Source: Methanolinea mesophila (GTDB taxonomy: Archaea; Halobacteriota; Methanomicrobia; Methanomicrobiales; Methanospirillaceae). From it: a stretch of DNA of 64,000 nucleotides. The notes under the pieces were generated by a model that was not told where the DNA came from, searched no databases, and was given only the letters and a program-made list of their open reading frames with translations. The stretch is from the NCBI RefSeq assembly GCF_017873855.1, contig NZ_JAGGKR010000001.1:1054001-1118000 (forward strand). Reading direction: 5' to 3'. Within the stretch, counting starts at the first letter, position 1. Every line of letters begins with the position of its first letter. The position numbers and the translations under genes were made by a program. Below, piece after piece: positions 1 through 64,000 of this stretch.

Positions 1-1
1 G

Positions 2-277
2 CATTGGGAACTGTTCATCCGGGCACGGGCGGTGGAGTTCCAGATGTACGTCGCTGGGGTGAATACCACCGGGGTCACCCCGGTCGACACCTACCTCGGA
101 GGGACCATGACGGCAAACCCCTGGGGGAAGATTATCTCCAGGGCCGGTGAGGAAGAAACAATCGTCGCTTCGGAGATCGACCCCTCGCTGGTCCTGGAAG
201 TACGTTCCCGGTTTCCCGTAGAGAGGGACCGCCGCCCGGAACTCTACCTGCGGCTCCATGAGAGAGAAAAAGGATAA
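2..277 (+). CDS. Nitrilase-superfamily carbon-nitrogen hydrolase, C-terminal part
   Basis: The frame is open from base 2, so the gene starts upstream of the window; about 91 codons remain. The visible part reads HWELFIRARAVEFQMYV near its start and ends with an EIDPSLVLEVRSRFPVERDR segment. Both are typical of the C-terminal half of omega-amidase or amidohydrolase members of the nitrilase superfamily, which hydrolyse amide C-N bonds with a Glu-Lys-Cys triad. The catalytic residues would lie outside the window, so the substrate cannot be inferred. It is followed on the same strand after 55 nt by threonine synthase. Confidence 0.75.
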   Translation, partial: HWELFIRARAVEFQMYVAGVNTTGVTPVDTYLGGTMTANPWGKIISRAGEEETIVASEIDPSLVLEVRSRFPVERDRRPELYLRLHEREKG

Positions 278-332
278 TCCAGACACGAATCGGGAGAGCC
301 TGCACAAATTGAAGAGATACATGCCTTAATGT

Positions 333-1571
333 ATGGGGATGGCGAATAAGTACACCATGTACCGCCTCGTGTGTGTGAAGTGCGGCGCCAGGTACCCTCC
401 GGACGCGATCCTCTATAACTGCAGTGCGTGCGGCCATCTGCTCGCGGTAGAGTACGATCTCGACAAGGTATCGGTGGACAGGGCGGTATGGGATTCCCGC
501 CCCCTCTCGGTATGGCGTTATCGTGAACTGCTCCCGGTGAACATCCCCCCGGTCACCCTCCAGGAAGGCGGCACCCCGCTCTACCACTTGAAAAGGATCG
601 GGGAGGAGCTGGGTCTTCCCCACCTCTATGCCAAGCACGAGGGAATGAACCCCACCGGATCGTTCAAGGACCGGGGAATGACCGTAGGAGTGAGCATGGC
701 CATCCAGCTTGGAAAGACCACCGTTGCCTGCGCAAGTACTGGGAATACCTCGGCAAGCCTGGCGGCTTACGCCGCACGGGCGGGGATCCCCGCGGTGGTG
801 CTCCTCCCGGCGGGTAAGGTCGCCCTCGGAAAAGTGGCACAGGCCCTGATGCACGGGGCCCGGGTGATCTCGATCCGGGGTAACTTTGACCAGGCCCTGG
901 AGATGGTTCACGAGCTCTGCCTGACCCATGGGCTCTACCTGCTCAACTCGGTGAACCCGTTCAGGCTCGAGGGCCAGAAGACCATAGGATTCGAAGCGAT
1001 CGACCAGCTGGGCGCGGTGCCCGACAGGATCGTCCTCCCCGTGGGCAATGCCGGCAATATCTCGGCAGTGCATAAGGGATTAAAGGAGCTTCTGGCTCTC
1101 GGGCTTATCGACAGGCTGCCGATGATGACCGGGATCCAGGCGGCGGGTTCCGCCCCGATCTACAGGGCGATCTGCGAGGATCTCCCCGAGGTGGTCCCTG
1201 AGCTGCATCCCGAGACCGTGGCCACCGCGATCCGCATCGGCGCCCCGGTAAACGCCGAGAAGGCACTCACTGCCATCCGGGAGACCGGTGGCACCGCCGG
1301 TGTGGTGAGCGACGAGGAGATCCTCGCCATGCAGAAGGCACTTGCGAGGAGAGAAGGGATCGGGGTCGAGCCCGCGTCCGCAGCATCGGTCGCAGGAGTG
1401 AAGAAACTCCTGGAATGCGGCGCTATCGATCGGGACGAATATATTGTGTGCGTGGTGACCGGACACCTGCTGAAAGATCCGGAGACGGTGATACGACAGT
1501 GCGAACCCCCGCTGGAGATAAATGCAGACCTGCCATCATTGGTCTCTGCATTGCAGTCCTCCTCATCGTAA
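333..1571 (+). CDS. thrC: Threonine synthase
   Basis: PLP-dependent enzyme converting O-phosphohomoserine to threonine and phosphate. The 412-residue product opens with a zinc-ribbon-like set of four cysteines (about C14, C17, C30, C33), as in the archaeal and bacterial class with an N-terminal zinc finger. The PLP lysine lies in NPTGSFKDRG (about K112), and a STGNTSAS phosphate-binding loop follows. The length suits the family. The start at 333 could instead be the ATG at 339 or 357; no strong ribosome binding site separates them. The downstream membrane-protein gene overlaps its 3' end, which suggests co-transcription. Confidence 0.9.
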   Translation: MGMANKYTMYRLVCVKCGARYPPDAILYNCSACGHLLAVEYDLDKVSVDRAVWDSRPLSVWRYRELLPVNIPPVTLQEGGTPLYHLKRIGEELGLPHLYAKHEGMNPTGSFKDRGMTVGVSMAIQLGKTTVACASTGNTSASLAAYAARAGIPAVVLLPAGKVALGKVAQALMHGARVISIRGNFDQALEMVHELCLTHGLYLLNSVNPFRLEGQKTIGFEAIDQLGAVPDRIVLPVGNAGNISAVHKGLKELLALGLIDRLPMMTGIQAAGSAPIYRAICEDLPEVVPELHPETVATAIRIGAPVNAEKALTAIRETGGTAGVVSDEEILAMQKALARREGIGVEPASAASVAGVKKLLECGAIDRDEYIVCVVTGHLLKDPETVIRQCEPPLEINADLPSLVSALQSSSS

Positions 1572-2125
1572 TCCCGGTACAGGCGCAGGTCGCCACCTAC
1601 ACGGTGATCGGGAACGGGACCGCCTTCCAGGCGGAGATACAGCTCGAGGACGCGAACGGGTTCGAGTTCTACACCACAGGGATGCTCGGGGAACGGGTCC
1701 CGGTCACGGTCAGGGATATCCGACTTTCAGGACCGTGCAACCCCTGCAACTACACCTCCACCAGCACGTCCGCCATATCCTTTCCCAGAGGAAATTACAC
1801 CCTCTCATACCGGGGGGACATCTCCGAGAGCCATATGACGGGCTCCTTTGCAACCCCCTATAAGGTCGAGGTGATCCTCCCACCGGGTCTCGACGTCCGG
1901 AACCCGCTGCTCGGCATGATCAGCCCGGGGGGCGAGGCGGTGAACGGGACCAATGGGACCGTCCTTGTGACGTGGGACGAGACCCGGACCTTCGAGATGA
2001 GGTTTTACGATCCCCAGAGGGAGGAACTCCTGTATTTTTTCCTCAATTTCTGGATCCTGATCGCCATCGTGCTGCTCCTCCCGTTTGCATTCACCTGGCG
2101 GAAAAGCAGAAATAAAGGGCCCTAA
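1499..2125 (+). CDS. Secreted or membrane-anchored protein, DUF5803-like
   Basis: An extracytoplasmic protein of about 208 residues. From the GTG at 1499 the N-terminus is a good signal peptide: a short basic start, a hydrophobic core (IIGLCIAVLLIVIP) and a QAQ-like cleavage region. A beta-rich body with CNPCNY follows, then a C-terminal membrane helix (FWILIAIVLLLPFAF) and a basic cytoplasmic tail. An ATG at 1415 is in frame but would put about 28 polar residues before the signal peptide, so 1499 is preferred. It resembles the DUF5803 proteins of Euryarchaeota; the function is unknown. It overlaps the end of thrC, and its TAA overlaps the stop of the convergent receiver gene. Confidence 0.65.
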   Translation: MRTPAGDKCRPAIIGLCIAVLLIVIPVQAQVATYTVIGNGTAFQAEIQLEDANGFEFYTTGMLGERVPVTVRDIRLSGPCNPCNYTSTSTSAISFPRGNYTLSYRGDISESHMTGSFATPYKVEVILPPGLDVRNPLLGMISPGGEAVNGTNGTVLVTWDETRTFEMRFYDPQREELLYFFLNFWILIAIVLLLPFAFTWRKSRNKGP

Positions 2126-2529
2126 CGGTGAGAAAGGATCTCGTCGAGCAGCTGGCCCATATCCTTTATTCTGTAGGGTTTCGGCATCACTCCCGAAAAG
2201 CCGTAAGAGCGGGGGTCGGCCATCACGGGGTTTCCGGAGTGTCCGCTGGAGACGATCGCCTTCACCGAAGGGTCGATCTTCTGCAGCTCCTGCAGAGCCT
2301 CCTCCCCGCCCATACCCCCGTTAATGGTAAGATCGATGATCACCGCATCGAACCTCTCGTCCCGGCAAAATGCCTCGGAGTACTGCCTGCATGCCGACTC
2401 CCCGTCTGCCGCCGTCTCGACCTGGTACCCGAGGTGGATGAGAATATCCCTGAGGATCTCCCGGATACCCGGTTCGTCATCCATCACCAGGATCCGGCCC
2501 TGGCAACGGGATTCGTCGTGCCCTTTCAT
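2122..2529 (-). CDS. Single-domain response regulator receiver protein
   Basis: A CheY-like receiver of 135 residues without an output domain. The acidic pair and glutamate are D17, D18 and E19, the phospho-acceptor is D66 (in VIIDLTINGG), the switch serine is in VSSGHSG and the conserved lysine is K117 (MPKPY). The sequence style (GMGGEEALQEL) matches receivers attached to hybrid histidine kinases, so it probably takes phosphate from a kinase encoded elsewhere. A TATA-like gttaaaaac (reverse strand, 2580-2588) lies about 55 nt before the start codon. No kinase gene is adjacent. Confidence 0.85.
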   Translation of the reverse strand: MKGHDESRCQGRILVMDDEPGIREILRDILIHLGYQVETAADGESACRQYSEAFCRDERFDAVIIDLTINGGMGGEEALQELQKIDPSVKAIVSSGHSGNPVMADPRSYGFSGVMPKPYRIKDMGQLLDEILSHR

Positions 2530-3004
2530 GAAAATGCCCCCGGCCGCAGCACGCCTGGAAGTCGGTGCATTTTCCTGGCGTTTTTAACCATGAAAAAGAA
2601 TCCGCGGATGTTCCTATGGTGCCTGTCAGGAGCGGCGGGAGCTATGTGGCCGCTCCTGTTCCCGGTTCAATAATTACTATGAATAGAAGATCCATGATAA
2701 CGTTTCCGTCATGGTTCTTCCCGGAGGTACTGCCGTGGGTGAGGACGGAGTCCCGATGGCATGGAGGCGTCCTTCATTCATTCGCACCGACATCCGGGTA
2801 GCATCCCGCCCCCGCCCTCGTACTATGGAAACTGCAAACCTTACCGGGAGCGGGGATTGGCATCGTATTTGCCCATCGGATATCCGGACCCCTACAGAAG
2901 CATCCGGCGATTTGCAGCGGCCGGCAATAGATCCGCGGGGCTCATCCGAACGTTCATTATTTTCTGCCGTTTGCAGGAATTTTTGGCTTTTTTAACATCA
3001 TTAC
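2530..3004. other. Non-coding stretch upstream of the receiver gene
   Basis: I find no convincing gene here. Short open frames on the plus strand (for example 2761-3195) lack a ribosome binding site, have irregular composition and run into the inverted-repeat element. The only regulatory candidate is the minus-strand TATA-like box at 2580-2588. The remaining part before the por genes, 3195-3317, is also empty apart from AT-rich sequence. Confidence 0.5.
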
Positions 3005-3194
3005 CACGTGACGTTCTTGGGGGCTTCGCCCCCGCCACTGTGGCAGCCCCCGACGCGATATCTCCCGCATTACTTCCGTGGCTGCTATCCCCCGATAAGA
3101 AATTAATAAAAAAAGACCCCTGCATCCGACGGTTCAGGAATATCCTGTCGGGGCGCCGCAGCGGCGGGGCGCAGCCCCTGGAGCGTCATACGTG
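3005..3194. repeat. 190-bp element with ~48-bp imperfect terminal inverted repeats (MITE-like)
   Basis: The left end (3005-3053) and the reverse complement of the right end (3147-3194) align over about 48 positions with roughly 80 percent identity. Both start cacgt and finish with cgac. Each end contains its own GC hairpin, gggggcttcgccccc on the left and ggggcgcagcccc on the right. The interior is AT-rich and non-coding. I see no target-site duplication. A related single end lies at 29252-29291. This could be a miniature inverted-repeat element or a structured bidirectional terminator-like repeat. Confidence 0.55.
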
Positions 3195-3317
3195 ATGGAT
3201 TTGTATTCTTCAACAACTCCGGATAAGCCCTTAAGAATATGAGCACATACGAATGAGATCGAGGATTTCAACAGAGGGGGATTTTTTTAATTCCTTTCCG
3301 GCAAGGAAAAAAGATAT

Positions 3318-4214
3318 TCAGTCTTTCTTAATCTTCAGGTCGATGCCGTAACGTTCTGCGTTCCGGTCCGCGATTGCCTGGATCTTCCCGATCTCTTCAT
3401 CGTTTCTTTTTGGTTTGAACAGGTGGCGGAACCGCTTCTGTTCTTTGAGATACTCTTCGACCGGTTTTCGGACCACTTTCTTCGCCCGGGTGACCTTCCC
3501 CTCTTCCATCTCATAGTTGACCCAGAGTCCGGTCTCGACCGCGAGCTTCCCGATGGCCATGGTCTTCTCCCCCTCAAAGCCCCACCCGGTGCAGCAGGGG
3601 GCATGGATCTGCACGTAACAGGGACCTTTCGTCTCCAGAGCTTTCTGGATCTTCTTTTTCACGTCCGCGGGATAAGCGATGGACGCAGTCGCCACGTACG
3701 GAGCCCCGTGGGCCGCGAGGATCGCCGGCAGGTCCTTTTTCTGCCGTTTGTTACCGAGGGAACATTTCCCCGCAGGACTCGTGGTGGTGCTCGCGTCGTA
3801 CGGCGTGGCTCCGGACCGCTGGATCCCGGTGTTCATGTAGGCCTCGTTGTCATAGCAGATGTAGGTGATATCATGACCCCGCTCAAACGCCCCGCTGATG
3901 CAGAGGACCCCGATATCGAATGTCGCACCGTCGCCTCCCAGTGCGATCACCTTCTCCTTCCTCCCCTGCTTCTTTAACGATGCCTCGACCCCCGAAGCCA
4001 CCGCGGAGTTGTTCTCGAAGAGCGAATGGATCCAGGGGACCTTCCACGCCGTTTCCGGATAAGGAGTGGAGAACACCTCCATGCACCCGGTGGACGAGCA
4101 GACGATAGTGTCCTTCCCTGCCGCATCGAGTATCAGCCGGGCGGCGAGCGCCGCACCGCAGCCCCCGCAGGCCCGGTGGCCGAACTCGAAGAGGTCACAA
4201 CCCGAGCCCGCCAT
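3318..4214 (-). CDS. porB: Pyruvate:ferredoxin oxidoreductase subunit beta
   Basis: TPP-binding subunit of the four-subunit archaeal enzyme that interconverts pyruvate and CoA with acetyl-CoA, CO2 and reduced ferredoxin. In autotrophic methanogens it mainly works in the carboxylating direction. The 298 residues include CGGCGAA near the N-terminus, the [10 protein letters not shown] segment, the TPP/Mg motif [10 protein letters not shown] and a [10 protein letters not shown] loop, all characteristic of PorB rather than of 2-oxoglutarate or indolepyruvate paralogues. It is last in the operon porC-porD-porA-porB, and its start overlaps the porA stop by one base. Confidence 0.92.
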
Positions 4215-5368
4215 TACAGCACCTCCTTCCGGAGCCCGTAGAAGAGGTCTCCCTGGTTCTTCTCCGCCATATCTACAACCGCCGCGATATCTTTCTTTCT
4301 CACGTCCCTTCCGCCAAGGGCGATAATATAGTCCAGGACAGGTATCCCGGAACCGTACAGCGCATCCTTCACCTCGATGCCCATCGCTCCCTTGGCTCCG
4401 AGCGAGATGTTCTTGTCGAGCACCGCAACCCGGGAAACCCCGGAAAGAGCTTTTGCGATTTCGGGACCGGGGAACGGGCGGAAAGTCCTCACGTTCAGGA
4501 GACCGACCTTCCTTCCCGAACTCCGCATCTCATCGATGGCATCCTTGGCGGTGCCGCAGATGGACCCCATAGCCACCAGCGCAGTATCTGCATCGTCAAG
4601 CCGGTATCCTTCCACCGGTGCACTGTAATCCCTCCCGAAGAGGTCTGCGAATTCCTTTCCTGCTGCGGAGAACGCCTTCTTCGACCGTTGCATCGCCCGG
4701 TCGATCTCGTACCGGAACTCCATGTAATACTCCGGGGTTGCGTACATCCCGAAACTGATGGGGTCGTCCGCGTCCAGCCTCTGGTAGGGCGAGAACGCCG
4801 GCAGGAACGAGTCGACCTGCTCCTGGGTGAGCATTTCCACCGGTTCGTAAGTGTGGGAGAGGATGAACCCGTCCAGGCAGACGAATGCCGGGAGAAGGAT
4901 ATCGTGGTCCTCCGCCACCTTGTAGGCGATATAGTGGAGGTCCGTAGCCTCCTGGTTGTCCTGGGCGTAGTACTGAAGCCACCCGGAGTCCCGCAGGGAT
5001 ATCGAGTCCTGCTGGTCGTTCCATATGGAGAGTGGTGCCCCGAGTGAACGGTTCACGATGGTCATCACGATGGGCAGCCGCATCCCGGCAACGTTGTAGC
5101 AGACCTCGAACATCAGGGCGAGACCCTGGGAAGTGGTGGCCGAGTATACTCTCGATCCTGCGGCACTCGCACCGAGGCACGCGGAAAGTGCGGAAAACTC
5201 GCTCTCCACGGTGACGTATTCGGCGTCGAGGTGGCAGTCCGCTACCATGTCCGCCAAAGCCTCCACGATATGGGTCTGGGGGGTAATCGGATATGCCGCG
5301 ATCACCTGCGGCCGGCACTGCTTCACCGCGTGGGCCACGGCGTGCGACCCTTCCATGATCTCCATCAT
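4214..5368 (-). CDS. porA: Pyruvate:ferredoxin oxidoreductase subunit alpha
   Basis: The alpha subunit carries the pyrimidine-side TPP domain and the transketolase C-like domain. The 384-residue product begins with an [15 protein letters not shown] segment, has the [14 protein letters not shown] motif of 2-oxoacid:acceptor oxidoreductases, and continues with [18 protein letters not shown], as in PorA. Length and order suit the archaeal four-subunit type. It directly follows porD without a spacer and overlaps porB by one base, which indicates translational coupling. Confidence 0.92.
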
Positions 5369-5626
5369 CTACTTCTCCTCCTTTTGCATCTCGACCGCAC
5401 CGGAGGGGCATTCCTCGGCACAGAGCCCGCATCCCTTGCAATAGTCGTAGTCGGGGACGGGGAGCTCGTCCTCTTCCCTGATGCACCCCTCCGGACAGAT
5501 GGTGATGCACATCCCGCATTTGCTGCACTTTTCGGAATCGAATTTAGGCTTGAAAACCCGCCACGACCCGGTCTTGTTATCCTTCGCCCTGCCAGGGCGG
5601 GCGGTGCACCCGACACCGAGCGCCAT
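5369..5626 (-). CDS. porD: Pyruvate:ferredoxin oxidoreductase subunit delta (2x[4Fe-4S])
   Basis: An 85-residue ferredoxin-like subunit with two complete motifs, CSKCGMCITICPEGC and CKGCGLCAEECPSGA. It passes electrons between the TPP/CoA site of PorAB and external ferredoxin. The preceding segment (GSWRVFKPKFD) is typical of PorD. The gene abuts porC and porA with no intergenic bases and must belong to the same transcript. Confidence 0.92.
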   Translation of the reverse strand: MALGVGCTARPGRAKDNKTGSWRVFKPKFDSEKCSKCGMCITICPEGCIREEDELPVPDYDYCKGCGLCAEECPSGAVEMQKEEK

Positions 5627-6169
5627 CTAGGACGCACCCCCGATGAGCTGGTACGCCTTCCGGGCCGCTTTGATGTTCTTTTCGGCCATATCGCCGGTGA
5701 ATCTCCGCCGAAGCGCGTTTTCAAGCGAGTCCATCTTGATCTCTCCAGTTGCCGCAGAGAACGCCCCCATGAGGGTAGTGTTCGTAATGGGGACCCCAAG
5801 CTCCTGGAGCGCGATGCCTGTTGCATCGATGGTGATAACCTTCACCCCTGCGGGGATCGAATATTCCTGTTCCTTCTCGGTATTGATTATCACGATGCCT
5901 CCGGGCTTTACCCCCTGGAACACGTTCACGTCCCGGATCAGGGTGCTGTCCTGTACTATGATGTAATCCGGCTCGTACACCTGGCTCCGCAGGCGAATTT
6001 TGCTGGTGTCGAACCTCACGAACGCCTGGACCGGAGCGCCGCGTCTTTCGACGCCGAATGCAGGAAATGCCTGCGAAAACACCCCGCCCTCAAAAGCGGC
6101 GACCGCGATCAGTTCGGCAGCGGTGACCGACCCCTGCCCGCCCCTGCCGTGGATACGTAACTCTCTCAA
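5627..6169 (-). CDS. porC: Pyruvate:ferredoxin oxidoreductase subunit gamma
   Basis: The gamma (CoA-binding side) subunit, 180 residues, opening with RELRIHGRGGQGSVTAAEL, the usual PorC N-terminus. The start codon is a TTG at 6169; there is no ATG at the conserved N-terminus, so the rare start is well supported. It is the promoter-proximal gene of the por operon, and a TATA box lies at 6201-6209. The order C-D-A-B is that of several methanogens. Confidence 0.9.
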   Translation of the reverse strand: MRELRIHGRGGQGSVTAAELIAVAAFEGGVFSQAFPAFGVERRGAPVQAFVRFDTSKIRLRSQVYEPDYIIVQDSTLIRDVNVFQGVKPGGIVIINTEKEQEYSIPAGVKVITIDATGIALQELGVPITNTTLMGAFSAATGEIKMDSLENALRRRFTGDMAEKNIKAARKAYQLIGGAS

Positions 6170-6200
6170 AATAATCCCAGAATAATCTTACATGATTAAT

Positions 6201-6209
6201 AATATAAAT
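6201..6209 (-). promoter_or_regulatory. TATA box of the por operon
   Basis: The reverse strand reads atttatatt, centred about 36 nt before the TTG start of porC. Transcription would begin near 6180 and leave a leader of about ten bases. The box lies directly against the stop codon of the marker-12 gene, which is the only intergenic space available. Confidence 0.6.
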
Positions 6210-7082
6210 TTACATTTTGACGTCCAGGCCGAGGATCTCATCCTTCCCGGAGAAGATGTCCCGGGTTATCCTGGCAATTCCACGTGACGCACACCATTCA
6301 TCGTATACCGCCACCTCCGTGCGGAGATGGTCCCGGACCCGGTCTCCGATCAGAGGGGCGAGCGAACCGGCCAGGGCGACCTTCGCGCATGGGCACAAAA
6401 CCCGCATCGCGGCACATTCCATTGCGGCGAACATGGCCAGTGCCGGTACCCGTTCCTCTTCGGGAAGCGAAAAATTCACCCCTGCATGGAGAAACGCCTC
6501 GTTCGCGGTCATCTCGCCGGCATCGATCTTCCTGATCCCGTCCACGTCGATTGCCCCGTGGACCGTGCCGGGCGCGAAGATGCAGGCATCGATAGCCCCT
6601 ACGATCTTCCAGTCCGCGACCAGGAGGGTGACCGTATTGGAGCTCGCGTCCGATACCACCACGTCCCTGCCGAGGTCATGGCAGACCTCGTAGGCGATTC
6701 CCACCTTCTCCGGGCTGGCCTGGTGGGAATAGGCCTTGAAACGGGGATCGGTGGGAGAACCCCGGTGAAGGCCGGGTATGACCACGGCAGGGATCCCGCT
6801 CTCTCTCACCTGGTCAAAGACCCGGGTCCCGCCCCCGATATGCTTCCCCGCGCCATCCCGGCTCACCAGCCCCCGGTCGACCAGGTGGTCGATCGCGGTA
6901 ATGGCGGAGAAGTTGTCGCCCATGGAGTAGGAGAGGCCTATCCCCTCGATCTCTTCCAGAGGGCTGATCCGCTCGAGGTCCCGAATGGAGAAAAACCGCG
7001 CATCCTCCCGGGAGATCTTGAACTCCCCTGCGGGGGAGGAGAACCGCATCGAGGTGGTCCCGTGGTCTATGCCGATGAACAT
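6210..7082 (-). CDS. Methanogenesis marker protein 12
   Basis: A 290-residue protein of the methanogen-restricted marker-12 family, start placed at MFIGIDHGTTSMRF; upstream in-frame sequence is only an extension of the open frame. The GIDHGTTS N-terminus and the DASSNTVTLL and APGTVHGAIDVDG segments resemble the sugar-kinase/actin (ASKHA) fold, so nucleotide binding is plausible, but no activity is established as far as I know. It lies between the por operon (same strand) and a divergent epimerase gene 36 nt away. It may share transcription with por by read-through. Confidence 0.85.
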   Translation of the reverse strand: MFIGIDHGTTSMRFSSPAGEFKISREDARFFSIRDLERISPLEEIEGIGLSYSMGDNFSAITAIDHLVDRGLVSRDGAGKHIGGGTRVFDQVRESGIPAVVIPGLHRGSPTDPRFKAYSHQASPEKVGIAYEVCHDLGRDVVVSDASSNTVTLLVADWKIVGAIDACIFAPGTVHGAIDVDGIRKIDAGEMTANEAFLHAGVNFSLPEEERVPALAMFAAMECAAMRVLCPCAKVALAGSLAPLIGDRVRDHLRTEVAVYDEWCASRGIARITRDIFSGKDEILGLDVKM

Positions 7083-7118
7083 AGCAGTTAAAGGTAGTGC
7101 GCCGGAGATATTTAGGAT

Positions 7119-8051
7119 ATGATCTTTTCCGTCGTCACCGGTGGAGCGGGATTCATAGGATCCCACCTGGTCGACGCCCTGGTCGGGCGGGGCGAGCGGG
7201 TGGTGGTCATCGATTCCCTGGCGGCAGGGTCGCGGGACAACCTTGGGAAACACCTGGACGAGGGGCTGGTCACCCTCGTGGAAGCCGACCTCCTCGGGGA
7301 CGGCTGGCAGCGGTCCCTCGCAGGTGCGACCCGCGTGTTCCATCTTGCCGCGGACCCGGACGTCCGCCAGTCGGCGATCGCCCCCGACTCTCAAATAAGG
7401 AACAATATCATGGGGACCTACCGTGTGCTCGAGGCGATGCGGGTGCATCGTGTGGGGGAGATCGCGTTCACCTCCACATCAACCGTGTACGGGGAGGCCG
7501 CGGTGATCCCCACACCGGAGGACTATACCCCGCTCGAGCCCGTTTCCGTCTACGGGGCGAGCAAGCTTGCGTGCGAGGCACTGATATCGTCCTATTGCCA
7601 TTCGTTCGGGATGAAGGCCTGGGTTTACCGGTTCGCAAACATCATCGGGGCGCGGAGCGGCCATGGTGTGATCACCGATTTCATCCGAAAACTGCGGGAG
7701 GACCCTGAGGTCCTGGAGATCCTGGGAGACGGCCGGCAGTCGAAGTCGTACCTCGAGGTCTCGGAGTGCGTCCGCGCAATGCTCTATGCGGTCGACAACG
7801 CGCCGTCGCAGTATAACGTGTTCAATATCGGGTCCGAGGACTGGGTTGACGTGCGCCGGATCGCGGACATCGTGGTCGGGGAGATGGGACTTACCGGCGT
7901 GAAGTACCGGTTCACCGGCGGAGAACGGGGCTGGGTGGGAGACGTGCCCAGGATGCAGCTCGCGGTCGACAGAATGCGCACTCTCGGGTGGAAGCCCGAG
8001 ATCGGATCGGCCGAGAGCGTGCGGTCTGCGGTGCGGGCCATGCTGGAGTGA
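7119..8051 (+). CDS. NAD-dependent epimerase/dehydratase (UDP-glucose 4-epimerase-like)
   Basis: Short-chain dehydrogenase/reductase of the extended type, 310 residues. The Rossmann dinucleotide motif TGGAGFIGSH is at the N-terminus. The catalytic serine lies in FTSTSTVYGE and the YxxxK pair in VYGASKLACEA. The family epimerises or dehydrates nucleotide sugars for surface glycans; the substrate cannot be set from sequence. A ttagga ribosome binding site precedes the ATG. It begins a plus-strand run with the export protein (4-nt gap) and apgM. Confidence 0.88.
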   Translation: MIFSVVTGGAGFIGSHLVDALVGRGERVVVIDSLAAGSRDNLGKHLDEGLVTLVEADLLGDGWQRSLAGATRVFHLAADPDVRQSAIAPDSQIRNNIMGTYRVLEAMRVHRVGEIAFTSTSTVYGEAAVIPTPEDYTPLEPVSVYGASKLACEALISSYCHSFGMKAWVYRFANIIGARSGHGVITDFIRKLREDPEVLEILGDGRQSKSYLEVSECVRAMLYAVDNAPSQYNVFNIGSEDWVDVRRIADIVVGEMGLTGVKYRFTGGERGWVGDVPRMQLAVDRMRTLGWKPEIGSAESVRSAVRAMLE

Positions 8052-8055
8052 CAGG

Positions 8056-8526
8056 ATGGACCCCGGTGCGGCGCTGGTAGTGATAATTCTCGGCGCGCTG
8101 CCCTTCTTTGAAGCCCGGTACGCCATCCCTCTGGCTATCCTCTACGGGTTTCCTCCCGCGACTGCATTCCTGCTGGGAATGCTCGGGAACCTGCTCCCCG
8201 TGATTCCGCTGCTGCTGCTCCTCGATCCGGTATCGGCATGGCTGTGCGCCCACTCGTCGATCATGAAGCGGTTCTTCGACTGGCTTTTTGCCCGGACACG
8301 CAGACATGATCACCAGATCAGGAAGTGGGGGGCAACCGCCCTCTTCCTCTTTGTGGCCGCACCCATCCCCGTCACCGGGACATGGAGCGGTTGCGCGGCG
8401 GCGTTCGTCTTCGGGATCCGCTTCCGGCAGGCATTTCCGGCCATAGTCGCGGGAGCCACGGTCGCCGCCCTGATCACCACGCTGCCCCTTATCGGGGTGC
8501 TCAACGCATTCGGTGGCTCACCATGA
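8056..8526 (+). CDS. Small multidrug export-type membrane protein (COG2426 family)
   Basis: An integral membrane protein of 156 residues with about four hydrophobic helices. The opening EARYAIPLAIL, the LGNLLPVIPLLLLL helix and the AAPIPVTGTWSG segment are hallmarks of the small multi-drug export family (COG2426). The name comes from the family annotation; transport has not been shown for most members. It follows the epimerase after four bases, and its stop overlaps the apgM start (ATGA), so the genes are probably translationally coupled. Confidence 0.85.
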   Translation: MDPGAALVVIILGALPFFEARYAIPLAILYGFPPATAFLLGMLGNLLPVIPLLLLLDPVSAWLCAHSSIMKRFFDWLFARTRRHDHQIRKWGATALFLFVAAPIPVTGTWSGCAAAFVFGIRFRQAFPAIVAGATVAALITTLPLIGVLNAFGGSP

Positions 8527-9680
8527 AGTATATCGTGATACTCGGAGACGGAATGGCAGATGAACCGCTGCCTGAGCTCGGGGGAAAAACCCCCCTCGAG
8601 TACGCCAGGACTCCCGCCATGGACCGCATTGCCCGGGAAGGGGCATCGGGCCTGTTAAAGACCGTCCCCGACGGGTTCGAGGCGGGGAGCGACATCGCCA
8701 ACCTCTCCATCCTTGGATACGATCCCGCGGCCTGCTATACCGGGAGGGGGCCGCTTGAGGCCCTCTCCATGGGTATCGACCTCCGCGAGCAGGACGTGGC
8801 CTATCGGGCGAACCTGGTGACAATCCGGGACGGGGTGATGGCGGACTTCAACGCGGGGCACATCAGTTCCGCAGAGGGTGCAGCGCTGCTCCACGACCTC
8901 TCTCCCCGGCTTCCCCGGGCCAGGGTCCACGCAGGCATAAGTTACAGGAACCTGCTGGTGGTTCCCGGCGGGGAAGGCGCGGTCACCGTGCCCCCCCACG
9001 ATATCGTCGGCCAGGAGATCGCCCCCCACCTCCCCGCAGGCGGGGACGCGAAACTTCTTGCCGCGGTGATGGAGGAGAGCAGGAGAGTTTTTTCCGGGCA
9101 CCCGGTCAACCAGGCCAGGATCGCCGCCGGAAAACTGCCCGCCACGCAGATCTGGCCCTGGAGCGGAGGAAAGAAACCGGCTCTGACACCGTTCCGGGAA
9201 AAGTACGGCCGATCGGGAGGGATGATCTCCGCGGTCGACCTGCTGAACGGCATCGCGAAAGCGGCGAAGATGGAGGTGGTCTCCGTTCCCGGGGCTACCG
9301 GATACCTGGACACCGACTACCAGGCCAAGGCGCGCTACGCACTCGCCGCCCTGAAGCGGCTGGACTTCATGTATGTCCACGTCGAGGCCCCCGACGAGGC
9401 AGGGCATATGGGGGGCATTGCCGAGAAGATAGAGGCAATCGAGCGGGTTGACGAAATGATCGGCACCATCCTCGAGGAGTTCTACGGGGTTGTGGCAGTG
9501 CTTCCCGATCATCCCACCCCCATCAGGGTCCGGACCCATACCCGCGACCCGGTCCCCTTTGCCATTCGGGGAAGGGAAAAGGACAATACCAGCAGTTTTT
9601 CCGAGAAAGAAGCGGCAAAAGGAAGTTACGGAGTAAGATCCGCTGCAGAGTTCCTCCCCCTCGTATTCGGCGCAAAGTAA
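8523..9680 (+). CDS. apgM: 2,3-bisphosphoglycerate-independent phosphoglycerate mutase, archaeal type
   Basis: Interconverts 3- and 2-phosphoglycerate in gluconeogenesis and glycolysis. The start is set at MKYIVILGDGMADEPL, which holds the first metal-binding aspartate. The GSDIANLSILGYDP segment carries the active-site serine of this alkaline-phosphatase-fold family, and HVEAPDEAGHMG and PDHPTP carry further metal ligands. The 385-residue length is normal for ApgM. It overlaps the upstream stop by four bases. In an autotroph fixing CO2 through Por, this enzyme lies on the route from pyruvate to sugars. Confidence 0.93.
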   Translation: MKYIVILGDGMADEPLPELGGKTPLEYARTPAMDRIAREGASGLLKTVPDGFEAGSDIANLSILGYDPAACYTGRGPLEALSMGIDLREQDVAYRANLVTIRDGVMADFNAGHISSAEGAALLHDLSPRLPRARVHAGISYRNLLVVPGGEGAVTVPPHDIVGQEIAPHLPAGGDAKLLAAVMEESRRVFSGHPVNQARIAAGKLPATQIWPWSGGKKPALTPFREKYGRSGGMISAVDLLNGIAKAAKMEVVSVPGATGYLDTDYQAKARYALAALKRLDFMYVHVEAPDEAGHMGGIAEKIEAIERVDEMIGTILEEFYGVVAVLPDHPTPIRVRTHTRDPVPFAIRGREKDNTSSFSEKEAAKGSYGVRSAAEFLPLVFGAK

Positions 9681-9840
9681 CCTGGAGGCATCAGGCCCGT
9701 GCTTCATCACCGGGATCAGTGGGGGTAACTCTCATCATCTGCCTCCCGGCCCGAATCAAGTGGTCGTCCCGGGGTGATAAAGGTCTGCCGGATGGAGCCC
9801 CCCGGTACACTGCACAAATCATATCAGACGGAGTGATGAT

Positions 9841-10371
9841 ATGACTGGTATGGGAACTCGCAAAAATCTCACCGTAGGCGTCACGGTTAACCTTGAGCAC
9901 TACGAGAACCTGAGGCTGGAGGTCTCCGGCGAGGTGGCGAGCGAGGAGGATGCGAAGGATCTGGTCGCCTACCTGGACCGCATCCTGGGAACGCTGGGCA
10001 GGGGGGATCCCGAGACCGCGAAACGGGTGGACAGCTACCGGGAGCGGGTATTCTTCCGGGAAGGGCCCGCCGTCGACGAACCGGTGGAATGCCAGATCGG
10101 AGTGTGTGCACTCCCGAAAGAGATCGTCCAAGAGGTAATGGAAGCCGGCCCTGTGCCGGAAAAGGTGCCGGCGAAAGAGTCTGCGGCCCTGACGAAGGGT
10201 CCGGCTGAGGAGAAGCCTTCCCTGACGGCACCCGCGAAGGTCTCCGCGGCGAGTGAGTCCGCCGGAGTGACCTGTGAGGAATGCGGGGTCGGGGTTACGC
10301 CGGCGGAGCAGAAGATGAGCCAGCTCTTCACCAGCCGTACCCTCTGCAGGAAGTGCATGAAGAAAACATGA
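9841..10371 (+). CDS. Hypothetical protein with C-terminal zinc-ribbon-like cysteines
   Basis: A 176-residue protein I do not recognise. Residues 1 to about 95 are a compact alpha/beta-looking domain (TVGVTVNLEHYENLRLEVSG). About 50 residues rich in Pro, Ala, Lys and Glu form a linker, and the C-terminus has CEECG and CRKC, which could bind one zinc. The ATG follows a ggagtgat ribosome binding site. The plan of domain, linker and zinc knuckle suggests a nucleic-acid or protein-interaction adaptor, but that is inference. It precedes cdc6 by 46 nt on the same strand. Confidence 0.7.
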   Translation: MTGMGTRKNLTVGVTVNLEHYENLRLEVSGEVASEEDAKDLVAYLDRILGTLGRGDPETAKRVDSYRERVFFREGPAVDEPVECQIGVCALPKEIVQEVMEAGPVPEKVPAKESAALTKGPAEEKPSLTAPAKVSAASESAGVTCEECGVGVTPAEQKMSQLFTSRTLCRKCMKKT

Positions 10372-10417
10372 TACGAAAAAGATCGGCCTGGATTTAGTAT
10401 AAGGGAGCAGAACAAGG

Positions 10418-11542
10418 ATGAAAAAGAACCTGCTGATGTGGGACGAGACCCTGTTCCGGGACCCGGAGGTATTCGAGATCGATTACGTCCCGGAACAGTT
10501 CAACTTCAGGGAGGTCCAGATGCGGGAACTGGCCTTCCAGATACGCCCCGGACTCCGTGGAGGGCGCCCCCTGAACACGATATGCCGGGGGCTCCCCGGG
10601 ACCGGGAAGACCACCAGCGTCAGGAAACTCTTCGAGGAGATCGAAGAGACCACCAAGAAGCTGGTGCCTGTATTGATCAACTGCCAGATCGACAACACCA
10701 AGTTCGCCATATTCTCCCAGATCTACCGCAAGCTCTCCGGGCATCTCCCCCCTTCATCCGGGACTTCGTTCAAACAGGTCTTCGATGCCGTGGCACGGAT
10801 GCTCCAGAAAGAGGAGACGGTGCTCCTGGTGGCGCTCGACGATGCTAACTACCTTTTCTACGAGAATGAGATCAACCGGGTGCTCTACACCCTGCTCCGC
10901 TCCCACGAGGCCTATCCCGGCACCAGGATCGGGGTGATCGTGATCATCAGCGACCTCGACGTCGACCTCACCGCGACGGTGGACGCCAGGGTGTCCTCGG
11001 TCTTCCGCCCCACAGAGATCTACTTCCCTCCCTACGGGGAGGATGAAGTACGGGATATCCTGCACGAACGGGTGCTCCAGGGGCTCTACCCCGGGTGCCT
11101 CTCAGAGGAGATGTTCTCCCTGGTGGTAACCCAGACCCAGAAGAGCGGGGACCTCCGGGTGGGGATCGACCTCCTGAAGCGGGCGGCGCTTAACGCGGAG
11201 AAGCAGGCGCGGAGGAACATCGAGAAGGAAGACATCTGTAAGGCGTACGATGTCTCCCGCTACCTTCACCTGGGCTTCTCGGTGCGCAGCTTAAAAGACG
11301 AGGAGAAAGCGCTTCTTCGGGCACTCGCCGAGCTCGCGGCCCGCGAAGGGGAGATGAACGCGGGAGAGGTATTCCGTACTATCAAGGATCGGATCGGCGT
11401 AGGATACACCAGGTTTTACGAAATGGTAAAAAAACTGGACGCGATGCGCCTGATAGACCTTGAATACCGGGAAGGAAAGGGAAGGACCCGGGTAATCAGT
11501 CTCCGGTACGAGCCGGCAAAGATACTCGAATACCTTTCTTAA
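10418..11542 (+). CDS. cdc6: Orc1/Cdc6-type replication initiator ATPase
   Basis: AAA+ origin-binding protein of 374 residues. Walker A is GLPGTGKTTS, Walker B is LLVALDDANYL, a sensor-1-like IISDLD follows, and the arginine region is ARVSSVFRP. The C-terminal third forms the winged-helix domain (GVGYTRFYEMVKKLDAM). Family members bind origin recognition boxes and load MCM. I looked for such boxes in the flanks (9681-9840, 10372-10417 and 11543-11617) and saw none, so this may be a paralogue not sitting at an origin. Confidence 0.88.
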   Translation: MKKNLLMWDETLFRDPEVFEIDYVPEQFNFREVQMRELAFQIRPGLRGGRPLNTICRGLPGTGKTTSVRKLFEEIEETTKKLVPVLINCQIDNTKFAIFSQIYRKLSGHLPPSSGTSFKQVFDAVARMLQKEETVLLVALDDANYLFYENEINRVLYTLLRSHEAYPGTRIGVIVIISDLDVDLTATVDARVSSVFRPTEIYFPPYGEDEVRDILHERVLQGLYPGCLSEEMFSLVVTQTQKSGDLRVGIDLLKRAALNAEKQARRNIEKEDICKAYDVSRYLHLGFSVRSLKDEEKALLRALAELAAREGEMNAGEVFRTIKDRIGVGYTRFYEMVKKLDAMRLIDLEYREGKGRTRVISLRYEPAKILEYLS

Positions 11543-11617
11543 GTTATTTATTTACATTCGTTTGACAAAAAATATGTATTCCGCTACCATGTTGTATTGG
11601 TAAAGGGGGTATTTCAT

Positions 11618-12565
11618 GTGCTCAGCGTAAACGAACTTGCACTCGAAATTTTCGAAAACCTGGCAGAATATGCCGAGGAATTCAATGCTGCCTACCACGA
11701 GCTGGACAACGGAGCCCGGATTGTTGACTGCGGCGTGAGCGTAAAAGGTGGATATGCCGCGGGGAGAGCATTTACCGAGATCTGCATGGGCGGCCTTGGT
11801 GAGGTCAATTTCCGGATGGGCCACATCGGCGACTATCCTATGACCTTTATCGACGTCTTCACCGACTTCCCGGCGATCTCGTGTCTCGGAGCCCAGAAGG
11901 CAGGATGGACGGTAAAGCATAACAACTACTTCGCGATGGGAAGCGGCCCGGCAAGGGCGCTCTCGCTCAAGCCCAAGCACACCTATGAAGTCATCGAGTA
12001 CGAAGACGACTTCGACTCCGCGGTGATCGCGCTGGAGAGCGACCATCTCCCCAACCAGGAGGTAATGGCAAAGATCGCGGAAGAGGCAGGGGTCGATGTG
12101 GCCAACGTCTGTGCGGTGGTGGCCCCCACGGCATCACTCGTAGGTTCGATCCAGGTGGCAGGAAGGTGCGTGGAGACCGCCATCTACAAGCTGAACGAGC
12201 TCGGGTTCGATACCAAGAAGATCACCGCCGGGTTCGGGACCGCCCCCGTGCCACCGGTAAAGAAGGACGCAACCCGGGCGATGGGCACGACCAACGACGC
12301 CACGATCTACCACGGCCGGATCATGCTCACCATGAAGGCCCCCGAGATCAAGGACTACCTGGACAGGATCCCGAGCAACAAGTCGAAGGGTTATGGAAAG
12401 CCGTTTTATGATATCTTCAAGGAAGCGAACTTCGACTTCTACCAGATCGATACCTCGCTCTTCTCGCCCGCGGAAGTGGTGATCAACGAGCTTACCGAGG
12501 GCAAGGTATACCACGTCGGCGCGGTGAACCCCGAAGTGACCCTCAAGTCCTTCGGTCTGATCTAA
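11618..12565 (+). CDS. mch: Methenyltetrahydromethanopterin cyclohydrolase
   Basis: Third step of CO2 reduction to methane: reversible cyclisation of N5-formyl-H4MPT to methenyl-H4MPT. The sequence is Mch throughout (CMGGLGEVNFRMGHIGDYP, then FGTAPVPPV). The start is a GTG at 11618 giving LSVNELALEIFENL, with a good gggggt ribosome binding site 7 nt before it. A TTG at 11597 is in frame but would include that site in the coding region. The 315-residue length is normal. It appears to stand alone between cdc6 and a methyltransferase gene. Confidence 0.95.
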   Translation: MLSVNELALEIFENLAEYAEEFNAAYHELDNGARIVDCGVSVKGGYAAGRAFTEICMGGLGEVNFRMGHIGDYPMTFIDVFTDFPAISCLGAQKAGWTVKHNNYFAMGSGPARALSLKPKHTYEVIEYEDDFDSAVIALESDHLPNQEVMAKIAEEAGVDVANVCAVVAPTASLVGSIQVAGRCVETAIYKLNELGFDTKKITAGFGTAPVPPVKKDATRAMGTTNDATIYHGRIMLTMKAPEIKDYLDRIPSNKSKGYGKPFYDIFKEANFDFYQIDTSLFSPAEVVINELTEGKVYHVGAVNPEVTLKSFGLI

Positions 12566-12599
12566 TACCTTTTTTATTCCTATTTTCCAGAACGTAACT

Positions 12600-13385
12600 A
12601 TGCCCCCGTTCCGCGACGCCTGGGATACCGGATACCGTACCAGGGGAAGGGTCTGGGGGGGGAGCCCGGGACTCGTCCCGGAACTCCCGGCAGAAGGCCG
12701 GATTCTGGAACTGGGCTGCGGTGACGGAAAAACCCTTTCGTTCCTGGTCGCTGCCCCTGCCATTTCACAGGCAGATACCCCCGTCTCAACTACCGCTCCC
12801 CCCAGTGAATATCCCGAATTAGGCCAGGACAGAGAACTTCGGGCCCCGGCCGGAGAACTACCCAGGTCACCGCTGTTAAAAGGAGATCAGATCCCTGTCA
12901 CGATGGTCTCAAACGGAAACCCTGTGGAAATAGTCGGGGCTGATTTCTCGCGCGAGGCACTCCGGCTCTGTAGGGCAAGATCAACTTTTAGATCGGTGCG
13001 TTTCGTCGCTGCCGATGCAAGGTGCCTCCCGTTCCGGGACGGAATATTCTCCCTCGTGCTGATGCTCCACGTCGCAGGGCATGTCACAAAACGGGGAAGA
13101 GAGGCCGTGGCCCGCGAAGCGTCGAGGGTCCTCACGCCGGAAGGAGAGCTGTATTTCGCAGGATTTGCCCGGGGAGACATGCGGGAAGGAAAGGGACCCG
13201 AAATTGAGCCGCACACCTTCCGGAGAAATGACGGGACCATAACCCACTATTTCACCGAAGATGAGGTGAGAGAACTCTTTTCGTCGCTCGACCCTGTCAG
13301 GGTGGAGACCCGGAAATGGGAGCTCCGGGTCAGGGGGCTCTCCCACCCCCGGGCGGAGATAAACGCTTATTTTAAAAAAGATTGA
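12600..13385 (+). CDS. Class I SAM-dependent methyltransferase with an internal insertion
   Basis: A Rossmann-fold methyltransferase of 261 residues. Motif I is ILELGCGDGKTL (residues about 35-46), motif II is IVGADFSREAL, motif III is RFVAADARCLPF, and the post-motif helix is FSLVLMLHVAGHV. About 60 residues separate motif I from motif II, roughly 45 more than usual; the added stretch is rich in Pro, Glu and Ser and probably forms a surface loop. The substrate is unknown. It follows mch by 34 nt on the same strand and may be transcribed with it. Confidence 0.75.
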   Translation: MPPFRDAWDTGYRTRGRVWGGSPGLVPELPAEGRILELGCGDGKTLSFLVAAPAISQADTPVSTTAPPSEYPELGQDRELRAPAGELPRSPLLKGDQIPVTMVSNGNPVEIVGADFSREALRLCRARSTFRSVRFVAADARCLPFRDGIFSLVLMLHVAGHVTKRGREAVAREASRVLTPEGELYFAGFARGDMREGKGPEIEPHTFRRNDGTITHYFTEDEVRELFSSLDPVRVETRKWELRVRGLSHPRAEINAYFKKD

Positions 13386-13432
13386 GCCAAAGCCCGCGGG
13401 CGGACATGCCCGGCTTCCTGCCCGGAATCAAC

Positions 13433-13442
13433 AATATTAATA
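13433..13442 (+). promoter_or_regulatory. TATA box of the tRNA-Val gene
   Basis: An aatattaata element is centred about 34 nt before the first tRNA base, the expected distance for an archaeal promoter that starts transcription a few bases upstream of the mature 5' end. Confidence 0.5.
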
Positions 13443-13471
13443 CCCACAGGGGCGACATTATCAGGCAGCGT

Positions 13472-13545
13472 GGGCCCGTGGTCTAGTCGGTTATGACGTC
13501 GCCCTTACACGGCGGAGGTCGCCGGTTCGAATCCGGCCGAGCCCA
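13472..13545 (+). tRNA. tRNA-Val (anticodon UAC)
   Basis: A 74-nt cloverleaf. The acceptor 5' arm is gggcccg, the anticodon loop is cttacac with anticodon TAC (valine, GUA), the T arm is gccgg-ttcgaat-ccggc, and the discriminator is A. CCA is not encoded. One acceptor pair is a mismatch: C at position 5 (13476) faces A (13540), while the other six pairs are Watson-Crick. No intron is present. Confidence 0.95.
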
Positions 13546-13565
13546 TCCGTTTCTCGCAGCATTGT

Positions 13566-14726
13566 TCACTTCCCCATCGCAATCTTCCGCATCAGTGCCA
13601 TGATCCCGGGGGGAACGTCCTTCCGCGGTTTGATGCCGAACGGTCCGGCCTCGAGCGGGTTCGAATCGAACATCTCTTTATTGAGCCGGTCGCTGATCTC
13701 GCCGAAGATCCTTTTGTACGCAACGCAGTGGGGGTCGACCCCACTGATCAATCCTTCGGTGGGGGCTATGGCGTTGTAAGGACACCCGCCACGACAATAC
13801 CTGATGTGCGGGCAGGCCCCGCACTCCCTATCGACATAATCGGAATATTCGCGCATCAGCCTGCCCGGAGGGGAGTCGGCCAGCTCATCCGCGGTGGGGC
13901 GGTCCCGGACATTGCCCATCACCCATTCGGGCATCCCCACGAACCGGTAACAGGGATAGATGCTGCCGTCCGGCCCGATGGCGAAGGTGTTCCCCATGCA
14001 GTCGGCAAAGGTGCACACGTTCCCTCTCCGGGTGATGACACACCGAACCAGGTCGTTGATATTCATCACCTCGATCTCGTCCAGGTGTTCGAGGGCCTCC
14101 TCAAGCAGGTACACGAGGAGGTCCCCGTACGCTTCCGGCGCGAGGGCCCATCTGCGGGGGTTATCGTCGCGGAGCGACGGCAGGGCAGGGTGGAGCTTGA
14201 GGACGAACCCGTTCTCCATGAAAAACCGGAATATCTCCCGCCTGTACTGCACCGAGTACGAGGTGAAGGTGCAGATGAACCGGACCTCGAGACCGTTCTT
14301 GGTGGCCACCCGGTATCCCTTCATCGTCTTCTCGAAATACCCGTCTCCCCTCTGCACATCGTTGATCTCCTCGGGCCCGTCGATACTTGAACCGAGGGGG
14401 ACATGATACTCCGCGAGGATACGGGCGAGCTCGGGGGTCATTCTCCAGAGGTTGGTCTGCATGGCGAACGAGGGCTTCATGTGGGCAAGTCCGTTGGAGA
14501 GGAGGGGGAGTGCCTCCCGGTAGAACTCCGGACCCGCGAGGAGCGGCTCGCCGCCATGGAACGTGATGGTGACAGGCTCGTTACGGAAATCCTTGAGCCA
14601 CTCCACCACCTCCTTCACCGTGTCGATGCTCATGACCGGGGAGCCTTCCTCACTGCTCCAGCAGTAATGGCACCGGGAAGGACACCCCAGGGTGGGGATG
14701 AGCATGATGTGGAAGGGGGTCTTCAT
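13566..14726 (-). CDS. Radical SAM/SPASM protein, probable peptide-modifying enzyme
   Basis: A radical SAM enzyme of 386 residues. The SAM-cluster motif is CPSRCHYC near residue 15, and FHGGEPLL is the SAM-contacting GGE motif. A SPASM region with auxiliary-cluster cysteines follows (CTFADC, YPCYRF, then CGACPHIRYCRGGCPYN). This layout is that of anaerobic sulfatase-maturase and peptide-maturase enzymes, and it resembles the methanogen family typified by Mhun_1560. The natural substrate is unknown. I searched the flanks (13386-13471 and 14727-14925) for a short Cys-rich precursor peptide and found none. It is a single gene on the minus strand. Confidence 0.82.
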   Translation of the reverse strand: MKTPFHIMLIPTLGCPSRCHYCWSSEEGSPVMSIDTVKEVVEWLKDFRNEPVTITFHGGEPLLAGPEFYREALPLLSNGLAHMKPSFAMQTNLWRMTPELARILAEYHVPLGSSIDGPEEINDVQRGDGYFEKTMKGYRVATKNGLEVRFICTFTSYSVQYRREIFRFFMENGFVLKLHPALPSLRDDNPRRWALAPEAYGDLLVYLLEEALEHLDEIEVMNINDLVRCVITRRGNVCTFADCMGNTFAIGPDGSIYPCYRFVGMPEWVMGNVRDRPTADELADSPPGRLMREYSDYVDRECGACPHIRYCRGGCPYNAIAPTEGLISGVDPHCVAYKRIFGEISDRLNKEMFDSNPLEAGPFGIKPRKDVPPGIMALMRKIAMGK

Positions 14727-14925
14727 TAATCAATGAATTTTAGGCCGCCCTCCACGATTAATGCTTGCGTCCCGCACCGCCAGGCCTTGAGAGGGCTGTT
14801 TGAAATTCTCCCTGAATGAGCCGGTTCAGGGAATTGAACATAAAAATTCCGGCTTTTTAGACTTCCTTTAAGTCGGCCTCAGTGACAGATCAGGGAACCT
14901 GGAAAAACGCCAAAAATTTAAAAGA

Positions 14926-15921
14926 TTATGGAAGGGGCGCCGGATATGAGGTGTTGACCCCAGTAATCTCGTTGAGGTAGACTCCGGACCCGACCCACCA
15001 GGTCTCGTCGACCGGAAGGACATACCCGATCTTCATCTCGATCAGGTTGTTGTCGTCAGGGTTCGGCCACATGAATACCACGTACCCCCCGCCGTCCGCG
15101 GCGGTGTGTGCCAGGGCACGGATGACCTCCATTCCGAACGGGCCCTGGTACCCGGATAAATCCTTCCCGATCTTTTCCGGGATGTAGGGGTGAGCAAGGA
15201 GGGTGCCGTTATAATCGTAGGCGTAAAGATAGTGACCTTTCGCATCGACAAACCTACCGGACTTGTTCGAGATTTCCAAAAACGCTGCGTCTTTTCCATT
15301 CATTTGCCCATAGGCCACCCCCTTTTCAACGAGATCGATCATCTCCGCTACCGGTCCTGGAACCTGGTCCGCCCCTTCAAGGTCGGAGAAATATATCCCT
15401 GATCCTATCCACCAGTCCTCACCAGCCGGAGAGGCGAACCCGATCTTGGGGACGTAAGAATCCCGTGCCGCTTCGTCGATTACCCCACCCTCAGGAGCAG
15501 GATAAAGATATGCGAAAAATCCCCCGCCGTTCGAAGCGGTGTACTCACCGATCCTGATCACCGGAAGACCACGTATATCGGTGAAGTTATTCCTGTTCTG
15601 TCCCACTTCATCGGATTGGTACGGGTGGGCAAGGAGGATGCCATTGTCGTCATAGGCATAGACGTACACGTCTCCATGGGAGAACATCCCCTCTTTTTTG
15701 GAGAATTCGATAAGCGCGGCGTCCTTACCCACGGAGTGCGCATATGCCGAGGCGTTCTCCACGAGGTCCCTGAGCTGGCCGGGGGAGTACCGGGGGTGCT
15801 CACTCCCGGTCTGGCCTGCAGGGGTATCGGGAACGGTGCCTGGACTGCCGCTGCACCCTGCGGACCACGCGGCACCGATGACAAGGAGAATCAGAGTTCC
15901 CGTAAAAAAATATCCCTTCAT
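14926..15921 (-). CDS. Lipoprotein with two tandem Cache sensor domains
   Basis: A secreted lipoprotein of 331 residues starting at MKGYFFTGTL; the open frame continues upstream, but this Met gives a proper signal peptide with lipobox WSAGC. Two homologous single-Cache modules follow, about residues 45-175 and 185-320. Each has a DAALIEFSKKEG / DAAFLEISNKSG helix, a YVYAYDDNG / YLYAYDYNG strand, an LLAHPY turn and a WWIGSG / WWVGSG end. Cache modules bind small ligands outside the cell. There is no membrane helix or signalling domain after them, so it would act as a binding lipoprotein. Confidence 0.82.
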   Translation of the reverse strand: MKGYFFTGTLILLVIGAAWSAGCSGSPGTVPDTPAGQTGSEHPRYSPGQLRDLVENASAYAHSVGKDAALIEFSKKEGMFSHGDVYVYAYDDNGILLAHPYQSDEVGQNRNNFTDIRGLPVIRIGEYTASNGGGFFAYLYPAPEGGVIDEAARDSYVPKIGFASPAGEDWWIGSGIYFSDLEGADQVPGPVAEMIDLVEKGVAYGQMNGKDAAFLEISNKSGRFVDAKGHYLYAYDYNGTLLAHPYIPEKIGKDLSGYQGPFGMEVIRALAHTAADGGGYVVFMWPNPDDNNLIEMKIGYVLPVDETWWVGSGVYLNEITGVNTSYPAPLP

Positions 15922-15986
15922 GGAAAAATTTTGGACGAATCTTGGGAAAAACAGATCGAAACGCAAACGGGTATACTGCCGTCAGG

Positions 15987-16133
15987 TTATCCCTGTTTCT
16001 TCGGCCTGACCTCTTTCTTCTCCGCACCGCACCGATCACACCGGTAACGGTATTCGATAACGTTCGAGGAAAACTGTGAAGAGGAAGAGATCTTCTTCCA
16101 CCGGTGGCTGCCGAGCCTGCACAAAAAATTCAT
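15987..16133 (-). CDS. Small zinc-ribbon-like protein (48 residues)
   Basis: Found by reading the gap on the minus strand. The frame encodes 48 residues starting MNFLCRLGSHRWKK and containing YRCDRCGAEKKEV, ending in taa at 15987. The first Cys with a nearby His and the CDRCG pair could form one zinc site, as in short proteins of the form CRLxGHKW...CxRCG (DUF1660-like). It lies 34 nt after the TPR gene and 65 nt before the Cache lipoprotein gene, all on the minus strand. The ribosome binding site is weak. The function is unknown. Confidence 0.6.
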   Translation of the reverse strand: MNFLCRLGSHRWKKISSSSQFSSNVIEYRYRCDRCGAEKKEVRPKKQG

Positions 16134-16167
16134 GAAACGGTACCGGGACCGTGCCAAGACCGGGCCG

Positions 16168-16410
16168 TTACCTCAACCCCTTTTTTTCTTTCAGCCCGAC
16201 AATGGTACGGTTCACCATCTTCGCTTCTTCGGTCTTGCCCATCTTCATAAGGGCCAGGCCCATGTTGTTCCAGGCCTCGAGGTATTCCGGGTCCAGCGAA
16301 AGTGCCTGGGCATAACATTTGATCGCATTCTCGTACTCCCCCCGCTTGAAATAATCGTTCCCTGCATCTTTCCACATTTCAGGCGTTTTAGCACTTCCGT
16401 TCGGAGTCAT
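16168..16410 (-). CDS. Short TPR-repeat protein
   Basis: An 80-residue protein with two tetratricopeptide motifs: WKDAGNDYFKRGEYENAIKC and ALSLDPEYLEAWNNMGLALM. Such repeats mediate protein binding. The open frame extends to 16569 through a GTG, but the extra 53 residues have no family character. A TATA box at 16458-16465 would start transcription inside that extension, so the ATG at 16410 is chosen. It may be co-transcribed with the small zinc-ribbon gene downstream. Confidence 0.65.
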   Translation of the reverse strand: MTPNGSAKTPEMWKDAGNDYFKRGEYENAIKCYAQALSLDPEYLEAWNNMGLALMKMGKTEEAKMVNRTIVGLKEKKGLR

Positions 16411-16457
16411 ATCAGGTGTTGTCGGCGAACCTCGTATCGGTACTATGTCGGTCCTTT

Positions 16458-16465
16458 CATATAAG
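16458..16465 (-). promoter_or_regulatory. TATA box upstream of the TPR gene
   Basis: The reverse strand reads cttatatg, about 51 nt before the ATG at 16410. The predicted start near 16437 leaves a leader of about 27 nt and supports the short form of the TPR protein. Confidence 0.45.
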
Positions 16466-16904
16466 AATTGCCGGGAATCGCCCGAAACAACAAATCCGGC
16501 AATGAAACGCGACCAGGAATAATCTCCCACCCATTGACATGCAAAATCCCTGTATTTTCTTCCAAACACCTGAAGAGTCCTGGTGCGTCAGACGCATCAA
16601 AAAAGATGCAGAAATAACCATTTTCAAAGTGTTGGTTTATATACTGGATGACAAAAGTGAAGGTGTTGGTGCACCGGTTCCGCGGGCGACGCAGGCCTGA
16701 AAAAAGCACTATACAATCAAGGTGGCATCAATATAGGCAGTACTCCAGACTTAGCATGACGGGGCGGTTCCCGGTACACCACATTCAGATAATACATACT
16801 GATAAAAAATGTATCGGATCTAATCGGGTGCCGCTTTGCCCCCCGATCCTTTATCTTCTCATTTTGCGTGAGAATTTCGAAATTAAAGAGTTATAGGTTT
16901 CCAA
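16466..16904. other. AT-richer non-coding stretch
   Basis: No gene could be supported. The base composition is visibly AT-richer than the neighbouring genes. A TATA-like tttatata lies near 16636, followed by an 82-codon open frame (16648-16896) without a ribosome binding site, with poor composition and no recognisable motif. The region may hold the remains of deleted sequence. Confidence 0.4.
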
Positions 16905-17492
16905 TCAGGAAGTCTTCGCCGGGATGATCTCTTCCACGGTGATCCTGAACTGGAGATCTTTTCCTGCCAGGGGACTGTTCTCATCCACGGTGACGGTGTC
17001 CTCGGTGATGTTGGAGAACCGCAGGTATCCATGAGTTCCGTCCGGGAGCGCATACTCGAAAACAGGCTCCATACCCGGATAGTCGAGCTCCCTGATGGCT
17101 CCCGCATCTTCCATCGCCTGCACGCTTGCGAGCACCTTGTCCGCAGGGAGGGTGTTCACCAGCTCGGGACGGTTGGGGCCATAGGCCTGTTCGGCGGGGA
17201 TTATCACTGTCTTTGTCTCTCCTGCCGCCATTCCGACGACAGCCGAATCAAATCCCGAGATCATCGACCCTGAGCCCACTACGAACTCGAGGGGTGTACT
17301 GTTCTCGTTCGTCTCGAAGACCGCGTTTCCCGGTAGAGAAACCGCGTAATATACCTTGACCGTATCTCCCGCCTTGACCGTTGCAGGCGCGGAAGTGCAC
17401 CCCGCACCCAGTGTGGCCAGGAGAAGGGCACATCCGATAAGAACTGCAATGTACCCGTTCTTCCGCTGAAGTCCGCGTGATCTTCTGATCAT
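16905..17492 (-). CDS. FKBP-type peptidyl-prolyl isomerase lipoprotein
   Basis: A secreted lipoprotein of 195 residues. After the signal peptide (GYIAVLIGCALLLATLGAGC, lipobox GAGC) comes an FKBP domain of the SlyD-like archaeal kind: VKAGDTVKVYYAVSLPG, FVVGSGSMISGFDSAVVGM, then GETKTVIIPAEQAYG. A C-terminal insert-in-flap-like segment ends in LQFRITVEEI. It should catalyse prolyl isomerisation or act as a chaperone on proteins outside the membrane. The Met at 17492 is preferred over 17516 and 17564 because it begins a normal signal peptide (MIRRSRGLQRKNG). Confidence 0.85.
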   Translation of the reverse strand: MIRRSRGLQRKNGYIAVLIGCALLLATLGAGCTSAPATVKAGDTVKVYYAVSLPGNAVFETNENSTPLEFVVGSGSMISGFDSAVVGMAAGETKTVIIPAEQAYGPNRPELVNTLPADKVLASVQAMEDAGAIRELDYPGMEPVFEYALPDGTHGYLRFSNITEDTVTVDENSPLAGKDLQFRITVEEIIPAKTS

Positions 17493-17649
17493 AAAAGTAC
17501 TATTTGCACACTGCATACCCTTTAATCTCTCCTTTGGATACCAGTGGCCACAAGGAGGACGCAACGGTCATACCTGCTCCGCGATCCGGATTGCCCCGTT
17601 GTATGCTATTTGCAGGAGCATTCCAATCCTCCCGGGAGCACGATTGCAC

Positions 17650-17660
17650 CCTATAAATAA
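17650..17660 (+). promoter_or_regulatory. TATA box of nifB
   Basis: A near-consensus cctataaataa element is centred 35 nt before the nifB ATG. Transcription would start around 17680, giving a very short leader. Confidence 0.65.
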
Positions 17661-17689
17661 GATCAGGGAGAAACCATACGTGGTTTATC

Positions 17690-18586
17690 ATGGCAGATGA
17701 GGGCTACAGGGAATCCTCGGTCGGCGGGAGTAAAGTCCAGTGGGACCCGGAGCAGATGCGGAAGATCAGCGAACATCCCTGCTTTTCGGAGAAAGCCTGT
17801 CACGCGTTCGGGCGCTGCCATCTCCCTGTCGCTCCGGCGTGTAATATCCAGTGCAACTACTGCGTCCGCGATTTCGATTGCGTGAACGAGAGCCGCCCCG
17901 GGGTAACCAGCGAGGTACTTGACCCCGAGGAGGCGGTGGAACTTGTGCGAAAAGCCATGGACAAGTTCCCCTATATCAAGGTCATCGGGATCGCGGGACC
18001 GGGCGAGCCGCTGGCAAACGAGGCCACATTCGAGACGCTTCGGAGGCTGAAGGAAGAGTTCCCCCACGTGATCAAATGCATCTCCACAAACGGGCTCCTT
18101 CTCCCGGAGAAGATAGACCTTCTCGAGAAGTACGATGTAGGAAACGTCACCGTCACCCTCAATGCCATCGATCCTGAGATCGGGGCTAAAATATACCAGT
18201 TCGTGACCTATAAGGGGAAGAGGTACGAGGGAATCGAGGGCGCCCGAATCCTCCTTGAAAACCAGCTCAAGGGGATACAGATGGCGGTCGGGAGGAAGAT
18301 GATCGTAAAGATCAACACCGTGTATATCCCCGGTGTGAACGAGGACCACATCCCGGAGATCGCCAAAAAAGCGGGAGAGATGGGTGTGTATACCTTCAAC
18401 GTGATCCCCCTCATCTCCCAGTATAAATTCGCCGATATCGCACCTCCCACCCCCGAGATGAAGCGGAAGATGCAGGACGCGTGCGCGAAGTACGTACGCC
18501 AGATGAGGCATTGCCAGCGGTGCAGGTCCGACGCCATCGGAAAGCTCGGCCAGGACGTCCAGGGCTGCCTTTACGAGAACAAGTAA
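17690..18586 (+). CDS. nifB: NifB-type radical SAM protein
   Basis: A radical SAM enzyme of the NifB family, which builds the 8Fe-9S-C core (NifB-co) of nitrogenase cofactors. The 298-residue protein is the short archaeal form, without a C-terminal NifX domain. It has the NifB signature HPCFSEKACHAFGRCHLPVA followed by CNIQCNYC (SAM cluster), IAGPGEPLAN and a terminal CQRCRSDAIGKLG with extra cluster cysteines. A clear promoter precedes it and a T-rich run follows, so it is a single-gene unit. No nifHDKEN genes are in the window; two small NifX-like proteins lie near 56-59 kb. Confidence 0.92.
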   Translation: MADEGYRESSVGGSKVQWDPEQMRKISEHPCFSEKACHAFGRCHLPVAPACNIQCNYCVRDFDCVNESRPGVTSEVLDPEEAVELVRKAMDKFPYIKVIGIAGPGEPLANEATFETLRRLKEEFPHVIKCISTNGLLLPEKIDLLEKYDVGNVTVTLNAIDPEIGAKIYQFVTYKGKRYEGIEGARILLENQLKGIQMAVGRKMIVKINTVYIPGVNEDHIPEIAKKAGEMGVYTFNVIPLISQYKFADIAPPTPEMKRKMQDACAKYVRQMRHCQRCRSDAIGKLGQDVQGCLYENK

Positions 18587-18592
18587 TTCAAA

Positions 18593-18606
18593 TTTTTTTT
18601 ATTTTT
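18593..18606 (+). terminator. T-rich terminator after nifB
   Basis: Two T tracts (eight and five bases) begin seven bases after the nifB stop. Archaeal transcription commonly ends at such oligo-T tracts without a hairpin. Confidence 0.55.
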
Positions 18607-18750
18607 ATATCTATCCGCCCTGGCCGGTGGCACTTTGCGTCCGCCCTGGCAAGGCACCAAACAGGGCCGGTTGCGTCTCACTCATGAAAGATTGCCCGGC
18701 TATTCAATCCTCTGCTCCGGACCATTGTTGAAAATGAGAGGTTTTCCTTA

Positions 18751-19263
18751 CTAGCGTGCGGACTGCGCAGTGATGATCTGGTCGAGGTAGCTGATCACCG
18801 GCATGAGCTGGTCGGGCACTCCGGTTGTCTGGGTGATTACGGTCTGGTTCTCGTAGGTGATCCGGTAGGTGAAGTAGTCCGCCCCGGGGGTAGGTGCAGG
18901 GTATGTCCCGTTGAGCGATTCGAACCCTGCGATGGCGAATACGTCCCTCAGCCGGTCCACATCCCCGGATGAAAGTTCAAATTCCCCTGAACCGGTCCAG
19001 GTGGAATAGATCGCCTGCCCGTTCTCGAATACAACCAGGTGGTCGCTGACCCCTGCGATACCCCCCGTCCGTACGTAATCGACCAGGATGGAGGGAGGGT
19101 TTTCCGGAGTTGTCGGTTCGCCAGGCTCGTTCACGCATCCGGCAAACACCACCGATGCACAGAGGACTACGAGAAGCCCGAAGAACACACCTCTCCCGCA
19201 CCGTTTCACCGATCTATCGGTATCCCCCGCGACACCCTTCATGCCACGATTTGGTCTCGTCAT
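18751..19263 (-). CDS. Hypothetical lipoprotein
   Basis: A 170-residue secreted protein with a hydrophobic signal (GVFFGLLVVLCASVVFAGC) ending in a lipobox Cys, a short Pro/Glu-rich tether, and a globular domain containing ILVDYVRTGGIAGVSDHLVVF and a C-terminal helix DQLMPVISYLDQII. Similar small lipoproteins are common in Methanomicrobiales; I know of no assigned function. The start could be the Met at 19263 or at 19242. It is not in an obvious operon. Confidence 0.7.
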   Translation of the reverse strand: MTRPNRGMKGVAGDTDRSVKRCGRGVFFGLLVVLCASVVFAGCVNEPGEPTTPENPPSILVDYVRTGGIAGVSDHLVVFENGQAIYSTWTGSGEFELSSGDVDRLRDVFAIAGFESLNGTYPAPTPGADYFTYRITYENQTVITQTTGVPDQLMPVISYLDQIITAQSAR

Positions 19264-19436
19264 GTATCATCCCTGGATACGGGATCTTTCCCTGATCTTC
19301 CTGTTCAATCTCAATGATTATATCATTATCTCACCGGGAATCGCTCAAATCGGTGATAAAAGAGATCGATCATCCTCCCGGGACGAGTGAGCGGAAGATC
19401 GCGTCAGCCACGCCGGCATGAATCGTGCACGGGGGA

Positions 19437-19763
19437 TTATATCTCCAGGACTTCTTCTTTCTCGGCTTTCGATCCCTTTTTCCCGGGAGCGACCTCCTCG
19501 ATCGATTCCAGGAGGGCCTCCACCTTCTCATTATTGAAGAGTTCACGGAAGGCGGAGAGCTCACCTCGTCCCATGATCATAATACCCTTCTTCTTCATGG
19601 GCGCACCTTTCTCGTTCGGAGGATTGATCTCTATGGCAAGTGACGCCGGCCTGCTTTTCGTCTGGGGGAGTCTGATGATCGAGACCCCTTTAAGTGTGGT
19701 GTTCTTCCGCTCCCAGTCTTCTCCAGTTTCCAGGAATGCCCGCAGGCTCTGTGTAAGTTCCAT
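19437..19763 (-). CDS. Conserved-looking hypothetical protein
   Basis: A soluble protein of 108 residues, start at MELTQSLRAFLETG. The body has beta-strand-like segments (GVSIIRLPQTK, SLAIEINPPN, KGIMIMGRGEL), then a helical part (FRELFNNEKVEALLESIEEV) and a charged tail rich in Lys and Glu. I recognise no domain. A TATA box lies about 25 nt before the start, so the message is probably leaderless. That promoter and regular codon use make it a likely real gene. Confidence 0.7.
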   Translation of the reverse strand: MELTQSLRAFLETGEDWERKNTTLKGVSIIRLPQTKSRPASLAIEINPPNEKGAPMKKKGIMIMGRGELSAFRELFNNEKVEALLESIEEVAPGKKGSKAEKEEVLEI

Positions 19764-19784
19764 GAGCACAACTGCGGCACACGG

Positions 19785-19792
19785 GTATTAAA
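19785..19792 (-). promoter_or_regulatory. TATA box for the 19437-19763 gene
   Basis: The reverse strand reads tttaatac, ending about 22 nt before the ATG at 19763; this spacing implies a leaderless transcript. Confidence 0.5.
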
Positions 19793-19975
19793 GTCTATTG
19801 CGCGGAGGATGAAAGAGGTACGGAGCAGTTAATGGCGGTGGGTGAACTCACCCGGATCTGGAGAGATCGGTCGCCGGACCGGGATCGGCGCGAATGAATA
19901 AAATTCCTGATTTCACTACCGGAACAACACGGGGACAAGAACAATCTCCCTATCCCGGGGGGGAGCGGGGAACTG

Positions 19976-20358
19976 TTGAAGCCTGATCTCTTCGAGTTCT
20001 ATATCGGTTCGTTTCACGGCACTTCCTGTCACGCGAAGTGGACCGGTACCTCGCTCCGGTTCGAGCGATCAAGAGGGGGGAATTTTAACGGAACAGTCAG
20101 CGAGTTATTCCCCTCCGGTGGTGAATGACAGCGATTCCGTCGTGATCTTGAGGAAAATGACTGTTTTTCCTGGAGTGGCGAATACCTTTCGCCACATGGG
20201 TGCTCCGACGCCACATTCTGGTTTTTCCGGATCATGATCGACGGCAATCGCCTGGAGACCCGGGGAACGGGTGTTATCCACCGAATGGCGATCCCGGACC
20301 TTCGCCAGAGTTCAGAGCCTTCCTCACTGCCTTTTCGAGGCTCGTCGCCGGTTCCTGA
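19976..20358 (+). pseudogene. Broken gene: in-frame stop plus one-base deletion
   Basis: One frame reads well from about 19976 (KPDLFEFYIGSFHG, then TVSELFPSGGE), meets TGA at 20126-20128 where a tryptophan (EWQRFRRDLEEN) would fit, and goes on in the same frame through FSWSGEYLSPHG and FWFFRIMIDGNRLETR. At the G run 20262-20265 a lost G shifts the frame; restoring it gives GNGCYPPNGDPGPSPEFRAF, then LTAFSRLVAGS and a stop at 20358. The rebuilt product of about 127 residues looks like a small intact soluble protein family with a W-rich core and a YPP turn. The start (TTG at 19976) is uncertain. Confidence 0.65.
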
Positions 20359-20424
20359 AATACCCGGACCTGCCTTTACCCGCAGCAATTTAAGCCGGGC
20401 GAAGGAATTTCTGAGGGTAGTGCC

Positions 20425-21276
20425 ATGGACACCCTTACGCTTCGCCCGGACCAGCCGTTCTCTCTCGACCATACTCTCTCCTGCGGCCAGGTATTCCGGT
20501 GGGAGAAGGACGGAGGCTGGTGGTACGGCATCGTAGACCAAAACGTCATCAGGGTCCGGCAGAGGGGTAGGAAACTGTCCTGGCAGGGAGCCGACGAAGC
20601 CCAGATCCGTCACTACTTCCAGCTGGACCTCGACCTTCCCGCGATCCTGACGGTCATCGCACACGATCCCCTGGTCCGGGACGCGGTAGCCAGGTGCAAC
20701 GGGCTCCGGATCGTTGCCCAGCCCCCCTGGGAATGTCTCGCGTCCTATATCTGCGCGACGTATACCAATATCCCGGTGATAAAAAAGCGGATAGCACTTT
20801 TCTCCGCAAGGTATGGCGAAGAGATCCCGTTCAGGGGAAAAACCTACCATGCATTCCCGACGCCGGAGGCGCTGGCCGAAGCCGGAGAGTGCGACCTCAG
20901 GGAGTGCAGAATGGGATACCGGGCCCCCTACCTGTGCGACACCGCAGGGATCATCGCCGGAGACCCGGGGTGGGAGCAAAGAGTCTCCCTGCTTCCCTAT
21001 CCCGATGCCCGGAAAGAGCTCCTGCGACTGAAGGGCGTTGGGAAGAAGGTTGCGGACTGCGTGCTCCTCTTTGCATTCCAGAAATACGAGGCGTTCCCTG
21101 TGGACGTGTGGATCCGGAAGATCCTCACTGCCAGGTACCCCGGAGCGGCCGGGTCCGGCCGTGACGAGGATATCGCTGCATTCGGAAGGCAGACATTCGG
21201 TCCCTACGCAGGGTATGCACAGGAATATCTCTTCTGCAACAGGGAAAATATCGGGATCGAAGAGGATAACGGATAA
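20425..21276 (+). CDS. ogg: 8-oxoguanine DNA glycosylase/AP lyase, Ogg1 family
   Basis: A base-excision repair enzyme that removes 8-oxoguanine and can cleave the AP site. The 283-residue protein has the N-terminal TLSCGQVFRW segment of Ogg1/AlkA-like glycosylases. The helix-hairpin-helix is LKGVGKKVADCVLLF with the catalytic lysine at K208, and the catalytic aspartate is D227 in FPVDVWIRK. It is close to the eukaryote-like Ogg1 rather than the compact archaeal AGOG or Ogg2 types. It stands alone, and its upstream region holds the pseudogene. Confidence 0.9.
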   Translation: MDTLTLRPDQPFSLDHTLSCGQVFRWEKDGGWWYGIVDQNVIRVRQRGRKLSWQGADEAQIRHYFQLDLDLPAILTVIAHDPLVRDAVARCNGLRIVAQPPWECLASYICATYTNIPVIKKRIALFSARYGEEIPFRGKTYHAFPTPEALAEAGECDLRECRMGYRAPYLCDTAGIIAGDPGWEQRVSLLPYPDARKELLRLKGVGKKVADCVLLFAFQKYEAFPVDVWIRKILTARYPGAAGSGRDEDIAAFGRQTFGPYAGYAQEYLFCNRENIGIEEDNG

Positions 21277-21493
21277 CCGGTATCCGGCACACCTAAAAAC
21301 GAGTCGGAGAGAGAAAAGGCGATCCCCTGAACATCGGGTCCTTGTCGGACAGAGCTGCCCTGCAATACCTGAATTTCACACTACGCACGAAATGACGTAG
21401 TAAGGATGTCAACAATGATGAAAATTCATCACAGTATGAGGTCGGGGTCCCCGACCCGGTGAAAAAGGAATTATTTACCAGATCTGAGAGAAT

Positions 21494-22729
21494 TCAGGTC
21501 CCGATGTCCCAGCTGGCCATGTAACGGCGCTGCTCCTCGTTCAGGCGGTCGATGGAGAGCCCGAGTGCGGCAAGTTTGGCCCGGGCAACCTCCTCGTCGA
21601 TAGTCAGCGGAACGGGATGCACCCCGGGGGGAAGTTTTTTACCATTTTTAGCGATATATTCCGCGCAAAGAGCCTGAAGGGCGAAGGAGAGGTCCATCAC
21701 CTCGATGGGGTGGCCCATCCCCTTGGGAATTGCGAGGTTGACCAGTCTTCCCTGGGCCAGGACGTGGATCTGCTTCCCGTCGACATGATAGGTATCGATC
21801 CCGTCCCTCCGCACCACGGGTCCGGCATTGGCCTCCAGCCATTCGACATCGATCTCCACGTTGAAGTGCCCGGCGTTGGAGAGGATGGCCCCTTCTTTCA
21901 TCCTGCGGAAATGCTCCTCCCTTATCACCGAAGTATCGCCCGTGGTGGTGATGAAAAGGTCTCCGATGGTTGCCGCTTCATCCATGCTCATGACCAGGTA
22001 CCCGTCCATGTGCGCTTCGAGCGCACGGCGGGGGTCGATCTCGGTCACCACTACTTTCGCGCCGAGACCGTGCAGCTTCCTGGAGAGCCCCCTCCCGCAG
22101 TACCCGTATCCGGCAACGACGACGTACTTCCCTGCCATGAGCACGTTGGTGGTGACCATGATCGCCGTGAGCGCACTCTCCCCCGTGCCGTGTACATTGT
22201 CGAAGAACCGTTTCATCGGGGTATCGTTCACCGCAATGACCGGAAACTTCAGGGCCCCTTCCGTGGCCATGGCCCTGAGTCTGTGGATACCGGTAGTGGT
22301 CTCTTCGCAGCCTCCTATCACCTCACCGAGCTGTGCCGTGCGGGTGGTGTGAAGCCGGTAGATGAGATCCATACCGTCGTCGATAGTAACTACCGGGTGG
22401 GCGTCCAGCACCCTGTCGATCGCCTGGTAATATTCGTCCACCGATGCTCCCCGTTTTGCATAGCACTCGACCCTCTCGTAGTGGTTCAGGGCGTCCGCGA
22501 CGTCGTCCTGCGTGCTCAGGGGGTTGCACCCGGTGATATACACCTCGGCGCCTCCCGCGGCAAGGGTCAGGACAAGGTTTGCGGTCTTTGCCTCCACGTG
22601 AAGGGCCATCCCGATCCTCATCCCCGAAAAGGGCCTCTCCTTTGCAAATCTCTCCCGTATCCCTGCCAGGACCGGCATGTACTGCCTGGCCCACTCAATC
22701 TTCAGTGCTCCCGAATGGCTCGGATCCAT
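21494..22729 (-). CDS. ahcY: Adenosylhomocysteinase family (possibly S-inosylhomocysteine hydrolase)
   Basis: An NAD-dependent hydrolase that removes the SAM-cycle by-product. The start is set at MDPSHSGALKIEWARQYMPV, giving 411 residues; gaggggac precedes it as ribosome binding site. Conserved segments include GMRIGMALHVEAKTANL, GCNPLSTQDDVA, the NAD-binding VVAGYGYCGRGLS and the C-terminal LAALGLSIDRL. In Methanocaldococcus jannaschii the homologue was shown to act on S-inosyl- rather than S-adenosyl-homocysteine, so the same may hold here; the sequence alone does not decide. It is divergent from hisF. Confidence 0.92.
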   Translation of the reverse strand: MDPSHSGALKIEWARQYMPVLAGIRERFAKERPFSGMRIGMALHVEAKTANLVLTLAAGGAEVYITGCNPLSTQDDVADALNHYERVECYAKRGASVDEYYQAIDRVLDAHPVVTIDDGMDLIYRLHTTRTAQLGEVIGGCEETTTGIHRLRAMATEGALKFPVIAVNDTPMKRFFDNVHGTGESALTAIMVTTNVLMAGKYVVVAGYGYCGRGLSRKLHGLGAKVVVTEIDPRRALEAHMDGYLVMSMDEAATIGDLFITTTGDTSVIREEHFRRMKEGAILSNAGHFNVEIDVEWLEANAGPVVRRDGIDTYHVDGKQIHVLAQGRLVNLAIPKGMGHPIEVMDLSFALQALCAEYIAKNGKKLPPGVHPVPLTIDEEVARAKLAALGLSIDRLNEEQRRYMASWDIGT

Positions 22730-22817
22730 AAAAGTCCCCTCGTGCTCATAACTATCCTCCTCACAACAGATAAAGTCACGGCAGGAGCCGGGAATCTGCC
22801 CCAAAGGCACAAACCAT

Positions 22818-22826
22818 GATATATCC
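22818..22826 (+). promoter_or_regulatory. TATA box of hisF
   Basis: gatatatcc lies 19-27 nt before the hisF ATG, so transcription should begin at or very near the start codon (leaderless message). Confidence 0.5.
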
Positions 22827-22844
22827 ACCCGTCGACCTTGTGGT

Positions 22845-23651
22845 ATGGTTCTTACCCGGAGGATCATCCCCTGCCTGGACTTAAAAGGCGGCCGTGTGGT
22901 GAAAGGCACGCATTTTCTGGAGTTGCGTGACGCAGGGGACCCGGTCGAGCTTGCGGAGCGGTACAACGAACAGGGTGCCGACGAGGTGGTCTTCCTGGAT
23001 ATTACCGCCTCGAAGGAGCAGCGCGGCGCGATAATCGACGTGATCAAGCGGGCCGCGGACCAGCTCTTCCTTCCGCTTACGGTGGGAGGAGGGATCCGTT
23101 CACTCGACGATATCCAGCAGATCCTCCGGGCCGGCGCGGACAAGGTGAGCATCAACACCAGTGCGGTGCAGGATCCTACCCTGATAAGCCGGGGAGCGGA
23201 ACATTTCGGGACCCAGTGCATCGTCGTTGCGATGGACGTGCGCCGGAATTTCGAACCTAGTCCCTGCGGAACCCCAGTGGTCCTGCCGGACGGTTCGTCG
23301 TGCTGGTACGAGGTCGTGATTTACGGGGGGAGCAAGCCCACGGGGATAGACGCCATCACGTGGGCTGCGGAAGCCGAAGAGCGGGGGGCAGGAGAGATAC
23401 TGCTCACCAGCATGGAGACGGACGGGACCAAAAAAGGATTCGATATCCCCGTTACCTCGGCGATTTCGGAGTTCGTGGGGATACCGGTCATCGCCAGCGG
23501 CGGGGTGGGGTCAATGGAACACTTCTATGATGGGTTCGTCCACGGCCACGCGGATGCCTGCCTCGCGGCGAGCGTTTTTCATTACGGCGAGATGACCGTC
23601 GCGGAGGTCAAGGAGTACCTCGCGCTCCGGGGTATCCCGGTACGGCGGTAA
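22845..23651 (+). CDS. hisF: Imidazole glycerol phosphate synthase, cyclase subunit
   Basis: The cyclase subunit of the HisFH complex of histidine synthesis; it uses ammonia from HisH to close the imidazole ring of PRFAR and releases AICAR. The (beta/alpha)8 barrel of 268 residues shows the catalytic aspartate in [13 protein letters not shown], the phosphate-binding loops LTVGGGIRS and VIASGGVGS, and the [11 protein letters not shown] segment. hisH is not adjacent. The 3' end overlaps the end of the convergent pheT gene by 44 nt. Confidence 0.95.
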
Positions 23652-25248
23652 GGTCCAGTTCCACCGCAGCCACCGGGTGTTCCAGTTCGAACGCATTCAG
23701 CACCGCAGGGTGGATCTCCCCGAATACCCCTGAAAACTTCCCGTGAGAGAGAATATCGCCTCTTCTCCCTTCGATGAACGCCCCGTCCTCTGACCCTTCC
23801 GCAACGTAGGGAACGGAGAGCTCGCGGCAGAGTGCGTCCGCGGTGGCGTACGCCTCCGAAAAGTCCGCCCCGGGATGGGTGCTCACGCAGGCGAGTTTCT
23901 GCACGGTATACATCCCTTCCACCACGTCGCCCACGGCAAATATCCGCTGGGGAAGCTCCCGGTGCCGGTTTGCCTGCAGGGTCTCAAGGAGCAGGGGCAG
24001 GATCGAGGTCCGGACAAGGGTGTGGTCCTCGCTGATGGGATAGAGGATCTTGAGCGCACATTCCTGCACCGGACGCTGCATCCGGGTATAGAGGGTCCGC
24101 TCGTTGGTCAGGGTAAAGGGGAGCACCTCGATGTACCCCAGACCCGAGGCAAGTTCCCGGATTGCCCCTGTGATTGCCTGTACAGGGTGTTCCTTCCCGA
24201 TTGCGAAGGTCGAGGAGATGCGGGCGTCGAAGTGTTCATACCCGTATGCGATGGCCGCGTCCTCAAAGACGTCCCAGTCGTGCATGATGTCTGCCCTGTA
24301 GCACGGGACCCCGACCCGGATCCGGTCCCCTTCCCCGGCTACGGCGGAAAACCTCATCTTTTCCAGAAGCGCCGCAATCTCCTCCGGAGGGAGCGAAAGG
24401 CCCAGGAGCCTGTTGCACTCCGTCGCACTCACGGACCTTTCAGCCGGGCGGAGGTCGGGCCATGCGGTACCCTCGATAGTGACGCCCTCGATCAGGGCGC
24501 CGTTTTCAGCCAGCGCGGTGCAGATTATCGCCACCGCGATCTTCACTGCTTTCGGGTCGGTTCCGGTGGTGTCCAGCAGGATATTCCGGGTCCCTTCGGT
24601 CACACGCGTAAGTTCACCGTTGATGATCGGTGGGAAGGAAAGGACCTGGTCCTCTGCGTCTACGATCAGGGGGAAACGGGGGAAGTCCTGCACGATGTGG
24701 GCATACGCCTTCCCCTTGGGGTGCTCCGCGAGGATCTCGTCCATGGTCATCTCCCGGTCGTAGTCCAGGGGCACGAACGAAAGGTCCCGGGGGGCAGCGA
24801 TGTACCGGAACGGGGCTTTTACCTTGTCGAGGTCGTGGACGCCGATGGCCACCTTGCTCCGGCCCCGGCCCACTGCCCAGTGAAGAGCCTCCTGGAGGCC
24901 CATCAGGCTGGTGATGGACTCCTCGTCGAAGCGGAGGTTCCGGATCACCGCCGACCCCAGGTACGGCCGTATGGTGGCGAGACCCGGGTCGATGGAGAAC
25001 GTGGTCCGGGAGGGAGCGACCCGGTAGTCGGGGAGGCCGGTCTCGATGCCGAGGAAACCCCTCATCGCCCGGGCGACGCCCTCCACCGAGAAGAGGTCGG
25101 GGCGGTCGGGGAAGAACTCCACGTCGGCGTGGTCCTCTTCGACCCTCTCGATGTCCGACCCGATCATGGGCAAGCGGGACATTATGGTCCTGACATCGGT
25201 CCCCACGAGCGACTCGAGGTACCGGTAGGGCAGGGTGATGATCGCCAT
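23608..25248 (-). CDS. pheT: Phenylalanyl-tRNA synthetase beta subunit
   Basis: Beta subunit of the alpha2-beta2 enzyme charging tRNA-Phe; it contains the tRNA-binding and editing B3/B4 domains. Start at [16 protein letters not shown]; the 546-residue length is the archaeal/eukaryotic size, without the bacterial N-terminal EMAP-like domain. Segments such as [20 protein letters not shown] and [20 protein letters not shown] are typical. It follows pheS by 2 nt. Its last 44 bases overlap hisF on the other strand. Confidence 0.95.
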
Positions 25249-25250
25249 GG

Positions 25251-26696
25251 CTACCTCCCCCTCCGGTGTTCGGGGACCCATGTGGGAGTCTCCCTGATCC
25301 ATTCGATATCGCTCCGGTAGAGGAGGCGCAGGTCTTTCAGGCCCAGGCGGAGCATCGCCATCCGGCTTACCCCGAGCCCCCATGCAAGCACGGGGTGGCG
25401 GATCCCCCACGGTGCGGTGACCTCTTCGCGGAAGATCCCCGCACCTCCCATCTCGACCCATCCGAGACCGTCCACGTACACTTCGGGCTCCACGGAGGGC
25501 TCGGTGTAGGGGAAGTACGCCGGCCGGAACCGCACGTCCTCAAAGCCCATTCTCCCGTAGAACTCCTTGAGATAGCCAAGAAGATGGCGGAAACTTACTC
25601 CCTCGTCCATCACGATCCCCTCCAGTTGTTCGAACTCAGGCAGGTGTGTCGGGTCGATGGCCTCGCGGCGATAGACCCGGCTGATGCAGAAGGCCTTGAC
25701 AGGCGGCTCGGGGTTGCACGCCAGGTGCTGGATGGAGAGGCTGGTGGTATGGGTCCGGAGCACGCACTGCTCGGCCTTGTCCCTGCTCCAGGCACCCCCC
25801 CAGCCGCTCGAAGTGGTCTCTCCGCCGAAGAGGTGCATGTCCCTGACCCGTTCGTATCCCTCCGGGACCGCGAGCCTCTCCCCGAGGTAAAAGGTATCCT
25901 GCATCTCGCGGGCCGGGTGATCCTGGGGCTGGAACAGGGCGTCGAAGTTCCAGAACGCACTCTGAACAACACTTCCCTGGATCTCGGTGAACCCCATCTC
26001 CAGCAGGAGATGACGCATATGGTCGATTAACCGCTGATAGGGGTGGATTTTCCCGGGGTAAGCCTTCTTGGGAAGTTTTCCCACATCATAGCGCCGGAGG
26101 GCGAGGTCTTTCCACGCACCGCTGATAATCTGGTCACGGGTGAGGGTGCCGGTCTCCTCGGTAAGGTCGAGCCCCGCCCGGACGAGTGCGGTTCCCTCGG
26201 AAGTTATCCGGATACTGACACTGACCGTCTCCTCTTCGACGAGCAGGCCCCGCTTCACGAGGTCCTGTACAGGCCGTCCTCCTATGGAGGGATCGCGAAG
26301 CGCCCGTTCGTCGTCACCTTCAGACGCGGTCCCGGTCTTTTTTACCACGCCATCCTTTATGGATATCCAGCCCTTTTTTCTCATCTGCCCGATCCCTATC
26401 TTGGAGAAGGGGTTTTTGGAAAGGTCCGGGAGCGGGATCGAATCGCCGAAACTCTGGTAAAGCTGCCGTTCCGGGAGCCCGTGCTCCCGGTATTCGATGC
26501 CTTCGTCGGTCAGCCGGTAGGATACCTCCGTCGTTCGCAGGACCTCCGCAAGCCCCCGGTCGGCGAGAAGGTGTGCGTGCTGGATCACCGCATCCTCCCT
26601 GGTGCCGAGAATCTGCGAAAGGGTATCCGGCCCGGCAGTTTTCAGCGGTTCCAGTGCCGCGAGCAGTTTCTTCTCATTCTGCGTTAATTCTGCCAT
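25251..26696 (-). CDS. pheS: Phenylalanyl-tRNA synthetase alpha subunit
   Basis: The catalytic subunit, a class II aminoacyl-tRNA synthetase of 481 residues in the archaeal/eukaryotic style. The N-terminal 170 residues are winged-helix DNA-binding-like modules ([18 protein letters not shown]), and the catalytic domain carries motif 2 ([20 protein letters not shown]) and motif 3 ([12 protein letters not shown]). It starts one base after the trpS stop and is followed by pheT, forming a three-synthetase operon trpS-pheS-pheT. Confidence 0.95.
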
Positions 26697-27950
26697 TTAT
26701 ACCTCCACCATATGCTCCACTTCATCCATCTTTTCCCGGAATTCCGCCAGGTATTCCGTGACCCTGGCGAGTGTCTCCTTTTTGCACTGGCCGCAACTCA
26801 TCTCGCCGGAGAGACAACGACTCCGGATCTCGCCGAGTTCCGCGTCGTCTTCCACCATGTGGAACAGGTTGAGTGCAAAGAGCGAGCATTTCCCGGGCTC
26901 CCCGCCGAGCTCCTTCTGCTCGGCGAGGGTGGACCTCCCCCCGGTGAATGCGGCCATCACTTTCTTCTTCACCGTCTCGGGAGGCTCGAAGAACCCTATG
27001 GTGCTCTCCGGAATGCTCGACGACATCTTCCCCCCCTGCAACCCGGGGATGAACCGGTGGTACGTCGAGGAAGGAGTAAAGAATCCGAACCCCCCGTGCC
27101 GCCGTTCGATCTCCCGTACCATATCCGCCACATCGGCGCATACGCCCCCGGGAACGTCCACGTGGCCTTCGAATTTCCGTGACCCCGGGAATGCCCTGTG
27201 GACCTCTTCGAGGGCTTCCGGCGGTGCCTCCTTCGACCGGACGCTGATGTGGCTCTCCCGGTCTTCCACGGTGAACATCCGCAGCTTGTGGGCCACCCCG
27301 CGGGTAAGCCTGATGTGCGGGTCCTGGTCGATGCCTACCGGGACGATGGTGGGAGCGGGGATGCCGTCCACCTGGGGGTAGAGGATATCCGCGACCTGGG
27401 TGATCACGCTCCAGGCATGGGCAATATCGGTTTCGGGAGAGAACCCGTAAATTGCCTGCATTTCCGAAAAGTTCACCTTGGTCGAGGCTTCGAACGCCAG
27501 GTTCTTGAGGGGATCGTTACGGCTCTGGAAATAGGTCCTCCCGTGGAACCCGAGCGCGTAGAGGCACTGCAGGTATTCCTTTCCGAACTCGTCGCATTTT
27601 TTCCAGGAGATCTCACGTACCGCGTGCGCTTCCCGGTCGGCGATGGTGATGTAGCCCGATCCACCCTGTTGGACGTGCCACACCACCTCTTTCATCACCA
27701 TCAGGTGCCCGAGGTGCGGGTGTCCCGACGGCATGAACCCGGTCAGGATATGAAACGGGCGATGAAACCGGATCGCTTCCGCGATCCTCTGGTAATCCCG
27801 GTGCCCGATCACCACTCCCCTGCGGATGAAATATGGAATACTGGGGAGAAGATCGGTCACCGTGCTGATGGGTTCGATACCGAAGTCTCCAAAAAGGCGT
27901 TCGATATCCAGCGATTGGTCACTCGACCAGGGATTAATCTCCTGCTGCAT
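26697..27950 (-). CDS. trpS: Tryptophanyl-tRNA synthetase
   Basis: Class I synthetase of 417 residues, archaeal/eukaryotic type. The HIGH-like motif is GHPHLGHLMV (in FMPSGHPHLGH) and the KMSKS-like motif is GGKMSSSIPES. The C-terminal third contains a Cys pair (SGEMSCGQCKKE) seen in archaeal TrpRS. It is the first gene of the trpS-pheS-pheT unit. A 55-nt gap separates it from endA upstream on the same strand, with a TATA-like ataaaactatag in the gap. Confidence 0.93.
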   Translation of the reverse strand: MQQEINPWSSDQSLDIERLFGDFGIEPISTVTDLLPSIPYFIRRGVVIGHRDYQRIAEAIRFHRPFHILTGFMPSGHPHLGHLMVMKEVVWHVQQGGSGYITIADREAHAVREISWKKCDEFGKEYLQCLYALGFHGRTYFQSRNDPLKNLAFEASTKVNFSEMQAIYGFSPETDIAHAWSVITQVADILYPQVDGIPAPTIVPVGIDQDPHIRLTRGVAHKLRMFTVEDRESHISVRSKEAPPEALEEVHRAFPGSRKFEGHVDVPGGVCADVADMVREIERRHGGFGFFTPSSTYHRFIPGLQGGKMSSSIPESTIGFFEPPETVKKKVMAAFTGGRSTLAEQKELGGEPGKCSLFALNLFHMVEDDAELGEIRSRCLSGEMSCGQCKKETLARVTEYLAEFREKMDEVEHMVEV

Positions 27951-28005
27951 GGGTTCTTCACTCGACCTGTGCTCACACTGTTGGTAGTTCGCGATAACAC
28001 TCTTT

Positions 28006-29013
28006 CTATAGTTTTATCCGTGCGAATTCCACAAATTGTAGCTCCGTTAAGTGTTCACACGCGAACAACATCTTCTTTTTCACGCTGTGCGCCATCCTCA
28101 CCGAGCGGGAGACCGCGCTCATCGGGCTCTCCGCACCGGGCGGCAATGCATGGACGAGCATCTCTGAATGGACCTTGTTGCCGGAATACACCCTGAAGTG
28201 ATGACCGAACTTATACCCCGTGCGGGGGATGTACCCGCGTTCGCGGAGGTACGTATAGGCATGGTACTTCTCGGCGAATTCGGGGTCGGCATCTCCCGCA
28301 AGCGCCCTGTACTCGGTGGCCGAAACTCCGGCACCTGCCATGAGCAGCTTCAGCAACTGGCGTTCGAGGAGATAGAGAATCTCCAGGGGGGACAGGACGA
28401 CCCTCCCCTCGTCCAGGCGGATGCCGAACGTACCCAGGTAGCCGGGAGCGTCCCGCCCGGCATGCATGATCGCCGACCGTCCTACTAACAGTCCCTCCGC
28501 GGCCCCACCGGGGACGGGGGACTCCATCGGCGGGAGGGAAGGTACTTTGATCTCGTAGTAGGTCAGTTCGCTCTCATCGTCCACGACAGCCAGGATGTAC
28601 TGTTTTCTCATGGCCAGTGCCGAGGTCGCTTCTCCGGCCAGGACCGAGAAATCGATCAGGTCCCGTTCCGAGAGGACCCGCACCAGGTACTGGGAGTGCC
28701 CGGTCCCCGGCCGCTGCCCTCTCCTGAATACCCGGAAGTCCTGCGGGCCGGTCTGCACCGCGTAGCCCCGTTCCCGTATATCGCGGTAGACCAGGAACGA
28801 ACGGAAAAAATTCGGCCGTTCGGCGAAGAGCGCCACGAGAGAATCGAAAGAATACCCCTGGATCTCGATCCGCCCCCGATGTACGAGGTAGGAGGCCTCC
28901 TCGGGTGCGAGTCTTACCCCGCCTTCTTCCAGCCTCCCATAGCCGCTCTGCTCGTGCAGGGCGACACCGTCCGCACCGAGGCGGACGTAGGGACCATCCA
29001 GTCTGGCCTTCAC
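28006..29013 (-). CDS. endA: tRNA-splicing endonuclease, two-repeat (homodimeric) type
   Basis: Cuts the bulge-helix-bulge motif at intron ends of precursor tRNA and rRNA. The 335-residue chain contains two copies of the endonuclease fold in tandem: a degenerate N-terminal copy (about 1-165) and a catalytic C-terminal copy. Both share the pattern FRSFLVYRDIRERGYAVQTG / YHAYTYLRERGYIPRTGYKFG. The active-site Tyr, His and Lys fall in HHFRVYSG, KVHSEMLVHAL and AHSVKKKML. This is the two-repeat homodimeric architecture of some Euryarchaeota. Confidence 0.9.
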   Translation of the reverse strand: MKARLDGPYVRLGADGVALHEQSGYGRLEEGGVRLAPEEASYLVHRGRIEIQGYSFDSLVALFAERPNFFRSFLVYRDIRERGYAVQTGPQDFRVFRRGQRPGTGHSQYLVRVLSERDLIDFSVLAGEATSALAMRKQYILAVVDDESELTYYEIKVPSLPPMESPVPGGAAEGLLVGRSAIMHAGRDAPGYLGTFGIRLDEGRVVLSPLEILYLLERQLLKLLMAGAGVSATEYRALAGDADPEFAEKYHAYTYLRERGYIPRTGYKFGHHFRVYSGNKVHSEMLVHALPPGAESPMSAVSRSVRMAHSVKKKMLFACEHLTELQFVEFARIKL

Positions 29014-29037
29014 GCTAGATCTGTTTATCCCCGAGCC

Positions 29038-29046
29038 TCATAATAC
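29038..29046 (-). promoter_or_regulatory. TATA box of endA
   Basis: The reverse strand reads gtattatga, centred about 29 nt before the endA ATG, consistent with a nearly leaderless transcript that may continue into trpS-pheST. Confidence 0.45.
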
Positions 29047-29251
29047 GCACCCGCCCGTATCCGGGCCGGGTTTTGAAGACGGGAAGAAACGCCCGAAATG
29101 GGTAAATAAACCACATGATGCTATACACTAACGAACCCGCCACGGAGAAAAGGCTTGTAATGGAGGGGTTATTGGGTGAGAAGTCAGGAAAGGGACGTTA
29201 ATAAAAGGAATCCTTTCTGCTGCAAAAATATCGGCAAAAGATCAGGGACGG

Positions 29252-29291
29252 GCGCTCCAGGGGGGTTCGCCCGCCAGTGGGGCGACGCCGG
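29252..29291. repeat. Single end related to the 3005-3194 inverted-repeat element
   Basis: The stretch beginning gcgctccagggg and continuing through a cgcccgcc core aligns with the reverse complement of the right end of the 3005-3194 element (acgctccagggg, cgccccgcc). Most of the 40 positions match with small indels. No partner end is found nearby, so it may be a degraded copy. Confidence 0.4.
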
Positions 29292-29345
29292 ATTTGGATA
29301 TAACCGGTCTGTTGGCCAGGGAAAATTCTGTTTGACGAGAACCGG

Positions 29346-29371
29346 AAGGATTTGAAAACCAATCCTTTTTT
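29346..29371 (+). terminator. Orphan hairpin-T terminator, plus strand
   Basis: A perfect 7-bp stem (aaggatt / aatcctt) with an 8-nt loop is followed by four more T residues. It points to the plus strand, where no gene is annotated from 29014 onwards, so it may end an unannotated small RNA. Confidence 0.4.
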
Positions 29372-29524
29372 CCCGCCCCTCCCGTGAGGGAGAAGAGGTG
29401 AACAGTCGCGTGGTGACGAGCGAAGGGTTACATGCCTTGTCCCGGAGCGGGAAGTACACGGGCATAAGAAACAGTTCGATAGTACGCTATCCCGCAAAAT
29501 TCAGGGTAAACCGTATCATAACCG

Positions 29525-30370
29525 TCAATCCCCCGCCAGCTCGCGGACTTTAGTAAGATTGCCGGCGTCATTCCTCCGGTCGTCTTCAGGAGTCTCGCAT
29601 ATAAGCGGGAGGTTTCGGAAGAACGGATGGTGCAGGATAGTGCGAAACCCTTCTTCACCAATATACCCGAGACCGATGTGCTCGTGCCGGTCGAGCCCGC
29701 TGCCAAGGTCCCCCTTGGAGTCGTTGCAGTGGACGACGCGGACCCTCGAGAGGCCGATCGCCCGGTCGAAATTGTCCAGGGTCTCCTGCAGCCCCCTCGC
29801 GGTGCGGAGTTCGTACCCGCCGCCGAAGGCATGGCAGGTATCGAAGCAGACACCCACGCGTTCCTGGTCGACAACCCCGTCGAGTACGGCTCCGATGTCC
29901 TCAAACGTGTTTCCTACGCCGTTCTTCTCTCCCGCGGTATTTTCCAGGAGGAGCATCGCCCCTTTGTCCGCCTGTCCGAGCGCCGTATTTATCGCATCGA
30001 TCACCCGGGTCCGCCCTGGTCCGATTCCTTCGCCCTGGTGATGGCCGAGGTGCGTCACCAGGTATGGGATACCAAGGACCGCGCAGCGGTTCAGTTCCAT
30101 CGTCAGGGTATCCACCGATTTCCCATAAAGGTCCGGATCGGACCCTGCAAGGTTCGGGAGGTAGGGCATATGGTCGACTGCGGGGGATATCCCGGATTGT
30201 TTCAGCCACTCGCGAAACTCACCGACGTCCTGGTCGTCCAGGTCCTTGGCTTTCCAGCCCCTCGGGTTTCGTGAAAAGATCTGGAAAGTATCGCACCCGG
30301 CATCCTTTGCCCGGGGAACTGAGCGGGCGATCCCTCCCGCAATCGAAACATGCACTCCGACACGTACCAT
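29525..30370 (-). CDS. nfo: Endonuclease IV (AP endonuclease)
   Basis: Trinuclear-zinc AP endonuclease of base-excision repair, 281 residues. Start at MVRVGVHVSIAGGIARSV, the canonical N-terminus with the first zinc-region histidine. Metal-binding segments are THLGHHQGEG, LLLENTAGEKNG, VCFDTCHAFGGG, HCNDSKGDLGSGLDRHEHIG and ICETPEDD. It shares the window with an Ogg1-type glycosylase that makes its AP-site substrate, although the genes are 8 kb apart. A ggtga site precedes the start by four bases. Confidence 0.94.
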   Translation of the reverse strand: MVRVGVHVSIAGGIARSVPRAKDAGCDTFQIFSRNPRGWKAKDLDDQDVGEFREWLKQSGISPAVDHMPYLPNLAGSDPDLYGKSVDTLTMELNRCAVLGIPYLVTHLGHHQGEGIGPGRTRVIDAINTALGQADKGAMLLLENTAGEKNGVGNTFEDIGAVLDGVVDQERVGVCFDTCHAFGGGYELRTARGLQETLDNFDRAIGLSRVRVVHCNDSKGDLGSGLDRHEHIGLGYIGEEGFRTILHHPFFRNLPLICETPEDDRRNDAGNLTKVRELAGD

Positions 30371-30458
30371 CGGTTCACCAGCCGGTGATGATATGGACGC
30401 CGCACCCCCATCAATTCTTTCCTCCGGGGAGTGCCATTGAACCGACGACATCTGTATA

Positions 30459-30467
30459 TTTTAAATA
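30459..30467 (+). promoter_or_regulatory. TATA-like box between nfo and the structured region
   Basis: The plus strand reads ttttaaata within a longer tatattttaaatag. Read forwards it would start a transcript near 30488. Read backwards (tatttaaaa) it could serve nfo with a leader of about 60 nt. Orientation cannot be decided from sequence. Confidence 0.45.
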
Positions 30468-30487
30468 GGGCGGTCAGAAGGATTCCT

Positions 30488-30823
30488 ATGGTAACCCGAA
30501 GAACCGGTTACCCGCAGGGCCTGTGCATATCCCGTGCAGTGCGGTCCTGTGAATCGAAATGTAGGAACCAATTCCGGCCCCTCCGGGGGTCGGTCAAGAA
30601 AGAAGAGGAGGATACACCGCCGGGCCCTCCATGGATCCCCCCGGGGATTCCGGACGAGGGCCCATTCAATCGCCTTTCATCGATCTTTGGGGATAACTCC
30701 CTCACAGATGCCAGCGAGAACTACAATAGCGGAATTTCCCGGCCGGCGACCATGATCTCCCACGCGGGCTCCGGAGATCTGTCCCGGCCCGGATCCCACA
30801 ATACTATTTTTGCAGGAGCCTGA
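30488..30823 (+). other. Hairpin-rich region: candidate structured RNA or 111-codon gene
   Basis: Three strong stems occur within 175 bases: ggtaacc/ggttacc (30490-30512), ccggcccc/ggggtcgg with a tccg loop (30574-30593), and gggccctc/gagggccc enclosing a second stem atcccc/ggggat (30622-30663). The plus strand is also open from ATG 30488 to 30823 (111 codons, aagga six bases before the ATG). The product is Pro/Gly/Arg-rich without known motifs, its third-position GC is lower than in neighbours, and it runs 20 nt into aksF. I favour a structured RNA, with low certainty. Confidence 0.3.
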
Positions 30824-31769
30824 TTTCGCGAAGAATTTCTGTTCCGAATTCCCTTGTTCCCGAAGATCCCCCGAGGTCCCTGGTGCGGACCCCCCGGGCG
30901 AGTACCCGGGTGATCGCCTCCTCGATGACTGCGGCGCCGCAGGGGTCCCCGGCGTGTCCGAGGAGCATCGCTGCGCTTCTTAGTGCCGCGACGGGATTGG
31001 CCACGTTCCTGCCGGCAATGTCGGGTGCGCTCCCGTGCACGGGTTCGAACAGCGCATTCCGGTCGCCGATATTTGCGCTCGGGAGAAGCCCCAGCCCGCC
31101 TGCCAGGTAAGCCGCCACGTCGGAGAGGATGTCCCCGAAAAGATTGGTGGTCACGATCACGTCGTAGCGTCCGGGGTGCTGGAGTACGTCCAGGCAGAGC
31201 GCGTCAATATACCCTTCCTTCCAGGGGACCCCTGCCAGTTCTGCCTGCTCGATACAGATATTCCGGAAAAAAACATCCGATTTGAGTACGTTTGCCTTAT
31301 GCCCGACGGTGAGGTCCCTGCGGGAAACGGCAAGCCGGCACGCGTACCTGGCAATGCGTTCGCTCCCTTTCCTGGTTATACAGCGGAGGGTGCACGCCCG
31401 GTCCTCTTCCACGGTTTCGATACCGGAATACAACCCTTCCGTGTTCTCCCGGACGATCACCATCTCGAAACCCTCCCCCTTCACCGGGCGGATATTGGCA
31501 TAGAGGTCCAGTTCTTTCCTGATCCTGACGATTACGCTGCGGTACCCGGGGTCGGGAGGAGTGGTAACCGCACCGAAGAGGATGCTGTCCGCTGAGCGGA
31601 GCATTGCAATCTCTTCCTCGTCGATCGCGGTCCCGGTCCGCTGCCACCGTCCGTATCCCGCCTCGACAGGGAAAAATTCGAAGTCCGGGCGAAGGAGCTC
31701 CAGCGCATCCCTGGCCACGGGAATGACCTCTTTCCCTATGCCGTCCCCTTCAACAACCGCGATCCTCAT
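30804..31769 (-). CDS. aksF: Homoisocitrate / 3-isopropylmalate dehydrogenase family, probably AksF
   Basis: NAD(P)-dependent beta-decarboxylating dehydrogenase of 321 residues, start at MRIAVVEGDGIGKEV. The substrate loop and metal site are seen in VRENTEGLYSG, VGHKANVLKSD, TTNLFGDILSDVAA and the adenine-binding EPVHGSAPDIAG. The family includes LeuB, AksF and isocitrate dehydrogenase. The operon carries a homocitrate-synthase-like gene and a homoaconitase-type small subunit, so AksF, which oxidises the homoisocitrate series to longer 2-oxo acids on the way to 2-oxosuberate, is the best assignment. Its first 20 bases overlap the upstream unknown gene. Confidence 0.78.
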   Translation of the reverse strand: MRIAVVEGDGIGKEVIPVARDALELLRPDFEFFPVEAGYGRWQRTGTAIDEEEIAMLRSADSILFGAVTTPPDPGYRSVIVRIRKELDLYANIRPVKGEGFEMVIVRENTEGLYSGIETVEEDRACTLRCITRKGSERIARYACRLAVSRRDLTVGHKANVLKSDVFFRNICIEQAELAGVPWKEGYIDALCLDVLQHPGRYDVIVTTNLFGDILSDVAAYLAGGLGLLPSANIGDRNALFEPVHGSAPDIAGRNVANPVAALRSAAMLLGHAGDPCGAAVIEEAITRVLARGVRTRDLGGSSGTREFGTEILREIRLLQK

Positions 31770-32568
31770 CACGTTCCCTCCATTTGGCCAACATGCCGGA
31801 GATCGCTGAATAGATCGCGGACGGTGACGCGCCCCAGTGGACGATAACTCCTCGTTTCCCGTTCCACTCTGTAAAACCGCCCCGTTCATTCCTGCAGCAT
31901 CTGGCGATGAAGGGCTCCTCCGCCACCATGTTCAGAGGGCAGATGTCGTGGAGCTGGAACGGTTCCTCATAACACTCTTTAAGAATCTGGGAGGCGGTGA
32001 GACACCCCGCGACAGATTCTCCCCCGAGCAGGAGGTCGGCGTCCACCGTGCGGAGGAACCCCGATGCTCTGCAGGGATAGACCTCTGCATCTATCTGGGA
32101 GATATCCCGGAGCGTATGCTGGAACGAGACGTCGAGGTCGCCGAACATCCCGATCGCCTCCATGTCCCGGATCGCCGCTGAGAGTGAGGGGCGGGGAGGG
32201 GTGACATCATAGACGTACACCGTCTGGAACGCGGAGGGGTCGGGGTCGAGTACAAAGGTGATGTGTTCGTCGAGCCCGGTGAAGATCGTGCACCGGAACC
32301 CCGATTCCAGGGCCATTTGCGCGAGCCTGGCGCGGTCGTTTATCTGCACCTTTTCGGGGTACCAGTACACCTCGTCAGACCGGGCGATGACTGAGCACTC
32401 CTCCACGGCCCGCATCATGGTGCCCGGCTCCTGGCCGAGTTTCACCTCCATCACCTCGTACCCGCCCGCGGTCTGGTGCACGAGGTAGCGGGAGAGGAAA
32501 TAGACCTGATCACCGCAGGGGCGTGTGGTGGCAAACCCGATCTCCTTGCATTCCCGGGGGAAGATCAT
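31750..32568 (-). CDS. Unknown Cys-rich protein of the aks operon
   Basis: A 272-residue soluble protein I do not recognise. It starts MIFPRECKEIGFATTRPCGD with an ATGA overlap onto the end of aksE and ends 20 nt inside aksF, so it is firmly in the operon. Notable parts are a YWYPEKVQINDRARLAQMAL segment, DDTDT-free alpha/beta regions (FRCTIFTGLDEHITFVLD) and a Cys-rich C-terminal half: SVAGCLTASQI, LKECYEEP, LHDICPLN and ARCCRNERGG. These cysteines could bind metal or a cluster. No signal peptide or membrane helix is present. Confidence 0.8.
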   Translation of the reverse strand: MIFPRECKEIGFATTRPCGDQVYFLSRYLVHQTAGGYEVMEVKLGQEPGTMMRAVEECSVIARSDEVYWYPEKVQINDRARLAQMALESGFRCTIFTGLDEHITFVLDPDPSAFQTVYVYDVTPPRPSLSAAIRDMEAIGMFGDLDVSFQHTLRDISQIDAEVYPCRASGFLRTVDADLLLGGESVAGCLTASQILKECYEEPFQLHDICPLNMVAEEPFIARCCRNERGGFTEWNGKRGVIVHWGASPSAIYSAISGMLAKWRERDEDRGC

Positions 32569-33041
32569 CCTGTCTTCCTCCAGAACTCCACCAGGCCACC
32601 TGCAGAAAGAATGGAGATCATCCTCGGGGAAAGCAGACGGATGGAGTATTCTTTCCCGTCTACCTGCACCATTCCGGATTCGAGGTCCGCCGAAACCTGC
32701 TCCCCTTCCACGCACCTGCACCCGTGTTCGCATTCCATCAGCGGCAGGCCCACGTTGATGGCGTTCCGGAAGAAGATCCTGGCGAAGGAGGGTGCGATGA
32801 CCCCGGCCACCCCGGCCTCCTTCAGGGCAATGGCGGCCTGTTCCCGGGATGAGCCGCACCCGAAGTTTTTCCCCGCCACGATGACCGCCCCCTGCAACCG
32901 GGATGCCAGCCCGGGATCGAGATCTTCGAGCGCGTGTGCAGCCCATATGCTCCGGTCCTTGGTCCGTAGGTAGCGGCCGGCAATGATCAGGTCCGTATCG
33001 ACATCCTCGCCCAGGCACACCGCCCGTCCTTCGATCTTCAT
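32565..33041 (-). CDS. aksE: Homoaconitase small subunit
   Basis: The swivelling-domain subunit of the aconitase-family hydro-lyase, 158 residues. The substrate loop reads GRYLRTKD, with Y24-L25-R26-T27. In methanogen studies YLRT with Arg26 marks homoaconitase, whereas isopropylmalate isomerase has a different residue at that Arg. The GKNFGCGSSREQA loop is the conserved serine-bearing motif. It would handle homocitrate and the longer homologues in coenzyme B synthesis. It overlaps aksD by four bases and the next gene by four. Confidence 0.85.
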   Translation of the reverse strand: MKIEGRAVCLGEDVDTDLIIAGRYLRTKDRSIWAAHALEDLDPGLASRLQGAVIVAGKNFGCGSSREQAAIALKEAGVAGVIAPSFARIFFRNAINVGLPLMECEHGCRCVEGEQVSADLESGMVQVDGKEYSIRLLSPRMISILSAGGLVEFWRKTG

Positions 33042-34249
33042 GGAAATTCCTCCGGTTCCGAAATAGCCCCTTTAAGGGCGCTTGCCGCAGCGGTCGCCAC
33101 CGATGAGAGGTAGATCTCGCCGCCCACCCCCATCCGGTTCTTGAAGTTACGGTTCGCCGTCGAGAGGCAGACCTCGCCTTCCCCGAGCACTCCCATATGA
33201 GCCCCAAGGCACGGTCCGCATCCGGGCGGGAGGATGGTGCACCCCGCCTGCACCAGGTCGTTGAGGACCCCCGTTCTCACCGCCTCTTCGAGCACTGCAT
33301 GGGAGGCCGGCGCAACGATCGTCCGCACCGCGACCTTCTTTCCCCTGACCCCCGCAGCGAGCACCGCCAGGTCCGAGTACCTCCCGTTGGTGCAGGTCCC
33401 CACAAAGACCTGGTCCAGGGCTATCCCTTCGACCTCGGTCACCGGTTTCACCGTATCGACCCGGGGCGGGCAGGCCACTACCGGCACCACATCGGAGAGA
33501 TCGATTCCTATCTCCCGCTCGTAGGTGCAATCCTCCGCGGCCTGGATTGTGATCTCTTTTCCTTGTGCAGCGAGGTATCTTCTCGTGGTATGGTCAGCAT
33601 AGCACATTCCTGCCTTTGCCCCCGTTTCTACCGCGAGGTTGCAGAGGGTGAGCCGGTCGTCCATATCCAGTGAAGAGATACCGTCGCCGACGAACTCGAG
33701 AGCACGGTAGGACGCACCGTCCATCCCGAGCTTCCCCACGTAGGTCAGGGCAAGGTCCTTGGCCGATGCGGGCTCCGGAAGTCTCCCCTCGAGCGACAGG
33801 GCGATCGTCTCCGGAACCCGGAACCAGGTGCATCCTGAAGCCCAGATCGCCGCCATGTCCGTAGCACCGACGCCTGTCGCGAAAGCCCCGAAAGCACCCA
33901 CAGTACAGGTGTGGGAGTCGGCGCCCACCACGATCTCGCCGGGCAGCACCTCTCCTTCCGCCATCAGCTGGTGGGAGATCCCCCCTCCGACATCCGAGAA
34001 ACAGAATCCGTGTTTCCGCGCGAATATCCGTAATTCATGCTGGAGGACCGCGGTGACGGAATTGTTGGCCGGGGCGATGTGGTCGAACATCACGTACAAA
34101 CGGGGCGGACTGACTACGCGGTCGGCGATCTGCCGCCAGGCTTCGAGCGTCAGCACCCCCGTGCCGTCATGCACGTAAGCCCGGTCTACGGCTTTGTCGA
34201 CGAACTCTCCCGCGGGCGCCTGAAGAATACGCTCGGAAAGGGTGCTCAT
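33038..34249 (-). CDS. aksD: Homoaconitase large subunit
   Basis: The [4Fe-4S] subunit of the homoaconitase/isopropylmalate isomerase family, 403 residues. Cluster cysteines are seen in VFVGTCTNGRYSD and LPPGCGPCLGAHMG. Substrate-binding segments are FDHIAPANNS and GADSHTCTVGAFG, and the end SSVATAAASALKG is typical. The large subunits of HACN and IPMI are hard to tell apart; the call follows the small subunit encoded next. It overlaps aksA and aksE by four bases each, indicating translational coupling and stoichiometric assembly. Confidence 0.85.
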   Translation of the reverse strand: MSTLSERILQAPAGEFVDKAVDRAYVHDGTGVLTLEAWRQIADRVVSPPRLYVMFDHIAPANNSVTAVLQHELRIFARKHGFCFSDVGGGISHQLMAEGEVLPGEIVVGADSHTCTVGAFGAFATGVGATDMAAIWASGCTWFRVPETIALSLEGRLPEPASAKDLALTYVGKLGMDGASYRALEFVGDGISSLDMDDRLTLCNLAVETGAKAGMCYADHTTRRYLAAQGKEITIQAAEDCTYEREIGIDLSDVVPVVACPPRVDTVKPVTEVEGIALDQVFVGTCTNGRYSDLAVLAAGVRGKKVAVRTIVAPASHAVLEEAVRTGVLNDLVQAGCTILPPGCGPCLGAHMGVLGEGEVCLSTANRNFKNRMGVGGEIYLSSVATAAASALKGAISEPEEFP

Positions 34250-35376
34250 ACCGGTTTCTCCTTCTGGACATGACGGATCAGGGCCGTGAGAGCCTCGGGG
34301 CTGACCCCGATCTTGCTCTCCCCCAGTTCCTTCACCTCGTCGAGCACCTGGCAGATCTGCTGCTCGGAGAGGGAGTACCCGAGCGTGCCGACCACGTGCT
34401 CAAGGGCCTTCTTCCCGGTATGCTTTCCGAGGATGAACCTCCTTTCCCCACCCACCATTTCGGGGAGAAAATACTCGTAGGTCGAGGGATCTTCGAGGAT
34501 TGCAGCGATATGGATGCCACTCTCATGGGAGAACGCATGCGCACCCACGACCGGCTTGGTCCTGCTCATCGCGATCCCGGAAAACTCCTCAACCATCCGC
34601 GAGAGCCTTGTAAGGTGGCTGAGGTCGTACCGATCGACCCCCCCCTTCATCCGGAGCGCGACGAGGACCTCTTCGAGGGCCGCGTTCCCGGCACGCTCGC
34701 CGATCCCGTTCACGGTGGTGTGCAGCTGGAACGCCCCGGCCCCGGCCGCGGTGATGGTGTTGGCAGTGGCACACCCCATATCGTTATGGCAATGGGCACA
34801 GAGCGGGATCTTCACCGAGGCGACCAGCTCCCTCATGATCCGGTACATCTCTTCAGGGATCAGGCAGCCCACGGTATCTGCGAAGCTTACCAGGTCGGCG
34901 CCCCGTTCCTCTCCCTTCCGGTACACCTTTTTGAGAAATTCGGGATCCGTACGGGACGCGTCCTCGGCCGCAAACCGGACTTCAAGACCGTGGTCCTTCG
35001 CGAGCTCGATCATCCGGAGGGCGTCCTCGAGAACCAGCTCCCGGTCTTTCCGGTATTTATGCCGGATGTGCAGGTCGGAGGTGGCGATAAACACGCTCAC
35101 CATGTCGACATCGCAATCGATGGCGGCCGTTACGTCCTCCGGTCTTGCCCGGGCGAGACAACAGATACGTGCATTAAGCCCCATCTTCGTGATGGCGGTC
35201 ACGCATTGTTTTTCATACGGCGAGACGATAGGGAACCCGGCCTCGATCACCTCGACCCCGATCTCATCCAACACTCCGGCGATCTTCTGTTTCTCTTCAC
35301 AGGAGAACGAGACCCCCGGGGTCTGTTCCCCGTCTCTCAGCGTCACATCACAGATCTCAACATGGTATGGTTTCAT
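34246..35376 (-). CDS. aksA: Homocitrate synthase-type acyl-CoA condensing enzyme
   Basis: A DRE-TIM barrel enzyme condensing acetyl-CoA with a 2-oxo acid. Start at MKPYHVEICDVTLRDGEQTP with a strong gaaaggagggg site before it. The catalytic Arg-Asp-Glu set is in TLRDGEQTPGV, the metal histidines in LCAHCHNDMG and the loop in NGIGERAGNAALEE. At 376 residues it lacks the large C-terminal leucine-binding domain of LeuA, which fits AksA (homocitrate and its chain-extended homologues). CimA and NifV are the alternatives. It overlaps the TPP-enzyme gene by 20 nt upstream and aksD by 4 nt downstream. Confidence 0.8.
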   Translation of the reverse strand: MKPYHVEICDVTLRDGEQTPGVSFSCEEKQKIAGVLDEIGVEVIEAGFPIVSPYEKQCVTAITKMGLNARICCLARARPEDVTAAIDCDVDMVSVFIATSDLHIRHKYRKDRELVLEDALRMIELAKDHGLEVRFAAEDASRTDPEFLKKVYRKGEERGADLVSFADTVGCLIPEEMYRIMRELVASVKIPLCAHCHNDMGCATANTITAAGAGAFQLHTTVNGIGERAGNAALEEVLVALRMKGGVDRYDLSHLTRLSRMVEEFSGIAMSRTKPVVGAHAFSHESGIHIAAILEDPSTYEYFLPEMVGGERRFILGKHTGKKALEHVVGTLGYSLSEQQICQVLDEVKELGESKIGVSPEALTALIRHVQKEKPV

Positions 35377-36637
35377 GCTCCCCTCCTTTCGGGCATTCTC
35401 CCTCCACGATAATGGTCCGGGGGCCCGGAACCGGCCTGGAAAATAATCCCGACAAACGTTTCGTATCCCCCGCCGGGACCACCACGGGTTTTGCGAACCC
35501 CAGGTAATCACGCGGGTCGTACGCCTCTTCCTGCCCCCCGGTCATCCCCAGGCACCGGTTCCGGAGCACGATGCAGAGCAGGGGCGTCTTCTTTTCATAC
35601 ACATCGATAAGGGCCTGGATTCCAGAATGCAAGAGGGCGTAGTCCCCTATTACCGCTACTCCGGTGCTCCTCGCCCCCACAGCGACCGCGGATCCGAGCC
35701 CGTAACTGGCCACCCCCACCCCGTAGAGGGGGCTTGCGAGCAGGATCGAACAGCCGGCATCGACCGCGGCGCGTACCCCCTGTTCCTTCATCGCCAAGAA
35801 CAGTCCGAGGAACGGGCAGCCCCGGCAGAACGTGCGGTAGAACCCCCGTGACGTGAAGGTCTCCGGTGCATCACGGTGAAGGTCACCGGGCTCCACGCAC
35901 CGGTGCTCCCGGAGAAAAGGTCTTCCCAGCTCGTTGACGGCCGGCAGTTCTTCCACCCCCCCCGGGGGGGGGTATACGGTGACCGCAGCGGACTCTCCGG
36001 GTGCCGCCCCGGCCCCCACCCGCCCCCCGCTGATAGAATTGAGCGGGTTCTCCCGGGACCACGAAAAGAGCCCGTTGAACAGACGTTCTTCCCGCTGGAC
36101 CCTTCCTTTCATGGTGAGCGCAGGATTCGCGGGAGTTCCGGGCAGGTCTCTCCGCTCGCTCCGGTCCGGGCACACCTCGCAAAACAGGAGTTCCGGGGTA
36201 AGCCGGAGGATCGCAACCCGGCTGAACCGTTCGGAGGCCCGGAACGCCTCCTCCACACCCGCGAAACACGTGGCCGGCCCGGGCTCGATCACGGGCACAC
36301 GGGCGAGCTCCCCGTAGTAACGGGAGTCCTGGAGGCTCGTGGAACCTAGCGGCACGAGATCGTCCCCGGCCACCACCACCACACCCGAACCGAGCCCCTG
36401 GGTACCCGCCTGCACCAGGGGATCTGCACACGCGTTCAGCCCCGCATTCTTCATGATCACCGCCGCCCTTCTCCCTGCGAGCGAATCTCCGAGAGCATAT
36501 TCCAGGGCTACCTTCTCGTTGATCACCGGTTCTGCGGACACTCCCCTTCCGATGCCGGTCACCGGGTAACCGGGAATGGCATAAAACCTGTCTGCGCTCC
36601 GCCCGAGGGCCTGCACTATCGCATCCTCTCCCTTCAT
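35357..36637 (-). CDS. Stand-alone TPP-dependent enzyme similar to indolepyruvate oxidoreductase alpha
   Basis: A protein of 426 residues related to IorA. The pyrimidine domain has PVINEKVALEYALGDSLAG, IMKNAGLNACADPLVQAGT and LQDSRYYGELARVPV. The TPP/Mg motif is GDYALLHSGI...LRNRCLGMTGGQ, and CRGCPFLGLF matches the CPGCPHR region of IorA. It ends without the ferredoxin domain that IorA carries, and no iorB is adjacent, so a non-redox decarboxylase or an atypical oxidoreductase is possible. Start 36637 has gggaggg nine bases upstream. It lies between the radical SAM gene and aksA. A C8G9 tract (35956-35972) lies in a Pro/Gly stretch. Confidence 0.78.
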   Translation of the reverse strand: MKGEDAIVQALGRSADRFYAIPGYPVTGIGRGVSAEPVINEKVALEYALGDSLAGRRAAVIMKNAGLNACADPLVQAGTQGLGSGVVVVAGDDLVPLGSTSLQDSRYYGELARVPVIEPGPATCFAGVEEAFRASERFSRVAILRLTPELLFCEVCPDRSERRDLPGTPANPALTMKGRVQREERLFNGLFSWSRENPLNSISGGRVGAGAAPGESAAVTVYPPPGGVEELPAVNELGRPFLREHRCVEPGDLHRDAPETFTSRGFYRTFCRGCPFLGLFLAMKEQGVRAAVDAGCSILLASPLYGVGVASYGLGSAVAVGARSTGVAVIGDYALLHSGIQALIDVYEKKTPLLCIVLRNRCLGMTGGQEEAYDPRDYLGFAKPVVVPAGDTKRLSGLFSRPVPGPRTIIVEGECPKGGEHETIPC

Positions 36638-36638
36638 G

Positions 36639-37607
36639 TCACGCATCCCTCCCGGGCACCATGTCACACCCGGTGCACGCGCTGCACATGGTGACCGCGC
36701 TGCAGGGATCCAGTCCCTTCTCCCGAAGAATCCGTTCGTGGATCCTGAACAGCCTTAACAGCCTTTCCGCCGAAGGCCTGGCCCACCCGGCAAGTTCTCC
36801 GGCCGGATTTAACGGGCGCAACACCGGAATAACCCCCATTCCGGCTAGTTCCCCGATACAGTCCTCCATCTCGGCATCGGTCTCTCCAAGCCCGATGATT
36901 ACGTTGGAGTACACACGGTTTTTCCCGAAGACCTCAACGGACCGGGCGAGGATGCGGAGGATCTCCCGGCGGTCGAGACCGGGGCACATGGTCCGGAAGA
37001 TCCTGTCCGTTGCGGCCTCGACGTTGAACTTCACCTCCGCCGCTCCCTCGGCACGCAGCCTGTCCGGAGTCCCGAAAACCGGATAGATGGAGACACCGAT
37101 AGGAACCGAGAACGGCGCAAGGGCACGGATCACCGAGATCACGTACTTCTCCTCCTCTTTCGGGTCGTATGCCACCCCGCTGGTTATGGAAATGGCATCG
37201 ATCCGGTCCCTGACCCGTCCGACCATTTCCCGGATCTCGGCTACGCTCTTCCGCTTCCCTCCGAGGGCGGGGACCCTGCAGTAGCGGCAATGATAGATGC
37301 ACCCTGCGCTGACGGTGATGTATGCCTGGCGGGGGCAGTGGAGTGCAACCGGTTCGAGAATTCCCTCGATGCATTCGCGGCCGATACAGAGTACGGCGAT
37401 CCCGCTTCCCCGGTGCTCGAGGACCAGTGTTCCTTCCTCCTCGACCGGGATCCTTACCCTGCGGCCCGCGACTGAGAAGAAGACCGAGCCTTCACCGCCT
37501 GCCCCGGGGCCTGCCGTCGACACGGCAAGGTAGTCGTCTGCCGGCAGACCGGTGATCCGTGCGGATCCCGCAGCGAGAATCCCCGCCTTCAACTCGTCCC
37601 ATTCCAT
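36639..37607 (-). CDS. Radical SAM protein of the aks/marker-11 operon
   Basis: A radical SAM enzyme of 322 residues starting MEWDELKAGILAAGS. An N-terminal domain of about 95 residues precedes the SAM-cluster motif CIYHCRYC. The barrel includes ISITSGVAYDPKEEE, VKFNVEAATDRIF and NVIIGLGETDAEMEDC, which are biotin-synthase- and lipoyl-synthase-like. The C-terminus has a second cysteine group, DPCSAVTMCSACTGCDMVPG, that could hold an auxiliary cluster. The reaction is unknown. Its start overlaps the marker-11 gene by 19 nt, and one base separates its stop from the TPP-enzyme start. Confidence 0.85.
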   Translation of the reverse strand: MEWDELKAGILAAGSARITGLPADDYLAVSTAGPGAGGEGSVFFSVAGRRVRIPVEEEGTLVLEHRGSGIAVLCIGRECIEGILEPVALHCPRQAYITVSAGCIYHCRYCRVPALGGKRKSVAEIREMVGRVRDRIDAISITSGVAYDPKEEEKYVISVIRALAPFSVPIGVSIYPVFGTPDRLRAEGAAEVKFNVEAATDRIFRTMCPGLDRREILRILARSVEVFGKNRVYSNVIIGLGETDAEMEDCIGELAGMGVIPVLRPLNPAGELAGWARPSAERLLRLFRIHERILREKGLDPCSAVTMCSACTGCDMVPGRDA

Positions 37608-38482
37608 AACCCGAGTGCCTCCTCGTACCGGGTGTAAAAGGGTATCGCCGCGACCGCCCCGATGATACCCCTGCCTTCCATCCGGATGTCCAGGGTTCCG
37701 TCGCATATCCGGGGGATCTTTGTCCTTTCCACCTCGCCCCGTTTCACCTGCTCCCCGAATGGCCTAAGTTCCGAAGGATCAAATCCGGTGAATGCAGCCA
37801 TACCTGTTTCATCCGAAAGAGTATACCGCCCCAGGAGGTCCTGGAAGGCGCCGATGAGCCTTCCGGGTTCGGAAGTGGCGAACTCGCAGACGATGCTCAC
37901 GCAGTTCTTGGTCCGGTACGGGACCGGAAAGAGTTGGACGATGGTATGAGAGAGATACCGGCTAAACTCGTCTTCAACCGCCCGGGCGATATTGTGGCTG
38001 AGGGTCCATGTGGCCCCTTCTTCCGGGGTATCGGTGTCGTCGACCCCGATCAGGACCCGTTGCCTGCGGGGGAGCCAGATAGTCGACCCTGCCTGCTTTC
38101 CGCCTCCGGCGGGATCGGTCCTGCACCGGATGACTCCGCCCGCATAGGACCGGCAACTTGCCGCACCGACCCCTCCACCGCCGATTCCAAGGTAGGAGAT
38201 CTCTATCTCATCTTCATGGACCCCGACACCGGATATCCCCGCGGGAAATTTCGATCCCTCAAGTTTAAGGTCCGCATGGCCGGAACGGCAAAGATATCGC
38301 ATAGTCCCTCCCACATTCCGGGCGGACTCGACCACCGGGCTCTGGGGATAGTGCTTCCCGCTCCACATGGCTCCCCCCACACAGTCGAAGAACTCCACGA
38401 CCTCGACTTTCCTCCCGTCGGGAGACGCGAGCGCAGTGATTTGGGGATAACGGATAGTGTAGGGGTCAGAAAGTTTCACCAT
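37589..38482 (-). CDS. Methanogenesis marker protein 11
   Basis: A 297-residue member of the methanogen-restricted marker-11 family. It contains VLIGVDDTDTPEEGATWTLS, the GxDDTDT motif shared with the ATP-dependent TiaS-type fold, plus GIGGGGVGAASC upstream and TKNCVSIVCEF and ETGMAAFTGF after it. The biochemical role is not known; the fold suggests ATP-dependent activation or small-molecule binding. It is the second gene of the operon, overlapping its paralogue by 17 nt and the radical SAM gene by 19 nt. Confidence 0.85.
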   Translation of the reverse strand: MVKLSDPYTIRYPQITALASPDGRKVEVVEFFDCVGGAMWSGKHYPQSPVVESARNVGGTMRYLCRSGHADLKLEGSKFPAGISGVGVHEDEIEISYLGIGGGGVGAASCRSYAGGVIRCRTDPAGGGKQAGSTIWLPRRQRVLIGVDDTDTPEEGATWTLSHNIARAVEDEFSRYLSHTIVQLFPVPYRTKNCVSIVCEFATSEPGRLIGAFQDLLGRYTLSDETGMAAFTGFDPSELRPFGEQVKRGEVERTKIPRICDGTLDIRMEGRGIIGAVAAIPFYTRYEEALGLWNGTS

Positions 38483-39419
38483 ACAAACCCGCCGCCTCGA
38501 TACCCCGGTTCGCCCAGAGCACCGCCCCGATCGCCCCTATTCTTCCTTTCCGCTGGAAATCGTCGATGAACCTGATACCAAGCCGCCGGGCCTCCTCCTC
38601 CGCATCCGCAAGAGAAAGGAGGTCTGTCTTAACCCTGCGGGCAAAGTCTGTTTCGGGAACCTCGATACCCCGGTACACCGCGATACCTGTATCCCCGGAG
38701 AACGTCCGCGCTTCCACATACTCCTTGACACAGGAGAGCAGTTCTTCAACCGCTCCCGGCCTCACCGCAAAGTTCAGTGCGGAAGAGACGCAGTTCGTGG
38801 TCTTCTTGGGGGCCTCCGGGTTGAGCTGGACAAGCCGCATATCAAGGAATTCCACGCCCGGGATGCGGCATTCCTTCCCGCAATTGAGGGCTGTCACCCA
38901 CGTGGCCCCTTTCTCCTTCGTATCGGTGTCATCGATCCCGATGGTCACCTTCTCATAGAGGGGACTCACTATCCTGACCCGGTTCGCCCGGGCCCCGCCT
39001 ACCGAGAGATCCTCCTCGTCCGGGTATTCCGCCCGGACTACTCCGGGGGCCTGGGGCAGGCAGGCGGCGACACCCACGCCTGCTCCTGCGATCCCGGCCC
39101 ACGAGGTTATCACCTGATCTCCTTCCACCCCGACCCCTTCGAGGGCCTGGCCCCCTATATCCTTTGAGGCGGCCCCGAACCTTACCGGGTAACTCCCGAG
39201 TTTCGCCCGGAGGGTGAGCGTGGATCCTTCGACCCTGCATGACTGGGTGGCTCCCCCTGCTCTGAGACGGTTGGCCGCATCCCATTCCACCGGCCCGCGG
39301 GCCGAGCACTGCTCGATTATCTCGGCCACGCCGGCCCGTTCATCAACCATAACAAGAAAACGGCCGCAAAATAGAGTGCCGAAACGTTCCTTTACCTTAT
39401 CGGGGGTGCAGGTGATCAT
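38466..39419 (-). CDS. Second marker-11-like paralogue
   Basis: A 317-residue protein clearly homologous to its downstream neighbour. The same landmarks occur in the same order: GIAGAGVGVAAC, VTIGIDDTDTKEKGATWVTA, KTTNCVSSALNF, GDTGIAVYRG and RIGAIGAVLWANRG. The start chosen is the ATG at 39419, which has ggtga eight bases upstream; an ATG at 39461 is in frame. It is first in the operon behind a TATA box. Two non-identical paralogues in tandem suggest a heteromeric complex or two substrates. Confidence 0.8.
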   Translation of the reverse strand: MITCTPDKVKERFGTLFCGRFLVMVDERAGVAEIIEQCSARGPVEWDAANRLRAGGATQSCRVEGSTLTLRAKLGSYPVRFGAASKDIGGQALEGVGVEGDQVITSWAGIAGAGVGVAACLPQAPGVVRAEYPDEEDLSVGGARANRVRIVSPLYEKVTIGIDDTDTKEKGATWVTALNCGKECRIPGVEFLDMRLVQLNPEAPKKTTNCVSSALNFAVRPGAVEELLSCVKEYVEARTFSGDTGIAVYRGIEVPETDFARRVKTDLLSLADAEEEARRLGIRFIDDFQRKGRIGAIGAVLWANRGIEAAGLYGETF

Positions 39420-39466
39420 GATATTTGTCACCGAAAATTTCGTTAACAGGATATTCGGCAATAACT

Positions 39467-39475
39467 CTATAAAAG
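39467..39475 (-). promoter_or_regulatory. TATA box of the nine-gene aks/marker-11 operon
   Basis: The reverse strand reads cttttatag, preceded by a palindromic ggatcgatcc. Predicted transcription starts about 25 nt downstream and leaves a leader of roughly 25 nt before the ATG at 39419. No other convincing promoter is seen before aksF, since the genes overlap. Confidence 0.6.
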
Positions 39476-39514
39476 AGGATCGATCCGATTAACGGGAGCG
39501 GAAAAAAAGGTGAT

Positions 39515-40399
39515 TCAGAGGATCTTGTGCAGGTCGATCTTGTAGGGGCCGAGGGTCCCGCCAAAGTTCCCTGCACTGATGAATTTCACCCCGGGAACGT
39601 TGACCGCGGCCTTGATTCCTGCTGCCATGGCATCCGCCACGCACTTCTCGTCCAACCCGTCTATCACGATCTCGTAGAGCGCTTTGACACCGGCAGGAAC
39701 CTTTGTATCGGGCACCTTCTCCCGGAGGGTTGGGCAGTACTTCTCGTTCGTGCTCGCAGGCATGAACTTGTACTTCTTGGACCCCACCTTCGAGCCGCTG
39801 GCCACTACTCCGCCGGGGAAACTGGTAATGACCCCGCACACGTCACGAATCGCGTCGACCGCAGCCTCGGCACCCATGAGGGCGGCCATCTGGTTCTCTC
39901 CCATCACGAAGAAGTTTCCTCCGGCTACACCTTTGACGATGCCGAATTCTTCTTCTCCCACGTATTCGCCCTCCATAATGGGGATCACCCAGCACTTCCT
40001 GCCGCCGACCTCCTTCTGGTATTCGTACCCGTCCCCGAAGAAATGCAGTTTGACCGCAATCTTCTCTTCCGCGTTCGGAAGACCGTCGAACACCGCGGTG
40101 GTCGCCGAAGTGAGGACGCACTCGGCGAGCCGCTCAACGACCTGCTCTTTCAATTTCTTTTTTCCGGCACATATGAGGATGGCCGCACCCGGTCTTCCGT
40201 CGGGAGTCGCCTCCGGAGGGAGGAGCCCCTCGATCCCGGCCTCGCATGGACAGCCTATCGCCGACGTCGCGAATCCGGTCGCTTCGGTTGCCGCTTTCAA
40301 TGCCCATTCTTCCGTCACCGCGGTGATGATGATCCGCGAGATCCAGGTCGGGAACGCCTCTGCATAGGTATCCTCGATTGGTACGCCGTTTATCTCCAT
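39515..40399 (-). CDS. ftr: Formylmethanofuran:tetrahydromethanopterin formyltransferase
   Basis: Second step of methanogenesis: transfers the formyl group from formylmethanofuran to H4MPT. The 294-residue protein has the standard Ftr start MEINGVPIEDTYAEAFPTW and conserved GFATSAIGCPCEAG and GVVASGSKVGSKKYKFMPAS segments. A gaggtag ribosome binding site sits 6 nt upstream. It is upstream of the aks/marker-11 operon on the same strand but separated by that operon's own promoter. Confidence 0.96.
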   Translation of the reverse strand: MEINGVPIEDTYAEAFPTWISRIIITAVTEEWALKAATEATGFATSAIGCPCEAGIEGLLPPEATPDGRPGAAILICAGKKKLKEQVVERLAECVLTSATTAVFDGLPNAEEKIAVKLHFFGDGYEYQKEVGGRKCWVIPIMEGEYVGEEEFGIVKGVAGGNFFVMGENQMAALMGAEAAVDAIRDVCGVITSFPGGVVASGSKVGSKKYKFMPASTNEKYCPTLREKVPDTKVPAGVKALYEIVIDGLDEKCVADAMAAGIKAAVNVPGVKFISAGNFGGTLGPYKIDLHKIL

Positions 40400-41065
40400 G
40401 GAACTACCTCGTTTGGAGAAATGTACCCAAAGCAGATAGAATAACTTTTCTAATTGGCTCGCTGGTCAGAATAAGCAGAATAATGAGTTTTATTCGTAAA
40501 AATGAGGAAGAATCCCGGAAGACTCCGGATCGACCAGGAAAAGTCCCCGTGCCGAACATTCTACATTGGATGTTATCCGGAATAATGCAGGTGTGAAAAC
40601 CGGGAGCAGCCTGAATAATTACAGGGGGGTATGTCGCACGATATCCAAAGACTGATTGCGCTCCGGGATCAATTTTTCCATACTCATGGAAACTGCCCCC
40701 GGTACCCGGAGATGGTGTGATCCGAAAAACGAGATTTTCTATTTCCAATGTGGCGGAATCCGGAGCATCAAAGGTTTTTGGTGTCACCCACCAATAATCG
40801 CATGGTTATTTCCCCCCATTCTGCCTGGAAATAAACCTTTTTATGGTACTATTTAAAAAAAAAGGTTCAATCCGAAGCGCAGTGAATTACGGGGTTTTTT
40901 ATGAAGTTATAATTAACTTAATTATTAATTAATTATTATGAGTTAACTATCACGGCCAAACTGCACACGTTTGCGGGTGAAAATCAGAAGAGTTTATGTA
41001 TATCAGTTAACCATTCTTTTTTAGTCGATTTTTTAATCGATCGAGAAGCTGGTGCGTGATAAAAA
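40400..41065. other. Divergent intergenic region between ftr and fwdG
   Basis: About 666 bases without a convincing protein gene. The half next to fwdG is very AT-rich (alternating TTAATTA tracts around 40905-40945). A 29-codon open frame at 40631 after a G6 run is too short to support. A 6-bp hairpin tcgatt/aatcga (41025-41040) lies in the predicted fwdG leader. The region must carry both the ftr and fwd-hdr promoters and perhaps regulator sites. Confidence 0.5.
40993..41004 (+). promoter_or_regulatory. Probable TATA box of the fwd-hdr operon
   Basis: tttatgtatatc lies 62-73 nt before the fwdG ATG. A start near 41020-41025 would give a leader of about 45 nt that includes the tcgatt/aatcga hairpin. 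Confidence 0.45.
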
Positions 41066-41329
41066 ATGGCATTTGCAGTGCACGTTAACATGGAACGTTG
41101 TACCGGCTGCAATAATTGTGTGGTCGCGTGCCCCGTGGATGCACTCGAATTATACACCGTGGATCCTGTCACAAAAGAGAAGATCTACAAGGTGCGCCAT
41201 GGAAAAGCCATGGTGCTGGACTTCAAATCCGAGCTGTGTGCCGGGTGCGGAGTTTGTGTCGAGGCATGCCCCCATGATGTGATTCGGCTGGAAGGTCGTG
41301 GATCAGTGCCATCCGTGGCGAAGGTATGA
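41066..41329 (+). CDS. fwdG: Formylmethanofuran dehydrogenase subunit G (2x[4Fe-4S] ferredoxin)
   Basis: An 87-residue ferredoxin with two motifs, CTGCNNCVVACPVDA and CAGCGVCVEACPHDV. In the Fwd/Fmd complex FwdG connects the catalytic FwdBD unit with the polyferredoxin FwdF. It is first in the run fwdG-fwdF-hdrC-hdrB-hdrA-mvhD-fwdD-fwdB-fwdA-fwdC. The ATG follows a weak ggtg site, and the upstream leader holds a small hairpin. Confidence 0.85.
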   Translation: MAFAVHVNMERCTGCNNCVVACPVDALELYTVDPVTKEKIYKVRHGKAMVLDFKSELCAGCGVCVEACPHDVIRLEGRGSVPSVAKV

Positions 41330-41365
41330 TCAGTTGAACATTTTAGAAGTAAGTGAGGTTACCGC

Positions 41366-42526
41366 ATGACAATGTTTCCAAAATTCTCCAAGAAGCGGGA
41401 GGGCGTAAACGTCATCGGAGAGCAGAAGCTCCTCCAGCAGGTCTCAAACCTGATCCTCAATTCCGAAGTCTGTACCGGATGCGGGATCTGTGTGGAGTCC
41501 TGTCCTGAGGACGCGATCGTTCTCGGCCTGGTCGGAGCGACCCGCCGGGGTGCAGTGGAATACGCCGCACCCGTGGATATCGACGAGGTAAAGTGCTCCT
41601 ATTGTGGCGTCTGCGTGGTTATGTGCCCCTTCAATGCTCTTACGCTCAAGATTGACGGCGAAGAGCGCCTGCCCATCGTAGAAAAGGAAGGATTCCCCCA
41701 GTATGATATGGTCGCAGACATCGACGACGAAAAGTGCGTCCGCTGCACCATCTGCAACGAGGTCTGCCCGAGAGACGCCATCGTCAGGGACGTCCCCGAG
41801 TTCGAGGGATCGAGCGAGACCGGCAAGGAACGCCAGGCCGCCATCCAGACCAAGACCACATTCAAGGTAGACGATGAGAAGTGCACGCTCTGCGGCATAT
41901 GCGGATCGATCTGCCCCGCGATCACGGTAAAGCACAAAGAGTTTACTGCGGAGTCCGGGAAAGTCGAGGGAGAGGTCGTCTGGGACGAGAGCCGCTGCGA
42001 CGCGTGCAAGGTGTGCGTCGAGGCATGCCCCGAGGAATGCATCACCGTCGAGCGCGAAATTGTAAGCGACAAGATCGCGGGAGAGGTGGATATCGACCAG
42101 AACCTGTGCTGCACCTGTACCTGGTGCTCCCGGAACTGTCCCACCGAGGCAATCACTGTCGAGAAGCTGTTCGAGGGCGACATCGAGTTCGCCGCCAGCA
42201 AGTGTCCCGGTGGGTGCTCCACCTGTGTGGATATCTGCCCGGCAAACGCGATCTACCTGCCTTCGGCCAAGCCCGCCAGTGAGATGAAAGGCGTTGTTGA
42301 GCCCACCATCGCGGTCAACAAGGACTACTGTATCCTGTGCGGCGCATGTGTCAACGCCTGTCCCGGTGAGGATATCATCAGGCTTTCCAGGACCGGTATC
42401 CGGATCAAAGGCGGTGAGACCGACCTCTTCAGGAAGATCAAGGAGAAGCTCTGCACCCCGAGGACTTCCAAGGTCAAGGAAGACACCCAGGGTTCCGTGC
42501 AGCTGAAGATGATGGAGAAGGCGTGA
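41366..42526 (+). CDS. fwdF: Formylmethanofuran dehydrogenase subunit F (polyferredoxin)
   Basis: A polyferredoxin of 386 residues with eight cysteine motifs, in order CTGCGICVESCP, CSYCGVCVVMCP, CVRCTICNEVCP, CTLCGICGSICP, CDACKVCVEACP, CCTCTWCSRNCP, CPGGCSTCVDICP and CILCGACVNACP. Eight [4Fe-4S] clusters is the number known for FwdF, which forms an electron wire in the Fwd complex. The next gene is hdrC rather than another fwd gene. The ribosome binding site gaggt is eight bases before the ATG. Confidence 0.92.
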   Translation: MTMFPKFSKKREGVNVIGEQKLLQQVSNLILNSEVCTGCGICVESCPEDAIVLGLVGATRRGAVEYAAPVDIDEVKCSYCGVCVVMCPFNALTLKIDGEERLPIVEKEGFPQYDMVADIDDEKCVRCTICNEVCPRDAIVRDVPEFEGSSETGKERQAAIQTKTTFKVDDEKCTLCGICGSICPAITVKHKEFTAESGKVEGEVVWDESRCDACKVCVEACPEECITVEREIVSDKIAGEVDIDQNLCCTCTWCSRNCPTEAITVEKLFEGDIEFAASKCPGGCSTCVDICPANAIYLPSAKPASEMKGVVEPTIAVNKDYCILCGACVNACPGEDIIRLSRTGIRIKGGETDLFRKIKEKLCTPRTSKVKEDTQGSVQLKMMEKA

Positions 42527-42536
42527 GGGATCAGCA

Positions 42537-43121
42537 ATGGCAATAAGAACCAAAGGTTACCCGGATGCCCTTGATAAGAAACTCAGAGACACCCGGCTTT
42601 ACAGCGAGGACTCCAACCCGGAGTTCACCAAGAAGGTCGAAAAAATCTCGATGACCATTCCCCACATGTGCTACCAGTGCGGTACATGTACGGCCTCATG
42701 CCCGTCCGCCCCGCGGAGTTCGTACCGGATCAGGAAGTTCGTCCGGCGTGCCCTGCTCGGTCTGGAAGAAGAGGCCCTTGTTGACCCCGACCTGTGGCTT
42801 TGCACCACCTGCTACAGCTGCACGGACCGTTGTCCCCGCGACATTGCGCCAACCGACGTCATCATGGCCATGAGAAACGTGGCTTTCACGAGGGACATCA
42901 TCCCGGTCAATTTCTTAAAGACCGTGCAGGCCATCTACACCACCGGCCACGGGGTGCCGAACAACGACGTGAACCGGGCAGCCCGCGAGAAACTCGGCCT
43001 TCCCAGGGACCCGCCGACCACCCACGGCCACCCCAACTATATAAAGGGAATTCAGTACATGCTGGACTACTTCGAACTGAAGAAGAATGCAGACCGGATT
43101 GTAAAAGAGAGAGAAGGGTGA
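42537..43121 (+). CDS. hdrC: CoB-CoM heterodisulfide reductase subunit C
   Basis: The iron-sulfur subunit that relays electrons from HdrA to HdrB in the soluble HdrABC complex. The 194-residue protein has two [4Fe-4S] motifs, CYQCGTCTASCPS and CTTCYSCTDRCPR, in the usual HdrC frame (RIRKFVRRALLGLEEE). It starts ten bases after fwdF with a gaggga site and is followed by hdrB seven bases later. Confidence 0.95.
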   Translation: MAIRTKGYPDALDKKLRDTRLYSEDSNPEFTKKVEKISMTIPHMCYQCGTCTASCPSAPRSSYRIRKFVRRALLGLEEEALVDPDLWLCTTCYSCTDRCPRDIAPTDVIMAMRNVAFTRDIIPVNFLKTVQAIYTTGHGVPNNDVNRAAREKLGLPRDPPTTHGHPNYIKGIQYMLDYFELKKNADRIVKEREG

Positions 43122-43127
43122 GGATCC

Positions 43128-44021
43128 ATGAAGGAATACGCTTTTTACCTCGGATGTATCGCACCCAACCGTTACCCCGGTGCGGAAGCGGCATCGTACC
43201 GTACTTCCGAAAGGCTGGGCATCAAGCTGCTCGATCTTGAAGGAGCCAGCTGCTGTCCCGCACCCGGAGCATTCGGATCGATCGACCTGAACGTCTGGTA
43301 CGCCATGGCTGCCAGGAACCTCGTGCTCGCCGAGCAGATGAAGAAGGACATCGCCCTGATCTGCAACGGCTGCTACAAGTCGATCTGGGAAGTCAACCAC
43401 AAGCTTAAGCACAACGACGAACTCCGCGACGGGGTCAACGAGGTGCTGAAGGGCATCGACATGGAGTTCAAGGGGACGATCGATGTATTTCACCTGGCCG
43501 AGCTCTACTACGACCCCGAGATCGTCGGGGTCAAGAAGATCCGCGACAGTGTGAAGAACCCCCTTAACGGCACAAGGATCGCGGTGCACTACGGGTGCCA
43601 CCTGATGAAGCCCAAGAAGGAGCGTCACTTCGGGACCACCGAGCACCCCGTCTGGATCGAAGAGATGGTTGCCGCACTCGGTGCCGAGCCGGTTGAATAC
43701 AGGAACAAGATGCTCTGCTGCGGTGCCGGAGGCGGTGTGCGTGGGTATGACATCGTGCACTCGCTGGACATCACCAACGAGAAGCTGATCATCCTGCAGG
43801 AGGAGAAGGTGGACGCCCTTACCGAAATATGTCCATTCTGCCAGCTGCAGTTTGACCGCGGTCAGATCGAGATAGAGGAGAAATTCGGGGTCAAATACGG
43901 GCTGCCGGTTCTCCACTACATGGAACTGCTCGGGCTTGCCCAGGGAATGAGCCCCCAGGAACTTGCGCTGGACCTCCACGCAATCAGCTGCGAACCATTC
44001 CTGAAGAAGGTACTGTCCTAG
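43128..44021 (+). CDS. hdrB: CoB-CoM heterodisulfide reductase subunit B
   Basis: The catalytic subunit that reduces CoM-S-S-CoB at two non-cubane [4Fe-4S] clusters. The 297 residues start KEYAFYLGCIAPNRYPG and hold two CCG-type domains. The first has CCPAPGAF and CNGCYKS; the second has YGCHL, CCGAGGGVRGYD and CPFCQLQFD. The length fits. It is in the middle of the hdrCBA block, with a gaggatcc site. Confidence 0.95.
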   Translation: MKEYAFYLGCIAPNRYPGAEAASYRTSERLGIKLLDLEGASCCPAPGAFGSIDLNVWYAMAARNLVLAEQMKKDIALICNGCYKSIWEVNHKLKHNDELRDGVNEVLKGIDMEFKGTIDVFHLAELYYDPEIVGVKKIRDSVKNPLNGTRIAVHYGCHLMKPKKERHFGTTEHPVWIEEMVAALGAEPVEYRNKMLCCGAGGGVRGYDIVHSLDITNEKLIILQEEKVDALTEICPFCQLQFDRGQIEIEEKFGVKYGLPVLHYMELLGLAQGMSPQELALDLHAISCEPFLKKVLS

Positions 44022-44033
44022 GAGGATTGAACT

Positions 44034-46127
44034 ATGGCAGAGAAGAAGACCAAGAAAGCAACTGCAAAGAAAGAGACCAAGAAGGAGACCACGGCACAGG
44101 CGTCGTCATTCGCTCCCGAAAGCAAGACGGCCCGCATCGGGGTTTTTGCCTGCCACTGCGGGACCAATATCGCAGGGTCCATAGATATCGAAGCGGTCCA
44201 GAACTATGCAAAGACCCTCCCGAACGTGGCCTTCGTGGACAACTACCAGTACATGTGCTCCACCCCGGGACAGAAGAAGATCGAGGACGCTATCAAGGAA
44301 CACAACCTCACCGGTGTCGTCGTCGCAGCATGTTCTCCCCGTCTGCACGAACCCACATTCAGGACCGCGACCAAGGAAGGCGGCTTAAACCCCTTCAGGT
44401 TCGAGATGGCAAATATCCGGGAGCAGAACTCCTGGGTGCACATGCATGACCGCGAAGGTGCGACCGACAAGGCGAAGGATGCCGTGCGTATCGCCGTTGC
44501 CAAGGCAGCGCTGCTCCAGGACCTGATTCCCAAGAAGGTACCGGTGGAGAAGGCCGCGATGGTCGTTGGCGCAGGTGTCGCCGGTATGCAGGCAGCGCTC
44601 GACCTGGCAAATGCTGGGATCAAGACCTATCTGATCGAGAAGTCACCCACCATCGGGGGACGCATGTCCCAGCTGGACAAGACCTTCCCCACGCTGGACT
44701 GCTCGCAGTGTATTCTTACCCCGAAGATGGTGGATGTGGGCAGGAACCCCAACATCCAGCTGATGACCTGTGCGGAAGTCGAGCAGGTCGAGGGGTATAT
44801 CGGGAACTTTGACATCACCGTGCGAAGGAAAGCCCGGGGGGTAATGACCCCCGCGGAAGCGGAGGCAAAGGGCATCGTGGGAGGCGGATGCAACGGGTGC
44901 GGAGACTGCGAAGCGGTCTGCCCGGTCATCAAGCCGAACCCGTTCGAGATGAACATGAAGCCCCGGAAGGCCATCTATATCTATCACCCGCAGGTCGTCC
45001 CGCTGATCTACACCATCGACTGGGACTCCTGTATCAAGTGCGGCCTCTGTGTGACCGCCTGCGGTGAAAAGAAGGCCATTGACCTCGAGATGCAGGACGA
45101 GCTCGTCAAGCTGAAAGTGGGGACCGCCATCCTCGCGACCGGGTACGAACTCTTCCCCATCGAGAAGAAGGACGAGTGGGGCTACAAGAAGTACGAGAAC
45201 GTGGTGACCAGCCTGGAGTTCGAGCGTCTGATCTGCGCATCGGGTCCGACCGGCGGACACCTGGTCAGGCCGAGCGACGGGAAGACCCCGAAGAAGGTCG
45301 CATTCCTGCTCTGTGCCGGGTCGCGTGACAATACAGGGATCGGGAAGCCCTACTGCTCCAGGTTCTGCTGTATGTACTCCATCAAGCACGCCCACCAGAT
45401 CATCGAAAAGATCCCCGGTGTGCAGCCGTATATCTTCTACATGGACATCCGTTCGTTCGGGAAGATGTACGAGGAGTTCTACTACCGTATCCAGGACGAA
45501 GGCGCCAAGTTCATCCGTGGCCGTGTCTCCAACGTGCTTGAGGACGCCGATACCAAGAACCTCTACGTCATGGCGGACGACACCCTGCTCGACCGGCCCA
45601 TGAAACTCGAGGTCGACATGGTCGTCCTCGCGGCCGCAGTCCAGCCTACGGGCGGTGTGGACACCGTGCGCAAGATGTTCGGTGTATCATGCTCCCAGGA
45701 CGGCTGGATGCTCGAGGCCCACCCCAAGCTGAACCCCTGCGGGACCACCACGGCAGGTGTCTACCTGGCGGGTGTGTGCCAGGGCCCGAAGGATATTCCT
45801 GACACGGTCGCCCAGGCCGAAGGAGCGGCATCGGCTGCCAGTATCCCCATCCATATGGGTGAAGTGGAGCTTGAACCCTACTTCGCCCAGTGCATCGAGG
45901 AGAAGTGCGCCGGATGCGGGATGTGCGTGAACCTCTGCCCATACTCTGCCCTCTCCCTGGTAGAAGGCGAGGGTGGCAAGAAGGTCATGAAAGTCACCGA
46001 AGCAAAGTGCAAGGGTTGCGGGACCTGCGGAGGATTCTGCCCCGGAGGAGCAATCTGGATGCAGCACTTCGCTACCCCGCAGATCGTGGCGCAAATCGAT
46101 GCGTTCCTCACCGGAGGTGAGGAGTAA
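44034..46127 (+). CDS. hdrA: CoB-CoM heterodisulfide reductase subunit A (bifurcating flavoprotein)
   Basis: FAD subunit of 697 residues where electrons are bifurcated to heterodisulfide and ferredoxin. Residues 1 to about 30 are a Lys/Thr/Ala-rich extension not part of the family core. Then come GVFACHCGTNIAG, a FAD-binding GAGVAGMQAALDLANAG, the four-Cys motifs CNGCGDCEAVCP and CIKCGLCVTACGE, a CSRFCCMYSIKHAH segment, and C-terminal motifs CAGCGMCVNLCP and CKGCGTCGGFCP. No in-frame UGA is present, so it is a Cys-type HdrA. A strong taggagga site precedes it; the stop overlaps the mvhD ATG. Confidence 0.96.
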   Translation: MAEKKTKKATAKKETKKETTAQASSFAPESKTARIGVFACHCGTNIAGSIDIEAVQNYAKTLPNVAFVDNYQYMCSTPGQKKIEDAIKEHNLTGVVVAACSPRLHEPTFRTATKEGGLNPFRFEMANIREQNSWVHMHDREGATDKAKDAVRIAVAKAALLQDLIPKKVPVEKAAMVVGAGVAGMQAALDLANAGIKTYLIEKSPTIGGRMSQLDKTFPTLDCSQCILTPKMVDVGRNPNIQLMTCAEVEQVEGYIGNFDITVRRKARGVMTPAEAEAKGIVGGGCNGCGDCEAVCPVIKPNPFEMNMKPRKAIYIYHPQVVPLIYTIDWDSCIKCGLCVTACGEKKAIDLEMQDELVKLKVGTAILATGYELFPIEKKDEWGYKKYENVVTSLEFERLICASGPTGGHLVRPSDGKTPKKVAFLLCAGSRDNTGIGKPYCSRFCCMYSIKHAHQIIEKIPGVQPYIFYMDIRSFGKMYEEFYYRIQDEGAKFIRGRVSNVLEDADTKNLYVMADDTLLDRPMKLEVDMVVLAAAVQPTGGVDTVRKMFGVSCSQDGWMLEAHPKLNPCGTTTAGVYLAGVCQGPKDIPDTVAQAEGAASAASIPIHMGEVELEPYFAQCIEEKCAGCGMCVNLCPYSALSLVEGEGGKKVMKVTEAKCKGCGTCGGFCPGGAIWMQHFATPQIVAQIDAFLTGGEE

Positions 46128-46549
46128 TGGCAGAAGAATTCCAGCCGAAGATCCTCGGGATCATCTGCAACTGGTGTTCCTATGCCGGGGCCGACCTGGC
46201 GGGAAGTGCCCGTACCCAGTACCCCCCTGACATCAGGATTGTCCGTGTAATGTGCACCGGGAGGGTGGACCCCCTGTTCATCCTCAAGGCGTTCACCGAC
46301 GGGGCGGACGGTGTGCTGGTGTCGGGATGTCACTTCGGGGACTGCCACTACCTGGAAGGCAACTACAAGGCGGCAAAACGCATGTTCATCCTCAAGAGCA
46401 TGATCAAGAACATCGGGCTCGAGGACAAGAGACTGCGCATGACCTTCGTTTCAGCTTCAGAAGGCGCCAAGTGGGCCAAGGTGGTGGAAGACGTAGTGAA
46501 GACCATCCATGAGCTGGGGCCGAACCCCATCACCCAGCTTACCAAATAA
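46127..46549 (+). CDS. mvhD: Hydrogenase/HdrA-linking iron-sulfur subunit MvhD
   Basis: The small [2Fe-2S] protein that passes electrons from a hydrogenase or formate dehydrogenase to HdrA. The 140 residues include CNWCSYAGADLAG, RVMCTGRVDP and SGCHFGDCHYLEGN, the conserved cysteines of the family. Its ATG overlaps the hdrA TAA by one base. The hydrogenase genes mvhG and mvhA do not follow, so the electron donor must be encoded elsewhere. Confidence 0.93.
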   Translation: MAEEFQPKILGIICNWCSYAGADLAGSARTQYPPDIRIVRVMCTGRVDPLFILKAFTDGADGVLVSGCHFGDCHYLEGNYKAAKRMFILKSMIKNIGLEDKRLRMTFVSASEGAKWAKVVEDVVKTIHELGPNPITQLTK

Positions 46550-46565
46550 GTAAGGGGTGTGTAGG

Positions 46566-46967
46566 TTGACCAAGTTAGTACTGAACCTGATTAGCGGCCG
46601 GACCATTCAGCAGGGCGTCGCCATGGAGCACGGCAAGGAGAAGGAGGAGTACCGCAAGGCCTGCGGCATTATCGAGCTCGATCCTTCCGACCTGAAGAAA
46701 CTCGGTGCCTGGCGGAACACCAACGTGCGGGTAACCAGCCCGTACGGAACCGTGGTGGTCAAGGCAGTCGAGGCTACTCAGGGACCGCACCCGGGGCTGG
46801 GTTATATCCCCATGGGTCCCTGGGCCAACTCAGTCATCGACCCCAATACCTATTCCACGGGCATGCCTACCTTCAAGGGAGTCCCTGTGGAAGTAGATAT
46901 CGCATTGAACGAGCCGGTTCTCTCTTCCATCGAACTGGTGCAGAAAAAATGCAGGGGTGAGGCCTGA
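46566..46967 (+). CDS. fwdD: Formylmethanofuran dehydrogenase subunit D
   Basis: A molybdopterin-dinucleotide-binding subunit of 133 residues that completes the pterin site of FwdB. The start is a TTG at 46566 (TKLVLNLISGRTIQQG) with ggggtg eight bases upstream; a GTG at 46557 is in frame but would overlap that site. The body includes VRVTSPYGTVVVKAV and the terminal GVPVEVDIA strand typical of the family. It overlaps fwdB by one base. Confidence 0.9.
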   Translation: MTKLVLNLISGRTIQQGVAMEHGKEKEEYRKACGIIELDPSDLKKLGAWRNTNVRVTSPYGTVVVKAVEATQGPHPGLGYIPMGPWANSVIDPNTYSTGMPTFKGVPVEVDIALNEPVLSSIELVQKKCRGEA

Positions 46968-48286
46968 TGACCAAGACAGTTACCGATGTGATCTGTCCTT
47001 TCTGCGGGACACTGTGCGATGACCTGGAGGTCGAGGTATCCGACGACGGAAAGCAGATCGTAGACGTGTATAATGCGTGTGTGATCGGTGCGGCGAAGTT
47101 CCTCCACTCGCAGGCGTCGGACCGGGTGAAACGCCCGCGGATGCAGCAGCCTGACGGGAGTTACAAGGAAGTCTCGTATGACGAGGCCGTGGAATACACC
47201 GCGAAGATGCTCGCGAGCTCGAAGAAACCCCTGATGTACGGGTGGAGTTCGACCTCCTGCGAGGCCCAGAGCGTGGGCCACGAGATCGCGGAACAGGTCG
47301 GGGCGATCGTGGACAACACCGCGACGGTCTGCCACGGGTCGACGCTTATCGCCGTGCAGGACGTCGGGATCCCGAGCTGCACCCTCGGCGAGGTGAAGAA
47401 CCGGGCCGACCGGATCATCTTCTGGGGCTGCAACCCGTGCCACGCCCACCCCCGGCACATGTCCCGGTACTCCATCTTCCCCCGCGGGTTCTTCGTGAAC
47501 AAGGGGCACAAGAACCGCAAGGTCTTTGTGATCGACCCCCGGGTCACGGACACCGCCAAGATGGCGGACTACCATTTCCAGATCGAGCAGGGCAGGGACT
47601 ACGAACTGCTCTCCGCGCTCCGCGTCGCGCTCCGGAACGAGTGGCTCCCGGACACTGTCGCAGGCATCCCCAAGGAGAAGATCTACGAGGCCGCCGAGGT
47701 CCTCAAGTCCGGAAGGTTCGGGATCATCTTCTTCGGGATGGGCGTGACCCAGTCACTCTCCAAGAACCACAACATCGACAACGCCATCATGCTCACCAAG
47801 GATTTGAACGAGTTCACGAAGTTCAGCATCATGGCCATGCGGGGTCACTACAACGTCACCGGGTCCGGACAGGTCCTCGGCTGGCAGTTCGGGTTCCCCT
47901 ACTGCGTCGATCTCTCCCGCGGGTTCGCTCGCTACAACCCCGGTGAGACCAGCTCGAACGACCTCCTCCGCAGGGGCGAGGTCGATGCCGTCTTCGTGCT
48001 CGGGTCCGACCCGGGGGCGCACTTCCCCATATCCTCGGTGAAGAAGTTCTCTGAACTTCCCTCCGTCGCCGTCGACCCCCATATCACCCCCACCACCGAG
48101 GTCGCCAAACTTCACGTCCCGGTCGCCTTCGTCGGGGTCGAGGTCGGGGGCAACTGCTATCGTATGGATAACGTGCCCATCGAGGCGCGGAAAGTCGTCG
48201 ATCCCCCGGAGGGTATGCTCACCGACGAGGAGTTCCTCTCACGGGTGAACAAGCGCGTCAAGGAGCTCATGGAGGCGAAGAAATAA
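46967..48286 (+). CDS. fwdB: Formylmethanofuran dehydrogenase subunit B (catalytic Mo/W subunit)
   Basis: Catalytic subunit reducing CO2 to formate at a Mo- or W-bis-pterin centre; formate then tunnels to FwdA. The 439-residue protein opens with the CPFCGTLCDDLEVEV [4Fe-4S] site. The metal ligand is a cysteine at position 122 (in TVCHGST), where some methanogens have selenocysteine. Metal preference (Mo or W) cannot be read from sequence. It is coupled to fwdD and fwdA by one-base overlaps. Confidence 0.95.
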   Translation: MTKTVTDVICPFCGTLCDDLEVEVSDDGKQIVDVYNACVIGAAKFLHSQASDRVKRPRMQQPDGSYKEVSYDEAVEYTAKMLASSKKPLMYGWSSTSCEAQSVGHEIAEQVGAIVDNTATVCHGSTLIAVQDVGIPSCTLGEVKNRADRIIFWGCNPCHAHPRHMSRYSIFPRGFFVNKGHKNRKVFVIDPRVTDTAKMADYHFQIEQGRDYELLSALRVALRNEWLPDTVAGIPKEKIYEAAEVLKSGRFGIIFFGMGVTQSLSKNHNIDNAIMLTKDLNEFTKFSIMAMRGHYNVTGSGQVLGWQFGFPYCVDLSRGFARYNPGETSSNDLLRRGEVDAVFVLGSDPGAHFPISSVKKFSELPSVAVDPHITPTTEVAKLHVPVAFVGVEVGGNCYRMDNVPIEARKVVDPPEGMLTDEEFLSRVNKRVKELMEAKK

Positions 48287-49995
48287 TGTCGGAATACCTG
48301 ATCAAGAACGGTTTCGTCTTTGACCCGGTCCAGAAGATCAAGGGTGACAAGGCGGATATCGCGGTGAAGGACGGCAAGATCGTCAAGTCCACCGAGCTCT
48401 CATCCAAGGCAAAGACCATCGATGCCAAGGGCAAGACGGTGATGGCCGGGGCAGTTGAGGTTCACGCCCACATCGCCGGCCCCAAGGTGAACGAAGGGCG
48501 GAACTACCGGCCAGAAGACAAGTTGTTCACCTACTCCCCGAAGAGCGGCATGAAGCGGATGGCCGGAGGATTTTCCATCCCGACGACCTTCAAGACAGGG
48601 TACGAGTACGCCCGGATGGGGTACACCACCTGCATGGAGGCCGCAATGCCTCCGCTCTATGCACGGCACGTGCACGAGGAGATCAAGGACACCCCCATCA
48701 TCGATGAGGGTGCCTATCCTGTGTTCGGAAACAACTGGTTCGTGATGGAGTACCTGAAGAACAAGGAGATCGAGAACACCGCGGCATACATCGCCTGGCT
48801 CCTGAACGTCTCCAAGGGATATGCGGTCAAGATCGTCAACCCCGGTGGCACGGAAGCCTGGGGCTGGGGCCTGAACTGCCTCACCATCCACGACCCGGTG
48901 CCCTACTTCGACATCACACCCGCGGAGATCGTAAGCGGTCTGATGGAAGCAAACGAGTACCTCGGTCTCCCCCACTCCATCCACGTGCACCAGAACAGCC
49001 TGGGCAACCCGGGTAACTATCCCGTTACCCTGGATACCCTGAAGCTTGCCGAGGGTGTGAAGGCAAAGAACAAGTTCGGACGTGAGACTGTCCTCCACTC
49101 GACACACCTGCAGTTCCATTCCTATGGCGGGGACAACTGGCTCAACTTCGAGTCCAAGTCCAAGGAAGTCATGGACTACGTGAACAAACAGAAGAACATC
49201 ACCGTCGACACCGGGTGCGTGACCCTCGATGAGACCACCACCATGACCGCCGACGGCCCGTTCGAGCACCACCTGACCGAACTGAACCACCTGAAGTGGG
49301 CAAACATCGACGTGGAACTGGAGACAGGTTCCGGGGTCGTGCCCTATATCTACAGCCCGAATGTCAAGGTGAGCGGTATCCAGTGGGCAATTGGTCTTGA
49401 GATCGCCCTCCTTACCAAGGACCCGATGCGGACGTTCATCACCACCGACCACCCCAATGCAGGACCATTCACCAGGTACCCGCGGATCTTCAAGTGGCTG
49501 ATGAGCCAGAAAGCACGGGAAGAGCAGATGGCCGCATTCAAATACAGCGACAAGGTCAGGGCGGCAACCATCCTGTCCGAGATGGACAAGGAACTTTCCC
49601 TGTACGAGCTGGCCCAGATGACCCGTGCGGGACCCGCGAAGTCTATCGGACTTGCACACCTCTACGGAGGCCTCGCACCGGGCATGGATGCGGATATCGC
49701 CATCTACGACCTCAACCCCGAGAAACCGTTCGAGCCGGAAGCGATCGAGCAGGCATTCTCGTCCGCGGCATACGTGATGAAGACCGGAACGCCGGTCGTC
49801 ATCGACGGGGAGGTCGTTTCCAACGGCAACAAGCGCACCCTCTGGGTGAACGCCAAGGTCAACGAGAACCCGCAGGTCATGCGTGATATCCAGGACAAAT
49901 TCCTGCGGTATTACAGTGTGAACCAGAACAACTACGACGTGTCGAAGCATTTCGTGCCGAACCCGTACGTGATCGAGGTTGATGCAACACAGTGA
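48286..49995 (+). CDS. fwdA: Formylmethanofuran dehydrogenase subunit A (formyl-transferring amidohydrolase)
   Basis: Zinc amidohydrolase subunit that condenses formate with methanofuran. The 569 residues show the metal histidines in VEVHAHIAGPK, the lysine expected to be carboxylated at K182 (AVKIVNPGG), ETVLHSTHLQFHSYGG, and the dihydroorotase-like FITTDHPNAGPF end. Its ATG overlaps the fwdB stop by one base. fwdC follows after 10 nt. Confidence 0.95.
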   Translation: MSEYLIKNGFVFDPVQKIKGDKADIAVKDGKIVKSTELSSKAKTIDAKGKTVMAGAVEVHAHIAGPKVNEGRNYRPEDKLFTYSPKSGMKRMAGGFSIPTTFKTGYEYARMGYTTCMEAAMPPLYARHVHEEIKDTPIIDEGAYPVFGNNWFVMEYLKNKEIENTAAYIAWLLNVSKGYAVKIVNPGGTEAWGWGLNCLTIHDPVPYFDITPAEIVSGLMEANEYLGLPHSIHVHQNSLGNPGNYPVTLDTLKLAEGVKAKNKFGRETVLHSTHLQFHSYGGDNWLNFESKSKEVMDYVNKQKNITVDTGCVTLDETTTMTADGPFEHHLTELNHLKWANIDVELETGSGVVPYIYSPNVKVSGIQWAIGLEIALLTKDPMRTFITTDHPNAGPFTRYPRIFKWLMSQKAREEQMAAFKYSDKVRAATILSEMDKELSLYELAQMTRAGPAKSIGLAHLYGGLAPGMDADIAIYDLNPEKPFEPEAIEQAFSSAAYVMKTGTPVVIDGEVVSNGNKRTLWVNAKVNENPQVMRDIQDKFLRYYSVNQNNYDVSKHFVPNPYVIEVDATQ

Positions 49996-50005
49996 GGGGA
50001 GCAAG

Positions 50006-50806
50006 ATGGAGACTGTCACACTCACAATGAAGAACCCGCCCGTGCTCATGCTCGAGGCGGATCATATCTCCCCCGATGCATTTGCCGGAAAGACGGCAGC
50101 CGAGATCGCGGCGCTTCATGCTTACGAGGGACGCGAGCAGTTCACCCTCGGCAAGTACTTCGATGTTGCCGGCAACGGAGGAAAAACCGCCGCTGAGACC
50201 AAGATCGTGGTCAAGGGCGACGTCAGCAGGGTGAAGTATATCGGGATGAAGATGACCGCCGGAGAAGTGGTCGTCGAGAACAATGCCGATATGTACACTG
50301 GTGCCTGGATGCAGGGAGGAAAGCTCCTTGTCAAAGGCAGCGTCGATGCCTTCACCGGCATCGGGATGATCGGTGGCGAGCTGACCATCGAGGGCAACGC
50401 AGGCAATTACCTCGGCGCAGCGTACCGCGGCGACTGGCGCGGAATGCAGGGCGGAGTAATCCGGGTAAAAGGCAATGCGGGAAGCGATATTGGTACCTTC
50501 ATGAACGGGGGGACCATCATCGTTGAAGGCAACGCCGACGTCCACGTGGGCACCCACCAGGAAGGCGGAAAGATCATCGTCAAGGGCAACGGAAAGAGCA
50601 AGATCGGCGGCCAGATGGTGGAAGGCGAGATCTACGTCTTCGGGACCATCGACGTCATGATGCCGGGCTACAAGTATGTCCAGGACGAGGAGCTTGAAGT
50701 CGACGGATACAAGGGCAGATTTGCCCTGTATCATGGAGATCTCGGGGAGCGTCACCCCAAGAGAAAAGGCCAGATCGTTTACGGTAAGCTCTACCAGAAG
50801 ATCTGA
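50006..50806 (+). CDS. fwdC: Formylmethanofuran dehydrogenase subunit C
   Basis: A beta-helix subunit of 266 residues that holds FwdA and FwdB together. It contains a run of glycine-rich repeats of about 20 residues (VENNADMYTGAWMQGGKLLV, VEGNADVHVGTHQEGGKIIV and others), as in the C-terminal domain of glutamate synthase. The ATG at 50006 with a gagggga site is chosen over 49979, which lies inside fwdA. It is the last gene of the operon, and a T8 tract follows. Confidence 0.93.
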   Translation: METVTLTMKNPPVLMLEADHISPDAFAGKTAAEIAALHAYEGREQFTLGKYFDVAGNGGKTAAETKIVVKGDVSRVKYIGMKMTAGEVVVENNADMYTGAWMQGGKLLVKGSVDAFTGIGMIGGELTIEGNAGNYLGAAYRGDWRGMQGGVIRVKGNAGSDIGTFMNGGTIIVEGNADVHVGTHQEGGKIIVKGNGKSKIGGQMVEGEIYVFGTIDVMMPGYKYVQDEELEVDGYKGRFALYHGDLGERHPKRKGQIVYGKLYQKI

Positions 50807-50811
50807 CCAAA

Positions 50812-50820
50812 CATTTTTTT
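50812..50820 (+). terminator. Oligo-T terminator after fwdC
   Basis: A T-rich tract begins within ten bases of the fwdC stop, with no hairpin, as is usual in archaea. Confidence 0.5.
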
Positions 50821-51153
50821 GGAAGCGCACCGGATTTTCGAAAATTTACCCTAGTAAAATAACACTCAATAACATCTTTTTTAAAATTCGTAATACTGCG
50901 TAAAATAAAGAAACCAGAAATATATGTAATATTTGAATATTCCCCTAAAATTATTTATTATTTTAATAATATTATAATAAAATCATTCCGATTAAAATAG
51001 GAATACTTATATCACGGCGATACTGTATATCTGATTGTCCCGTGAGGGGACGTGCAGTAGTGATCAGCATTTATCGACAGTGACTACTATCAGCCATTTC
51101 AGCGTTCAGTTACCGTAGTGTATAGTGGCAAAAACTGATTTACGAGGAATATT
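50821..51153 (+). promoter_or_regulatory. AT-rich upstream region and leader of the mcr operon
   Basis: The stretch is free of genes. A very AT-rich segment (50930-50995) precedes a TATA box acttatatc at 51005-51013. Transcription from about 51035 would give a leader near 120 nt. That leader can fold into a perfect gtccc/gggac hairpin (51037-51051) and a second agtagt/actact stem (51056-51088). Confidence 0.55.
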
Positions 51154-52467
51154 ATGGCGAAATACAAAGATACTATTGACCTCTATGATGATGAGGGTAA
51201 GCTGCTCAAGAGCGGCGTAGCGCTGGACAAGATCAGCCCCCTGACCAACAAGGGAGCATTGAAGGTCATCGACCTGACCAAGAGGACCGTGGCGGTCAAC
51301 CTGGCAGGGATCGACAATGCAATCAAGACCGGTCAGATGGGAGGCAAGAACAACCAGATCCTGGGACGCTCGCTTAAGGTGGACTGCGTCAAGGACTGCG
51401 ATGCACTCTCTGCAAAGATCAAGTCCATGGTCCAGGTGACCGATGGCGACGACACCAAGATCACCAAGGTCGGCGGCGGCAAGATGCTGCTGGTCGAAGT
51501 CCCCAGCGCCCGCCTGAACGCAGCGGCAACCTACGATGCAGCAAGCACCGCAGTTGCAGCGGCGACCACCTACGCACTCATCGAGCAGTACAAGGTTGGC
51601 ATGTTTGACGGTGCCTACGTCAAGAGCGCAGTCTGGGGTTCCTACCCGGTAACCATGGACATGCAGGGCGGCAACATCGTCTCCATTATGTCCATCCCCC
51701 AGAACAACGAAGGTCTCGGGTACGCCCTTCGTAACATCCCCGCGAACCACGCGGCGATGATGACCCACCGGAACGCCATGCAGGCGGCCGCCCTCTCCTC
51801 CACCTTCGAACAGGCCGGAGAGTTCGAGATGGGAATGGCCATCGGACCCTTCGAGAGGGCCCAGCTCCTGCTCTACGCCTACCAGGGACTGAACGCGAAC
51901 AACATCGTGTACGACCTGGTAAAGGCAAACGGCAAGAACGGAACCATCGGTACCGTAGTGCAGAGCCTCGTCGAGAGAGCAATCGAGGACAAGGTCATCA
52001 AGGCAGGAAAGAAGGGCAAGAGCGGGTACGTCTTCTACGACACCAAGGACCCCATGCTCTGGAACGCATACGCCGCAGCGGGTACTCTCGCCGCCACCAT
52101 GGTCAACTGTGGTGCCGGACGGTTCGCCCAGGCAGTCTCCGCAACCCTGCTCTACTTCAACGACCTGCTCGAGCACGAGACCGGCCTGCCCGGTTGTGAC
52201 TACGGCCGTGTAATGGGTGTGGCTGTCGGGTTCTCCTTCTTCAGCCACTCGATCTATGGTGGCGGTGGCCCCGGTGTGTTCAACGGGAACCACGTCGTGA
52301 CCCGTCACGCTGCCGGTGTGGGTATCCCCTGTATCGTTGCCGCTTGTGCGCTTGATGCTGGAACCCAGATGTTCGGACCTGAGCAGACCTCCAAGATCTA
52401 CCAGGACACCTTCGGACAGCTCGACGAGTTCAAGAAGCCTATGCAGGCAGTTGCGAAGGGAATATAA
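51154..52467 (+). CDS. mcrB: Methyl-coenzyme M reductase subunit beta
   Basis: Beta subunit (437 residues) of the alpha2-beta2-gamma2 nickel enzyme releasing methane from methyl-CoM and CoB. Typical segments are YKDTIDLYDDEGKLL at the N-terminus, MLWNAYAAAGTLAATMVNCG and SIYGGGGPGVFNGNHVVTRH. It is first in the order B-D-C-G-A, which marks the mcr (isoenzyme I) operon. A structured leader and TATA box lie upstream. Confidence 0.97.
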   Translation: MAKYKDTIDLYDDEGKLLKSGVALDKISPLTNKGALKVIDLTKRTVAVNLAGIDNAIKTGQMGGKNNQILGRSLKVDCVKDCDALSAKIKSMVQVTDGDDTKITKVGGGKMLLVEVPSARLNAAATYDAASTAVAAATTYALIEQYKVGMFDGAYVKSAVWGSYPVTMDMQGGNIVSIMSIPQNNEGLGYALRNIPANHAAMMTHRNAMQAAALSSTFEQAGEFEMGMAIGPFERAQLLLYAYQGLNANNIVYDLVKANGKNGTIGTVVQSLVERAIEDKVIKAGKKGKSGYVFYDTKDPMLWNAYAAAGTLAATMVNCGAGRFAQAVSATLLYFNDLLEHETGLPGCDYGRVMGVAVGFSFFSHSIYGGGGPGVFNGNHVVTRHAAGVGIPCIVAACALDAGTQMFGPEQTSKIYQDTFGQLDEFKKPMQAVAKGI

Positions 52468-52483
52468 ACTCCTCGAGATCTGA

Positions 52484-52957
52484 ATGACCGACGCCACATA
52501 TCCTCAGGTCAGGATTGTCACGGAACGTTTGATGTATCCGGAGACCGTCGAGCGGTTACTGAACCTGCTTGCGACCACGGAGGGGATCCGGAGGATGCTG
52601 TTAAACGGTCCCCGGCTCCCCAGCACCGTCCCCTATGGCCCTGCAAAGGGCCTTCCCAACCCTATCGCGATGAAAAGGGTCATCATGGTTGGAGACCAGG
52701 AGGTGGAGCTACAGGTGCAGGTAGGAACCGTGATACTCGAGCTGGAGAACCGCGACGTAATTCCTGTTATCCGTGCTGCATGCGATACTGCCTTTAAGGA
52801 TTCGATGTCCTATTCGATCCAGGAAGGCAGGTTCATGAAGACGGAGCCGACCCTGAGCGATTATGCAAAATACGGCCCTGACGCAGACAAAATGCTTCTG
52901 GGCCTCGTTGATCCGAAAAGCAAGTCCGGTCCTGTAATCCTGCAAGGAACAAAATAA
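52484..52957 (+). CDS. mcrD: Methyl-coenzyme M reductase operon protein D
   Basis: A 157-residue accessory protein found in mcr and mrt operons; it is not part of the final enzyme and probably assists assembly or cofactor F430 handling. The N-terminus VRIVTERLMYPETVERLLN and the GPRLPSTVPYGPAKG segment fit McrD. It follows mcrB by 16 nt and precedes mcrC by one base. Confidence 0.93.
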   Translation: MTDATYPQVRIVTERLMYPETVERLLNLLATTEGIRRMLLNGPRLPSTVPYGPAKGLPNPIAMKRVIMVGDQEVELQVQVGTVILELENRDVIPVIRAACDTAFKDSMSYSIQEGRFMKTEPTLSDYAKYGPDADKMLLGLVDPKSKSGPVILQGTK

Positions 52958-52958
52958 C

Positions 52959-53585
52959 ATGCCGATGGGAAGAGTCACCCAGGTTGTCGATTGCCGTGAG
53001 GCGATGGGCATGGGGAAAGGAGGAGGTATCGCCCAGCGCGGAACCATCTCCGAATGCCGTTACCCGGACGTGATCGTGGTCGGGATGTCCCCGGGACGCC
53101 GCCATGTCACGAAACCGGTCTGCGACATCACCTCAGCGCTCCGGCAGCAGGGTGTGGAGTACAGCATCAGCACGCTGGTCCTGAACGCAGGCAGCGGTGT
53201 TCCCCCCGATGCGAAAAATATCGGCGGTGCGGTACTCGGTGCATACTTCGGCCTGACAGATAAGGAAATAGAGCAGATAGAGAGGCATAAGATCGCCATT
53301 CTCCACCACGGGAACGTCCGTTCCCACGTGGTGCACAAGGTCAGGTATATCCTTGCGGCCTGTGACGTGAAGGCGATCGTAGTCTCGCAGGCACCGGTAG
53401 ACTTCGAAGACTTTGCCAGGGAAGGGGTGAAGACCGCCCTGGTCATGCCTCCCCCCGATCGGGTAACCACGAAAGGGACGGTGATGGCGATCGTCAGCGG
53501 GGTAACCCGGGGACAGACGCCCACCAGGGAGAAGATGGCAGAAGTCATTCACGCAGTCTTGAGATTGATGAAAAACAAGGAGTGA
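52959..53585 (+). CDS. mcrC: Methyl-coenzyme M reductase operon protein C
   Basis: A 208-residue protein that is a component of the A3a fraction required for ATP-dependent reductive activation of MCR. The sequence shows GRVTQVVDCREAMGMGKGGG, VVGMSPGRRHVTKPVCDIT and LVLNAGSGVPPDA, all family marks. Its presence distinguishes this mcr operon from the mrt isoenzyme operon, which lacks mcrC. Its stop overlaps a GTG of the mcrG frame, but mcrG proper starts later. Confidence 0.94.
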   Translation: MPMGRVTQVVDCREAMGMGKGGGIAQRGTISECRYPDVIVVGMSPGRRHVTKPVCDITSALRQQGVEYSISTLVLNAGSGVPPDAKNIGGAVLGAYFGLTDKEIEQIERHKIAILHHGNVRSHVVHKVRYILAACDVKAIVVSQAPVDFEDFAREGVKTALVMPPPDRVTTKGTVMAIVSGVTRGQTPTREKMAEVIHAVLRLMKNKE

Positions 53586-53590
53586 AAAAA

Positions 53591-54355
53591 ATGGCTTACA
53601 AACCACAGTATTGCCCTGGCACCACTGTTGTCGCCGAGAACAGGCGAAAGCAGCTGGACCCCAGCAAGAAGCTGGAGAAGATCCGTGACGTCACGGATGA
53701 GGACATCGTTTTGATCATGGGACACCGCGCCCCCGGTGCGGCATACCCGACCGCTCACCCCCCGCTCGCCGAGCAGCAGGAGCCCGCCTGCCCGATCCGC
53801 AAGCTGGTGACCCCCACCGACGGCGCCAAGCACGGCGACCGTGTCAGGTACATCCAGTTCGCCGACTCCATGTACAATGCGCCCTGCCAGCCCTACGTCA
53901 GGTCCTGGCTCGAGGCATACCGCTACCGTGGTATCGACCCCGGTACCCTGTCCGGCCGTCAGATCATCGAGTGCCGTGAGAGGGACCTTGAGAAATACGC
54001 AAAGGAACTGGTCAACACCGAGCTCTTCGACCCCGCACGCACCGGCGTACGTGGCGCGACCGTGCACGGCCACTCCCTCCGTCTCGCAGAGGACGGGATG
54101 ATGTTCGACATGCTCCAGCGCTGTATTCTCGACAAGAAGTCCGGCGTTGTCAAGTACGTGAAGAACCAGATCGGAGAGCCCCTGGACAAGGAAGTCAAGG
54201 TCGGCAAGCCCATGGACGACAAGTGGCTCAAGGGACACACCACCATGTACCACTCCCTGGTCGGAACCGGCTTCCGTGACGATGCAGAATACGTGGAATA
54301 CATCCAGCGCATCCACTCGCTGAGGACCAAATACGGCTTCATGCCCATGGAGTGA
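53591..54355 (+). CDS. mcrG: Methyl-coenzyme M reductase subunit gamma
   Basis: Gamma subunit of MCR, 254 residues, starting [20 protein letters not shown]. An ggag site nine bases upstream selects the ATG at 53591 over the GTG at 53582. [17 protein letters not shown] and [17 protein letters not shown] carry residues lining the F430 and coenzyme sites. It is followed by mcrA after five bases. Confidence 0.97.
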
Positions 54356-54360
54356 TTACG

Positions 54361-56067
54361 ATGGCAAAAGCAAAAATCGAGAGATCCCAGAAGCTCTTCC
54401 TCAAGGCCCTGAAAGAGAAGTTCGCAGAGGACCCGCAGAGCACCCAGACTGTCTACGCCCGCGAGGGACTGAAGCAGTCCGCAAGGAAGAGAGAGTTTAT
54501 CGCCGAGGGTAAGAAGGCAGAGATGTCCCGTGGCATCAGCATGTACGACCCCGTACGCTGCCACCTGGGCGGTATCCCCCTCGGTCAGCGCCAGCTGATG
54601 ACCTACGAGGTCTCCGGCACCGGCGTCTTCGTAGAGGGTGACGACCTCCACTTCGTCAACAACGCGGCCATGCAGCAGATGTGGGACGACATCCGCCGGA
54701 CCATCATCGTGAACATGGACCTCGCCCACCAGACCCTGCAGAAGAGGCTGGGCAAGGAAGTGACCCCCGAGACCATCAACGAGTACCTGCACGTGGTCAA
54801 CCACGCGATGCCCGGTGCCGCGGTGGTTCAGGAGCACATGGTCGAGACCCACCCGGGCCTTGTCGACGACTGTTACGTCAAGGTCTTTACCGGTGACGAC
54901 GAGATGGCCGACGACCTCGAGCCCCAGTTCGTGGTCAACATCGAGAAGCTCTTCCCGGCAAAGCAGGCAGCAGCCCTGAAGGCCGCGGTCGGCAAGTCCG
55001 TGTACCAGGCAATCCACATCCCGACCATCGTCTCCAGGACCTGCGATGGAGGTACTACCTCCCGGTGGTCCGCCATGCAGATCGGTATGTCCTTCATCGG
55101 TGCATACCGCATGTGCGCCGGCGAGGCCGCAGTGGCCGACCTGGCATTCGCGGCAAAGCACGCCGGTGTTATCCAGATGGGTGACATCCTGCCCGCACGT
55201 CGTGCCCGTGGCCCGAACGAGCCCGGTGGCATCAAGTTCGGTCACTTTGCCGACATGGTCCAGGCCGACAGGAAGTACCCGAACGACCCCGCCAGGGCAA
55301 CCCTCGAGGTCGTAGGCGCAGGTGCCATGCTCTTTGACCAGATCTGGCTCGGCTCCTACATGTCCGGTGGTGTCGGGTTCACCCAGTATGCAACCGCCGC
55401 ATACACCGACAACATCCTTGATGACTACACCTACTACGGTATGGACTACATCAAGAGCAAGTACAAAGTCAACTGGCAGAGCCCGAGCGAGAAGGACAAG
55501 GTCAAGGCGACCCAGGACGTTGTCAACGACATCGCGACCGAGGTCAACCTCTACGGTATGGAGCAGTACGAACAGTACCCCACCGCCCTGGAAGACCACT
55601 TCGGTGGTTCCCAGCGTGCATCCGTGCTCGCAGCGGCATCCGGTATCTCCTGTTCGATTGCAACCGGCAACTCCAACGCCGGTCTGAACGGCTGGTACCT
55701 GTCCATGCTCATGCACAAGGAAGGATGGTCACGTCTCGGCTTCTTCGGCTACGACCTGCAGGACCAGTGCGGTTCCACCAACTCGCTCTCCGTCCGGCCC
55801 GACGAGGGTGCAGTCGGAGAACTCCGTGGACCCAACTACCCCAACTACGCCATGAACGTGGGACACCAGGGAGAGTACGCTGCAATTTCAGGTGCTGCTC
55901 ACTACTCACGCGGAGACGCGTGGTCCTTAAACCCGCTAATCAAGATCACCTTCGCCGACCCCTCGCTCAAGTTCGACTTCGCCGAACCCCGCCGCGAGTT
56001 CGCAAAGGGTGCAATCCGCGAGTTCATGCCCGCCGGAGAGCGCGCTCTGATCATACCCGCAAGGTAA
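54361..56067 (+). CDS. mcrA: Methyl-coenzyme M reductase subunit alpha
   Basis: Catalytic alpha subunit, 568 residues. The residues modified in the Methanothermobacter enzyme are all present here: His267 (N-methyl-His, in AAKHAGVIQ), Arg281 (methyl-Arg, in PARRARG), Gln418 (methyl-Gln, in GGSQRAS), Gly463 (thioglycine, in LGFFGYDLQ) and Cys470 (S-methyl-Cys, in LQDQCG). The first two are offset by ten residues and the last three by eighteen from Methanothermobacter numbering, so short insertions occurred. The start at 54361 follows a gagtgatt site. A T8 tract ends the operon. Confidence 0.98.
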
Positions 56068-56086
56068 GACCAGAATATTTCCAAAA

Positions 56087-56094
56087 TTTTTTTT
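56087..56094 (+). terminator. Oligo-T terminator of the mcr operon
   Basis: Eight T residues begin about 20 nt after the mcrA stop; the following genes would then need their own promoter. Confidence 0.5.
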
Positions 56095-56229
56095 CTCGTT
56101 CCCTCGACGTAAAAGAAGCAGGAGATCGACCCCGTCTGTCCATTCCCTCCGTTATACTGGAAGGGCTGTAGATATTCCCTTCCTGCCCGGACCACCATCT
56201 TTTTTTCCCATATGCGCATAAATAACCCC

Positions 56230-56553
56230 ATGAAGATCGCGATACCTTCACGGGGAACCTCGCCGGACAGTGCTCCGGACGATCGTTTCGGACGGGCACC
56301 CTTTTTTGCGGTGATTGACACGGAATCCGGGGAATTTTCCACCATAGAGAATGCCGCTGCGGATGCTTCCGGCGGGGTTGGCCCGCAGGCGGTCGGGCTG
56401 CTCTCGCGGCTGAATATAAAGGTGGTCATAGCCGGGAGGATCGGTGGAAATGCTCTTGTTGCGCTTAAAGAAGCCGGAATAGAAGTAGTTGAACAGGAAA
56501 TGAACGGCACTGTACGAGGCATCTGCGAGAGTTACAGTTCCAGCCTGAAATAG
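56230..56553 (+). CDS. NifX/NafY-like dinitrogenase-cofactor-family protein (first copy)
   Basis: A 107-residue single-domain protein of the NifB/NifX superfamily: MKIAIPSRGT, DDRFGRAPFFAVID, GPQAVGLLSRLNIKVVIAG, then a helix and TVRGICESY. Such proteins bind iron-sulfur or heterometal clusters during nitrogenase and related cofactor assembly. It has no catalytic residues. The Met at 56230 matches the family start; the in-frame Met at 56212 lies upstream of it. It opens the gene set between mcrA and component A2. Confidence 0.82.
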   Translation: MKIAIPSRGTSPDSAPDDRFGRAPFFAVIDTESGEFSTIENAAADASGGVGPQAVGLLSRLNIKVVIAGRIGGNALVALKEAGIEVVEQEMNGTVRGICESYSSSLK

Positions 56554-56664
56554 AGCCGAATGCGATGCCGGAACACTTACGTATGACCTATGGATCAGGG
56601 TTCTCCTTAAGTGAAAAATGCAGGTGTCTTTTTCATGCGGAACCGGCAGAAGGTCAATGATCAA

Positions 56665-57519
56665 ATGCGGATCGTTGTGGCAAGCGGGAAAGGAGGGACC
56701 GGAAAAACACTGGTCACGGCTAACCTCGCTTTTGTACTCTCACAGAAAATGGCTATAACCCTGGAAGACTGCGACGTTGAAGAGCCTAACCTGCACCTCT
56801 ATTTCCCCTCTTCCGGTAAAGAGACGGTAGTGACCATCACGGTTCCCGGTATCGACGAGTCCGCATGCACGCTCTGCGGGAAGTGTGGTGAGGCCTGCCG
56901 CTACGGTGCAATCACCGCGCTCTCGGACCGGGTGTTGATTTTTCCTGATCTCTGCCATTCCTGCGGGGGATGCGCACTTGCCTGCCCTGCCCTGGCCATA
57001 GAAGAGGTCGAACGCCCGATAGGAATGATTAAGGTCTCTTTTCCCCTGCCGGGTCTGAAGCTCATCTCGGGAAGGCTCAATGAAGGGGAGGTACAGACCG
57101 TGGCTGTGATCCGGGAGGTAAGGACCAGGTCGGAGGATGACCCGTTGGTGATCGCCGACGCGCCGCCGGGGACCTCCTGCCCCCTGGTGGAAACCCTTGA
57201 AGGATGTAATTACTGCCTGCTGGTCACCGAACCGACCCCCTTCGGTCTTCACGACCTCGCCCTGGCTGCCGAAGTTGTTCAGGTCATGGGGGTTCCGGCC
57301 GGGATCGTGATCAACAAAAACGATGGAAATGATGGTGATATCGTCGATTTTGCGAAGACGCACTCGTTACCGGTCCTGATGTCGATCCCCCTCGACAGGG
57401 AGATCGCACGCGTTCATAACAACGGAGACCTGGTCTGCTTGAAATTCCCGGAATGGCGCGAGCGCTTCGCTGCGCTCGCCCATTGCCTGCTCGGGGAATA
57501 CGCCGGAGGAGGCGCATGA
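56665..57519 (+). CDS. MinD/Mrp-type ATPase with inserted ferredoxin domain (first copy)
   Basis: A deviant-Walker P-loop ATPase of 284 residues. The Walker A is SGKGGTGKTLVTANL, and the switch region is LEDCDVEEPNLHLYF. A 2x[4Fe-4S] insert, CTLCGKCGEACRYGA and CHSCGGCALACPALA, comes at about residues 70-115, and a later ADAPPGTSCP is Walker B-like. This family handles clusters or metals in an ATP-dependent way. The start at 56665 has aaggt upstream; 56635 is an alternative. Its stop overlaps the second copy by four bases. Confidence 0.85.
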   Translation: MRIVVASGKGGTGKTLVTANLAFVLSQKMAITLEDCDVEEPNLHLYFPSSGKETVVTITVPGIDESACTLCGKCGEACRYGAITALSDRVLIFPDLCHSCGGCALACPALAIEEVERPIGMIKVSFPLPGLKLISGRLNEGEVQTVAVIREVRTRSEDDPLVIADAPPGTSCPLVETLEGCNYCLLVTEPTPFGLHDLALAAEVVQVMGVPAGIVINKNDGNDGDIVDFAKTHSLPVLMSIPLDREIARVHNNGDLVCLKFPEWRERFAALAHCLLGEYAGGGA

Positions 57520-58385
57520 TCCGGCTTGCAGTGGTAAGCGGGAAAGGCGGAACGGGAAAGACCGTAATTTCCGCATCACTGGCCTTGCTTCTCCCCGGAA
57601 AAAAGATCCTCGTGGATGCTGACGTGGACGCCTCAAACCTCCCCCTTCTCCTCTCCCCCAAAAAAATCTGGGAGAAGCCCTTTTTTGGAATGGAGAAGGC
57701 GCATATCGATCCTGACAGGTGCCTTCAGTGCGGGGCATGCCGGAACTCATGCAGGTCCGGTGCGGTGCGGCTGGATGAAAACCGCTACCGCGTGGAAAAC
57801 TTCCGCTGTGAAGGATGCGCCGCCTGCACACTGGTTTGCCCGGCGGAAGCGATCACGATGGTACGGCACAGAAGCGGAGTTGTCACCTGCGGGTTAACAG
57901 GTGCCGGGCCGCTCGTCTACGCCCACCTTTTTCCCGGTGAAGGGAATTCGGGGCTCCTGGTTCATGAACTCAAAAAAATCGCCTCGCAGCGGGTGGACGG
58001 ATTCGACCTCATGCTTGTTGACGGACCCCCCGGGACCGGGTGTCCGCTGATCTCTACGGTCAGCGGGACAGACCTCCTGGTCGTGGTGACCGAGCCGAGT
58101 GTCTCCGGGGACCATGACTTCCAGAGGGTAATCCGGGTCGCGAACCGGTTCCGGCCCCGGATCAGAGTGGTCATCAACCGCGCCGACCTCAACCCGGACC
58201 GGGTCGTATCGATCGAACAATTTTGCCGGGAACAGAATATCCCCGTAATCGGCAGGATCCCTTTTGATGAATCGGTCATCAGATGGGTAAGAGGGGGGGA
58301 ACCGGCCCCCCTGACGAGCGGTCCGGCATCAGAAGCGATTCATACTATCGCCTCCAACATTGCACAGGAGCTGGGAACACCATGA
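57516..58385 (+). CDS. MinD/Mrp-type ATPase with inserted ferredoxin domain (second copy)
   Basis: A 289-residue paralogue of the preceding ATPase. It has the Walker A SGKGGTGKTVISASL, VDADVDASNLPLLL, a ferredoxin insert with CLQCGACRNSCRSGA and CEGCAACTLVCPAEA, and VDGPPGTGCPLI. The two proteins probably form a heterodimer, as paired ATPases of this type are usually encoded together. Both ends overlap neighbours by four bases, so the three genes 56665-58825 are translationally coupled. Confidence 0.85.
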   Translation: MIRLAVVSGKGGTGKTVISASLALLLPGKKILVDADVDASNLPLLLSPKKIWEKPFFGMEKAHIDPDRCLQCGACRNSCRSGAVRLDENRYRVENFRCEGCAACTLVCPAEAITMVRHRSGVVTCGLTGAGPLVYAHLFPGEGNSGLLVHELKKIASQRVDGFDLMLVDGPPGTGCPLISTVSGTDLLVVVTEPSVSGDHDFQRVIRVANRFRPRIRVVINRADLNPDRVVSIEQFCREQNIPVIGRIPFDESVIRWVRGGEPAPLTSGPASEAIHTIASNIAQELGTP

Positions 58386-58825
58386 ACGATGACCAGGCTG
58401 GCGTACAGGGGCAGGCCCGGAGAGGGAGGCCCAGGATTAAACGGAATATCGAATTTTCAGGGCCGGTCAGGTGTTACGTCCCCCAGTGTAATATCCCGGG
58501 CACCACTGAGAACGTGATTCTCATGCCAGAGGAGCTGGAGCTGCTAAGGCTGGTGGACTTCGAAGGGCTCGAGCAGGAGGAGGCCGCCTCTGTCATGGGA
58601 ATCTCCAGGAGAACTGCATGGCGCGACCTCCATAACGCCCGCCGAAAAGTTGTCGATGCGCTCCTCCATGGAAAACAGATCGAGATGGAGAGTTGTATTC
58701 TGAAGGCCCAGAACCTCTGTCCGAGAATGAGAGGGGAGATCTGCCCGAAAGAAGACGGCGAGACCTGCCCGCGGCGCTGGACACAGAAGTTTCCCCCGAC
58801 TCCGGCATCGCCTGACAATAGGTAA
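58382..58825 (+). CDS. DUF134-family helix-turn-helix protein
   Basis: A 147-residue protein starting with a basic tail (GRPRIKRNIEF) followed by the conserved DUF134 part: CYVPQCNIPGTTENVILMP, the sigma-like helix-turn-helix VDFEGLEQEEAASVMGISRR and TAWRDLHNARRKVVDALLHG. After the HTH comes a cysteine-rich tail (SCILKAQNLCPRM, ICPKEDGETCP) that could bind metal. It is probably a DNA-binding regulator that senses metal or redox state for the adjacent ATPase/NifX genes. Confidence 0.85.
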   Translation: MNDDQAGVQGQARRGRPRIKRNIEFSGPVRCYVPQCNIPGTTENVILMPEELELLRLVDFEGLEQEEAASVMGISRRTAWRDLHNARRKVVDALLHGKQIEMESCILKAQNLCPRMRGEICPKEDGETCPRRWTQKFPPTPASPDNR

Positions 58826-58838
58826 GGCCGCCATTTTT

Positions 58839-58850
58839 AAATATTTATAC
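58839..58850 (+). promoter_or_regulatory. TATA box upstream of the DUF5320-like gene
   Basis: aaatatttatac lies 51-62 nt before the ATG at 58901. A start near 58872 leaves a leader of about 30 nt ending in a strong ggaggt ribosome binding site. Confidence 0.55.
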
Positions 58851-58900
58851 GCATATGTGTAATTAAGGCACCCACAATAGCCAGTGCCGGAGGTATACAT

Positions 58901-59146
58901 ATGCCAGCATTCAACAGAACCGGCCCCCTAGGAGCGGGGTCACGAACAGGACGCGGATGCGGTGCCTGTGGCGCCCAGGGGCCATTCCGGGAACCCCCGG
59001 CAGGACAGCGCAGGGAAAGACTCCCTGAAGAAAACCTCCCGTTCGATAAGGGAAGCGGAGGAAGACATCACAATGGAGTATGCGGATCCGGAGACGGCAG
59101 AGGCTGCGGAACGTACTGCCGAAGAGGATCGGGGAGACGCCTATGA
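58901..59146 (+). CDS. DUF5320-like small Gly-rich protein
   Basis: An 81-codon frame starting MPAFNRTGPLGAGSRTGRGC, the standard opening of DUF5320 proteins that often accompany NifX-like genes. The start has a promoter and a perfect ggaggt site. The frame ends in TGA overlapping the next ATG (ATGA), which argues that it is intact. However, after about residue 25 a neighbouring frame (from about 58962) reads more like a normal acidic helical tail (REAEEDITMEYADPETAEAA), so a frameshift cannot be excluded. The function is unknown. Confidence 0.6.
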   Translation: MPAFNRTGPLGAGSRTGRGCGACGAQGPFREPPAGQRRERLPEENLPFDKGSGGRHHNGVCGSGDGRGCGTYCRRGSGRRL

Positions 59147-59499
59147 AGATCGCAATTGCACGCGATGGATCCTATGTCTCACAGCATTTCGGCCACTGCG
59201 AGGGGTATGCCATATACTATGTCAGAGACGGGATCATCTTCAGGCAGGAGGACCTTGAAAACCCGGGACACCAGCCCGGTGTATTACCGGGCTTTCTTGC
59301 AGATCATCAGGTGACGCATATTCTTGCGGGCGGCATGGGCCCCCGGGCCATCGACCTGTTCCGTGATAAGGGCATTGAGGTCATCATCGGAGTCTCCGGC
59401 CCCGTGGACAGGATAGCCCAGGACCTCATCGCAGGGAGAATCGTGCCCGGCGAGAGCGCCTGCACCCATACGGAAGGTCATACCTGCAATCACGAATGA
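59143..59499 (+). CDS. NifX/NafY-like cofactor-family protein (second copy)
   Basis: A 118-residue paralogue of the 56230 gene: MKIAIARDGSYVSQHFGHCE, LADHQVTHILAGGMGPRAID and FRDKGIEVIIGVSGPVDRIA. The C-terminal tail CTHTEGHTCNHE adds Cys and His that could bind a metal. In the family, the HFGHC motif is associated with cluster binding. It is coupled by ATGA overlap to the DUF5320-like gene and followed by component A2 after 15 nt. Confidence 0.85.
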   Translation: MKIAIARDGSYVSQHFGHCEGYAIYYVRDGIIFRQEDLENPGHQPGVLPGFLADHQVTHILAGGMGPRAIDLFRDKGIEVIIGVSGPVDRIAQDLIAGRIVPGESACTHTEGHTCNHE

Positions 59500-59514
59500 G
59501 GGGTGTTCACCACA

Positions 59515-61092
59515 ATGCCATCCTCTTTTCCTCTGGTTACCGTGCGTGACCTCAGCGTGGAGATCGACGGATCCGTGCTTCTCGACAGGGTCTCCTTCCG
59601 GATTTCGGAGGGGGAGATCCTGGGAATCATCGGGAGGAGCGGAGCGGGAAAATCGGTCCTCATGCATCTGCTTCGTGGTGTAGACTTTGCCCCCACCTCG
59701 GGGTCGATCGTTTATCACTTCTCCGAATGTCCGGGTTGCGGGAATTTCCAGCCCCGCAGTCTGGCGGGAAAGGAGTGTCCTTCCTGTGGAGGGAAACTCA
59801 TCTCAATCGATATCGACCTCTGGAATACGGGAAACGATAGTGAAAGGGCGAAGGTCCTGCAAAAGACGGCGATCATGTTCCAGCGCACCTTTGCGCTCTA
59901 CGGAAATGATCGGGTGATCGAAAATGTCCTCCACGCCCTGGACGATGTAGGATATCCCTCCGAACATGCGGTGCCAAGGGCGGCTGACCTCCTTGACAGC
60001 GTGAGACTTGCGCACCGGATGATGCATATCGCCCGGGATCTCTCGGGAGGAGAGAAACAGAGGGTCGTCCTGGCCCGTCAGCTCGCCAAGGAGCCGTTCC
60101 TTTTGTTCGCGGACGAACCCACCGGCACTCTCGACCCTGCCACTGCACGTCTCGTTCATGAATTGCTGGTGGATGCAGCGAAAAATACCCGGATGGGAAT
60201 GGTGATCACCTCCCATTTTTCGGGCGTGATCGAAGAGGTTGCCGGAAGGGCGTTACTGATCGAATGCGGGAAAATCGAAAAGGACGGCACGCCTGCTGAG
60301 GTTCTAGCGAAATTCCTGGAAAATACCCGGGACGAGGAAGAGACTGGACGGCCACCGGCCGGTCATGAGATCCTTTCCGCCAGGGATGTGGAGAAACGGT
60401 ACCTCACCGTGGACCGGGGAGTGATCCGGGCCGTCGACCAGGTCTCTTTCGAAGTGAAAGAACGCGAGATATTCGGAATAATCGGTACCAGTGGTGCCGG
60501 GAAAACGACCCTCTCCAGGATCATTTCCGGAATAATCGAGCCGACCGGCGGAGAGATGCTGATCCGGATCGGGGATGAATGGGTGGACATGACCAGGCCG
60601 GGGATCACGGAACGCGGCCGAGCCAAGCCCTATATCGGCCTTCTGCACCAGGAATATGACCTTTACCCGCACCGGACCGTGGTGGATAATCTCACGGATG
60701 CGATCGGCCTCGACTTCCCGAAAGAGCTCGCGGTACATAAATCCAGGATCAGTCTCTCGATGGCGGGTTTTTCCCCCGATGTCGTAGAGGGGCTGCTGCA
60801 CAGGTATCCCTCCCAGCTCTCCGAAGGCGAGCGCCACAGGGTCGCCCTTGCCCAGGTGCTGATACGGGAACCGAGGCTAATCGTGCTCGATGAGCCGACC
60901 GGTACCATGGATCCCCTCACCAGGGAAGAGGTGAAGGACTCTATCTTAAAAGCGAGGAGCGAAATGGATGAGACCTTCATCATCGTCTCCCACGATATCG
61001 GATTTGTCCGGGAGATCTGCGATAGGGTTGCCCTTATGAAGGGAGGGAAGATCGTGTCCTGCGGGACACCTCTCGAGGTCCTGGATCATTAA
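59515..61092 (+). CDS. atwA: Methyl-coenzyme M reductase system component A2 (tandem ABC ATPase)
   Basis: A soluble twin ABC-ATPase of 525 residues needed, with ATP, for reductive activation of inactive MCR. The first ATPase has GRSGAGKS, a zinc-ribbon-like insert ([19 protein letters not shown]), LSGGEKQR and LLFADEPTG; the second has [16 protein letters not shown] and LIVLDEPTG. There are no membrane segments. The start at 59515 follows gaggggtg; a GTG at 59503 is in frame. Its location close to mcr and the ATPase/NifX genes fits a common role. Confidence 0.92.
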
Positions 61093-61402
61093 TTATTTTT
61101 GAGTTTTTGACGAAGTTTGGTTGCAAATGCACCAATCAGGTTCTTCCTGTTTTGTCCGCAGTTCTGCTTGCCCATTAAACAACTAAACTTTACTTAACTC
61201 AAGTTGAGATGTATAATATACGCTAAAATCGTTCCTTTTTTGAATTAAACCGCTAAAAAACGGTTTATAAGCGAAAATTTCGAAACATTTAACTCATCAA
61301 TCATCGACTGTTAGATGAACCACAAAGGGTTTGTACTCGATGTGAGTGGCAATGCTTGTTGAACACTCTCGTGCACTCTTCAGCACGCAGGGAGGAGGCT
61401 AA
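61093..61402 (+). promoter_or_regulatory. Promoter and leader of the mtr operon
   Basis: A gene-free stretch of 310 bases. The TATA box tttataag is at 61264-61271. It overlaps an inverted repeat aaaccg-8 nt-cggttt (61247-61266), and the element cgctaaaa occurs twice just upstream (61221-61228 and 61251-61258). The leader of about 110 nt ends with a cgtgc/gcacg hairpin (61370-61387) immediately before the ggaggag ribosome binding site of mtrE. Confidence 0.55.
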
Positions 61403-62308
61403 ATGGATAACATTGTATTTGGCATTGGAATTACTGCATTGGCAGGAGCTCTTGCCACAGTGGCCGGTGCTGCGGAAAATACTGAATCTGATATCGGTTC
61501 TCAGGGAGACCCCAACTCGCAGGTTCAGCTTGCTCCGCAGATGGGCTATCTGCACCGCATATTCAATAAGGCGGTCGCAGGCGAGCCTCCGGCATGGGGG
61601 CTCTGGATTGCCCTTGGGGCCGGGATTTCCTGGGCTTTCATGGCAATGCAGATCAACCCGATCCTTGCAATCGTTCTCGGTTGTATCGTGGCGACCCTCG
61701 TTCAGGGGGTTTATGCTACCACGGCATATCTGGGCAGGACTGCAAGTCTCGCTAAGTTTGGACAGCCGGTCTTCGTCGATATATTGAAATCGATGACCAC
61801 CGTGACCATGGCACACGCGTTCGTGGCGATATTCACGACCGTTACGATGTGTCACCTCATCAATTCCGCACTCGGACACCCGTTCCCTCTGCCCCTTCTG
61901 GGCCTGGTCTGGGGTATCGCGCTGGGTGCAGCCGGATCCGCGACCGGTAACCCGTTCTACGGGAAAGAGCGGCAGTATCAGTCACAGAAGTTCGGTGCCG
62001 GCGTCCCTATCGCCGCATCGGGTAATATCGTCCGTTACGCAGAAGCTGGTGAGAGGAACTCGCTCGACAACGGCTGGTTCACCGCCAAGCTTGCAGGTCC
62101 CGCATCAGGGGTCTGCTTCGGTATGATCGTGTTCCTGGAGATCTGGCGTACCGTTCTGTTCGAACCGATCGCAGCCGGATGGGGTGCGATCGTCGTCGGT
62201 ATCATCCTTATCCTGATCTTCGCGGTCATCGACCGTTACGCAGAGGTCTGGGCACGGAAGAACTACGGACCCTACACTGCCCCCAAGAAAGAGGAGGCAT
62301 CCGAATGA
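61403..62308 (+). CDS. mtrE: Tetrahydromethanopterin S-methyltransferase subunit E
   Basis: Integral membrane subunit (301 residues, about six or seven helices) of the sodium-pumping methyl-H4MPT:coenzyme M methyltransferase. Family marks are FGIGITALAGALATVAGAAE, the cytoplasmic NSQVQLAPQMGYLHRIFNKA loop and ATGNPFYGKERQYQ. It is first in the mtr operon, as usual (mtrEDCBAFGH). A strong ggaggag site precedes it, and the stop overlaps mtrD by four bases. Confidence 0.96.
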   Translation: MDNIVFGIGITALAGALATVAGAAENTESDIGSQGDPNSQVQLAPQMGYLHRIFNKAVAGEPPAWGLWIALGAGISWAFMAMQINPILAIVLGCIVATLVQGVYATTAYLGRTASLAKFGQPVFVDILKSMTTVTMAHAFVAIFTTVTMCHLINSALGHPFPLPLLGLVWGIALGAAGSATGNPFYGKERQYQSQKFGAGVPIAASGNIVRYAEAGERNSLDNGWFTAKLAGPASGVCFGMIVFLEIWRTVLFEPIAAGWGAIVVGIILILIFAVIDRYAEVWARKNYGPYTAPKKEEASE

Positions 62309-63150
62309 GCGCAATTGGTGCAAAACCCGCCGCGGGCGGATCACTTGACCCCAAAGCAGCGATTATCGGTATCATTATCCTGATTATCATCATTGCACTG
62401 GCATACGTGCTTGTCGGGGCTTCGTTTGCCTTCATGGCGCTCATCGGTATCATCATCGGAGGTATCCTGATTGGGTTCGGGGTGCACTTTGTGCCGGTCG
62501 GCGGAGCGCCGGCCGCGATGGGACAGGCTCCAGGTATCGCCACCGGTGTTGCCATGCTGGCGGCTGGTGCCGGTCTTGCCGGTCTGTTCGGCGGGGCATG
62601 GGCCTATGCGGCAGAGACACCCGACCTGGTAGTCTCCGTTGTCACCGGAGCTATCGGCGGCGGACTGATGATGGCTATCACCTGCTTCTTCGTGACCTTC
62701 ATCTATGTCTACGGCATGGGAATCCCCTGTGCATCCGGTAAGGTCCTGAAAGACCCCCTTACAGGCGACACCCAGCCCGAATATAAGTCCCAGGGTACCG
62801 AAGGACACGGTCTTCCGTTCATCTCCTGGGTCGGCGGTGTCGTAGGCGGTCTCTTTGGCGGCGCGGGCGGCACGCTGATCTATATCATGCTCCTCGACGT
62901 CTACAAGGGAGCACTGCCCGGTATGATGGACGCACAGGCAGCCCAGATCCTTCCGATTGCAATATCCCTCGCGGGTATCTTCGCGGTCGGTATGTTCCTG
63001 GTCAATGCGGTGCTCGCAGCCTACAACATCACCGGGACCATCGAGGGACCGCACGACCCCAAGTTCAAGCGTTTCCCCCGGGACATCATCGCTTCGGCCG
63101 TTGCCTCTGCAGTCTGTGGAATTGTCGCGATCATGATCGTCGCAATGTGA
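62305..63150 (+). CDS. mtrD: Tetrahydromethanopterin S-methyltransferase subunit D
   Basis: Membrane subunit of the Mtr complex, 281 residues with six or more helices. With MtrC and MtrE it forms the membrane part thought to contain the sodium path. Segments IGIIIGGILIGFGVHFVPVGG, MGIPCASGKVLKDPLTGDTQ and FKRFPRDIIASAVASA are typical of MtrD. The start at 62305 is fixed by the ATGA overlap with mtrE; mtrC begins ten bases after the stop. Confidence 0.95.
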   Translation: MSAIGAKPAAGGSLDPKAAIIGIIILIIIIALAYVLVGASFAFMALIGIIIGGILIGFGVHFVPVGGAPAAMGQAPGIATGVAMLAAGAGLAGLFGGAWAYAAETPDLVVSVVTGAIGGGLMMAITCFFVTFIYVYGMGIPCASGKVLKDPLTGDTQPEYKSQGTEGHGLPFISWVGGVVGGLFGGAGGTLIYIMLLDVYKGALPGMMDAQAAQILPIAISLAGIFAVGMFLVNAVLAAYNITGTIEGPHDPKFKRFPRDIIASAVASAVCGIVAIMIVAM

Positions 63151-63160
63151 GGTGTGAAAA

Positions 63161-64000
63161 ATGACGGTTAAAGTAGAAGTAATCGAAGGCGGCGTTCCCC
63201 ATACCAAGATCATGATTGGCGGGCTCATCGTCGCGCTGGTGTGCATTTACCTCACCTACGTGAATCAGCTCACCGGGATGCAGGGATTCGCATTCTTCGG
63301 GGGCCTGGGTGCGGTTGCAGCTATCATATGGGGCAGCCACACAATCAAACACCTGTGCAGCTACGGTATCGGTACCGGAGTTCCCTCCGCAGGTATGATG
63401 GCATTCGGGTCTGGGGTTATCGCCATGCTCTTTGCCACCAAGTTCGGAGTGGCCGCTCCCATAGTCGCGATTATTATCGCCGCTATTATCGGTGCGATCC
63501 TCGGTTACCTGGCAAACAACGTGCTCTCGATGCACATTCCGGTAATGATCCAGTCTCTTATCGAGATGGCGATCATCGGGGCGCTGACCCTCATGGGATT
63601 CTCCGCGATGATCTCTGGTTCGTTCACGTTCAATGCGCTGACCTCAGGCACGGTGACCATTCTCGGACTTGCGCTTCCCAGCTACCAGGTCTCGCTCATA
63701 GGTGGAGGAATTATCGCGAGCATCTTCATGCTCGGAGGTATCGCAATCCAGCACCCGTTCAACGCCTGTCTGGGGCCGAACTGGACTCAGGACAGAATGC
63801 TGACGCTCGCTGCGGAATGCGGGTTCCTGTCCATGATCGCCGCGGCAATCATGTCCCTGGCATTGATCGACACTTACGCGGCCCTGATCTCGCTGATCAT
63901 CGCAGTCATCGGGTGGTATTACACCTATGTCAAGTACCTCGCGCTCTCGAAGCGTGACGCGGCAGGCTGGCTCGACTCCAAGCCGATTCCGGAACTGGAG
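63161..64000 (+). CDS. mtrC: Tetrahydromethanopterin S-methyltransferase subunit C (3' end cut off)
   Basis: Open from ATG 63161 to the window edge, 280 codons without a stop. The product has seven or so hydrophobic helices and MtrC landmarks: GVPHTKIMIGGLIVALV, GIGTGVPSAGMMAFGSG, and GIAIQHPFNACLGPNWTQDR. Its length here already matches the family, so only a few residues should be missing. A gaggtgt site precedes the ATG. mtrB and the rest of the operon should follow outside the window. Confidence 0.94.
   Translation, partial: MTVKVEVIEGGVPHTKIMIGGLIVALVCIYLTYVNQLTGMQGFAFFGGLGAVAAIIWGSHTIKHLCSYGIGTGVPSAGMMAFGSGVIAMLFATKFGVAAPIVAIIIAAIIGAILGYLANNVLSMHIPVMIQSLIEMAIIGALTLMGFSAMISGSFTFNALTSGTVTILGLALPSYQVSLIGGGIIASIFMLGGIAIQHPFNACLGPNWTQDRMLTLAAECGFLSMIAAAIMSLALIDTYAALISLIIAVIGWYYTYVKYLALSKRDAAGWLDSKPIPELE

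Follow-up and report, generated by a model that had tools for sequence, protein, structure and literature searches.

Which step is catalysed by a radical SAM protein whose gene lies among the genes for coenzyme B (CoB) synthesis? Biological methane formation depends on CoB, in which the last carbon of a heptanoyl chain bears a thiol. AksADEF-type enzymes make 2-oxosuberate for CoB, and the route includes a semialdehyde intermediate (PMC3087415). As of 2025, CoB biosynthesis was still partly unknown (PMC12068725). Here, we analysed a window of 64,000 nucleotides from Methanolinea mesophila, a methanogen that its relatives place in the Methanomicrobiales. The window contains such a gene, which we call rSAM and which we studied together with its homologues and their gene neighbourhoods. 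The first-pass annotation of the window had proposed that the protein inserts sulfur, with a role either in forming the thiol of 7-mercaptoheptanoate or in a modification served by a pair of marker-11 proteins.

The radical SAM protein and its conserved cysteines

The rSAM protein belongs to the radical SAM superfamily: its CX3CX2C motif, already recognised in the first-pass annotation, is invariant, Pfam Radical_SAM (PF04055) scored 51 bits against a gathering score of 29.5, and the Foldseek matches are to radical SAM structures. The positions of the motifs and of the neighbouring genes are given in Table 1. Across 101 homologues, C103, C107, C110, C208, C308, C311 and C314 are 100% conserved and C91 is kept in 98%; in a narrower set of 50 orthologues and 12 paralogues, all of these cysteines, including C91, reach 100%. 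This invariance far exceeds chance. The C-terminal group had been described as CSAVTMCSACTGC. Its last three cysteines (C308, C311 and C314) do not vary, so the proposed second cysteine group survived the comparison with homologues, whereas its first cysteine, C302, is variable, with R as the commonest residue (42%). The groups listed earlier are thus present, but C91 and C208 had been overlooked.

Table 1. Features of the rSAM locus (positions in the 64,000-nucleotide window)
Feature	Position	Strand	Basis or remark
Ftr, formylmethanofuran:H4MPT formyltransferase	39515..40399	(-)	Flanking landmark
m11b, divergent marker-11 protein	38466..39419	(-)	193 bits, below cut-off; start inferred from relatives
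m11a, canonical methanogenesis marker 11	37589..38482	(-)	TIGR03280, 310 bits (over cut-off); TiaS TCKD domain
rSAM, 322 aa, subject of study	36639..37607	(-)	ORF, Pfam, conservation, AlphaFold2, Foldseek
C91 of rSAM	37335..37337	(-)	HCP motif; conserved; possible auxiliary ligand
C103-x3-C107-x2-C110 of rSAM (CIYHCRYC)	37278..37301	(-)	Radical SAM [4Fe-4S] motif
C208 of rSAM	36984..36986	(-)	MCPG motif; invariant; possible auxiliary ligand
C308-x2-C311-x2-C314 of rSAM (TMCSACTGC)	36666..36686	(-)	C-terminal cysteines; presumed auxiliary Fe-S ligands
TPP enzyme	35357..36637	(-)	IOR-alpha-like, 130 bits, far under cut-off
AksA-type homocitrate synthase	34246..35376	(-)	
AksD-type homoaconitase large subunit	33038..34249	(-)	
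AksE-type homoaconitase small subunit	32565..33041	(-)	
DUF7714	31750..32568	(-)	PF24830; within operon, outside mobile/lost block
AksF-type homoisocitrate dehydrogenase	30804..31769	(-)	

An AlphaFold2 model built from a 75-sequence alignment had a pLDDT of 95.8 and a pTM of 0.92. Its top matches in a Foldseek search of the PDB were biotin synthase (8vcw), HydE (3ciw) and lipoyl synthase (5exk). The resemblance of the barrel to biotin and lipoyl synthases, noted earlier, was thus borne out, and the fold predicted by the model is nearest to these synthases. In the phage collection searched, no match was found.

The best-scoring named models were variant_rSAM (NF045502; 60 bits against a cut-off of 125), MSMEG_0568 (TIGR04043; 57 against 304) and LipS2 (NF053743; 48 against 270), every one well under its cut-off, and LipS2 was rejected on that score. 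LipA was rejected because the lipA model gave 20 bits against a cut-off of 310 and both LipA motifs (N-terminal CX4CX5C and C-terminal RSSY) are absent from the 322-aa sequence. In the case of BioB, rejection followed from the lack of a match of rSAM itself to the BioB model at E 0.1 and from the adjoining genes, which are Aks genes and not a bio operon. The bioB model is matched by 63 of 75 relatives with an E-value of 0.001 or less, and all 75 family members tested match the LipS2 model as well as a lipoyl synthase model. By test, rSAM lies outside LipS2, BioB and LipA; it may work in a like manner.

Judged by its sequence, the nearest named family of known chemistry would be LipS2. This component of the archaeal-type lipoyl synthase attaches sulfur to an octanoyl group at its last carbon, with C85, C276, C279 and probably H178 as the ligands of its auxiliary cluster (PMC9585515). 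Both proteins have the radical SAM barrel, and the product of LipS2 (NF053743; C8 of octanoyl-lysine) is, as in CoB, a medium acyl chain with a thiol at its end. The C-terminal C-x2-C of the LipS2 auxiliary cluster (C276 and C279 in T. kodakarensis, PMC9585515) may correspond to the invariant CxxCxxC of rSAM, the other ligands being not securely aligned. In contrast to LipS2, rSAM has a third C-terminal cysteine, C91 ahead of the radical SAM motif, C208 and an additional N-terminal domain of about 90 aa, and no LipS1 or lipoate genes were seen adjoining it. The best structural and profile match is the type II biotin synthase of anaerobes, which has a [4Fe-5S] auxiliary cluster (8vdw and 8vcw taken as examples); in 8vdw, the biotin synthase of V. 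parvula, one cysteine aligns with C208. However, the identity is only about 20% and confined to the barrel, and rSAM has the CxxCxxC tail and no dethiobiotin context. Those members of variant_rSAM and MSMEG_0568 that occur in MCR-bearing genomes also have the CxxCxxC at the C-terminus and in some cases lie after m11a, but the radical SAM cysteines of these families are spaced otherwise.

The CoB gene block, its inversion and its loss

From upstream to downstream, the genes are m11b, m11a, rSAM, the TPP enzyme gene, AksA, AksD, AksE, DUF7714 and AksF. Adjacent genes in this row of nine share 4-20 bases or are separated by a single base, so we read them as one operon, in agreement with the earlier placement of rSAM. 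At 426 aa, the TPP enzyme falls short of the 595 positions of the model for the alpha subunit of indolepyruvate oxidoreductase, to which it is related; it carries the GD...N thiamine motif, and we predict that it is a 2-oxosuberate decarboxylase. Against XcbA, a family involved in coenzyme M synthesis, DUF7714 scored 59 bits, where the cut-off is 150. Because of this score and its retention in CoB auxotrophs, DUF7714 may concern another cofactor.

The block m11a-rSAM-TPP enzyme-AksADEF is kept across Methanomicrobiales. In 20 of 20 diverse Methanomicrobia loci, m11a adjoins rSAM, and the TPP enzyme and AksADEF genes are also alongside in 19, the sole exception being the locus of M. petauri (L039). 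The class sample contained rSAM in 116 of 119 genomes; it was absent from G060, G105 and G110. As m11b is missing from G060 too, its lack of rSAM is possibly an assembly gap.

G105 (locus L144) is Methanomicrobium mobile BP, in which the order is Ftr, m11b, a gap, DUF7714, a second gap and nfo. The first gap corresponds to m11a, rSAM, the TPP enzyme gene, AksA, AksD and AksE, and the second to AksF; whole-genome searches for the missing block genes found no copy elsewhere. M. mobile requires CoB according to Table 1 of PMC10658910, citing Kuhner 1991, whose title refers to CoB substitution in M. mobile (PMID 1746950); the running text of PMC10658910 treats the 'mobile' factor as unresolved. 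Two more Methanomicrobium genomes have the same loss pattern, so that rSAM is gone together with the Aks and TPP enzyme genes in the CoB-requiring organism and in two congeners. A separate loss of the block was found in another family, in Methanocorpusculum RGIG2143. In M. parvum XII and at the loci L163 and L167, the genes m11a-rSAM-TPP-AksA-D-E-F are inverted as a unit between m11b and DUF7714. From the block loss and the unit inversion, we conclude that the functional block consists of seven genes, with m11b and DUF7714 outside it. The marker-11 pair as a whole was therefore rejected as the partner of rSAM, and the earlier suggestion of a role served by the pair is half right: m11a does travel with rSAM, but loss of the block leaves m11b, like DUF7714, in place. 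A Fisher test of the co-loss gave a P of about 0.004, a value that treats related genomes as independent and is not to be leaned on; the numbers are small, the full block having been lost twice independently and part of it once, all in genomes that are related. On the gene order, the co-loss in M. mobile and the co-inversion, rSAM is very probably a member of the CoB biosynthesis pathway of Methanomicrobiales and their relatives.

The partial loss concerns M. petauri and three relatives in the Methanocorpusculum group (one of the four genomes, L166, is small and partial), which have lost the TPP enzyme and AksDEF and have retained m11a and rSAM; every key cysteine of the M. petauri rSAM is intact. 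Among the Methanomicrobiales genomes checked for both, m11a and rSAM were never found one without the other. Because this group keeps rSAM without the TPP enzyme and AksDEF, the loss of rSAM is nested within the loss of Aks, which is the pattern expected of a downstream step. In its simplest reading, the pattern suggests that m11a and rSAM come into play once chain synthesis is complete and work on something that these gut archaea can obtain. M. petauri also retains an AksA-like synthase (58% identity; G368:C13:22289-23410) despite missing the TPP enzyme and AksDEF; it is possibly a nitrogenase homocitrate synthase.

Two further observations were made around the block. A free-standing ORF of about 75 aa that resembles the N-terminal domain of rSAM (its first ~86 residues) lies just before DUF7714 in several genomes of the Methanocorpusculum group (L162:11007-11240, L163:8475-8741, L164:18042-18281, L167:17918-18169 and L040:7449-7715). 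It persists in RGIG2143, where the full rSAM was lost, and is either a remnant or a functional small protein. A marker-11 protein resembling m11b (49% identity) was found outside the methanogens proper, on a contig titled Candidatus Sifarchaeum (L170:2259-3197).

Homologues, paralogues and neighbouring sulfur genes

Strong rSAM homologues were found in the families f8 (inferred to be Methanosarcinaceae), f22, f14, f7, f30 and f31 and in a few others; those of Methanomassiliicoccales scored 237 and 208 bits. In f14 (Methanocellales-like) and f7, rSAM likewise lies within an rSAM-TPP-Aks cluster, and the Methanosarcinaceae homologue does not adjoin Aks genes. No homologue, or at best a very weak one, was found in Methanocaldococcus, Methanothermococcus, a Methanobacteriaceae genome or the other class I methanogens tested; of the groups tested, the Methanococci and most Methanobacteria are without rSAM. 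As class I methanogens make CoB without rSAM, the step is done otherwise there. Among the class I genomes tested, Methanobrevibacter cuticularis stands apart in having a full variant_rSAM protein (375 bits; G360:C44:63303-64337, L258). In the 13 MCR-bearing genomes without a strong homologue that we followed up, the rSAM proteins present are distant variants or fragments. Where the C-terminus could be read, most of them finish in a Cys-x2-Cys-x2-Cys tail of similar kind; in the MCR-bearing genomes G173 and G270, a variant with the C-terminal CxxCxxC comes directly after m11a.

A second rSAM clade was found outside the CoB operon, with 12 loci in Methanomicrobiales, 9 of which group in the tree with 4 loci of f8. 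Its neighbours include SepCysS, MetY, MetX, CysK, SufS, NcsA, LarE, ThiI, MoeB and FdhD. At least two of these sulfur genes were present in 15 of 16 paralogue loci (10-18 kb each), against matches in 4 of 27 other non-operon rSAM loci, which formed the comparison set. In the tree, two of those four control loci, L117 (f14) and L121 (f7), stem from separate duplications. Since both the paralogue clade and these separate duplicates have sulfur neighbours, the sulfur context recurs for this enzyme family.

Possible routes to the CoB thiol

The link to CoB in the earlier proposal of a 7-mercaptoheptanoate role is upheld by the gene order and the gene losses; sulfur insertion itself we infer from the kinship with LipS2, BioB and LipA and from the sulfur islands of the paralogues. 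The semialdehyde of the CoB route is presumably 7-oxoheptanoate. With an aldehyde in place at C7 of the accepted precursor, no unactivated carbon needs to be attacked, and the chemistry does not call for radical C-H activation. A published proposal for the thiol is reductive thiolation by a COG1900 protein (Mmp16/L-ASST) (PMC12068725). For CoM and homocysteine, the equivalent conversion of an aldehyde to a thiol is carried out by COG1900 proteins (Mmp16/ComF and L-aspartate semialdehyde sulfurtransferase; PMC12068725), but they are an unrelated family, are not radical SAM proteins and are retained when the CoB block is lost. A COG1900 protein may be the CoB thiolase.

A less likely but real possibility is that rSAM serves the CoB pathway without inserting sulfur, its second cluster acting in electron transfer or substrate binding for a different radical step and the thiol coming from a reductive thiolase of the COG1900 type. 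Auxiliary clusters serve other ends in many radical SAM enzymes (PMC11138216), COG1900-type matches were present in 11 of 11 genomes tested, and class I methanogens manage without rSAM. However, CoB has no other known need for a radical step, and the paralogues sit within sulfur islands. Proteins of both kinds, one like Mmp16 and one like COG1900a, persist in M. mobile, whose need for CoB is therefore not accounted for by a loss of COG1900. Moreover, Mmp16, which is the coenzyme M synthase, is missing from G001 (Methanoculleus group) and G135 (Methanocella-like), where the only match is of the COG1900a type.

The contiguity of m11a-rSAM-TPP-AksADE means that one deletion could remove rSAM, and the co-loss might then reflect linkage, with rSAM and m11a modifying methyl-CoM reductase (MCR) or another methanogenesis protein. 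Several modifications are found on MCR, and two of the enzymes that introduce them belong to the radical SAM proteins (PMC11796369, PMC5943407); m11a is a methanogen 'marker' protein, and M. petauri retains m11a and rSAM without the Aks genes. We nevertheless consider this improbable: rSAM was lost only alongside Aks, in two separate lineages, and the AksF of M. mobile, which lies beyond the retained DUF7714, was lost as well, apparently by function more than by position. In addition, both known MCR-modifying radical SAM enzymes are B12-dependent (PMC11796369, PMC8828468), and no B12 domain was seen in rSAM. A more general deliverer of mobilised sulfur (for example, derived from cysteine or other non-sulfide sources), with CoB as one client, would fit the paralogue clade beside SepCysS, MetY/MetX, CysK, SufS, LarE, ThiI and MoeB; but the copy in the operon keeps strictly to the CoB block, and such an enzyme would be retained in M. 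mobile, which makes this role very improbable.

Sulfur insertion is the leading idea for rSAM, given the parallel with LipS2, a CxxCxxC tail that does not vary and the sulfur islands of the paralogues. In the proposed route, AksA, AksDE and AksF would make 2-oxosuberate, the TPP enzyme would turn it into 7-oxoheptanoate, and rSAM, acting after these enzymes, would introduce the sulfur of the thiol at C7 of the resulting seven-carbon chain. The sulfur would come from a putative second Fe-S cluster on C308, C311 and C314 plus C91 and/or C208, as in LipS2 and biotin synthase. TiaS phosphorylates a carbonyl and so activates it for amine attack; the TiaS-type kinase domain (TCKD) of m11a therefore suggests an amide-ligase role, in which m11a would activate the carboxylate as an acyl phosphate and join it to phosphothreonine. 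The thiol step and the amide step could also take place in the reverse order. That rSAM is a late CoB enzyme that forms the thiol of 7-mercaptoheptanoate with m11a as its partner is our best explanation, the sulfur step being about as likely as not. We put forward only tentatively, as rather unlikely in full, the wider scheme in which the CoB thiol is formed, on the C7 aldehyde or on its phosphothreonine amide, by a radical SAM enzyme that inserts sulfur and would join the biotin and lipoyl synthases as an additional type, and marker 11 is the amide ligase, so that the pathway is completed.

The gene-loss pattern narrows the candidates for the missing steps of CoB biosynthesis to the radical SAM enzyme, the marker-11 protein and the TPP enzyme. 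If the proposed route is true, the widespread 'methanogenesis marker' Mmp11 would gain a function.
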